Assembly (NCBI GenBank): GCA_031281585.1
Contig: JAITFE010000054.1
Coordinates: 1-32,505 of the forward strand
Reading direction: 5' to 3'
Source of the DNA: Bifidobacteriaceae bacterium
GTDB taxonomy: Bacteria > Actinomycetota > Actinomycetes > Actinomycetales > WQXJ01
DNA length: 32,505 bases
Part shown: piece after piece, positions 1-32,505 of the stretch
How positions within the stretch are numbered: the stretch's first letter is position 1
How the letters are laid out: every line of letters starts with the position of its first letter
Made by a program: the position numbers and the translations under genes
The notes under the pieces: model-generated
The model's input: only the letters and a program-made list of their open reading frames with translations
The model's database searches: none
Told to the model about the DNA's origin: nothing

Positions 1-124
1 ACGAGCCGAGGTACCGCTCCGTCGTGGCCAGGCTCCCGTGCCCCAGCCAACGCTGGATGTCCGAAGTCGCCACCCCCGGCACGTCCAGCAAATGCACCGC
101 GTAACAATGCCGCAGGCAACCTAA
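1..124 (-). pseudogene. Tyrosine recombinase C-terminal remnant (continues off the left edge)
   Basis: Read on the minus strand, this segment encodes the end of a tyrosine recombinase (phage integrase/XerC-like) catalytic domain. An LRH motif is followed by a hydrophobic helix, then IQRWLGHGSLATTERYLG. This supplies the arginine and histidine of box II, the conserved LGH, and the nucleophilic tyrosine in TERY. The frame stays open to base 1. Upstream (bases above about 124) the recombinase similarity stops and the other strand takes over with a different recombinase piece, so the gene lacks its N-terminal two thirds here. It is probably scar DNA from an integrated element. The family call rests on motifs only; the remaining C-terminus lies outside the window. 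Confidence 0.7.
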
Positions 125-263
125 ACGTCTAGATTTCCTGCGGCACACAATGGCGGCCCACTCGCTCAAAGCGATGACCGACTGCGGAACCGACACCTAC
201 ATCGTGCTGCCCGCGCTGTCCACCTGCCTGGGTTACTCCTCAGTCAGCGCGACCGGCGACAGC
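120..263 (+). pseudogene. Second tyrosine recombinase remnant, opposite strand
   Basis: On the plus strand the frame beginning at 132 reads DFLRHTMAAHSLKAM, then a GTDTYIVLPALSTCLGY stretch followed by SSVSATG. This resembles the box II region of recombinases with an LRHT motif and a LP-LSTYLGHSS segment. The expected LGH histidine is tyrosine here, and an in-frame stop (102-104) sits just upstream. After SATG the reading drifts into unrelated sequence, where a catalytic tyrosine would be expected. It is therefore a decayed fragment. It abuts, head to head, the minus-strand fragment at 1-124, so the two come from different genes or from an inversion. Confidence in the family is moderate. Confidence 0.55.
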
Positions 264-414
264 GGCCCCCGATCCCCTCGGCGGTGTCATTCCAGTCACG
301 TCGGTCGGCGGGCATCTGGTCGATGACCTCCCGGCCAGGTCAACGGCGGCACCGGCCAGGACCGAGGGCATCCGGATGCGTCTGAGCAGGGTACCTCGCA
401 AGGCGGCGGAACGC

Positions 415-1131
415 TCACAGGCGACGGTTGACATTCAAGGGGTCAAGAACAGCGCGCACCGCAGCGTCCCATGCCCGCATGACCACTTCGTGCGCCTCTG
501 CGGCGCTGACGCGGAGAACGCACTGGTGCGAGAGCGCGTCACGCCATTCGTTTTCGGTCGGTCCCTTGCGAGGCAGCACGCCTTGCTCGGGGTAGCCGCC
601 GGTCGGCCCATAGCGTTTGAAAAGACGCGCGGCCTCCGCGTCAATGTGGCCAGCTTGGGCCAGGGCCCACAGGTCATACAAGTCGCGCGGTGCATTTCGA
701 GTCGTTTCGAGCCACGCGGCAGTCTTCGCCCCGACAAACGCGCCAGCCGAGTAGGTGCGCAGGCGGGTCTTCGAAACGCCTTGGTGGCGCTACTCAATTT
801 CGCAGTCCCGTGTGGGCCAATCTGCATAGCTACGCCCGTCCATCAATTGGATGCGCACACTTACGCGACCGATCCGGAAAGCGCATCCTTGAGTGTCCCT
901 GACCGCAGCCGAAAGCCAAGGTTCGGCCCTTACCGAGCCGAACAGCGGCTCCATGTAGTCGCGAATGGCCTGGTCCAGGCGCGGCGCGACACTGGACCTC
1001 GCACCGACGCTGAGCAGGTCGACATCCTCCGACAAACGCAAACTACGCAGCACCGTGCGGCACAAAGCGGTGCCTCCGTAGAACACAAAGGAGTCGGCGA
1101 GACACGAGATCGCGGCCGACACGTGCGAGAC
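415..1131 (-). pseudogene. AbiEii-like toxin, distal part (interrupted gene, also carries an amber codon)
   Basis: This is the C-terminal five sixths of an AbiEii/AbiGii-type nucleotidyltransferase toxin of type IV toxin-antitoxin systems. The minus frame starts at the junction with SHVSAA, then shows FVFYGGTAL and RLSEDVDLL, the nucleotidyltransferase fold motifs. Further on come FVGAKTAAWLE, PRDLYDLWAL and a helical C-terminus ending LDPLNVNRRL at 415. A TAG at 790-792 breaks the same frame between CEIE and RHQG. The coding continues without any shift on both sides, so a single substitution explains it. The first 48 codons are found 4.46 kb away at 5592-5734. The gene is doubly broken unless the insert excises and the amber is read through or is a sequencing error. 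Confidence 0.85.
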
Positions 1132-1161
1132 GCCGAGGGACTCAGCACTGACGCCCGCAGC
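1132..1161 (+). repeat. Left terminal inverted repeat of the insert
   Basis: The segment begins GCCGAGGG and goes on with CT-CAG and ACGCCCGCAGC. It matches the reverse complement of 5558-5591 in three blocks: a perfect 8 bases at the tip, CT(G)CAG, and CGCCCGC(A/T)GC. The blocks are separated by short gaps of unequal length. The imperfection suggests an old or naturally degenerate terminus. Confidence 0.55.
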
Positions 1162-1380
1162 CGCGTTCGACGCCCTTAGCCCGAACAGTCCAGGACCCGC
1201 AATGAGCATGTGACGCCTCGTCGACACCCCCAAAGACTGAGGAGCGGCCAACACCTGCGGAGCCGAGCCTCCAACGTCCGGTGGGGATGCTCGGGGTCTA
1301 GCGACCCATCTGTGGTGTCGGGTGTGCTCCGGTGCGGTAATGTCCCTGGAGAATGCCTACCGAGGACTGCGAGGGCCCAG

Positions 1381-1698
1381 ATGAGCAAGAATTCGGGGAT
1401 TGAATTGGCGGCCGCCATAGACGGGCTGCGGCGCGAATTGGAGGCTGCGGCCGAGGCGGGCAAGGCACGCGACCTGCGGTTCGAGGTCCAGGCGGTTGAA
1501 TTGGAGCTGCAGGTGGCAGCGACAACTGCTGGTTCGGGGAGCGCGGGTGTGAAGTGGTGGCTGATCGAGGCTGGCGTGGAGGGCTCGCATGAGGTGGCCT
1601 CGACCCAGACCGTCCGGCTCACCTTGACGCCTCGCGCTCAGGGCGCCGCCGGGAACGCTTCGTCTGATCTTGTTCTGCTGTCCGCCCAGGACGGGTAG
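1381..1698 (+). CDS. Trypco2 family protein (trypsin-co-occurring domain 2)
   Basis: This 105-residue protein is almost a single Trypco2 domain. It starts IELAAAIDGLRRELEAA, continues with KARDLRFEVQAVELELQV, has KWWLIEAG in the middle, and ends TQTVRLTLTP. The family is known from computational work on bacterial conflict systems, where it sits next to trypsin-like and NTPase proteins; its biochemical role is unknown. It may sense a signal or hold the neighbouring protease in check (inference). ATG at 1381 is chosen because the domain begins five residues later and GAGGG lies about 9 bases upstream. The frame is open further upstream but has no family similarity. Its stop lies 3 bases before the next gene's GTG, so the two are surely co-translated. 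Confidence 0.85.
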   Translation: MSKNSGIELAAAIDGLRRELEAAAEAGKARDLRFEVQAVELELQVAATTAGSGSAGVKWWLIEAGVEGSHEVASTQTVRLTLTPRAQGAAGNASSDLVLLSAQDG

Positions 1699-1701
1699 GC
1701 C

Positions 1702-4700
1702 GTGGCTGAGCCAGTGCGCGCCGGCCTGCTCGAATACCAGGACGCTGCGGGCCAGAACCGGCGTGGTTCCTGCTACGTGCTGGGCCGTGGCTTGGTCTTG
1801 ACGGCGCGGCATTGCGTGGCCCAGGCGAGCGGCCACCGGGTCCATTTGGGCGCGGGCCAGGTACCTGCCGCGGCCGAAGTGGTCTGGGAAAGTGGCCACG
1901 AGCAGGTCGATTTGGCGTTGCTGCGCGCGGAAGCGTTCGCTGATTGGAGTCTTGTTCCCCTGGCACGCATCCAGCCTGGCGTCAATCGGGTTGAGAATTG
2001 CCGGTGCGAGGGCTATCCAGCGTTCATGAGCGATCCGAAGGGATCGGAAGGCGGCCGGGAGGACCGTCTGGCGGTCTTGGATGGCCGGGCGCGCTTGGTC
2101 CATGTGGGGCGGAGCAGCGAAAACGTCGCCTCTCCCATGCGCGGTCAGTTCGTGGCCGATCCGGGCAGGTCGGACATGCACCGGGCCGAAGTCGATCCGG
2201 ACAAGGTTTGGCGCGGCATTTCGGGCGCGGCGGTCGTGGCGCGATCCAGAGGGATCGAATACTGCCTCGGCGTGACCGCGTCCCGCCGTTCGCCGGAGGC
2301 GGGCGGTCAGTTCAACTTCACTGTTTTCGATGCCGTCGCCGAACTCGAGGGTTCCACCGCTGGCGAGTTCTGGGGTTTGGTGGGCGTCACCGGTCCGGAT
2401 GGGTTGACGGTATTGCCGGACGATGCCGCGCAGCCGGGCCCGGCGGTGAAACGGGCCTCGCGCAACCCGGTTGTCCGGGTGCCGTCGTGGCCGGGCCGGG
2501 CCGACGGATTAGTCGAGCGCGCGCAGTTTCGTGAGGTTCGAGACGGCGTGTTGGGTGGCGAAGGACCGCACCGGTTCACGCTGACCGGATTCAGGGGCAC
2601 CGGCAAGTCCCAGATCGCCGCCGCTGTGTGTCGAAGCTGCGCTGACGCCGACTGGCCAGTGGTTAGTTGGATCGACGCCCGGTCTGAGGCCGCGATCAAC
2701 GAGGGGTTGTGGCGGGCGGCCGATGCGCTGGGGATCGCCTTTGAGGGCGACCAGCCCCGGCAAACCGTGTGCCGATTGATCGATCACTGGAACCAGCACC
2801 CGGACCGGCGCCGGCTGCTGGTGTTGGACGACCTGCGAGATATGGCCGACTTGACCGGCCTGGGGATCGCCCCTGGCGCTGCGACGCTGGTCATAACTTC
2901 GGCCCATCCGAACGTCAGGGACCGCGCTCCTATCGAGGTCGACGTGTTCGGGCTGGACGAGGCAGTCGACTGCCTTGAGGGACAGACTGGACTAGGTGAC
3001 CGGGCGGGAGCCAGCGCCGTGGCTGAACGCCTGAGCCGCCATCCACTGAGTTTGTCGCAGGCGGCCTGGGTAATCCGCCACCGGCGGTTGGCCTATGAGG
3101 TGTATCTGAAGGAGTTGGATGGCCTCGCCAAGGGACTGCGCGTTCCGGACGATTTGTTCGAGGCGACACCGGACGCGGACGCTCCGTACTATTCGACGGC
3201 GTACGAGGCCATAGCCTTGAGCGTCAAGACTGCCCTGGCCTCGGCCAGGCGCCGCGATGTGGTTCAGGGGCTGCTTGACACCTTCTCCGTGCTCGATGGT
3301 TCTGATCTGGCCGTGGATTGGCTGACTCCTCTGGTTGCGGCCTTTGACCTCAACACAGCTCTGACCGTGCTGAGCGACGCGGCGCTGGTGCGGCGCTCCA
3401 ACAACGAGAGGGTTGGCCGGATGCATGGCGTGGTGGCCATAGTGATCCAAGAGTTGAATCGTCAAGCCGGCCGGCTCACTCCAGTCGGAGGTGACAAATT
3501 GGTCCGGGGCGTCAGCGTCGAAGATGACGCGACGGCCGCGCCGGTCCAAGTGTTGGCCCAGGTCGACCCGACTGACAACACCACTTACCCGGATTACGGC
3601 CGGCAAAGAGAAACGGCCACCGACCTCGCGCGGCACCTGGCCGCCTTTTGGTCCAATGCGGGCCGAAGCGCCCGCGTCGCCGAGGTCATACCGGCGGCGT
3701 CACGGTGCGGCGCGGCACTCAGAGACTTGGGCGATCCCTACACCGGCGCAGCCGTCGCGGAATTGGCTTCGGCAGTCTGCCTTGGCGTCTTGGGCCCGCA
3801 CCATCCCGACACGCTGAAATCCCAGAACGGGCTGGCTTTAGCCCACCGGGCAATGGGTCGACTAAAGGAAGCGATCAGGCTGCATGAAGTGGTTCTGGCT
3901 GATCGTGAGCGGTTGCTGGGCAGGGACCATCCTGACACGTTGAAGACCTGCGCAAACCTCGCCTTGGCCTACCGATCGGCGGGACGGGTGGAGGATGGAG
4001 TCAGGTTGTATGAGGCGGTTCTGGCTGATCGCGTGCGGGTGTTGGCCCCGGACGATCCCGACATACTAAACTCTCAGAACAGCCTCGCCTTGGCCTACCG
4101 ATCGGCGGGCCGGTTGGACGAGGCGATCACCTTGCACGAGGCGAATTTGGCCGCTCGCGAGCGGGTGTTGGGCCCGGACCATCGTGACACGTTGAAGTCC
4201 CGGAGCAACTTGGCTGGTGCCCTCATGGAAGCCGGGCGGTTGGACAAGGCGATCAGCTTGCACGAGGCGAATCTGGCGGATCGTGGGCGGGTGCTGGGCC
4301 CGGACCATCCTGACACGCTGAGGTCCCTGAACAACCTCGCCTTCGCCTACCGATTAGCGGGCCGGTTGGACGAGGCGATCACCTTGCACGAGGCGAATCT
4401 GGCGGATCGTGAGCGGGTGCTGGGCCCGGACCATCCTGAGACGTTGACGTCCCGAAATAACCTCGGTGAGTCTTACAGACTGGCGGGCCGGTTGGAGAAA
4501 GCAGTTGGTTTGTGCGAAAGCAACCTGGCCGATTCCGAGCGGGTGTTAGGGTCAATCCATCCGCACACGTTGAGGTCCCGGAACAACCTTGCCTTCGCCT
4601 ACCGATCAGCGGGCCGGTTGGATGAGGCCATCAGCCTGTTTGAGACGAATTTGGCTGATCGCGACCGGGTGCTGGGCCCGGACCACCCCGACACGCTGAG

Positions 4701-5127
4701 ATCTCGGAACAACCTCGCCGTGGCCTACCGATCAGCGGGCCGGTTGGATGAGGCCACCAGCCTGTTTGAGACGAATTTGGCTGATCGCGACCGGGTGCTG
4801 GGCCCGGACCACCCCGACACGCTGAGAACCCGCAACAACCTCGCCTTCACCTACCGGTTGGCGGGCTGGCTGGGTGACGCGGTCCGGCAGCATGAGGCGG
4901 TTCTGGCTGATCGTGAGCGGGTCTTGGGCCCGGAGCACCCCGACACCTCAAGGTCGCGGGCGAACCTCGCGCAGGCACTGGTCGAATGGGAACGCCCCGA
5001 CGAGGCGCGCAGCGTTCTTGAACCCGCTTTGTCTGCGGTCGCCACGCTCGATCCTCGTCATGATGTGCGCCGGTCGGTCGAAGAATTGGCTGTCAGCCTG
5101 GGGTTGGATGTCGATAGGGCGACCTGA
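1702..5127 (+). CDS. Trypsin-like protease / NB-ARC STAND NTPase / TPR-repeat protein
   Basis: This 1141-residue protein has three parts. Residues 1-225 form a trypsin-like serine protease with a complete triad: H37 in LTARHC, D70 in VDLALL and S174 in GISGA. Residues 275-640 form an NB-ARC/STAND NTPase, with Walker A GFRGTGKSQ at 296-304, Walker B LLVLDD near 372-377, an ITSAH sensor and HPLSL in place of GLPL. Residues 697-1116 are ten 42-residue tetratricopeptide repeats of the kinesin-light-chain/NPHP3 type (LGPDHPDTLRS-NNLA-AYR-AGRLDEA). No signal peptide is seen, so it should be cytoplasmic. STAND proteins usually oligomerise when the repeat region detects a trigger; here that would activate a protease, a plausible suicide or antiphage device (inference). 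Start GTG lies 3 bases after the Trypco2 stop. It is the main cargo of the 1132-5591 insert. Confidence 0.88.
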   Translation: MAEPVRAGLLEYQDAAGQNRRGSCYVLGRGLVLTARHCVAQASGHRVHLGAGQVPAAAEVVWESGHEQVDLALLRAEAFADWSLVPLARIQPGVNRVENCRCEGYPAFMSDPKGSEGGREDRLAVLDGRARLVHVGRSSENVASPMRGQFVADPGRSDMHRAEVDPDKVWRGISGAAVVARSRGIEYCLGVTASRRSPEAGGQFNFTVFDAVAELEGSTAGEFWGLVGVTGPDGLTVLPDDAAQPGPAVKRASRNPVVRVPSWPGRADGLVERAQFREVRDGVLGGEGPHRFTLTGFRGTGKSQIAAAVCRSCADADWPVVSWIDARSEAAINEGLWRAADALGIAFEGDQPRQTVCRLIDHWNQHPDRRRLLVLDDLRDMADLTGLGIAPGAATLVITSAHPNVRDRAPIEVDVFGLDEAVDCLEGQTGLGDRAGASAVAERLSRHPLSLSQAAWVIRHRRLAYEVYLKELDGLAKGLRVPDDLFEATPDADAPYYSTAYEAIALSVKTALASARRRDVVQGLLDTFSVLDGSDLAVDWLTPLVAAFDLNTALTVLSDAALVRRSNNERVGRMHGVVAIVIQELNRQAGRLTPVGGDKLVRGVSVEDDATAAPVQVLAQVDPTDNTTYPDYGRQRETATDLARHLAAFWSNAGRSARVAEVIPAASRCGAALRDLGDPYTGAAVAELASAVCLGVLGPHHPDTLKSQNGLALAHRAMGRLKEAIRLHEVVLADRERLLGRDHPDTLKTCANLALAYRSAGRVEDGVRLYEAVLADRVRVLAPDDPDILNSQNSLALAYRSAGRLDEAITLHEANLAARERVLGPDHRDTLKSRSNLAGALMEAGRLDKAISLHEANLADRGRVLGPDHPDTLRSLNNLAFAYRLAGRLDEAITLHEANLADRERVLGPDHPETLTSRNNLGESYRLAGRLEKAVGLCESNLADSERVLGSIHPHTLRSRNNLAFAYRSAGRLDEAISLFETNLADRDRVLGPDHPDTLRSRNNLAVAYRSAGRLDEATSLFETNLADRDRVLGPDHPDTLRTRNNLAFTYRLAGWLGDAVRQHEAVLADRERVLGPEHPDTSRSRANLAQALVEWERPDEARSVLEPALSAVATLDPRHDVRRSVEELAVSLGLDVDRAT
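3790..5049 (+). repeat. Ten tandem 126-bp units encoding TPRs
   Basis: Units start at 3790 and every 126 bases afterwards, with no length variation. They are related at the DNA level too. The stretch 4597-4701 reappears at 4723-4827 with a single difference (T or C in the codon for I or T). Middle units share long blocks such as CGGTTGGACGAGGCGATCA. The outer units (first, second, tenth) are more diverged. This pattern points to recent unit duplication or gene conversion within the array. Confidence 0.93.
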
Positions 5128-5557
5128 TTCCGGTGTCGGAGTTCGTCTGCCCCAGCACGCGGTTCCAAGTCGTGCTCGGTGGGCGTTGTGTTGACCAGCC
5201 TGAATCGGAGGCTCACGGGTAATAGGGCTGGGGCTGGCCGATGCGGTCCTTGAGTACTACGGGGATGTCACCCTCAAGGCTGATGGTGATTTCGTGTGGT
5301 TCAGTCGAGAGGCCCTTGCTCCTCGTCGTCTGAGGGGTGGCGCGCGGTGTGAGTGGAGCCCGGCTGGTCTACGGCGACCTACGCATGGTACGACTCCCTG
5401 CCGGCAGTGACGGCGGCGTAGAAGCAATCACGGGTCGTTGTGGGCGTGAGACCCGTGGTTCGCATCCACCGTAAAGTCCTGGTCGCGGCAGGCGGTGACT
5501 GAATGGCCCCGGTTTGGCCGCGGCACTCCCCAAGCGACCGGTAGTCTACAAGGACAA
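5128..5557. other. Gene-free right part of the insert
   Basis: No recognised gene is present in these 430 bases. A plus-strand frame around 5231-5340 stays open (ADAVLEYYGDVTLKADGD) but has no good start codon, and I do not recognise it. Another short frame near 5366-5420 ends AWYDSLPAVTAA and stops. Both could be remnants. No transposase motif, tRNA or strong terminator was seen. Confidence 0.4.
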
Positions 5558-5591
5558 GCAGCGGGCGCTAGTACGTCTGCAGCCCCTCGGC
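5558..5591 (-). repeat. Right terminal inverted repeat of the insert
   Basis: Read on the minus strand from 5591 it begins GCCGAGGG, then GCTGCAG and later GCGCCCGCTGC. These are the partners of the left-end blocks at 1132-1161. The next bases outward (5592-5593) are AC, the same dinucleotide that precedes the left end. Confidence 0.55.
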
Positions 5592-5734
5592 ACCACAAAG
5601 TCGTGGTCGATCTGGGCGGGTGCCACCCCGAACTTAGCTGCCCATTGTTCCCGCTCACGATGCGCTAAAGCGCCGGTCGCTTCGACGGCGCGGCCGACCC
5701 TTGCTGCGCGTTCTATGCGGCCATCCTCAAACAC
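5592..5734 (-). pseudogene. AbiEii-like toxin, proximal part (first 48 codons)
   Basis: A GTG at 5734, 8 bases before the end of the antitoxin frame and preceded by a purine-rich GGAGAGGGGAGGAG, opens a frame that reads through EREQWAAKFGVAPAQIDHDFVV. The last segment is the family's usual N-terminal motif, normally followed by SHVLAAL. Here it breaks at 5592, where the insert begins, and then runs into PRGCRR and a nearby stop. The missing continuation SHVSAAIS is at 1131 and below. Without excision the product would be a short N-terminal peptide lacking the catalytic motifs. Confidence 0.85.
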
Positions 5735-6389
5735 CGCCGACTCCTCCCCTCTCCCGCAGCCAGATGCGCATCCTTGCGGCCGCCGCCTTGGGCAACGCCG
5801 TGGTAACAGTTTGCAGCCGCTCAGGGTCGACACGGGGAAGCAGGGCCACGGCCGCCGCGCGAGCTTCAGCGGACATGCCGCCCAGGTCCGGGCGCAGGGC
5901 CAAATCGACCATCGTCTGCTCGACCGTGGCCACCCTCATCACGCCCAGCCCGCCTTCCACGAGAACCGCACGGATCTTGGCTGCGTCTCGCACGGTGAAC
6001 ACGATCCTCCCCCCGGTGGCCAGGGTCACAGGTCGGTGTTGCTCAGGTACTGCGATCACACTTGCCCCAATCGCGCGGGGTATAGCCCCCCAGTGACGCG
6101 CCGCGCCAATTCCTGCCAGCACGGGGACTCGATCACCATAGGCTGCGGTCGCATAGGCCATCGCCGCCTCCTCGAGCGTGGGTTTCCAGGCCGTATGGAG
6201 GCCAACGGTGTCCGGCTTCGCCACGTACGTGCCATGGGCGATCCGGACCACCAATCCCCGTGCGTGAAGACGCACCAATTCCTTCTCCGGGTTCACATAG
6301 ATTCCCCGCAGCATTACTGGCCTTACCGTTCGCATGGGCGCACGGGCGATGGCGAGCGGCAATCGCCCCGCCCGCATTGTTGCATTCAT
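5727..6389 (-). CDS. AbiEi-like antitoxin / winged-helix transcriptional repressor
   Basis: This 220-residue protein matches AbiEi antitoxins of type IV toxin-antitoxin systems. The N-terminal winged-helix region has PEKELVRLHARGLVVRIAHG and TYV. A central domain follows with PTLEEAAMAYATAAYG, AARHWGAIPRAIG and GGRIVFTVRD, then a C-terminal TVEQTMVDLALRPDLGG segment. In the family it represses its own operon and counteracts the toxin without direct contact. ATG at 6389 is preferred over the far upstream ATG at 6482 because the domain begins there and a large palindrome overlaps it. The stop overlaps the toxin GTG by 8 bases. The frame is intact although its toxin is broken, so it may persist as a regulator. 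Confidence 0.83.
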   Translation of the reverse strand: MNATMRAGRLPLAIARAPMRTVRPVMLRGIYVNPEKELVRLHARGLVVRIAHGTYVAKPDTVGLHTAWKPTLEEAAMAYATAAYGDRVPVLAGIGAARHWGAIPRAIGASVIAVPEQHRPVTLATGGRIVFTVRDAAKIRAVLVEGGLGVMRVATVEQTMVDLALRPDLGGMSAEARAAAVALLPRVDPERLQTVTTALPKAAAARMRIWLRERGGVGGV

Positions 6390-6426
6390 ATGCACAACAC
6401 TACCTATAAGGGAGTGTTGTGCATAT
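6388..6426. promoter_or_regulatory. Probable AbiEi operator: 14-bp perfect inverted repeat
   Basis: ATATGCACAACACT at 6388-6401 is mirrored exactly by AGTGTTGTGCATAT at 6413-6426, across an 11-base spacer. On the minus strand the spacer contains TATAGG, a fair -10 hexamer, which would place the transcription start some 7 bases before the antitoxin ATG at 6389. AbiEi proteins are known to bind inverted repeats over their own promoter, so negative autoregulation is the natural reading. Alone, the hairpin has no T-tract and is not a terminator. Confidence 0.75.
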
Positions 6427-6496
6427 CCCCGTCGCGGTGTTGGTTCGAGGGAGCTTCGGTCGGTGTCGAAGTGATGGTCCATGTGGTCTGGTCTGT

Positions 6497-6502
6497 TAGA
6501 CT
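6497..6502 (+). promoter_or_regulatory. -10 element for the VapBC-like pair (leaderless start)
   Basis: TAGACT ends 6 bases before the ATG at 6509, so transcription would begin at or next to that start codon. An in-frame ATG at 6503 would then be excluded from the message. No convincing -35 is present. Confidence 0.4.
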
Positions 6503-6508
6503 ATGCTG

Positions 6509-6751
6509 ATGACTCTGACTGTGAACGTCGCCGACGCCAAGGCCCGGCTCTCCGCCTTGTTGGCGGCGGCCGAGGACGGCGCCGAGGTTTACATCGCGCG
6601 AGCCGGAACGCCGGTTGTTCGCCTGGTGCCTGTCGAGCATCGCCGCCCACGGGTCTTCGACAGTTGGCCGGGGCAGTTTGACGCCGCCGCGCGGGAGGCC
6701 TCGCTGGCCCCACTTGACGAGGGGGATCTCGCGGACTGGGGGCTTTCGTGA
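6509..6751 (+). CDS. Phd/YefM-type antitoxin (VapB-like)
   Basis: This 80-residue protein starts MTLTVNVADAKARLSALL and continues EDGAEVYIARAGTPVVRLVP. That is the N-terminal DNA-binding fold of Phd/YefM antitoxins, in which the segment after the first strand dimerises on the operator. The C-terminal FDSWPGQFD-AAREASLAPLDEGDLADWG tail is the expected toxin-wrapping part. The start at 6509 is chosen from the -10 spacing; 6503 is possible. The stop overlaps the toxin start (GTGA). The pair runs divergently from the AbiEi gene with about 120 bases between the start codons. Confidence 0.87.
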   Translation: MTLTVNVADAKARLSALLAAAEDGAEVYIARAGTPVVRLVPVEHRRPRVFDSWPGQFDAAAREASLAPLDEGDLADWGLS

Positions 6752-7137
6752 AAGCCGTGCTGGACACCCATGTGGTCCTGTGGTCCCAGCGCGACTCGCA
6801 GTTGCTGTCCCGCACGGCCCAAACGATTCTGGCCGACCTGGACACCGAATTGCTGCTCTCGTCGGTGGTGCCCTGGGAGTTGAGCGTCAAGGAGCGGACC
6901 GGCAAGTTGCCCCAGGCGCGCCCGCTGCTCGCCGACTTCGCCCAGGTCAGATCAAACTTGGGCAGCGTGGCGCTGCCCATCGCCGACGAGCACGCGCTGC
7001 TGGCTGGCTCGCTGGACTGGCCTCACAAGGATCCGTTCGACCGCATGCTGGCCGCGCAGGCCATCCTGGCCGGGGCGGCGCTCGTCAGCGCCGACCCGAC
7101 CTTCGACACGCTGACCGGCCTCGCCCGGATTTGGTGA
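6748..7137 (+). CDS. PIN-domain toxin (VapC-like ribonuclease)
   Basis: This 129-residue protein is a complete PIN domain. The acidic metal-binding set is visible: D6 in LDTHVVLW, E44 in PWELSVKE, D98 in DPFDRMLAAQA and D116 in LVSADPTFD. VapC toxins cleave RNA, often tRNA, when the antitoxin is degraded. GTG at 6748 overlaps the antitoxin stop, so translation is coupled. Length and motifs are those of functional members, and the Phd-type partner supports a working module. The RNA target cannot be read from the sequence. Confidence 0.9.
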   Translation: MKAVLDTHVVLWSQRDSQLLSRTAQTILADLDTELLLSSVVPWELSVKERTGKLPQARPLLADFAQVRSNLGSVALPIADEHALLAGSLDWPHKDPFDRMLAAQAILAGAALVSADPTFDTLTGLARIW

Positions 7138-7156
7138 CACCGATAACGCGCCGCTT

Positions 7157-7211
7157 GCCGGTTCCCGGAGGCCTTCACGGAAAGTGCCGTGAGGCCTGCG
7201 GGGGAACCGGC
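7157..7211. terminator. Large nested hairpin between convergent genes
   Basis: GCCGGTTCCC at 7157-7166 pairs with GGGAACCGGC at 7202-7211. An inner stem pairs AGGCCT(T)CACGG with CCGTGAGGCCT. It sits between the toxin stop (7137, plus) and the permease stop (7216, minus), so it could end transcription from both sides. It lacks a T-tract. Confidence 0.5.
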
Positions 7212-7215
7212 TCGT

Positions 7216-8109
7216 TCACGGGCGGGCCGCCTGCGAGGAGTTGGCGGGGACCCGTTGGCGGCGGGCGAGCAGATGGGCCAGCACGCCCTGGCGGGGCGAG
7301 AACAGCCAGGCGGCCAAGAACACGGCGGTGAGGACAAGCACAATGGTTCCGCCGGTCGGGAAGTCCCACGACCAGGAGACGTAGAGGCCCACCAGGGCGG
7401 ACAGGGCACCAATCGACGGGGCCAGCAGCATCATGACCCCCAAGCGGTCGGTCAGCAGGCGGGCGGTGGCGGCCGGGGTGACCAGCAGCGCCAGCACCAG
7501 GATGTTCCCGATGGTCTGCACGCTGATCACCACCGCCAGGGTGACCAGCACATACAGCGCCAAGTCGAGCCAGAACACGCGCAAGCCGAGCGCGCGGGCG
7601 GACTCGCGGTCCAGCGACACCGTCACGAACTCCTTGTGCAGCAAGAACACGGCGAGCAGCACAATCAGGCCGGTGCCGCCCACCACGTACAGGTCGGAGG
7701 TGGGAATGCCGGTGATGGACCCGAACAAGAACTGTTGAAGGCTTCCCGCGTAACCCGGCGCCTGGGAGATCACCACCACGCCCAGCGCGAAAGCGGCCAC
7801 GAACAGGATCCCGATGACGGAGTCCTCTTTCAGCCGCCGGTTTTGCGAGAACACCGCCACCAGGATCGCGGTCGCGACACCCGCGACCGAGCCCCCAATC
7901 ACCAGGTTCCCGCCGGCCACGAACGCGACGGCGAGCCCTGGGAAGACGGCGTGGGCGACGGCATCGCCGATAAAGGCCATTCCGCGCAACACCACGTAGG
8001 AGCCGACAACGCCGCACACGACCGAGGACATCACAGCCACCGCGAGCGCCTTCGGCAGGAACGCCAAGTCCGGGTTGAGCAAATCAGCCAGGAAATCTAT
8101 TGGGCTCAC
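7216..8109 (-). CDS. Anchored-repeat-type ABC transporter, permease subunit (ZnuB-like)
   Basis: This 297-residue integral membrane protein of the ABC-3 (ZnuB/MntB) family has about eight hydrophobic helices. It begins SPIDFLADLLNP and contains VVLRGMAFIGDAVAHAVFPG and GSITGIPTSDL. A DRESARALGL loop, which in relatives contacts the ATPase, follows, and then TIGNILVLALLVTPAATARLL. It should form the membrane channel for a divalent metal, zinc or manganese. GTG at 8109 overlaps the ATPase stop (GTGA), which decides the start; the frame is open further upstream inside the ATPase gene. It is the last gene of the operon. Confidence 0.88.
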   Translation of the reverse strand: MSPIDFLADLLNPDLAFLPKALAVAVMSSVVCGVVGSYVVLRGMAFIGDAVAHAVFPGLAVAFVAGGNLVIGGSVAGVATAILVAVFSQNRRLKEDSVIGILFVAAFALGVVVISQAPGYAGSLQQFLFGSITGIPTSDLYVVGGTGLIVLLAVFLLHKEFVTVSLDRESARALGLRVFWLDLALYVLVTLAVVISVQTIGNILVLALLVTPAATARLLTDRLGVMMLLAPSIGALSALVGLYVSWSWDFPTGGTIVLVLTAVFLAAWLFSPRQGVLAHLLARRQRVPANSSQAARP

Positions 8110-8876
8110 GACGCGGCCGCCTGAAGCATCCGCAACAGCGCCGAATCCGGCCCCACGCCGAACGTGGACGCCCACGCGTCAGGCCGGGCCACCAGCGGGC
8201 CGGGGGCACCCGCGGCGACCACGGTCTGGTTGAGCAGCGCGATCCGGTCCGCGCCGTCGATGGCGCCCAACAGGTCATGCGTGGTGGTGAGCACGGCCCG
8301 ACCCTCATGGGCGATGTCCGCGAACAGCGCCCCGAGCAACTCCTGGGTGGGCATGTCCAGGCCCGCCAGCGGCTCGTCGAGCAACAAAACCGCAGGCCGT
8401 AGGGCCAGCGCGCGGGCAACCAGGACCCGCTGCCGTTGCCCGCCGGAGAGTTGCCCCACCGGGCGGTCCGCCAGGTCGGCCAGGCGGACCCGGTCCAACG
8501 CGTCCGCCACCGCCTCCCATTCGGCCGCGCCGGGCCGCCGAAACAGGCCAAGCTTTCCGGCCAGGCCGGTGGCGACCACGTCCGCCACGCTGATGGGGAA
8601 TTCCCAGGCGAACTCGTGCCGCTGCGGGACGTACCCCACCGCCGCCCGCCCCGGCTTGGCGGGACGCCCCTCCACCAGCACGCGGCCCTGGGCGGAGCGC
8701 TGCAAACCGAGGATCGCGCGCAACAGGGTGGTCTTCCCGGCCCCGTTTGGGCCGATCAACGCCACGATTTCGCCCCGGTCCACGGCCAGGTCCACATCCC
8801 GCAGCACCCGCCGGCCGCCCAAGTCGACGGCCAGGCCCCGCACCACCAGGGCCCGGTCGGGCCGCGAATCGGTCAC
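8106..8876 (-). CDS. Anchored-repeat-type ABC transporter, ATP-binding subunit (ZnuC-like)
   Basis: This 256-residue ATPase has Walker A GPNGAGKTT, a Q-loop in YVPQRHEF, the signature LSGGQRQR, Walker B AVLLLDEPLAGLD and a switch histidine in TTHDLLG. Length and the EFAWEFPISVADVV segment are those of metal-type (ZnuC/MntA) ATPases. It powers uptake with the permease encoded next. GTG at 8876 overlaps the stop of the preceding surface protein gene (GTGA), so the three genes are translationally coupled. The much longer open frame upstream is not used. Confidence 0.9.
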   Translation of the reverse strand: MTDSRPDRALVVRGLAVDLGGRRVLRDVDLAVDRGEIVALIGPNGAGKTTLLRAILGLQRSAQGRVLVEGRPAKPGRAAVGYVPQRHEFAWEFPISVADVVATGLAGKLGLFRRPGAAEWEAVADALDRVRLADLADRPVGQLSGGQRQRVLVARALALRPAVLLLDEPLAGLDMPTQELLGALFADIAHEGRAVLTTTHDLLGAIDGADRIALLNQTVVAAGAPGPLVARPDAWASTFGVGPDSALLRMLQAAAS

Positions 8877-9970
8877 GGCCGCACGCCCGCGCCCGGCGCG
8901 GCGCCGTCCGGACCGCCGCCGACGCCGTCCGCCCCAGCGGCCGCGCGGGCGGCCAGGACGCGTTGTTTGGCCCGTCTGCCCCGGATGATGGCCGCGCCGA
9001 AGACCGCCACAAGGACCACCGCCACCAGCGCGATCGCGCCTATCAAGATGGGCACAAGCGGATCGCCGCCAGCCGCCGGCGCGGCCGCCGCAGTCGCAGT
9101 CGCGGCGGGGCCGGTCTGCTCCGCCCCGGCGGCGCCCGCCTGGGCGGAAGCCGCCGCCGCGCCGCCCCATTCGGCGGCCAGGGCGTCAGCGGGCGCGGTG
9201 TCGCTGCCCACGGCGAAGCGGACGAGTTGCGTGTCGGCGACGGAGGTGCCGTCAATCAGGTCGGCGGAGGCCTCAAGTTCCACCAGGTAGACGCCGGGCT
9301 CGGTAAACGCCCAGTTGGCATGCGTGTGGGTGTTCACGTCAACCCACAGCGGCTGCGGCTCGGCCACGCGCGAATCCCACAGGAGTTGCGGCTCGCCGAA
9401 GCTGCCCGATTGGAGGAACACGGTCATGACGCCGGGCCCCTGGACGCCAAGCAGGGTCAGGGTGACGCCGCGGTCGAGTTGTTCCATGACCTCGGGGTCC
9501 TGGGTGTTCCAGCCGACCCACACAACGTCCGGATTCTGCGTCTGGGGGGACACCCACACGCCCTGCCCCGGCTCGGCGCCCAGGAAAGAGTAGGCCGGGT
9601 CTTCGGGGGCGGGAAGCTGGCTTTCGTCGAACAGGTGGAAAACAGTCTCCGCCGGGTAACGCCACACGCTGGTGGCGTTGGCGTCGGCTTTGGCGACGTC
9701 ATCGTGAATGAGGAACTTCCACTTCCCGTCAACGAACCGGGGGCCCATGTCAACGTGCCCGGCGGTGAGCACGCGTTCGCCGTGCACCACGGCCGCGCCC
9801 GCGGACAGGGTTTGATCCAGGTTCGGATCTTCCTCGCCTTCCGCGAACGCCGGAGCGAGCCCCGGCCCCGACCCAAGCCCCAGCCCCGGCCAAGCGAGAA
9901 ACGTCAGCGCCAATGCGCCCGCCAACCCCGCCACCAGCAACGTCTTCTTCATGCGCTCCATCAATTCCAT
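8873..9970 (-). CDS. Actinobacterial surface-anchored repeat protein, single domain
   Basis: This 365-residue exported protein has a signal peptide (basic MKK, hydrophobic core, cleavage near AFAEG). One copy of the actinobacterial surface-anchored repeat domain covers about residues 60-255. A C-terminal Ala-rich linker is followed by a transmembrane helix (PLVPILIGAIALVAVVLVAV) and a basic tail. Domain hallmarks are LTAGHVDMG, YSFLGAEPG, VWVSPQTQNPDVVWVGWNTQ, GPG, HTHANWAFTEPGVY and FAVG. The His-rich HTHAN motif suggests metal binding (inference). There is no LPXTG, so it is membrane-anchored. It likely works with the ABC transporter genes it overlaps. The start could instead be the ATG at 9952. 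Confidence 0.85.
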   Translation of the reverse strand: MELMERMKKTLLVAGLAGALALTFLAWPGLGLGSGPGLAPAFAEGEEDPNLDQTLSAGAAVVHGERVLTAGHVDMGPRFVDGKWKFLIHDDVAKADANATSVWRYPAETVFHLFDESQLPAPEDPAYSFLGAEPGQGVWVSPQTQNPDVVWVGWNTQDPEVMEQLDRGVTLTLLGVQGPGVMTVFLQSGSFGEPQLLWDSRVAEPQPLWVDVNTHTHANWAFTEPGVYLVELEASADLIDGTSVADTQLVRFAVGSDTAPADALAAEWGGAAAASAQAGAAGAEQTGPAATATAAAAPAAGGDPLVPILIGAIALVAVVLVAVFGAAIIRGRRAKQRVLAARAAAGADGVGGGPDGAAPGAGVRP

Positions 9971-9986
9971 TAGTCCCGTCCGTAAA

Positions 9987-11564
9987 TCAGCCGGCCGCCA
10001 GGCACTCCCGCAACGAGTCGGCGTTGAACCGCATCATCTGGGTGTAGCTGGTGACCGTGTTGGAAAATGTGTCGCCGTAGATGGGGCAGACGGCAACGTC
10101 CTGCTCGGCGGCGACTTCGACAAGGGTGGACGACCGGGCGGCCAAGTTGGGCTCCAGGAACACCGCGGGCACGCCCAGGGACCGGATCGTTTCGGTCAGC
10201 TTGCGCCGGTCCGCCAGCGACGGCTCGGCCGCCGGGTTCGGGGTCACGAATCCGGCCACCACCAGGCCGTACGCGTTGGCCAGGTACCCGAACGCGTCAT
10301 GGGTGGTGACCAGGTAGCGGTCCTCCGGCGGGATCTCGGCGATGACGTCCCGCACGTAGCCGTCCGTGGCCTCCAATTCCGCCAAGTAGGCGTTGGCGTT
10401 GGCGGCGTAGTCGCGGGCGTGCGCTGGGTCCACCCCGATCAGCGTGTCGCGGATCAACTGCGCGTACGCCATCGCGTTGCGCGCGTCCTGCCACAGGTGC
10501 GGGTCGATCTCCCCGTGCACATGTTTGCCAAGCACCGCCTGAGCCAACTGGTACACCTGGTCGCCCGCGTGTCCCAGGAAGGAGTACTGCGAGCCGGGAG
10601 GGATTTCCTCCAGCGCCTTCGCTGGCACTTCGATCACCACTTGGTCCGGCGAGTAGGCCGATTGCGTGTGCTCGCCGCCCCCGTCCGGGTCGTAGCGGAC
10701 CTCGAGCGCCTCCGAATCCAGGTTCGCCGTCAAGTCCGCATGGCCCTTGCCGAGGATCACCGGGTCGGCGATCCCGGCCTGGCGGGCGGCCTCCGCGGGG
10801 TTCACCCCCACCGCGAACGTGTACACGGCCTGCCCCAGGGCGATCGGCTTGGAAGTGCCGTCCACCTGGAGCTTCGCCCGCAGGGTGATGGCGTAGACCC
10901 CGGCTTTGGTGAACGCCCACGTCAAGTGCGTGTGCGCGTCCGCCGGCAACGACATGGTGTCCGCCTTATACCCGTTCGCGGCGTCGAATCCGTCCGAGGA
11001 GTCGAAGTACACGTCCGTGTCCCCGAAGCTCCCGGTCAGGTACGCGAAAACGTCGCCCGGACCGGTCGCGTCCACGGCGGACAGCAGTACCTCGGAGGTG
11101 CGGGTCGCACCGAAGCGCCCCCCGTCCCCCTGCGCCCGCAGTCCCAGCCAGATGGTGTCCAGGGTGACGTCCTCCACCAGCGGGATGATCTCGGCCGCGT
11201 ACTTGACGGACTCCTCCGCCAGGGACACCGACACGGCGTCCTCCGCCAGGTTCGCGTCAAGGGTTTTGATGACCGACTGCTCTTCCAACATTGCGTAGTT
11301 GGAGAACGCCACGTCCGCGTAAACCACGTTCCGCGCGTCCCGCAGCGTGGGCTCATAGGTGTGCGGGTCGCCGCCCGCCGGCACCAGCGAAACCACCTGC
11401 ACCAGGTCGCCGCCCACGTGCCGCACCAGGTCGCCCAAGATCCCGGTGGTGGTGACCACCCGCACTTGGTCCGTTTCCGCGTCTAACATCGGCTTCGCGG
11501 TGCAGCCGGTCAACAACAGCACGCCGCCGATGCCGACCGCCACCCCCGCCCGAAACCCCCTCAT
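9987..11564 (-). CDS. Anchored-repeat ABC transporter substrate-binding lipoprotein (ZnuA-like with inserted domain)
   Basis: This 525-residue lipoprotein has signal peptide LLLTG followed by C21. The ZnuA/cluster-9 fold is split. The N-lobe has VTTTGILGDLVRHVGGD and H68 in GGDPHTYEP. The second histidine region, HGEIDPHLWQDARN, lies near residue 350, and later FLEPNL and YGDTFSN supply the remaining ligand positions. Between them, roughly residues 125-345, sits a surface-anchored repeat domain in permuted order. The GPG/HTHLTWAF/FAVG half comes first, and the GKGHADL/YSFLGHAG half comes second. ATG at 11564 follows GGGGGA and starts right at the signal peptide. It should deliver Zn or Mn to the transporter encoded downstream. 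Confidence 0.88.
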   Translation of the reverse strand: MRGFRAGVAVGIGGVLLLTGCTAKPMLDAETDQVRVVTTTGILGDLVRHVGGDLVQVVSLVPAGGDPHTYEPTLRDARNVVYADVAFSNYAMLEEQSVIKTLDANLAEDAVSVSLAEESVKYAAEIIPLVEDVTLDTIWLGLRAQGDGGRFGATRTSEVLLSAVDATGPGDVFAYLTGSFGDTDVYFDSSDGFDAANGYKADTMSLPADAHTHLTWAFTKAGVYAITLRAKLQVDGTSKPIALGQAVYTFAVGVNPAEAARQAGIADPVILGKGHADLTANLDSEALEVRYDPDGGGEHTQSAYSPDQVVIEVPAKALEEIPPGSQYSFLGHAGDQVYQLAQAVLGKHVHGEIDPHLWQDARNAMAYAQLIRDTLIGVDPAHARDYAANANAYLAELEATDGYVRDVIAEIPPEDRYLVTTHDAFGYLANAYGLVVAGFVTPNPAAEPSLADRRKLTETIRSLGVPAVFLEPNLAARSSTLVEVAAEQDVAVCPIYGDTFSNTVTSYTQMMRFNADSLRECLAAG

Positions 11565-11646
11565 CCGGGTCCCCCGGTCGCCCGCCGCGACGCCGGGCGC
11601 CGCCCGCGCCGGCTCTCCGGCGGGATTGTCCGTCGCAGGACCCACT

Positions 11647-14600
11647 TCACCCGCGCCTCCGGCTCCTGCCGCGCCGCCACAGCAAGCCGCCCCCAACGGC
11701 ACCCACCGCCAGCAGGCCGCCCAGGATGGACAGCAGCAGCGGCACTCGGTCATCCCCGTTCGCGGCGGGCGCGGCGGCCGTGTCGGCCGGGTCTTCCCGC
11801 ACGTCGGAGCCCTGGCCGGACCGCGTCTCGCGGGACTCTTCGACTGCGGCCTGGTCGGCTGGCTCCTCGGGCGCCTCGACGGCATCGGACAACAAGGCCG
11901 CGTTGGAGATGGCGCCGCACCCCGAACCGTTGCCGGCCGCGGAGGCCGGGTCGACGTCGCCGACTGCGATTGTCAACGTCTCCGTGTCGGACGAGGTCTG
12001 GCCGTTCGCCAGCGTGACGGTCTGCGTCATGTTCAGGCGGTAGATGCCCTGGGCGGAAAAGGCCCAATTGGCGTGCGCGTGGACGCCGAGCGGGATGTCG
12101 TAGCCGCCGCCCGAGCCCGCGAACACTGTCTGCTGCACCCCGCCGAACGCCCCCGAGAGGTAGACCTTGACCGAACCGGGCCCGCTGACGCTGTTCAGCG
12201 TCCACGTCACCGACCCGCGCGCGTTGCCGGCGTTCAACGCCTCCGTGGACCAGCCCAGCCAAACCAGGTCCGGGTTCTGCGTCTGCGGCACCTGCCAGAC
12301 CCGCGCCCCGGCGGCCCCGACCGATTCGTATCCGGGCGGAAGGGTCACCAAACTGGACGGCTTCAGCCACAGGATCACGCCGGAGGGCTGCCGGTAGACC
12401 TTCGACCCGGAGGTGTCGTCGCCGATCAGCGACTCAAGCTTGCCGGACACAATCCTGGAGGCGTAGTCGATGTGCCCGGCGGACAGGATGGTGGCCCCGC
12501 CCACGCAACCGGACGCCTTGACGGTCTTCGAGGCCGGGACGCTTCCCCCGCCGGCGCCGCCCGTGTCCGGCGGCGGCGGGCTCCCGGGCTGCGCGTCCTG
12601 GCCGGTCTGCCGGCCGCAGTTGGCCGGGTCGACCTGCATCACGTCCGCCGTGCCCACGGCCACCGCCAGGGTGAACGCGTCCGAACTGGTCGCCCCGGAG
12701 GCCAATTGAGCGGTCCGCCACATCGACAGGCAGTAGTTCCCCGGCGCGGAAAACGCCCACGAGCCGTGCGCGTGCGTGTTCTTCGGAATGGTGAACCGGT
12801 CCGCCGCCGTGACGCCGTCGCGCGTGTTGAACAGCACGTCAGGCTGCCCGAACGAGTCCGTCACGTACAGCGCGAACTCGCCCGGCCCCGTGACGCCCGC
12901 GAGGCTCCAGGCCACGCCGCCCGTGGTCGCGCTCACCGCGATCGCCTCCGTGGACCAGCCCGGCCAGAGCAACCCCGGCTGCTGCACCTGCGTCACCTGG
13001 TACACCGAGGACCCGGCCGCGCCGAGGAAGCTGTACGCGCTGAAGGGCGGAACCACCGTCCTCGAATCCGGCCGCAGTTGCAGCACGGTCTTGGCCGGGT
13101 CGCGCCACACCGGGTCGCTTGACCGGGTGGTGTCCTTCACCTTGGTGACGAGCGCCCCGCCTTGGATGAGCGACGCGATGTCGACATGCCCGTCGTTGAG
13201 CACCGTGGCGCCCGCAGCGTTGACCGTCCCGTTCGGCACGTCCCACACCGCCCCGGGCTGCTGGGGGCCGCCGCCTCCTTGGCCGCCGTTGTTACCCCCT
13301 TCTCCGCCGATGCCGTCTTCACCGCCGCCATCGCCGCCGTTCGGGTCGTCGCCGATCCCGTCTTCACCGCCATTGCCGCCGTCCGGGCCGCCGGGCTGGG
13401 AACCTGGATCGTCGCCGGTCTCGTCCGGCTCTTGGAAGCACCGGGACGGGTCGAGGCCCATCACGTCAGCCTGGCCAACGGCCACCGCCAAAACGAAATC
13501 GTTGGAAACCGAGGCGCCGCCGGCCAACGTGGCCGCGCGGGTGAACCGCAGACAGTAGCCGCCAGGCGCGGAGAATGCCCACGAGCCGTGCGCGTGCGTG
13601 TTCTTCGGGATGGTGAACAGGTCCGCGCCGTTGATCCCGTCGCGCGTGTTGAAGAGCACGTTCGGCTGCCCGAACGCGCCCGTCTCATACAGGGCGAACT
13701 CGCCCGGCCCCGCGACCTGCGTCAACGCCCAGTCGACCCCGCCCTGGGTGGCCGTCAACGGGATAGATTCCGTGGACCAGCCCGGCCAGAGCAACCCGGC
13801 CTGCTGGGTTTGCGAAACCTGGTAGATGTCGGCCCCGGCCGTCCCGAGGAACGACCACTGCGCGCCCTCCGGCACCGCGATCCGCGAACCCGGCCCCAGT
13901 TGCAGCACGGTCTTGCCCGTGTCCCGCCACACCGGGTCTCCAGAGCCTGTGGTGTCTTTGACCTTTGTGACCAGGGAGCCGCCCTCCAGCAGCGAGGCTA
14001 TGTCCACATGCCCGTTGTTCAGCACAACCGCCCCGGCCTGGTTGACCGTGCCGTTCGGCACATCCCAGACCGCGTCCGGCGGACCGTCGCCCTCGCCCGG
14101 CCCGCCTTGGCCGCCCGAGCCTTCCTCGTTCCCCGGCCCGGGCTGACCGCCCGGCCCGTCCTCGTCACCGCCGGAACCGCCGCCGTCGCCCGGCTCGCTG
14201 CCGCCGCCACCGCCGCCGGGGCCGCTGCTGTCGCCTGGTTGGTCGGCATCGTCGGTGGTTTGGAAGCACTGCGCCGGGTCGATCTTCTTCACGTCGACCT
14301 GGCCGACTGCGACCGCGAGCGTGAACTCGTGGGAGGCCGCCGCGCCGGACGCGAGCACAGTGGACCGCTCGAAGCCCAGGCAGTATGCGCCCTCGGCGCT
14401 GAATGCCCAAGTCCCGTGGGCGTGGACGGCCTTCGGGATTGCAAAACTGTCTGCGGCGGTGATTCCGTCGCGGGTGTTGAAGCGCACAATGGAGGCCCCG
14501 AGGTGGGCCGGATCCAGGGTGTAAAGGGCGAACTCGCCGGGGCCGGACGCCTTCTTCAAGGTCCATTCGACCCCGGTCTGCGTCGCCTCTGGGGGGATCG

Positions 14601-17160
14601 CCTCCGTGGACCACCCCGGCCACAGCAGCCCGTCTTGCTGGGTTTCCTCGACCTGCCACAGCGGGTCTCCAGGGCTGCCGAGGAAGGAGAACCCCGCCAG
14701 TTCCGGCACCGCGGTCTGGGAATCAGGCAGGAGTTGGAACACAACATCCTCCGGCGCGTGCCAGGAGGCGCCGTCTTTGGTGGCGTGCGCCGCCCCTTCC
14801 ACGGTGGTGTCTTTGATCTGCGTGTTCAAACGCCCGCTTTCCAGCAGCGAGGCCACGTCAACGTGACCCAGGTTCAGGATTGTCGCGCCCGAATCGGTCT
14901 GAGCCCAGTTGTCCACCTGCCAGGCCGGGGTCTGGGGCTGGCCCGGTTCTTGGCCTTCCCCGGGGCCAGTCTCGCTTGACGGGCGGGTCCATGAGTCTGG
15001 GTCTTGGACGCACGTTGCGTCAAGTGCGCCATGATCCGCCCCAGACCAAGTGGCCCCTTGGTAGCTGTAGCCGGTCGAGTAATTGCCGCTGTAATCCGAA
15101 GGGTCCAGCGGCCCATCGACCACCAGCGTCAAGACCCGGTCCTCCACAATGGGGCGCTCCCCATTGACAAATGTCCACGTGGCAGACACGCAGTACTTGC
15201 CGGGCGCCGTCACGCGGAAACTGGGGCCAAGGGTGGACGAGCCAGCGGCGAAGGTCAGGCTGCTAGTTGCCGGAGTTGAACTGTTGAGAGGGGGCCACGT
15301 GGTGGGGCTTCCGGTTTCGATCACCAGATCACCCGGACCGTTCACCCGTGTCACATCAAGACGAATGAGTCCCTCGCTAGCGGGCAGGGAAGCCGCATGC
15401 ATATCCAAATCGAACACCTTCGACAATTCCCCACTTGTCATTCGCCCCACCAGATAGGGCAGTTCGCCCAGTTGCCGATGGAGGATGACGTCCTCGAAGA
15501 CGTATCTGGTTGGCAGCGCGTCATGCCGTGCGGTGTGGCGGTCCAAGAACACGTCCACGGCCGATGGACCAGATGGTCCAAGCGAGATATCGACTTTCCC
15601 CGAATCGATCACAACCGGAGCCGCGGCCTCGGCCACCGGAAGCGAATGGGCTGGCGGCTCAGGAAGCGGCAGCGTTCTCCCGCAGGGAGTGACCGTCCTG
15701 GGGTCGACTTCGGAGCCGACCGCCATTGTCAACCAGCCGCGGCTTTCTTCCACGCCGCCGGGCAACTCCGCGACCACGGCCGCCGCGAGGCAATACACGC
15801 CCGGCGCCGTGAACGACCAGTTGGTGTGGCCGTGTTGACCAACGAATGTGTTGTAGAACAGCCCCGGAACGCCGCCTTCCTTGGTGCTGAAGGTGATGAC
15901 CGGCGAACCTGTAGAACCACCGCTCCATCTGACGAAGTCACCCGGCGCGGCGGAGCCGTTGGCGCCGGTCACCGCGTCAATCCGGAAACCGAAAATCGTC
16001 GCGTTCCTGGGCAATGACGCAAATGATTCGTCCTGGGTCGAAGCGCCGATCCACGGTGCGGCGGCGTTGTTGACCTGGGGACTGTTCCAGATGGTTGCGC
16101 CCGGTTCCCCCAAGAAGGAGTAATCGGCCCCTGGGCTGTTGACCGCCGGAAGCGTCATCTTGATGTCGTCCGGGTGGTGGACAACCAAGTCGTCCAAGGC
16201 GACAGTGCCAACGCGGTCAATGTGAGCCTTGAGGGTGAGCCCTTCCTGGCGCTCGGGGTCCTCAAGAACGGGATAGAGCACGTCAGCGTGCCCTTTGCGC
16301 AGAATTGTGATTCCCGGCGGGTCGAGGTCCGGTTCAGGCTCCGGCTCGGGTTCGGGTTCGGGTTCCGGGTCAGTGTCGGGCGCCGTGGCGCCGGTGCCGC
16401 AGGCGGCGTTGGCCGGGACTTCGTCGCCGACCGCGAATTTGAGTGTCCGGCTGGTTGTGGTTGGTTCGGTGGCTTGTTCCAGGTAGAAGCTGAAGTTGTA
16501 GGTCACGCAGTACATGCCGGGTGCGGTGAAGCGGTGCACCAGGTCGATCATCCGCTGCATCGCGGTCGCGTTGGCCGGTATTGTCCAGGGGGCTGGGGTT
16601 CCTTGTGGTTCGCCAGTCGCCGTTTTGCCTGTCCCGGTTTTGAATTGATTGGCGTCACTGCGGGGTGAACTGGTCAGTGAGCTTCCGCTGGTGCCCATCC
16701 GGTACATGGCGTATGAGCCCCCCTCTGGGCTGATGGTGCCGTCGAGTGAGATGGTTAGCGTTCGGTCTGGTGCGTGGCCTATTCCTCTGACGATGTTTGG
16801 GTCGATCACGAACTGTAGTGACAGCGCGGTTTCTGAGTTGGCGAACCGAGCGCTGGTCCAGGCCTGGCTGCCGACGGCCCCCAGCCACGCGAAGGCCTCT
16901 CCGTCCGGGAGCGTTGAGCGTCGTGAGTCGTTTATGCGGTACACCAGGTTGTCTGTGTTGTGTTCGATCAGCTCGGTCGTGGCACCGACCTCGCCGGGTA
17001 CCACGCGGAGATACTGTGCGCCCTCTCCGACCTCCACCACCGGCTCCGGCTCTGAGCCGCCCTCCTCCGCGTGCGCTGGCGCCGCGCCCATGGACAGGGA
17101 TCCGGCCAGGACAAGAACAGCTGTCAGGATGGCGGCGGAAGCGTGGCGCGGGGAGGACAC
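11647..17160 (-). CDS. Giant membrane-anchored surface repeat protein
   Basis: This 1837-residue exported protein belongs to the anchored-repeat, ABC-transporter-associated family. It has a signal peptide ending PAHAEE, a divergent N-terminal unit, then six repeat domains. Units 3-6 are typical (GHVDIASL, SFLG, QTQQ-GLLWPGWSTE, GPGEFALY, HAHGSWAFSAPG-YCL, VAVG), while units 1-2 have drifted and unit 2 lacks several motifs. Linkers are PE-repeat (about residue 275) or Gly/Asp-rich. The end is a transmembrane helix (VPLLLSILGGLLAVGAVGGG) with a WRRGRSRRRG tail. Cysteines recur at the YC and D-P-x-x-C positions, hinting at one disulfide per unit. GTG at 17160 follows AGAGG. It may capture metal or extend the uptake system across the wall (inference). 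Confidence 0.88.
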   Translation of the reverse strand: MSSPRHASAAILTAVLVLAGSLSMGAAPAHAEEGGSEPEPVVEVGEGAQYLRVVPGEVGATTELIEHNTDNLVYRINDSRRSTLPDGEAFAWLGAVGSQAWTSARFANSETALSLQFVIDPNIVRGIGHAPDRTLTISLDGTISPEGGSYAMYRMGTSGSSLTSSPRSDANQFKTGTGKTATGEPQGTPAPWTIPANATAMQRMIDLVHRFTAPGMYCVTYNFSFYLEQATEPTTTSRTLKFAVGDEVPANAACGTGATAPDTDPEPEPEPEPEPEPDLDPPGITILRKGHADVLYPVLEDPERQEGLTLKAHIDRVGTVALDDLVVHHPDDIKMTLPAVNSPGADYSFLGEPGATIWNSPQVNNAAAPWIGASTQDESFASLPRNATIFGFRIDAVTGANGSAAPGDFVRWSGGSTGSPVITFSTKEGGVPGLFYNTFVGQHGHTNWSFTAPGVYCLAAAVVAELPGGVEESRGWLTMAVGSEVDPRTVTPCGRTLPLPEPPAHSLPVAEAAAPVVIDSGKVDISLGPSGPSAVDVFLDRHTARHDALPTRYVFEDVILHRQLGELPYLVGRMTSGELSKVFDLDMHAASLPASEGLIRLDVTRVNGPGDLVIETGSPTTWPPLNSSTPATSSLTFAAGSSTLGPSFRVTAPGKYCVSATWTFVNGERPIVEDRVLTLVVDGPLDPSDYSGNYSTGYSYQGATWSGADHGALDATCVQDPDSWTRPSSETGPGEGQEPGQPQTPAWQVDNWAQTDSGATILNLGHVDVASLLESGRLNTQIKDTTVEGAAHATKDGASWHAPEDVVFQLLPDSQTAVPELAGFSFLGSPGDPLWQVEETQQDGLLWPGWSTEAIPPEATQTGVEWTLKKASGPGEFALYTLDPAHLGASIVRFNTRDGITAADSFAIPKAVHAHGTWAFSAEGAYCLGFERSTVLASGAAASHEFTLAVAVGQVDVKKIDPAQCFQTTDDADQPGDSSGPGGGGGGSEPGDGGGSGGDEDGPGGQPGPGNEEGSGGQGGPGEGDGPPDAVWDVPNGTVNQAGAVVLNNGHVDIASLLEGGSLVTKVKDTTGSGDPVWRDTGKTVLQLGPGSRIAVPEGAQWSFLGTAGADIYQVSQTQQAGLLWPGWSTESIPLTATQGGVDWALTQVAGPGEFALYETGAFGQPNVLFNTRDGINGADLFTIPKNTHAHGSWAFSAPGGYCLRFTRAATLAGGASVSNDFVLAVAVGQADVMGLDPSRCFQEPDETGDDPGSQPGGPDGGNGGEDGIGDDPNGGDGGGEDGIGGEGGNNGGQGGGGPQQPGAVWDVPNGTVNAAGATVLNDGHVDIASLIQGGALVTKVKDTTRSSDPVWRDPAKTVLQLRPDSRTVVPPFSAYSFLGAAGSSVYQVTQVQQPGLLWPGWSTEAIAVSATTGGVAWSLAGVTGPGEFALYVTDSFGQPDVLFNTRDGVTAADRFTIPKNTHAHGSWAFSAPGNYCLSMWRTAQLASGATSSDAFTLAVAVGTADVMQVDPANCGRQTGQDAQPGSPPPPDTGGAGGGSVPASKTVKASGCVGGATILSAGHIDYASRIVSGKLESLIGDDTSGSKVYRQPSGVILWLKPSSLVTLPPGYESVGAAGARVWQVPQTQNPDLVWLGWSTEALNAGNARGSVTWTLNSVSGPGSVKVYLSGAFGGVQQTVFAGSGGGYDIPLGVHAHANWAFSAQGIYRLNMTQTVTLANGQTSSDTETLTIAVGDVDPASAAGNGSGCGAISNAALLSDAVEAPEEPADQAAVEESRETRSGQGSDVREDPADTAAAPAANGDDRVPLLLSILGGLLAVGAVGGGLLWRRGRSRRRG
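11943..14890 (-). repeat. Tandem surface-repeat domain DNA, about 0.8-kb pitch
   Basis: Four similar units occupy about 14890-14266, 14034-13438, 13213-12618 and 12497-11943. The middle two are closest: AGCCGTGCGCGTGCGTGTTC and a nearby GTCGCGCGTGTTGAA are shared exactly. The Gly-rich linkers between them differ in length. This suggests duplication of a whole domain plus linker, with later linker drift. Confidence 0.8.
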
Positions 17161-17275
17161 AGTAGGAGCCTCTTTCGTTGTCAGGTGGTTTTCGGAAACC
17201 GGAGTAGAGCCACGTGACGGACCTGGGAACTCGTGGTACCGCGAGCCGCCGGCAATCCGGCCGCGAGGCCTCTAT

Positions 17276-17296
17276 TAGGAACGATTATGGTTCTTA
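17276..17296. promoter_or_regulatory. Fur/Zur-like palindromic operator candidate
   Basis: The half-site TAnGAACnAT is mirrored as ATnGTTCnTA around a central T at 17286. Its 7-1-7 core GAACGATTATGGTTC is the form used by Fur-family repressors. It lies just downstream of the promoter of the surface-protein/metal-transporter operon, where bound repressor would block initiation. Zur is the natural candidate because the operon is of ZnuABC type. The exact bases differ from Zur consensus sites I know, so the identity of the regulator is inference. Confidence 0.5.
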
Positions 17297-17302
17297 CACG
17301 AA

Positions 17303-17331
17303 ATCATGCTCACCCCGCTCCAACCTGTCAA
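17303..17331 (-). promoter_or_regulatory. Sigma-70-like promoter of the anchored-repeat operon
   Basis: On the minus strand a perfect TTGACA (17331-17326) is followed after 17 bases by CATGAT (17308-17303), 4 of 6 matches to the -10 consensus. Transcription would start near 17296, inside the palindrome, leaving a leader of about 135 bases before the GTG at 17160. Confidence 0.55.
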
Positions 17332-17494
17332 GTCCGCACCGGCGTCCGGTGGGCGGATGTCGCCAACCGGTCCGGCCGGTGCCTGCGGTTCGAGTCGGCC
17401 GGCCGGATGGACTTCTCGGCGTTGCACTGGACCCCGTTTGAGGTCGAGAACCCCGCCCACCACGTGGAGCTCCCACCATCCACCGCACCGTGCT

Positions 17495-17512
17495 GCGGCC
17501 CGCCGGGGCCGC
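17495..17512 (-). terminator. Hairpin downstream of the MATE gene
   Basis: GCGGCCC and GGGCCGC form a perfect 7-bp stem with a 4-base loop, 24 bases after the MATE stop codon on the minus strand. There is no T-tract, so termination is only plausible. The rest of 17332-17494 shows no gene. Confidence 0.35.
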
Positions 17513-17536
17513 CGTCCAGCCACGCTTGGGGCGAGG

Positions 17537-18874
17537 TCAGACACGTGCCTTGCGCTCCCACGCCGCGCCGTGGAACCGGATTGCGAACGCCACCGAGCGG
17601 ACCCCCCATTCGGCGACCTGGACCGCCCACACTCCGACCACCCCGTAGCCGAGCGCCACTCCCACAATCCAGATCGCCGCCACTCGCAGCACCATCGTCA
17701 CGCTTGCGACCGTCGTGGTGAAGACAGCGTCGCCAGCCGCCCTCAAGCCCGACGGCAGCAGGTACGAGCCCGCCCACCAGAACAGCAAGCGCGCCGCAGA
17801 CGCGAGCAAGAAGATCGCCAGCACATCGCGGCGAATCGCATCTGGTGTGTTGTAGAGCCCCTCTAGCCAGCCGAACACCGCCAGCATTGCGGCCGCCGCG
17901 GCGACTGAGACCCCAGTCGAAGCCACAAGAAAAGACCGTATGAGCCTGCGGGCGTCATCCAGGCGACCCGCTCCGACGGCCTGCCCCACGATCGGCACCA
18001 ACGCCAAGCACATGGCCTGCGGAACGATCTCGCTGAGGCTGATCAACGACTGCGCCACCGCGTTAGCCGTGATCGCGGGGGTGCCCATGCCCACCACGAA
18101 CGTCTGCGTGACCAGCTTGCCGCCGCTGAAGAACAACGCCTCCGCGGCGAACGGGATCCCCAGCAGGATCACCCGGCGGGCGGCGGCCCAGCCTGGCCGC
18201 CAAAGGACGCGGAGCCTCGAACCAGCGCCGGCCAGCAACGGGGACTTGACCAGCAGAAGCACGGCCAAGACCGCCGACAGGTAACGCGCGGCGACGATGG
18301 CGACCGCGAGGCCCGCCACGCCAAGCCCCAGGCACCGCACCAAGACCAGCGCGGCAAGAAGGTAGCCGCCGTTCATCGCCACTGTCAGCCACAAGGCCGG
18401 CACGGTGCGCGCCGCGCCGCGCAGCGCCGCGGACACCGCCTCGACCAGCGCCTGCGCGGGATAGGCTGCCGCGAGACCCACCAGGTACACGCGGGCGAAC
18501 CCGACGGCATCGTCGCCCGCCGGGCCGAGCAAGGCCTGCGCGACCGGGCCGCTCGACGCGGCCAGCGCCGCCCCGACCGCCAACGCGGGCAAGACCGAGA
18601 CCGCGAGCGTCGCGCCGCATGCCTGCGCCACGCCGGTGGCGCCGTCGCGGGTCCCGCGCCCCAGGTCCTGGGCGACAATGATCGAGCCTGCGGTCGCGAG
18701 CGCCAGGAACACGCCCACCAGGAAGACGTTGAGGTACTCCACCGTGCTGACCGCGCTGATCGCCGCCGGGCCCGCGTCCGCAACAAGCATCGGGCTCAGT
18801 GCCGAAAAGCCGATGATGAACGCCTGGCTGACGACCACTGGGACCAACAAGGCGCCCACGGTCCGGGCGCTCAT
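17537..18874 (-). CDS. MATE-family multidrug/metabolite exporter
   Basis: This roughly 445-residue membrane protein has twelve predicted helices in two related halves, the pattern of MATE transporters, which export drugs or metabolites in exchange for H+ or Na+. Features include SAVSTVEYLNVFLVGVFLALATAGS in the first half and GIPFAAEALFFSGGKLVTQTFV opening the second. The paired loops are RGTRDGATGVAQ and GAGRLDDARRLIRSF. The frame is open back to 19204, but that 110-residue extension is Arg/Pro-rich and unlike the family. I place the start at ATG 18874 (MSARTVGALLVPVVV); a TTG at 18892 is an alternative. The substrate is unknown. It runs alone. Confidence 0.85.
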   Translation of the reverse strand: MSARTVGALLVPVVVSQAFIIGFSALSPMLVADAGPAAISAVSTVEYLNVFLVGVFLALATAGSIIVAQDLGRGTRDGATGVAQACGATLAVSVLPALAVGAALAASSGPVAQALLGPAGDDAVGFARVYLVGLAAAYPAQALVEAVSAALRGAARTVPALWLTVAMNGGYLLAALVLVRCLGLGVAGLAVAIVAARYLSAVLAVLLLVKSPLLAGAGSRLRVLWRPGWAAARRVILLGIPFAAEALFFSGGKLVTQTFVVGMGTPAITANAVAQSLISLSEIVPQAMCLALVPIVGQAVGAGRLDDARRLIRSFLVASTGVSVAAAAAMLAVFGWLEGLYNTPDAIRRDVLAIFLLASAARLLFWWAGSYLLPSGLRAAGDAVFTTTVASVTMVLRVAAIWIVGVALGYGVVGVWAVQVAEWGVRSVAFAIRFHGAAWERKARV

Positions 18875-19299
18875 CTGCGATGTCGCAAACAAGCGGTGAG
18901 CGACCCGTGCGGCGGACGGACTGCGGTGCCGCGGCGCCGGCGTGGCGCTCACGGGCGACCGCGCCGGGCGGCGGCGCCATCCGACGTGGCACCGCGGCCC
19001 AGCGGCAGCGGTCGGGTGCCCCTCGCGGCGCGGTCCAGCGGCAGGCTGCCGCTCGAACCCGCTGTGCCCCCTGTCACGCTCTGGCCGAGCGCCGCCGCAA
19101 CGGCGCGGTCTCGCCGGAGCGTGTGAATTGACAGACCTGCGCCCCAGCGCCACATCGGGAATCCCTTCGCGATCATTAACGGTCAAGAAAACTCGCGGGA
19201 TCATTGTAGAGCGTCACTACGGCGCTAAGAATGCTCGTAAATGGACGTACATGATCGTTTCGAGACGGGTTACCGGGTCCTCCACGGCACCAGCGGGGA
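18875..19299. other. Upstream region of the MATE gene
   Basis: No gene is supported here. The minus frame runs on from the MATE start without codon bias. TACAAT near 19207-19212 on the minus strand could be a -10 element; I see no good -35. Confidence 0.3.
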
Positions 19300-19660
19300 A
19301 CACCCGCCGTCGTTCGTTCCACTCGGGCACTTGCGCGATTCGGTCCGCGTCGCCGATCAGCACCGCCGGGTCGCCGGGGCGGCGCGACTCGACTGCGGGC
19401 GTGGCGTCCAGCCCGCCGACCTCCCCGATCGTCTCCACCACCTCCAGCACCGATCTGCCCGCCCCGGTGCCGGTGTTGAACCCGTCGAACGGCCGCTCGC
19501 AGCGGTCCGGGCAGTCCAGGGCAGTCATGCGCGCGGTGGCGATGTCCCCATGCGGACGCAGTCCCGCACGCGGGTGCCGTCCGGCGTGGGGTGACCGTCG
19601 CCGAACATGGCGCGCCGGCGGCCCTCGTGAAGCTTCGGCAGGACCATCTGGGTCAGGTGT
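19300..19660 (-). pseudogene. galE-like (UDP-glucose 4-epimerase) C-terminal remnant
   Basis: Two minus-strand frames together give the C-terminal third of a GalE-type epimerase. At about 19660-19560 one frame reads MFGDGHPTPDGTRVRD, the segment before the substrate-binding YIHV motif. After a shift near 19555, another frame reads GDIATARMTALD and then FNTGTGAGRSVLEVVETIGEV and RRPGDPAVLIGDADRIA. The catalytic YxxxK and the NAD-binding N-terminus are absent upstream, and the last helix is garbled. It is therefore a truncated, frameshifted relic with no likely product. Confidence 0.75.
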
Positions 19661-20036
19661 GTTGGCACCCTGGCGTTGGGCGGGGAGTGACCGCAGCTGG
19701 TCGTGATGGGACCCCCGCGATTGCGGCCTACCCTTGGACGCTGCCAACGCCTCCCGCGAATTGGTTGCCGTCAGGCAGGCATCAGGTAGGCGCGCAGCGC
19801 GAGCGATGTAGGAACGGGATTGGCAGGCATCCGCCGCGCGGGCACGCATCGTGTGAACAACGATCTCGGTCACCTCGGCGTTCACCAAGACAACCGTTTC
19901 GAGCAGTCGCGCCTGGGCAGCCAAAGCCTAACCGCAACTCGGCTCTTGGGCCCGTCGCACCACCCCTGCGGTCAGACTGGTCGCAGTGTGCCCCGCGCCC
20001 CACAAGGCCGGAGTGTCCCGCCTGTTCCCGACCTGG
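19661..20036. other. Gene-free region with a short duplicated promoter-like segment
   Basis: No coding potential is recognised. The string CAGACTGGTCGC occurs at about 19975-19986 and again at 20037-20048, both times followed within a base or two by a GTG. The second copy is the presumed promoter of the CPBP protease; the first may be a duplicated relic. Confidence 0.35.
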
Positions 20037-20042
20037 CAGACT
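20037..20042 (+). promoter_or_regulatory. Extended -10 element for the CPBP protease (leaderless start)
   Basis: TGGCAGACT contains an extended -10 (TG-n-CAGACT). It ends 7 bases before the GTG at 20050, which also lacks a ribosome-binding site. A leaderless transcript is likely. Confidence 0.35.
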
Positions 20043-20049
20043 GGTCGCC

Positions 20050-21075
20050 GTGCGCCTCTACCGCCTGATTTACGACCCGACCTCACGGCTGCGGGAGGCC
20101 GATCTGTTGCCCGTCGACGAGCCGTTCAAGCCCTACCCGCCAGTTCACCGGGTACGTTTCAACGCGGGACTGCGACTGGCCGTGTTCATTGGCGCCGCGA
20201 TGGCGGTGTTGGTTGTCGCGGGGCTGGGCGTCGGCGTGTTCTTTGTGGCCGCGTCATTCGGAAGCGACTCGGCGGGGTCCAGCGAAGACGCCCTTCGGGG
20301 TCTGGTCTCCAATCCAATCTTGGCGGTGAGCCTGGAGTTGGCGGCCGCCATAGTCGGCTATATGGTCTTGGCGTCCGCTCAGGAAGGACGGCGGTGGCCG
20401 GTGGAGTTGGCCTGGCGCCGGGCGGGCGGCCTGCTCAAAGGCATGGCGCTCGGGTTCGTGGCGATTTCCGTGACGGTGGGGTTGCTCGCATTGCTCGGCG
20501 CCTATCGAATTGTCGGCTTCAACGGGGCCTACTCTCCGTGGCTGGACCTGCTGACCCTGGGGGTTGGCGCCGCCGTGGCCGAGGAACTCCTTTTCCGGGG
20601 GGTTGTGTTTCGCCTGCTGGAGGACACATTTGGCACAATCCTCGCGCTGGCGGCCAGTTCAGTTGTCTTTGGCGCCGTGCATCTGACCAACCCGGACGGT
20701 TCGCTGCTGGGCGCGGCGGGCATCGCCATAGAGGCGGTCTGCCTGCCCGCCGTCTACATAGCCACCCGGTCTCTGTGGTGGAGCATTGGCCTCCATTTCG
20801 CCTGGAACGTGACCGAAGGACCCATATGGGGGTCCATCGTCTCCGGCACCGGCGAGGCAAACAGTTGGCTGCGGGCAGAGTGGAGCGGCCCGGAATGGCT
20901 GACCGGCGGTGCCTTCGGCATTGAGGGCTCGGCAGCTCTCATGGTGGTCATGGGCGCTTTGAACGCCTGGCTGCTCGTGATGGCCGCGCGGAGCAAGAGC
21001 TTCGTGGCACCGACGTGGACCCGGCGCCGCCGCCTGGTCGAACGCGCGGCCTCAGCCTCGCAAGCGGCCAGTTGA
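20050..21075 (+). CDS. CPBP-family intramembrane metalloprotease (CAAX-protease-like)
   Basis: This 341-residue membrane protein carries the three CPBP/Abi motifs: E178-E179 and R183 in EELLFRG, H211 in FGAVHL, and H249 with N253 in HFAWN. These form the intramembrane metal site of glutamic/metallo-type prenyl proteases. Around eight hydrophobic segments surround them, beginning at about residue 40. In bacteria, relatives act in bacteriocin immunity or regulated proteolysis; the substrate here is unknown. GTG at 20050 is used because the family region starts soon after and a -10 lies just upstream. The open frame further 5' overlaps the degraded galE region and is spurious. Confidence 0.87.
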   Translation: MRLYRLIYDPTSRLREADLLPVDEPFKPYPPVHRVRFNAGLRLAVFIGAAMAVLVVAGLGVGVFFVAASFGSDSAGSSEDALRGLVSNPILAVSLELAAAIVGYMVLASAQEGRRWPVELAWRRAGGLLKGMALGFVAISVTVGLLALLGAYRIVGFNGAYSPWLDLLTLGVGAAVAEELLFRGVVFRLLEDTFGTILALAASSVVFGAVHLTNPDGSLLGAAGIAIEAVCLPAVYIATRSLWWSIGLHFAWNVTEGPIWGSIVSGTGEANSWLRAEWSGPEWLTGGAFGIEGSAALMVVMGALNAWLLVMAARSKSFVAPTWTRRRRLVERAASASQAAS

Positions 21076-21228
21076 GGCCTCCGCCCAAGCGGTTGGGTTT
21101 TGATGGCATGGTGACGGCGCGGTTGTGTGCGCCGCCTGGCCACCCGGCGTCCTCAGCGCCTGGGGGCGGAAATGAGCCCGCACGACTCGGAGGACCCGTT
21201 TGATCCGCAAAGGTGTGAAGCTAGGGGT

Positions 21229-22521
21229 ATGGCGCTTCTCCCGTCGGCCGCTTGGCTTAGCCCTTGGCTGGCGACTCCGGCGGTGCCCGCCGTGGCGGGG
21301 CCGAAACGGGCGGTGTTCGCGACCTTGCCCTTCGGCATCGTGCTTACAGTGGTTGGCCTGGCCCTGCTGGCTGTGGCCGTCTTCTGGCTGACGAAACGCC
21401 GTTCCCACGTCAAAGGGCGGGGGCCGCTGAGGCGAATCGCCTTCACGGCCGGCGCCTTGAGCCTCGTGCTGGGCCTAGCCGCGACCGCCAACTGGTACGC
21501 GGGCTGGATCCCCAACCTGGAGGCGGCCCGGATCCGGTTGGGCTTTGGGCCGTCAAGCCGGACGGACTCGGAGTTGGCGCGTCATGCACCCGCCACCTCG
21601 GAATTGGGGTCGCAGCCGATCGCCGGCCCGGGCACGCCGCTGGCCACGCCATCCCCTCAGCCTTCCAGCGCAACCGTCCCCAAGGGAGCGGCGGACAGCT
21701 TCGAGTTGCCCGCCCCGGCCGACCTGAATCTAGCGTCCACCACAGTCTGGATCTACACCCCGCCCGGGTACGATCCTTCCGGAAGGGTGGCCTACCCCGC
21801 GATCTACATGATTCACGGCTCGCCCGGCTCGCCCCAGGACTGGATCGCCTCAGGCGGCGCGGACATCCTGGACCAGATGATCGCGGCGGGAGAACTCGCG
21901 CCGGTGGTGGCCGTCTTCCCCTCCGTCAAAGCGCGGGGCGCCGTGGATTCGGGCTGCCTTGACTCGACCAAACCCGGCGGCTCGCAGGTCGAGACGTACC
22001 TCTACCAAGTTGTCAAACCTTGGGTGGAACACCATTTCCCCGTGTCCACCGACAGACGCGCGAACGCGATCGCGGGCATGTCGATGGGCGGATACTGCGC
22101 CATTGACCAGGGTTTGCGCCACCCTGACCAATTCGCCACCGTACTGGCTCTGATGCCGTACGGATCCCCCGGCGCCGGTGGGGAGAACATGAAATCGAAC
22201 CAGGCCGAGATTGACGCGGTGACGCCCCTGAAGTACGTCAGCACCATCGAAGGGCTCGAGGATTACCCGATCGCCGCCTGGTTCGCCATCCCCGGCGCCG
22301 AGGAAGACGGCGAGGTCGGCCGCGACAGCCGAACGATGTCCCAGGCCCTCCAGGACCGCGACCAGGTAACCGAGGTGATAGTCGCACCCGGCCAGGCCCA
22401 CACCTGGCGCATGGCGGTCGCCGTCCTGCCGCAGGGATTGGCCTTCTGGCAGGCCCAACTGGACCGAATCGCACACGTGAGCCCCGCAGACCCTCCAATG
22501 CAACCCCCGCGCGGATCGTGA
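21229..22521 (+). CDS. Membrane-anchored esterase (esterase D / antigen 85-like alpha/beta hydrolase)
   Basis: The 430-residue protein has an N-terminal membrane part with three hydrophobic stretches (residues 5-100), a Pro/Ser-rich linker, and a C-terminal alpha/beta hydrolase (about 155-425). Motifs are YTPPGYDP, YPAIYMIHGSPGSPQDW (oxyanion region), nucleophile S285 in GMSMGGY, and histidine H391 in APGQAHTW. This resembles PF00756-type esterases, whose actinobacterial members include mycolyltransferases and feruloyl esterases, so a cell-envelope substrate is possible. ATG at 21229 is preferred because codons upstream lose GC at the third position; ATG at 21172 has a better ribosome-binding site. 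The stop falls within a 61-bp repeat. Confidence 0.82.
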   Translation: MALLPSAAWLSPWLATPAVPAVAGPKRAVFATLPFGIVLTVVGLALLAVAVFWLTKRRSHVKGRGPLRRIAFTAGALSLVLGLAATANWYAGWIPNLEAARIRLGFGPSSRTDSELARHAPATSELGSQPIAGPGTPLATPSPQPSSATVPKGAADSFELPAPADLNLASTTVWIYTPPGYDPSGRVAYPAIYMIHGSPGSPQDWIASGGADILDQMIAAGELAPVVAVFPSVKARGAVDSGCLDSTKPGGSQVETYLYQVVKPWVEHHFPVSTDRRANAIAGMSMGGYCAIDQGLRHPDQFATVLALMPYGSPGAGGENMKSNQAEIDAVTPLKYVSTIEGLEDYPIAAWFAIPGAEEDGEVGRDSRTMSQALQDRDQVTEVIVAPGQAHTWRMAVAVLPQGLAFWQAQLDRIAHVSPADPPMQPPRGS

Positions 22522-22648
22522 TCCGCAAGCGGATCACGAAGCGGCCCAAAGTCGCAGTTCGGCCCCGAAACCGGCCCCGCCAAGCCGCCAATGCAACCCC
22601 CACGCTGATCCTGATCCACAAGCGGATCACGAAGCGGTTGAAAGTCGC
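22495..22648. repeat. Two 61-bp direct repeats with an internal palindrome
   Basis: The copies at 22495-22555 and 22588-22648 match at 54 of 61 positions and are 93 bases apart. The first contains a perfect palindrome, GTGATCCGC-AA-GCGGATCAC (22518-22537), which the second keeps only in part. The first copy includes the esterase stop codon. They could be members of a dispersed palindromic repeat family or weak convergent terminators for the esterase and YggS genes. Confidence 0.7.
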
Positions 22649-22699
22649 GCTGAGGCTTGGGACAGCGATGAGGCCGCGCTCGCGGGTGTTCGCGAAAGC

Positions 22700-23704
22700 T
22701 CACGCCCGGGGGCCGAAGACCGCCGTGCCCAGGCGCACAATCGTGGCGCCTTCGGCGATGGCGATCTCAAGGTCGGCGCTCATGCCCATCGACAATTCGA
22801 CGGCGTGGGCTGTGCCCCACACGCCGCTGGCCGCCACCTCGTCGCGGATCTCCCGCAAGTCGGCGTAGGAGCGGGCGACTGCGACGGCATTGTCCGAGTT
22901 GAGTCCCACCGTCATGAAGCCCTCAAGGCGCAGCCCGCGCAGTGCCGCGACCTCGTAAGCCAAGGCGGCAGCCGCCGCTGGTTCCACGCCGGACTTGCTC
23001 GGCTCGCCGGAGGTGTTGACCTGCACCATGACGCCAATCCCGGCGGGACGGTCCGCAACCCGCGCCGCCAGGCGCTCGGCCAATCTGAGCGAGTCCACCG
23101 TCTCCACGCAAGTCGCCCAGCGCAGCGCGGCGTTGACCTTGTTGGTCTGAAGTGGGCCGATCAGATGTGTCTCATGTGGCAGGTCAGCCAGTTCCGACCC
23201 CTTCGCCACCAATTCCTGGACCCGATTCTCGCCGATTAGCGGCGCGCCCGCCTGGATGGCCGCCCTGATGGCCGCAGCGGGCTGTTGTTTGGTTGCCAGC
23301 AGCAGGCGAACGTCCGCCTCCGGCCGTCCGGCGGCGGCGCACGCGGACGCGATCCGGTCGCGCGCTCGCGCCAAACCGTCAGCAACCTGGCTGCGCCAAC
23401 ATGTCTGGCCCGTTGGTCTTCCCGCTTGGCGCGAGTCCAGCGTCCCTACCCGGCCCCGAGCCGCAGATGATCCCATGGGCGAACCCCCGGCCCGTTCCCG
23501 GCACGGGTCCCCGGCCGCGTCAGCAAGCGGGTTCTCGGCCAACGCCCGGCCCGGAATTCCGGCCGCGTCAACAGGCGAGGCCTCAGCCGGCTCCCGATCC
23601 GGACCCCCACCGGCCTGCTCGGCCGCCGCCCCGGTCGGTGCTCCGTCCGGGGAGCCCGCCGAATTCCCGTCCGGAGCGCCAGCCGTCAAGTCTCCAGGGG
23701 TCAC
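22700..23704 (-). CDS. YggS/PROSC-family pyridoxal phosphate homeostasis protein with N-terminal extension
   Basis: From about residue 104 this is a normal YggS-type fold-III PLP-binding barrel. It reads DVRLLLATKQQP with the PLP lysine, then IGENRVQEL, HLIGPLQTNK, VQVNTSGEPSKSG, GFMTVGLN and LSMGMSADLEIAIAEGATIVRLGTAVFG. The family buffers PLP and supplies it to enzymes. The preceding 103 residues are Ala/Gly/Pro/Glu-rich and low complexity, unlike the family. The GTG at 23704 overlaps the stop of the stress-protein gene (GTGA), which supports using it. ATG at residue 76 is an alternative that would give a near-standard length. Confidence 0.85.
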   Translation of the reverse strand: MTPGDLTAGAPDGNSAGSPDGAPTGAAAEQAGGGPDREPAEASPVDAAGIPGRALAENPLADAAGDPCRERAGGSPMGSSAARGRVGTLDSRQAGRPTGQTCWRSQVADGLARARDRIASACAAAGRPEADVRLLLATKQQPAAAIRAAIQAGAPLIGENRVQELVAKGSELADLPHETHLIGPLQTNKVNAALRWATCVETVDSLRLAERLAARVADRPAGIGVMVQVNTSGEPSKSGVEPAAAAALAYEVAALRGLRLEGFMTVGLNSDNAVAVARSYADLREIRDEVAASGVWGTAHAVELSMGMSADLEIAIAEGATIVRLGTAVFGPRA

Positions 23705-24648
23705 TCGCCACCGCCGGGCGCCAACACGTCCTTGCAGCGGGCCGGCACCACCATCACCGGGCAGCGGGCGTGATGCAGGACGGCCTGGCTGGTGGAACCG
23801 AGGAGCAGTCCGGAGAAGCCGCCCCGGCCGCGACTGCCGACCACAATCAGGTCGACTGCGGAGGAGAACTCCACCAGAAGGGCGGAGGCGGTCCCGTCGA
23901 GGGCGTGATGCCGGACCACGAAGTCATCCGGCACATCCCGCCCCACCAATTGCTCTTCGACAAGTCGGCCGATTTCGGCTTCCAACTCGCCCAACACCTG
24001 GGTGTGGTCCACCTGGCCGGGGGCCCAAGCGAAAAGGCTGGTGCCTGAGGCGACGGGCATTGACGCGAATGCAACCAACTCGGCCCGCCAGGCGAGCGCC
24101 TCGTCGAGCGCCCTGGCCAACGCCAGCTTGGAAACCTCGGAGCCGTCCACTCCGACAACCAGTTTGCGCACAACCGGCGGCGAGTCCGGCGCGGCGGCCG
24201 AATCGCCGCCATGCCCCCCTGACGGAACCACCACGGTGGGGCAGTGGGCGTGCACGGGCAGCGCGGTGCTGACCGTTCCCAGCAGCCGCTCGGCGAAGCC
24301 TCCCCGGCCGCGCGTCCCGACCACCATCAGTCCGGCTTGTTTCGAATGCTCCACCAGGACGCCGGCGGCGTCCCCGACCTCCAGAACGCCTTCCACGTCC
24401 GCGAGCCGCTCTTTCGCCCGGCCCACGGCCGCGTTCAGGACCGTTCCCGCCCCTTCCGAGAGCGCGTTGGCACTGACGTCGAGGTACGAGGCGTCTACCG
24501 AGGTGGCCCCGAATCTGGGCACCGTGTAAGCGCAGACGATTTTCAGAGGCGCGTCCCGGACTTCCGCTTCGGCTACGGCCCAGTCGAGTGCCGTGGTCGA
24601 CGAGTTTGAGCCGTCTACGCCGACCACTATGGCTGGTGCTCTTGACAT
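23701..24648 (-). CDS. Tandem universal stress protein (two UspA domains)
   Basis: The 315-residue protein has two UspA domains. Each begins with IVVGVDGS/LVVGVDGSE and ends with the ATP-binding G-2x-G-9x-G-S/T motif: GRGGFAERLLGTVS in the first and GRGGFSGLLLGSTS in the second. Both motifs are followed by H-x-x-CP-(V/M)-VVP. Two-domain ATP-binding Usps are common in actinobacteria under hypoxia or stasis. ATG at 24648 follows a GGGGG stretch and starts four residues before the first strand; the ATG at 24669 lies outside the domain. It shares a GTGA overlap with the YggS-like gene. Confidence 0.92.
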   Translation of the reverse strand: MSRAPAIVVGVDGSNSSTTALDWAVAEAEVRDAPLKIVCAYTVPRFGATSVDASYLDVSANALSEGAGTVLNAAVGRAKERLADVEGVLEVGDAAGVLVEHSKQAGLMVVGTRGRGGFAERLLGTVSTALPVHAHCPTVVVPSGGHGGDSAAAPDSPPVVRKLVVGVDGSEVSKLALARALDEALAWRAELVAFASMPVASGTSLFAWAPGQVDHTQVLGELEAEIGRLVEEQLVGRDVPDDFVVRHHALDGTASALLVEFSSAVDLIVVGSRGRGGFSGLLLGSTSQAVLHHARCPVMVVPARCKDVLAPGGGE

Positions 24649-24795
24649 GAAACCCCCGCTTCCTTGCATCTAGTCGCTGGCAGCCCAGGTCCTTACCATT
24701 GTTTTACCATCTCAAGAGTCCGTAGGGAAGCTCAAGTCGGCATGTCGTCAAAACGGCGGCGTCTTCCGTGGGTACTTCTCAGCCAGATGGCGTGT

Positions 24796-24803
24796 GGTAC
24801 AAC
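24796..24803 (+). promoter_or_regulatory. Extended -10 element for the RpiR-type regulator
   Basis: TGGTACAAC forms an extended -10 that ends 6 bases before the GTG at 24810. No Shine-Dalgarno precedes that codon, so a leaderless message starting at the GTG is likely. Confidence 0.45.
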
Positions 24804-24809
24804 TCCAGT

Positions 24810-25682
24810 GTGGACCACGTCCAAGCCCTCCAGCCAACCGTCGGCGCGATCGACCAGATTCGCTCGTTGTTGCCCTCGCTGGTCCCAAGCGAGCAGCGCG
24901 TGGCCCGCGAATGCGTGGATCACCCGGAGGATGTGGCGGGTCTGTCGGCGGCCGATTTGGCCGCCCGCACCGGCACCTCGGCCGCGACAGTCAGCCGCAC
25001 CTGCCAAAGCCTTGGCTATCGCGGTTTCCAGCACATGCGGTTGATGCTTGTCCGCGACTTGGGCCGTCGCCAGCGCGGCGGCTGGCAGCCGGGCCCCGGC
25101 AGCCAAGGCCGCGTCGAGGGGGTCTTCGAGGGCGCCCGGCGCGCGCTCGCCTCAGCCGTGGAGGGGTTCGACTTCCCCGCTTTTGACGCGGCCGCCGCCG
25201 CCATTGCGCAGGCCGACCAGGTTTTGGTGGTCGCTAGCGGCGGCTCCGCGCCTGGGGCGCAGTTGGCCGCGTTGGTGTTGACCGTGGCCGGCCGCGCCGC
25301 CGCCGCGCCCTCGGACGCCGTGTCCCAGCAATTGGCGGCGGCCGCTCTCACCCCAAACGACGTTTGCCTGGTCATCACGGAGAGCGGTTCGAATTCGTTG
25401 ACTCTGGGAGCCGCCGATGCCGCCCGCGCGTCTGGCGCTGTCATTGTCGGCTTGACGGCCTACGCGCGTTCGCGGCTCGGTCAGATTGCGACCCATCTTT
25501 TGGTCGCGGGCGCCGGTTATCAGGCCTGGGATGAGGACCGGATAGGCGGCAACGTTGTGCATTTGCTGGTGCTCCAGGCGCTTGGGCGGGAAGTGGGCCA
25601 CTTGCTGGACCGGGCTGGGCGCACGCGGGCGGTGCTGTCGCAGGCGTTCGGCATAGTCGCCCAGGAGCCGGACGAGTCATAG
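24810..25682 (+). CDS. RpiR/MurR-type transcriptional regulator (HTH plus SIS domain)
   Basis: This 290-residue regulator has an N-terminal RpiR helix-turn-helix: PSEQRVARECVDHPEDVAGL, then AADLAARTGTSAATVSRTCQ and LGYRGFQHMR. A SIS domain from about residue 125 carries VLVVASGGSAPGAQ, DVCLVITESGSNSLTL and VIVGLTAYARS. SIS domains bind phosphosugars, so it should respond to a sugar phosphate or related metabolite. It lies immediately upstream of an import operon on the same strand and probably controls it. GTG 24810 is preferred because of the -10 spacing; the ATG at 24768 adds 14 atypical residues. Confidence 0.88.
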   Translation: MDHVQALQPTVGAIDQIRSLLPSLVPSEQRVARECVDHPEDVAGLSAADLAARTGTSAATVSRTCQSLGYRGFQHMRLMLVRDLGRRQRGGWQPGPGSQGRVEGVFEGARRALASAVEGFDFPAFDAAAAAIAQADQVLVVASGGSAPGAQLAALVLTVAGRAAAAPSDAVSQQLAAAALTPNDVCLVITESGSNSLTLGAADAARASGAVIVGLTAYARSRLGQIATHLLVAGAGYQAWDEDRIGGNVVHLLVLQALGREVGHLLDRAGRTRAVLSQAFGIVAQEPDES

Positions 25683-25821
25683 AGGAATACGGGGGCACTC
25701 AGACGGCCGGGAGGCCAAACCGGGCCGGCTGGGCACCAGAAAAACCCAAGTCTTCTCCTCCCCGTTCCCGTCCGTTTCCCTGAGAAACCCCTGGAATTCA
25801 CTTTCGCCGTGCACCATTGAC

Positions 25822-25869
25822 CCGTAACGCGCTTCCACGAGAAGGACTCGCCCCGGAACGGCGTTACGG
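25822..25869. promoter_or_regulatory. Inverted repeat in the leader of the import operon
   Basis: CCGTAACGC at 25822-25830 and its exact reverse complement GCGTTACGG at 25861-25869 are separated by 30 bases. The right copy ends 6 bases before the ATG at 25876. A TTGACC just left of the first copy (25817-25822) could be a -35. The arrangement fits a pair of half-sites for the adjacent RpiR-type regulator or an RNA hairpin near the ribosome-binding site. The remaining intergenic bases 25683-25816 show no gene. Confidence 0.45.
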
Positions 25870-25875
25870 AACGGA

Positions 25876-27015
<1,140 letters not shown>

Positions 27016-27092
27016 GCCAGAGCGGAGCCGCCGCCTCTTCGGGCGTCCAATCCGATCACAAGTTCCAAATCCACAAAAGGAGAAGTACCAAA

Positions 27093-28442
27093 ATGTTGAA
27101 ATCCCCTCGCCTGGTTCCGTGTCTGGCGGTGCTCACGGCCACCGGCTTGGCCCTCGGAGCTTGCTCCGGTGATCGTCCCGCTGACGCGGTTGGCGAACTG
27201 GTCGAGTTGTCTAACGAGAAGACCGTTGAGATCGTGTTCGAGAGCTACAACCTGGGCACTGCCGGGGCCTGGACTGACACCACCCAAGGCCTGATTGACC
27301 GGTTCAACGCCGATCATCCGAACATCAAGGTGACAGGCCAGGCTGGTGATTCGGCCGCGGGCGTGGCGCAAAGCGTTCAAAAGCAGCTGCTGGCCGGGCA
27401 AGCGCCGGAGGTCGCCCAGATCATTTACAACGAACTGGATTACGCGATCAACGAACTCGGCGCGGCCAATCTGACCGAGTTGGTGGGGCAGGCCGGGTTG
27501 GACGAGCATTTCGGGGGCGAGTATCCGTTCCACGAGCGGGCTCGCGTGCTGTCTGACCGGAATGGCTCCACTTACGGCATCCCCTATGTCTTTTCGACCC
27601 CGGTGCTCTGGGTCAATGAGACAAAGCTGGCCGAGGCCGGCATTGACCCCGCGACGGTGGATCTGTCCACCTGGGAGGCGGTCAGCGCGGTCGGAGCGAA
27701 GGTCAGCGAAACCACCGGCGCCCCGTCGATCTCCCTGGCCTGCGTGGTGACTGGCGGCAACTGGTGCATGCAAGCCCTGTTCAAGTCCAATGGCGCGTCC
27801 GTGCTCTCCGCCGACCGCGCCACCATTGAGTTCGGTTCGGATGAGGCGGTCGAGGTGGTGGCCACCTTCCAGCAGATGTTCCAGGACGGGATTCTGACGA
27901 ATGAGGACAGCAACTCCATGTACGAGTCGGCCGCCCGTGGCGATGTCGCTCTCCATGTGAACACCTCGGCGGTCCAGCACATGCTGATGGCCGGCGCGGA
28001 AGCGGGCGGCTGGACGTTGAACGCGACCACGCTGCCCGCCTTCGGCGACAAGCCTGTGGTCCCCACCAACTCCGGCTCGACTTTGATGATCTTCACCGAG
28101 GACCCGGAAAAGCGGGCTGCGGCCTGGGAGTTCATCAAGTTCATGACCAGTCCGGCGGCGTATGAGCAGATCACCACGAAGATCGGCTATCTTCCCCTGC
28201 GGACGTCCATGACGGAAGAAGGCGGACCGTTGGCAGAATGGGTGGGCTCCAATCCTCTGGTCAAGCCGAACCTCGCCCAACTGGACAGCCTCAGCCCCTG
28301 GGTGGCCTATCCCGGCTCCAGCTATCAGCAAGTGGACACCGTGCTGGCCACCGCCATAGAAGACGCCATCTTCTACGGCGCCGATCCGGCCGAAGCAATG
28401 CGCGAAGCGGCCCAGCGGGCTCAGGAGTTGATTGAGGGATGA
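27093..28442 (+). CDS. ABC transporter substrate-binding lipoprotein, CUT1/UgpB-like
   Basis: This 449-residue exported lipoprotein has signal peptide LALGA followed by C24. It shows the family-1 solute-binding pattern: DTTQGLIDRFNADHPNIKV, AQIIYNELDYAINELGA, YGIPYVFSTPVLWVNETKLAEAGID, AWEFIKFMTSPAAYEQ and TKIGYLPLRTS. The last part (SYQQVDTVLATAIEDAIF) is typical of glycerol-3-phosphate-type binding proteins such as UgpB. Ligand class, sugar or glycerophospho-compound, cannot be settled here. The ATG follows a strong AAGGAG at 27077-27082. Its stop overlaps the next gene (ATGA). Confidence 0.9.
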   Translation: MLKSPRLVPCLAVLTATGLALGACSGDRPADAVGELVELSNEKTVEIVFESYNLGTAGAWTDTTQGLIDRFNADHPNIKVTGQAGDSAAGVAQSVQKQLLAGQAPEVAQIIYNELDYAINELGAANLTELVGQAGLDEHFGGEYPFHERARVLSDRNGSTYGIPYVFSTPVLWVNETKLAEAGIDPATVDLSTWEAVSAVGAKVSETTGAPSISLACVVTGGNWCMQALFKSNGASVLSADRATIEFGSDEAVEVVATFQQMFQDGILTNEDSNSMYESAARGDVALHVNTSAVQHMLMAGAEAGGWTLNATTLPAFGDKPVVPTNSGSTLMIFTEDPEKRAAAWEFIKFMTSPAAYEQITTKIGYLPLRTSMTEEGGPLAEWVGSNPLVKPNLAQLDSLSPWVAYPGSSYQQVDTVLATAIEDAIFYGADPAEAMREAAQRAQELIEG

Positions 28443-29254
28443 GCGCGCCCGCAACTCAGACGCGGCCCGCGAATCGGCCGCTCGGCGTGCCCGGCACCTA
28501 CAACTTCCGAGATGTCGGCGGCTATCCGGTGGCGGGCGGCGGCGCGACACGGCCCGGAGTGCTGTTCCGATCAGATTCGCTCGACGGCTTGACACCGGCG
28601 GGCCGGCGGGCGCTGCACGAGCTTGGCGTGCGCTCGGTGATTGATCTTCGGAGCGCCGAGGAAGTGGCGGCGGCCCCGGACCCGCTCTCCGGCCTGGGGC
28701 TGGAAATCCGGCGCCTGCCACTGTTTGGCGCGGCCGATCCGACCCGTGGGGCGGTGGGCCCGGACCGTTTGGAGGACATCTACTGGCACATGCTGGAGCA
28801 GGCGGGGACGCGGATCGCCGAGGCCGTCGGGCAGATCGCCTTGGGACCCGCCCCCGCCTTGGTTCATTGCACAGCCGGCAAGGACCGCACGGGCGTGGTT
28901 GTCGGGCTCGCGCTGGACGCCATTGGCGTTGAGCGGGCCAGCATTGTGACGGACTATGCGGCATCCGAAGCCAATCTTGCCGGCGACTGGCTGGCCGCCG
29001 CCGTGGCCCGCAGCGGTTCCGCGCGCACACAATTGGGCGGCTTGACGCCCGCCTGGCTCACCAGCCCGGCCTGGTTGATGACCGCTTTGTTGGAGCGCGT
29101 GGACCAGAGCCACGGCGGCGCGGCCGCCTACTTGCGAGCACACGGTTTGGCGCCGGTCGAACTGGCCGCCCTGGCCGAACGCCTGACGGGTGTTCCGACC
29201 GTCGCCCCGACCCACTCCCCAGTCCCGCTGCCGTTGGCAGCGGGGAGCCTCTGA
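28439..29254 (+). CDS. Tyrosine-phosphatase-like (PTPase/DSP fold) protein
   Basis: This 271-residue cytoplasmic enzyme has the cysteine phosphatase P-loop HCTAGKDRTG, with C144 as nucleophile and R150. The N-terminal NFRDVGGYP, VLFRSDSLDGLT and VRSVIDLRSAEE segments are those of bacterial atypical tyrosine or lipid phosphatases (LipA, MptpB-like). MptpB-type enzymes act on phosphotyrosine and phosphoinositides. ATG 28439 overlaps the binding-protein stop (ATGA), so it is truly part of the import operon. It may remove phosphate from the imported substrate or modulate the transporter (inference). Confidence 0.88.
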   Translation: MSAPATQTRPANRPLGVPGTYNFRDVGGYPVAGGGATRPGVLFRSDSLDGLTPAGRRALHELGVRSVIDLRSAEEVAAAPDPLSGLGLEIRRLPLFGAADPTRGAVGPDRLEDIYWHMLEQAGTRIAEAVGQIALGPAPALVHCTAGKDRTGVVVGLALDAIGVERASIVTDYAASEANLAGDWLAAAVARSGSARTQLGGLTPAWLTSPAWLMTALLERVDQSHGGAAAYLRAHGLAPVELAALAERLTGVPTVAPTHSPVPLPLAAGSL

Positions 29255-29288
29255 CCTGCAGAATCACACGAAAGGATAGCTGTTAGCC

Positions 29289-30221
29289 ATGAGTCATTCA
29301 CTCAGCCAATACCCGGAGCCTGATCACATTGTGGTTCATATCTCCGACACCCATTTCACCGCCGACCGGACGCCGCTGCATGGCGTGGTCGACTCGGACG
29401 CGAACCTGGCCAGCGTGCTCGCCGCCCTGGAGGCGTCCTCCATCAACCCGCACGCCATGATCTTCACGGGCGATTTGGCGGACACGGGCCATCCGGCCGC
29501 TTACGCCCGCCTGCGCGCCTTGGTCGAACCGACCGCAAGCCGCCTTGGGGCCAAAGTGATTTGGATGAACGGCAATCATGACGACCGCCGCGAGTTCCGC
29601 CGGGTCCTCCTCGACCTGGATCCGACTGACGAGCCGGTCGACCACGTGTATGACGTCGATGGCCTCAGGATCATCACGCTGGACACCACGGTCCCGGGCG
29701 AACACCACGGCGAGGTCACGGACCGCCAACTCGCTTGGCTGGCGGATGTGCTGAGCCAACCCGCCCCGCACGGCACGCTCCTGGCCATGCACCATCCGCC
29801 GTTGCCCAGCCCGCTCGGGATCATCGACGCGGTCGAGTTGCGTGAGACCGACCGCCTGGACCCGATCCTGCGGGCGGGCGACGTCCGGTCCATCCTGTCC
29901 GGCCACCTCCATTACCCCACCACCGCGACCTTCGCCGGTGTTCCGGTGTCGGCCGCGGCCGCCACCGCCTACAGCCAGGACCTGCAGGTGGTCTACCCAG
30001 GCGGCCGCGGCCAGGACGGCGGCCAGTCCTACAACCTGATCCACGTGTACCCCAAGACGGTGTTGCACTCGGTGGTCCCGGTGGGTTCCTTCCCAACCGT
30101 CTATGAGATCAGCGCCGAACTGATCGCCGCGTTCGAACGGATGACCCCTGAGGAGCGGGCGGCCGCGCTGGGCACCGCCGCGCCGGCGGACGAACCGGTG
30201 GCCGCGGCCGGGGCCAAGTAA
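29289..30221 (+). CDS. Rv0805-like class III cyclic nucleotide / metallophosphodiesterase
   Basis: This 310-residue calcineurin-like phosphoesterase carries all metal-ligand motifs: D20-x-H22 in HISDTHF, D62 in GDLAD, N96-H97 in GNHDD, H in MHHPP and GHLHY. The spacing, HGVVDSD and LRIITLDTTVPGEHHGE closely resemble M. tuberculosis Rv0805, each motif one residue earlier. Rv0805 hydrolyses cAMP and other phosphodiesters in vitro; relatives such as GpdQ cleave glycerophosphodiesters. Within an importer operon, a role on an imported phosphodiester is at least as likely as cAMP signalling (inference). The ATG at 29289 has AAAGGA about 12 bases upstream. The permease starts 4 bases after its stop. 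Confidence 0.9.
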   Translation: MSHSLSQYPEPDHIVVHISDTHFTADRTPLHGVVDSDANLASVLAALEASSINPHAMIFTGDLADTGHPAAYARLRALVEPTASRLGAKVIWMNGNHDDRREFRRVLLDLDPTDEPVDHVYDVDGLRIITLDTTVPGEHHGEVTDRQLAWLADVLSQPAPHGTLLAMHHPPLPSPLGIIDAVELRETDRLDPILRAGDVRSILSGHLHYPTTATFAGVPVSAAAATAYSQDLQVVYPGGRGQDGGQSYNLIHVYPKTVLHSVVPVGSFPTVYEISAELIAAFERMTPEERAAALGTAAPADEPVAAAGAK

Positions 30222-30225
30222 CGAC

Positions 30226-31335
30226 ATGTTCGTCACGCTGGACCCGGCGCCGCCCCGCGCGGTTCCCCCTCACGCGCCCGCCAACGGAAACGACGGCCTT
30301 GACCCGACGGATTCCGGCGGCCGCGGCCCCAAGGGCCGAAGGGGGCCTGGCCAGAAGGACCGAGGCCGCCGCCAACCGGCCGCGCGCAAGTCACCCGCTG
30401 CCGAGCCGGCCGCGCCGTTGGCAAGCGCCCGCGCCGCGCGGAGAGGTCGGCAGCACCGAGGCGCGCGGGTCACGCCGTACCTTTACGTGCTGCCGGCCGT
30501 GGTGTTGTTGGTGGTCTGGAGCTATTCGCCCCTCGCGCAGACTCTCTATCTGTCCCTGTTCGACTGGAATTTGCTTCCGACCAGCCCAAAGCGCTTTGTG
30601 GGCTTGGAGAACTTCGCGGAGGCGTTGACCTTGCCCCAGGTGGGCCGCGCTCTGGTCAACACCCTGGTCTACATAACGGCCCTGGCGGGATTCTCCCTGG
30701 CGTTGCCGCTGGTGATCGGCTTGGCGGCGCAGCAAGTCCGCGGCCGCTGGAAGACGTTCTACCAGGCGCTCATCTTTGTCCCGTTCCTCCTCACGCCCGT
30801 CGCCACCTCGGCGGTGTGGCGGTGGCTCTGGGCTGACGAGGGCGGCCTGATTACTCTGGTCCTGCGTTCCCTTGGCTTGGATGTCGACCACGTTTTCCGC
30901 GACCAGTCGCTGGCCATCGTGGCCATCATCGCGGCTGTCGGATGGCAACTGCTGGGTTTTGGCGTCTTGGTGATCGCCGCCGGCCTGGCCGGCATCAACC
31001 CTGATTACGCGGCCGCCGCCTCGTTAGACGGCGCGGGCTGGGGCCGAATCACCTGGCGCCTCACCTTGCCGCTGCTGTCCCCGACCTTGGTGTTCCTGGG
31101 GCTGATGACAATCCTGTTGGCAGCCCCGTGGACTTTCTCCTTGATCGACATGATCACCAAGGGCGGCCCGGTCGACTCGACCACGAACATCTACTACATC
31201 CTTTACCAATTCGGTTTTCAGAACTTCGACTCCGGCCTCTCGGCCGCGCTGGGCGTGCTCTTTTTCATCGCCTTCGGCCTGGTGGCGCTCGGGTTCGTCG
31301 AGACAACCGAACGCCTCAGCTTCTACGACGATTAG
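30226..31335 (+). CDS. CUT1 ABC transporter permease, MalF/UgpA-like, with basic N-terminal extension
   Basis: From about residue 82 this 369-residue protein is a normal six-helix permease: YLYVLPAVVLLVVWSYSPLAQTLYLSLFDW, ENFAEAL, NTLVYITALAGFSLALP and FVPFLLTPVATSAVWRWLW. The EAA loop is NPDYAAAASLDGAGWGRIT, followed by LPLLSPT. The first 80 residues are disordered and rich in Arg, Pro, Gly and Lys (GGRGPKGRRGPGQKDRGRRQ), which is unusual. The ATG at 30226 is the only early start after the phosphodiesterase stop. The GTG at 30469 (VTPYLYVLP) would give the normal length, so the true start is open. Confidence 0.9.
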   Translation: MFVTLDPAPPRAVPPHAPANGNDGLDPTDSGGRGPKGRRGPGQKDRGRRQPAARKSPAAEPAAPLASARAARRGRQHRGARVTPYLYVLPAVVLLVVWSYSPLAQTLYLSLFDWNLLPTSPKRFVGLENFAEALTLPQVGRALVNTLVYITALAGFSLALPLVIGLAAQQVRGRWKTFYQALIFVPFLLTPVATSAVWRWLWADEGGLITLVLRSLGLDVDHVFRDQSLAIVAIIAAVGWQLLGFGVLVIAAGLAGINPDYAAAASLDGAGWGRITWRLTLPLLSPTLVFLGLMTILLAAPWTFSLIDMITKGGPVDSTTNIYYILYQFGFQNFDSGLSAALGVLFFIAFGLVALGFVETTERLSFYDD

Positions 31336-31346
31336 GACCCTAGACC

Positions 31347-32309
31347 ATGGCCTTCGTGATCATTCCGACAATGGAACCGGCGGTGCAGGAGCCTGGCCAT
31401 TCAACGCATGGCCAGGCCGCGGCCCCCGGCCCGGCGCCCTCCAGCCGCCGGGCCGGCCGGTGGGCTGCCCGCCGCGCCGCCTCCGACCTGCCTGTCGGGT
31501 CCCGCGCCTGGGGACGCCTCACTGTGGGGCATCTGACCTTGGCGGCCATAGCGTTGTTCAGCATCTTTCCCGTGTACTGGCTGTTCGCCACCGCCTTCCG
31601 GCCAACCAGCGACGCACTGTCCTTGAGCCTCATCCCGCAGGCGCTGAGCCTGGAGAACTTCCGGTACGTCTGGAACACCATTCCCATGCGTGACATGCTG
31701 GCCACCACTTTCGTGATGGCGCTGGCTATCGCTTTGGGACAATTGTTTGTGGCAACGCTCGCCGCTTACGGCTTCGCCATGTGGCGCTTTCCCGGCAAGA
31801 AGGCCCTCTACCTGCTCTTCATTGGATCCTGGCTGGTCCCATTCCAGGTCACAATGATCCCGAACTATCTGTTGGTGTCCCGCCTCGGCCTTCTCAACAC
31901 GGTCGCGGGCGTGGTCATCCCCCAGCTCTGCTCAGCTTTTGCGGTCCTCATGCTCCGCCAGCACATGCAGGCCTTTCCCAAAGAATTGGTCCACGCCGCT
32001 CAGGTGGACGGCAGATCGAGTTTGGCCACTCTGTGGCGGGTGATAGTGCCGAATATGAAGCCCGCCCTGGCGGCCCTCGGCATCATGCTCTTCATCTCCG
32101 CATGGAATGAGTACCTTTGGCCCACTCTGATCCTGCAAAAGTCGACTGCGGTGGTTCAGGTGGGCGTCCGCAGCTTCCTCTCAGCCGAAGGCAACAACTG
32201 GGGCGCCGTCATGGCCGCCGCCGGACTGGCCTGCCTTCCGGTCTTCGCGATCTACCTCTTCCTGCAGCGGTACGTGGTTGACGCGTTTATCCGCTCCGGG
32301 CTGAAGTGA
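31347..32309 (+). CDS. CUT1 ABC transporter permease, MalG/UgpE-like
   Basis: This 320-residue inner membrane protein has a short cytoplasmic extension (to about residue 55) and then six helices: LAAIALFSIFPVYWLFATAF, ENFRYVW, and FVATLAAYGFAMWRFPGKKALYLLF. The EAA loop is ELVHAAQVDGRSSLATLWRVIVPNMKPAL, followed by WNEYLWPTLIL. It pairs with the MalF-like protein encoded 11 bases upstream to form the translocation channel. ATG 31347 follows TAGGAC. It closes the operon before the terminator at 32341. Confidence 0.92.
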   Translation: MAFVIIPTMEPAVQEPGHSTHGQAAAPGPAPSSRRAGRWAARRAASDLPVGSRAWGRLTVGHLTLAAIALFSIFPVYWLFATAFRPTSDALSLSLIPQALSLENFRYVWNTIPMRDMLATTFVMALAIALGQLFVATLAAYGFAMWRFPGKKALYLLFIGSWLVPFQVTMIPNYLLVSRLGLLNTVAGVVIPQLCSAFAVLMLRQHMQAFPKELVHAAQVDGRSSLATLWRVIVPNMKPALAALGIMLFISAWNEYLWPTLILQKSTAVVQVGVRSFLSAEGNNWGAVMAAAGLACLPVFAIYLFLQRYVVDAFIRSGLK

Positions 32310-32340
32310 AAGCCTGCTGACTTCCGCCACCAACAACAAA

Positions 32341-32382
32341 GGACCCGGCCGGGCTCCGTTTGGAGCCCGGCCGGGTCCTTTT
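32341..32382. terminator. Bidirectional intrinsic terminator
   Basis: A perfect 17-bp stem (GGACCCGGCCGGGCTCC and its complement) with loop GTTT is followed by TTTT on the plus strand. On the minus strand it is followed by TTTGTTGTTG. It can end the import operon from the left and the rRNA operon from the right. Confidence 0.9.
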
Positions 32383-32391
32383 ATGTGGTTG

Positions 32392-32505
32392 TGTCGGCGG
32401 TTTCCTGCTCTCCCGTCAGCCTGCGCTGGCAGTACCATCGGCGTTGGAGGGCTTAGCTTCCGGGTTCGGGATGGTTCCGGGCGTTTCCCCTCCGCTGTGG
32501 CCACC
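32392..32505 (-). rRNA. rrf: 5S ribosomal RNA, 5' end cut by the window edge
   Basis: Read on the minus strand from 32505 it shows GGTGGCCACAGCGG, then GGGGAAACGCCCGG, CCATCCCGAACCCGGAAGCT and AAGC. GCCGATGGTACTGC and a final GGGAGAGCAGGAAACCGCCG follow. These are the conserved loops of actinobacterial 5S rRNA. The 3' GCCGAC should pair with a GTCGGC start that lies a few bases beyond the window. The 23S and 16S genes are expected to the right. Confidence 0.95.

Follow-up and report, generated by a model that had tools for sequence, protein, structure and literature searches.

In Gram-positive bacteria, the transit of zinc between the outer cell wall and the importer in the membrane is poorly understood. 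In streptococci, AdcA is a zinc substrate-binding protein (SBP) with a second zinc domain, and the surface Pht histidine proteins have been proposed to feed the SBP. Both features have counterparts in the locus described here, although the domains differ in each case, and the second zinc domain of AdcA is a C-terminal fusion whereas ours is an insertion. The TIGRFAM note for the family TIGR03769 reportedly already suggested a relay of substrate from the anchored protein to the binding protein.

The znuAECB cluster of Corynebacterium diphtheriae, with ZnuA (DIP0438/TroA), has the same gene order and domain types as the cluster studied here. ZnuE, ZnuF and ZnuG of that organism bind zinc, and znuE is critical whereas znuA deletion has only a modest effect. 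Three His of ZnuE are required for growth in low zinc; their mutation did not abolish the zinc-induced thermal shifts, and the His-to-Ala mutants showed reduced thermal stability (PMC12445094). The same paper, published in 2025, noted that the HxD/HxH motif of ZnuA is "in the reverse orientation" with a 45-residue spacer; circular permutation, a common cut point and loop replacement in ZnuA were not found in its main text. A literature search combining circular permutation and ZnuA returned no paper on this point. The searchable literature appears to contain no description of the permutation, of the shared cut point, of the single origin or of the location at the His-rich loop.

AztC of Paracoccus denitrificans is a zinc SBP whose flexible loop (residues 117-133, before the ligand H138) is essential for obtaining zinc from AztD, each of three His in the loop being essential for taking the metal (PMC7463823). 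This partner-receiving loop lies at a position equivalent to that of the insert in our protein. AztC has a short flexible loop there, whereas our protein has a whole domain, and the insert is unlike AztD, which is a beta-propeller by description (PMC7463823).

The window, that is the whole stretch of DNA analysed, comprises 32,505 nucleotides and contains the following cluster:

7216..8175, minus strand: transporter permease, TIGR03770 (465 bits, cut-off 297)
8106..8877, minus strand: transporter ATPase, TIGR03771, with a GTG start near 8877
8873..9970, minus strand: single-domain membrane protein, ZnuE-like, with canonical domain order (domain model pLDDT 93.6, pTM 0.90)
9987..11564, minus strand: ZnuA-type zinc-binding lipoprotein with the permuted insert, TIGR03772, 525 aa
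11647..17160, minus strand: surface protein with several domains in canonical order plus a C-terminal membrane segment, TIGR03773
17279..17293, minus strand: candidate Zur-type box GAACCATAATCGTTC, a near-palindrome (7-1-7) upstream of the gene cluster

The neighbours that define a TIGR03772 cluster, namely TIGR03770, TIGR03771 and anchored repeat proteins, all lie alongside, and 82 bp separate the preceding surface gene from the binding-protein gene. The clusters of 20 other genomes were read, and all repeat, with small variations, the arrangement of a surface protein followed by the binding protein, the single-domain protein, the ATPase and the permease. The surface protein has 1837 residues and at least six domain copies, the N-terminal ones degenerate; its C-terminus has a membrane segment and a basic tail without LPXTG, like the reported sortase-independent ZnuF. 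Elsewhere in the window, a large protein at 1702-5127 appears by eye to combine a trypsin-like protease, an NTPase and repeated TPR-like units, and a small protein at 6748-7137 resembles, also by eye, the PIN-domain toxin of a toxin-antitoxin pair.

The initial annotation placed the binding-protein gene correctly; the gene lies on the minus strand and encodes 525 aa with the lipobox LTGC. The product matches the TIGR03772 profile at 724.2 bits against a curated cut-off of 350.45 (residues 36-523, profile positions 2-486), and the profile itself includes the insert region. The families that rank next are Mn families. Pfam ZnuA (PF01297) gives 228.5 bits, and the curated AztC profile gives 199.5 bits, under its cut-off of 350. 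The predicted model of the full protein, of modest confidence, aligns over residues 9-504 to the cluster A-I binding proteins YfeA, MntC, AztC and ZnuA (Z 18-20). The protein is a regular TIGR03772 member, and the permutation belongs to the family as a whole. The ZnuA fold of the protein remains intact. The parts of the gene are as follows:

11502..11564, minus strand: signal peptide and lipobox LLLTGC, residues 1-21; C21 is conserved in 90% of relatives
11163..11459, minus strand: ZnuA fold, N-terminal part (residues 36-134), with the metal ligand H68 at 11361-11363
10797..11159, minus strand: surface domain, C-terminal half (residues 136-256, matching 80-189 of the canonical model); HTH (H211, H213) at 10926-10934
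10764..10796, minus strand: linker bridging the domain's original C- and N-termini (residues 257-267)
10536..10763, minus strand: surface domain, N-terminal half (residues 268-343, matching 3-76 of the canonical model); GHAD (H275, D277) at 10734-10742
9996..10535, minus strand: ZnuA fold, C-terminal part (residues 344-523); ligands H356 (10497-10499), H422 (10299-10301) and D498 (10071-10073), preceded by H348 and H350

NF038134, a curated choice-of-anchor M profile built by others, matches the binding protein at 91.6 bits (cut-off 55) in two stretches. Profile positions 77-184 match window positions 10809-11159 (E 2e-16) and come ahead of profile positions 2-73, which match 10536-10754 (E 9e-8), the reverse of the canonical order; the neighbour at 8873-9970 is matched in a single piece, 1-184. 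We also built our own domain model (193 positions) from 139 non-redundant surface-protein domains, leaving out all binding proteins. It finds positions 80-189 first (66.6 bits, i-E 3e-19) and 3-76 second (38.0 bits, i-E 1.7e-10). The reversed order was present in all 86 insert-bearing binding proteins of the fetched loci; outside the binding proteins, no permuted pair turned up. The cut point is nearly constant in these 86 relatives: in nearly every case the second piece stops at 75-76, and most first pieces start at 78-80. With its halves returned to the canonical order, the insert produced one match spanning 3-189 at 117.9 bits, while the best of 200 shuffles reached 3.3 bits. Some first pieces seemed to reach model positions 38-76, as a trace of tandem duplication might, but their alignments proved to be weakly matched ZnuA sequence. 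These results bear out the initial annotation, which had placed the C-terminal half before the N-terminal half here, assigned the canonical order to the surface proteins, and had the domain enter and leave the ZnuA fold at its PQ loop, where the cut indeed falls.

On the evidence of these alignments, the insert is a complete HxD/HxH zinc-binding domain, homologous to the neighbouring surface domains and circularly permuted, in place of the flexible His-rich loop that flanks the metal cleft and is known in AztC as the D-loop. Compared with the choice-of-anchor M family (TIGR03769, NF038134), it holds the whole domain including HxD and HxH, with the halves exchanged. As the domain is circularly permuted, the PQ loop supplies both ends that join the ZnuA fold. 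As this case illustrates, circular permutation can let one domain be both a bead on a string and a loop insert.

In alignments with E. coli ZnuA and ordinary actinobacterial SBPs, the insert replaces the His-rich loop of other ZnuA proteins. It ends 13 residues ahead of the second metal ligand, H356, which lies in the segment directly after it, H-x-H-x-E-x-(D/N)-P-H-x-W. The ligand set of three His and one acidic residue typical of cluster A-I, assigned by alignment with known SBPs, is present and is conserved in an alignment of 80 relatives (H68 99%, H356 99%, H422 89%, D498 98%). In the same alignment every relative retains H211, H213, H275 and D277 of the insert, and H348 and H350, between the insert and H356, are conserved at 98-100%. 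This pattern is consistent with the two His-containing metal sites for hand-over envisaged in the initial annotation. Two further tests were set aside. Joint loss of HxD and HxH had no power as a test of a shared site, because 247 of 249 canonical domains keep both motifs, and the His count of the loop failed as a discriminator since it differs too widely among ordinary SBPs.

The importer's own SBP now includes a domain with which the surface proteins capture zinc, placed where the loop of a better-studied system takes up the metal. This suggests that the binding protein has its own site for docking or for zinc hand-over. We propose that the surface proteins and the ZnuE-like protein would capture zinc and deliver it to the insert, where H211, H213, H275 and D277 would most likely hold the ion. 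From there it might pass H348/H350 to the high-affinity site H68-H356-H422-D498 and be imported. Such a permuted insert would act as a zinc-holding receiving and docking station that feeds the ZnuA site, with the surface proteins and the ZnuE-like protein as its source; we consider this proposal about evenly poised between right and wrong. Weighing against it are the low confidence of the full-protein model and two results from C. diphtheriae: the modest effect of losing znuA beside the critical role of znuE, and the zinc-induced thermal shifts that persisted in the ZnuE His mutants (PMC12445094). The hand-over reading is plausible by analogy with AztC, and it is reasonable and partly anticipated. 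With its named residues, it makes the relay idea a specific and testable model for a kind of transporter that occurs in several actinobacterial families, that of C. diphtheriae among them. More tentatively, and with somewhat more doubt than belief, donor and acceptor of the surface zinc relay may share one zinc-binding domain in two topologies, the surface proteins having the canonical form and the binding protein the circularly permuted one, with the permutation fixing the domain over the metal cleft, where the His-rich loop would otherwise lie, for transfer between homologous sites.

It is also possible, though we think it rather unlikely, that the insert works alone as an antenna or gate, binding zinc from solution or sensing load and controlling the cleft without metal from surface proteins. 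Such a role was proposed earlier for His-rich loops, and the insert occupies the position of the loop with its own conserved HxH/HxD set. However, the homologous partner domains, the fixed gene order and the identical genome distribution favour a link with the surface proteins. Among the genomes sampled, TIGR03772 exceeds its cut-off in 61 of 396 at the level of the order, in 27 of 395 at that of the class and in 3 of 396 at that of the phylum, and the cognate permease is present in exactly those 61 order genomes. A less likely reading is that the insert is mainly a docking domain, with metal going from the partner directly to the ZnuA cleft and the His of the insert being structural. All partners carry homologous domains, and the lost thermal stability of the ZnuE His-to-Ala mutants (PMC12445094) would agree with a structural role. 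On the other hand, the insert keeps HxH and HxD without exception across the 80 aligned relatives, and the HxH/HxD residues of ZnuE are needed for function (PMC12445094).

The homologous cluster of C. diphtheriae is repressed by zinc and Zur (PMC6711530). In the present genome, a one-mismatch copy of GAACCATAATCGTTC lies upstream of another surface-domain gene (G000 C67:36009), and AATGATNATCATT-like boxes lie ahead of cluster genes in five other loci (L141, L150, L151, L155 and L158). No site in the window came within 3 mismatches of the Zur consensus TGAAAATNATTTTCA; the box GAACCATAATCGTTC is a different 7-1-7 palindrome. The candidate Zur-like boxes, here and in several relatives, support putative zinc control of the cluster. 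Zinc specificity of the binding protein is supported, by analogy, through the C. diphtheriae homolog only. It is quite improbable that the transporter carries manganese or iron instead of zinc: the H-H-H-D ligand set fits Mn, Fe and Zn binding proteins alike and the Mn families score next, but the homologous cluster is under zinc/Zur control with zinc phenotypes, and the Zur-like candidate boxes stand at the cluster.

The initial annotation had supposed that the two halves fold as one domain and named the single-domain protein at 8873-9970 for structural comparison. The model of that protein's canonical domain is all-beta and of high confidence (pLDDT 93.6, pTM 0.90), while the full binding-protein model, built from 13 sequences, is weak (mean pLDDT 65). 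In this weak model the predicted strands of the insert nonetheless correspond one-to-one to the canonical strands in permuted order:

C-terminal half, canonical with mature residues: 91-96 with 118-124; 109-118 with 137-146; 123-127 with 151-156; 136-140 with 165-167
C-terminal half, continued: 147-152 with 183-186; 156-163 with 190-197; 167-179 with 201-212; 184-195 with 220-231
N-terminal half, canonical with mature residues: 7-9 with 248-250; 12-21 with 254-260; 24-31 with 265-271; 43-45 with 281-283; 50-54 with 288-292

The halves are complementary and do not overlap. The junction of the original termini is typically about 8 residues in relatives and about 1 residue in locus L118, so the original termini must sit close in space. 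The supposition of one domain thus stands on complementarity, the short junction, the strand correspondence and the rejoined score of 117.9 bits, and the structural comparison agrees in strand order; both are held back by the pLDDT of 65. That the halves are instead remnants of two different repeat domains that do not form one domain is highly improbable: the full-protein model is of low confidence and reading a tandem array from one loop to the next would yield the identical order, but the halves are complementary without overlap, nearly one cut point occurs in 86 of 86 relatives, the rejoined halves score as one domain and the junction shrinks to about 1 residue in L118. As for relatives of the fold, Foldseek with the canonical domain gave no match at E 1e-3 or better; FimH-like lectin domains were considered and dropped, their Z of 6.5 being middling and uninformative.

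In a tree with canonical order restored, 60 inserts grouped together in a clade that excluded all 170 canonical domains (support 1.0), so the permutation probably arose once, as a single event. A possible route is that a single repeat period, with both its ends in the PQ loop, was captured from an array of tandem domains. Half-wise identities singled out no surface domain as donor of the insert. Three TIGR03772 genes (L074, L119 and L120) occur in one genome (G525) of the same genus, two of them on contigs below 4 kb; they may be real copies or assembly duplicates. In some genera, inserts (loci L121, L122, L123, L126 and L127) carry extra low-complexity stretches, rich in Ser/Asn/Gln or in Gly, within one of the domain halves.

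What the first reader, a model, noticed from the sequence alone, without database searches (positions are those of the whole stretch)
17276..17331. Strong promoter overlapped by a Fur-family-like palindrome
TTGACA-17-CATGAT is followed at once by a symmetrical 7-1-7 element. This places all five genes of the anchored-repeat operon under probable metal-dependent repression and supports zinc (or manganese) as the transported ion.
Basis: inference. Interest (0 to 1): 0.55.

Follow-up and report, generated by a model that had tools for sequence, protein, structure and literature searches.

The report
Zinc-repressor site before zinc-uptake operon
A short mirror-image DNA site next to a promoter is very probably where the bacterium's zinc-sensing repressor (Zur) binds to switch off a five-gene zinc-capture and import operon when zinc is plentiful, a control already shown for the same kind of operon in a related bacterium.

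Summary
On the minus strand TTGACA-17-CATGAT (17331-17303) is followed 9 nt later by GAACGATTATGGTTC (17279-17293; 6 of 7 pairs; 8 of 10 in the 21-mer 17276-17296). It lies over the predicted transcription start rather than over the promoter hexamers. A matrix built from five other sites of the same genome scores it 23.0; the next place in the window scores 10.4. In the own genome the core motif (up to 1 mismatch) occurs at nine places against none for a reversed control. Six stand at znuABC-zur, this operon and other anchored-repeat surface-protein loci; three lie inside other ORFs. The genome has a Zur whose best solved relatives are Streptomyces coelicolor and Mycobacterium tuberculosis Zur; its only other Fur-family protein is PerR-like, beside a catalase. 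The five genes are the anchored-repeat metal ABC system; the receptor has His-His-His-Asp ligands, favouring zinc over manganese. Of 80 related loci, 57 carry such a site against a mean of 1.2 for permuted matrices. The homologous Corynebacterium diphtheriae znu locus is published as Zur-repressed. A well-supported, ordinary new member of a known kind.

The parts
17326..17331 (-). -35 hexamer TTGACA
17303..17308 (-). -10 hexamer CATGAT (4 of 6), 17-nt spacer
17276..17296 (.). Zur box, 21-bp (10-1-10) pseudo-palindrome TAGGAACGATTATGGTTCTTA; core 7-1-7 at 17279-17293; over the predicted transcription start
17161..17296 (-). predicted 5' leader of about 136 nt; AAAGAGG ribosome-binding-like stretch before GTG; no unusual fold (z -0.6)
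11647..17160 (-). gene 1: TIGR03773/choice-of-anchor M surface protein, 1837 aa, five GHxD...HxH pairs, C-terminal membrane segment and basic tail, no LPxTG seen in the tail
9987..11564 (-). gene 2: TIGR03772 lipoprotein substrate-binding protein, ZnuA domain split by an inserted segment, ligands His-His-His-Asp (start chosen at lipoprotein signal)
8873..9970 (-). gene 3: choice-of-anchor M membrane protein (ZnuE-like), one HxD/HxH pair
8106..8876 (-). gene 4: TIGR03771 ATP-binding subunit (overlaps gene 3 by 4 nt)
7216..8109 (-). gene 5: TIGR03770 permease (overlaps gene 4 by 4 nt)

Best explanation
The palindrome is a Zur box. When zinc is sufficient, the zinc-loaded Zur dimer (gene on contig C67 beside znuABC) binds the 21-bp site laid over the transcription start and stops RNA polymerase from starting the five-gene anchored-repeat zinc-uptake operon. 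When zinc is scarce Zur lets go, and the cell makes the surface zinc-binding repeat protein, the split-domain lipoprotein receptor, a ZnuE-like membrane protein and the ABC importer. Shown here: the site, its recurrence at zinc genes, the presence of Zur, the gene families and the operon layout. Inferred: Zur binding, repression, the transcription start and zinc as the cargo.
For: Own genome: the core AAYGATNATCRTT (up to 1 mismatch) occurs at nine places, reversed control 0. One (exact) is at znuA in the znuABC-zur cluster; four stand at other anchored-repeat loci (C67:36010, C131 and C60 by their own downstream gene, C35 by 88% identity of its flank to C67); one is this site. TTGACA lies 32-43 nt before the box at four of these (39 here). 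The window site scores 23.0 on a matrix that excluded it. Among 80 named related loci, 57 have a site of score 16 or more and 42 have one near a family gene start; 100 permuted palindromic matrices give means 1.2 and 0.4, maxima 9 and 5; by genus label 25 of 32 and 19 of 32. Zur protein: best solved relatives 3mwm (E 1.5e-34) and 2o03 (E 3.1e-32). Receptor ligands H33, H321, H387, D463. Literature: actinobacterial Zur sites are 21-bp palindromes with a 1-bp centre (PMC2823685, passages); the C. diphtheriae troA/znu locus is zinc- and Zur-repressed, with Zur gel shifts (PMC6711530, passages; PMC12445094, abstract, passages and two sections).
Against: No binding or expression data for this organism. 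The site is the least exact of the six: one inner pair of its palindrome is broken (ATGGTTC instead of ATCATTC type). 23 of 80 related loci lack a site of score 16 or more, some of them short contigs; of the eight family-level MAG loci only one passes, and three others have best scores of only 11.6-13.9. C35 ends shortly after its box, so its target gene is not seen.
Confidence: 0.9

Rival explanations
1. Another metal repressor binds it: the second Fur-family protein (PerR-like, contig C100) or a manganese or iron regulator of the DtxR/MntR type.
For: A second Fur-family gene exists, and the palindrome is Fur-like in general form. C. glutamicum Zur bound its site in vitro with zinc or manganese (PMC2823685 passage), so metal choice in vitro is not absolute.
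Against: The second protein matches PerR models best and adjoins a catalase gene; no site above 7.7 lies in the 4 kb around it. The box recurs at znuABC-zur. The DtxR box recalled from memory aligns poorly (about 9 of 19 letters by eye; DtxR and MntR genes were not searched for).
Confidence: 0.05
2. Chance palindrome beside a fortuitous promoter.
For: A loose pattern search in the window alone gives no excess, and the promoter scan finds 1 against 0.6 expected.
Against: Matrix score 23.0 against 10.4 for the next place in the window, expected 2.7e-4 per window at 66% G+C; recurrence at the same gene families.
Confidence: 0.03
3. Zur activates rather than represses this promoter, as reported for zitB of Streptomyces coelicolor.
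For: Zur can activate in actinobacteria (PMC6103462 passages).
Against: The activating box lies upstream of the -35; here it lies downstream of the -10, over the start. The operon encodes uptake, and its homologue is repressed.
Confidence: 0.02

Closest known systems
znu locus of Corynebacterium diphtheriae (znuAECB and znuFG; troA, dip0438-dip0445)
   Same: Anchored-repeat substrate-binding protein, ZnuE-like protein, ATPase and permease in the same order; HxD/HxH domains; reversed HxH-HxD order inside the binding protein (HTH at 212 before GHAD at 275; reversal reported in PMC12445094); Zur box at the promoter with zinc repression shown there (PMC6711530).
   Different: Here the large surface protein comes first and one promoter precedes all five genes; in C. 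diphtheriae the transporter genes come first and the surface proteins have a second zinc-repressed promoter inside the permease gene. The surface protein here has five HxD/HxH pairs; ZnuF has two and CmrA2 three.
Actinobacterial Zur box (21-bp, 10-1-10; S. coelicolor 7-1-7 TGAAAATGATTTTCA, PMC2823685)
   Same: Odd-length palindrome with a single central base; A+T-rich ATGATTATCAT-like core shared by the other sites of this genome.
   Different: In this genome the arms read GAAC/GTTC-like rather than TGAA/TTCA, and the window copy has two broken pairs of ten.
znuABC-zur cluster of the same genome (contig C67)
   Same: Exact core box AATGATTATCATT; zinc ABC transporter families.
   Different: Ordinary ZnuA without the anchored-repeat insert and no surface protein in the cluster; no TTGACA at 32-43 nt before the box.

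Membership tests
Zur-regulated promoter (actinobacterial Zur box) | 21-bp odd-centred palindrome matching the genome's other Zur-box candidates | tested here: met
   Score 23.0 on a matrix without this site; next best in window 10.4
Zur-regulated promoter (actinobacterial Zur box) | Same motif at znuABC/zur in the genome | tested here: met
   C67:24138-24150 exact
Zur-regulated promoter (actinobacterial Zur box) | A Zur protein in the genome | tested here: met
   P0001, best solved relatives 3mwm and 2o03
Zur-regulated promoter (actinobacterial Zur box) | Box within or just after the promoter, as for a repressor | tested here: met
   Starts 6-9 nt after the predicted -10; the promoter itself is predicted only
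Zur-regulated promoter (actinobacterial Zur box) | Zur binds the site and zinc lowers transcription | not testable with these tools
   Needs gel shift or footprint and expression data
Zur regulon with zinc-free ribosomal paralogues | Second copies of L31/L33/L28 under a Zur box | tested here: not met
   One copy each, no site; assembly 95% complete
Anchored-repeat ABC transporter (TIGR03770-TIGR03773) | All four curated models above cut-off in one cluster | tested here: met
   836 vs 190, 723 vs 350, 319 vs 269, 465 vs 297 bits
Zinc (rather than manganese) cluster A-I binding protein | His rather than Glu at the third metal ligand (rule recalled) | tested here: met
   H387 aligns with the Glu of MntA/PsaA-type chains; invariant in 7 of 7 sequences
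Zinc (rather than manganese) cluster A-I binding protein | Measured metal preference | not testable with these tools
   Needs binding assay

The most novel reading that the evidence does not exclude
Across most actinobacterial genera that carry it, the anchored-repeat system is a Zur-controlled zinc-gathering apparatus of the cell surface. In this lineage one repressor would switch on, at once, at least four loci with repeat-bearing surface proteins plus their importer, so that zinc starvation remodels the envelope into a zinc trap. Two nearly identical promoter regions (C35, C67) may also drive a small uncharacterised ORF of about 95 codons.
Probability: 0.5. Interest if true: 0.4.

Novelty: new member of a known kind. 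Interest (0 to 1): 0.28.

Why it matters
It ties a widespread but mostly unstudied family of actinobacterial surface proteins (anchored-repeat / choice-of-anchor M) to zinc starvation outside Corynebacterium, with a testable operator in a lineage seen here through metagenome assemblies. The mechanism itself, Zur repression of an anchored-repeat znu locus, is already in print.

Tried and rejected
Rejected: a leader RNA element (fold of 17161-17297 no better than shuffles, z -0.6). Rejected: the second Fur-family protein as regulator. Rejected: ribosomal paralogues as further regulon members. Rejected as operators: motif matches on C5, C16 and C87, which lie inside long ORFs. A first query for the Zur protein used a wrong frame and found nothing; repeated with the right frame. 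A first greedy gene call on the 80 loci missed some family genes and was replaced; counts come. The gene calls remain crude: 76 of 106 sites lie outside predicted genes, which cover 85% of the sequence. The printed list was cut in the middle; the counts do not depend on the printout. The 95-codon ORF before the C67 surface protein has no Pfam match.

Full report
What is there. The site is on the minus strand. TTGACA (17331-17326), 17 nt, CATGAT (17308-17303), then after 9 nt GAACCATAATCGTTC read on that strand, that is GAACGATTATGGTTC at 17279-17293 on the plus strand. Six of seven arm pairs match; widened to 21 bp (17276-17296), 8 of 10. The predicted transcription start, about 7 nt after the -10, falls at the edge of the box, so the box covers roughly +1 to +20. 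'Strong promoter' is generous: the -35 is perfect, the -10 is 4 of 6, and the scan expects 0.6 such sites per 10 kb by chance.

More than chance. Within the window alone a loose palindrome pattern is unremarkable. The weight comes from elsewhere. The core AAYGATNATCRTT with at most one mismatch is found at nine places in the 3.98-Mb genome, and the same pattern read backwards at none. A matrix built from five of them, leaving the window site out, gives the window site 23.0; the second best place in the window scores 10.4. The expected number of places scoring 23 or more in a window this long is 2.7e-4 at 66% G+C and 0.009 at 50% G+C (the window is 67% G+C).

The company it keeps. One exact site is at znuA of a znuA-znuC-znuB-zur cluster on contig C67. 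C131 and C60 have a site before genes for TIGR03773/choice-of-anchor M surface proteins; the C67:36010 site precedes such a gene by about 530 nt, with a short ORF between. The C35 site lies near a contig end; its flank is 88% identical over 425 bp to the C67:36010 region, so its target is inferred. The three remaining places (C5, C16, C87) are inside ORFs and are set aside. TTGACA stands 39, 43, 43 and 32 nt before the box core in the window, C35, C67:36010 and C131; the znuA and C60 sites lack it at that distance.

The regulator. The genome has two Fur-family genes. The one beside znuB matches the solved Zur of Streptomyces coelicolor (3mwm, E 1.5e-34) and of M. tuberculosis (2o03, E 3.1e-32) and shows the CxxC pairs and HHHH stretch in the alignment. 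The other matches PerR models best and adjoins a catalase gene, with no comparable site in 4 kb around it.

The operon. Five genes follow on the minus strand: a 1837-residue TIGR03773 surface protein with five GHxD...HxH pairs, a TIGR03772 lipoprotein receptor, a choice-of-anchor M membrane protein, a TIGR03771 ATPase and a TIGR03770 permease. Gaps are 82 and 16 nt, then two 4-nt overlaps, which fits one transcript. The receptor's ligands are H33, H321, H387 and D463 in the aligned fragment, invariant in seven of seven sequences; the third aligns with the glutamate of manganese-binding MntA and of a manganese lipoprotein chain. From general knowledge of these receptors (recalled), His there goes with zinc, Glu with manganese.

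Conservation. The 80 best of 551 related loci in named genomes were scanned. A site of score 16 or more is in 57 of 80, and in 42 of 80 one lies between 300 nt before and 100 nt after a predicted start of a family gene; 100 permuted palindromic matrices average 1.2 and 0.4, with maxima 9 and 5. By genus label: 25 of 32 and 19 of 32. The window's genus holds MAGs labelled Bifidobacteriaceae bacterium (one contig of 107557 bases is shared by same-genus genome G008 and record JAISXH010000022.1). Among the eight loci with that label only one passes; three others reach 11.6-13.9 at best, near the operon or receptor gene, so the box is weaker or differs in the closest kin.

What is known. The C. glutamicum Zur regulon paper (PMC2823685; passages read) describes the actinobacterial Zur box as a 21-bp palindrome with one central base and lists the C. 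diphtheriae troA-dip0442 operon and cmrA among predicted targets. PMC6711530 (passages) shows zinc and Zur repression of that anchored-repeat cluster and Zur gel shifts at predicted sites, troA among the probes. PMC12445094 (abstract, passages, sections 5 and 12) names it znuAECB/znuFG, reports HxD/HxH motifs in its surface proteins and the reversed motif order in the receptor, as seen here. A library search for the family names gave five papers (listing only); by title only the C. diphtheriae one treats zinc regulation.

Verdict. Observation confirmed with small corrections; interpretation supported, with zinc and Zur favoured. The mechanism is already known for a homologue, so this is a new member of a known kind. 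Binding, repression and cargo are inferred, not shown.

Noticed in passing
L065:16943-17354 (G000:C67) and L069:4079-4503 (G000:C35): Two promoter regions with Zur boxes and 425 bp of 88% identical flank share a short ORF (about 95 codons, some His-rich stretches) without Pfam match; its coding status is unclear.
   Followed up: partly
window 5727-6482 (-): AbiEi_1 antitoxin-domain protein (E 3e-7) downstream of the operon; an AbiE-like toxin-antitoxin pair or remnant may lie here.
   Followed up: no
window 17537-19204 (-): MATE-family efflux transporter gene upstream of the operon in the same direction, 376 nt from it.
   Followed up: no
window 7100-7215 (-): Long G+C-rich inverted repeat after the permease stop codon, without a T run; possible end of the operon transcript.
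   Followed up: no
window 11647-11800 (-): Tail of the 1837-aa surface protein has a membrane segment and basic end but no LPxTG by eye, like C. diphtheriae ZnuF, which reaches the cell wall without known sortases (PMC12445094).
   Followed up: no
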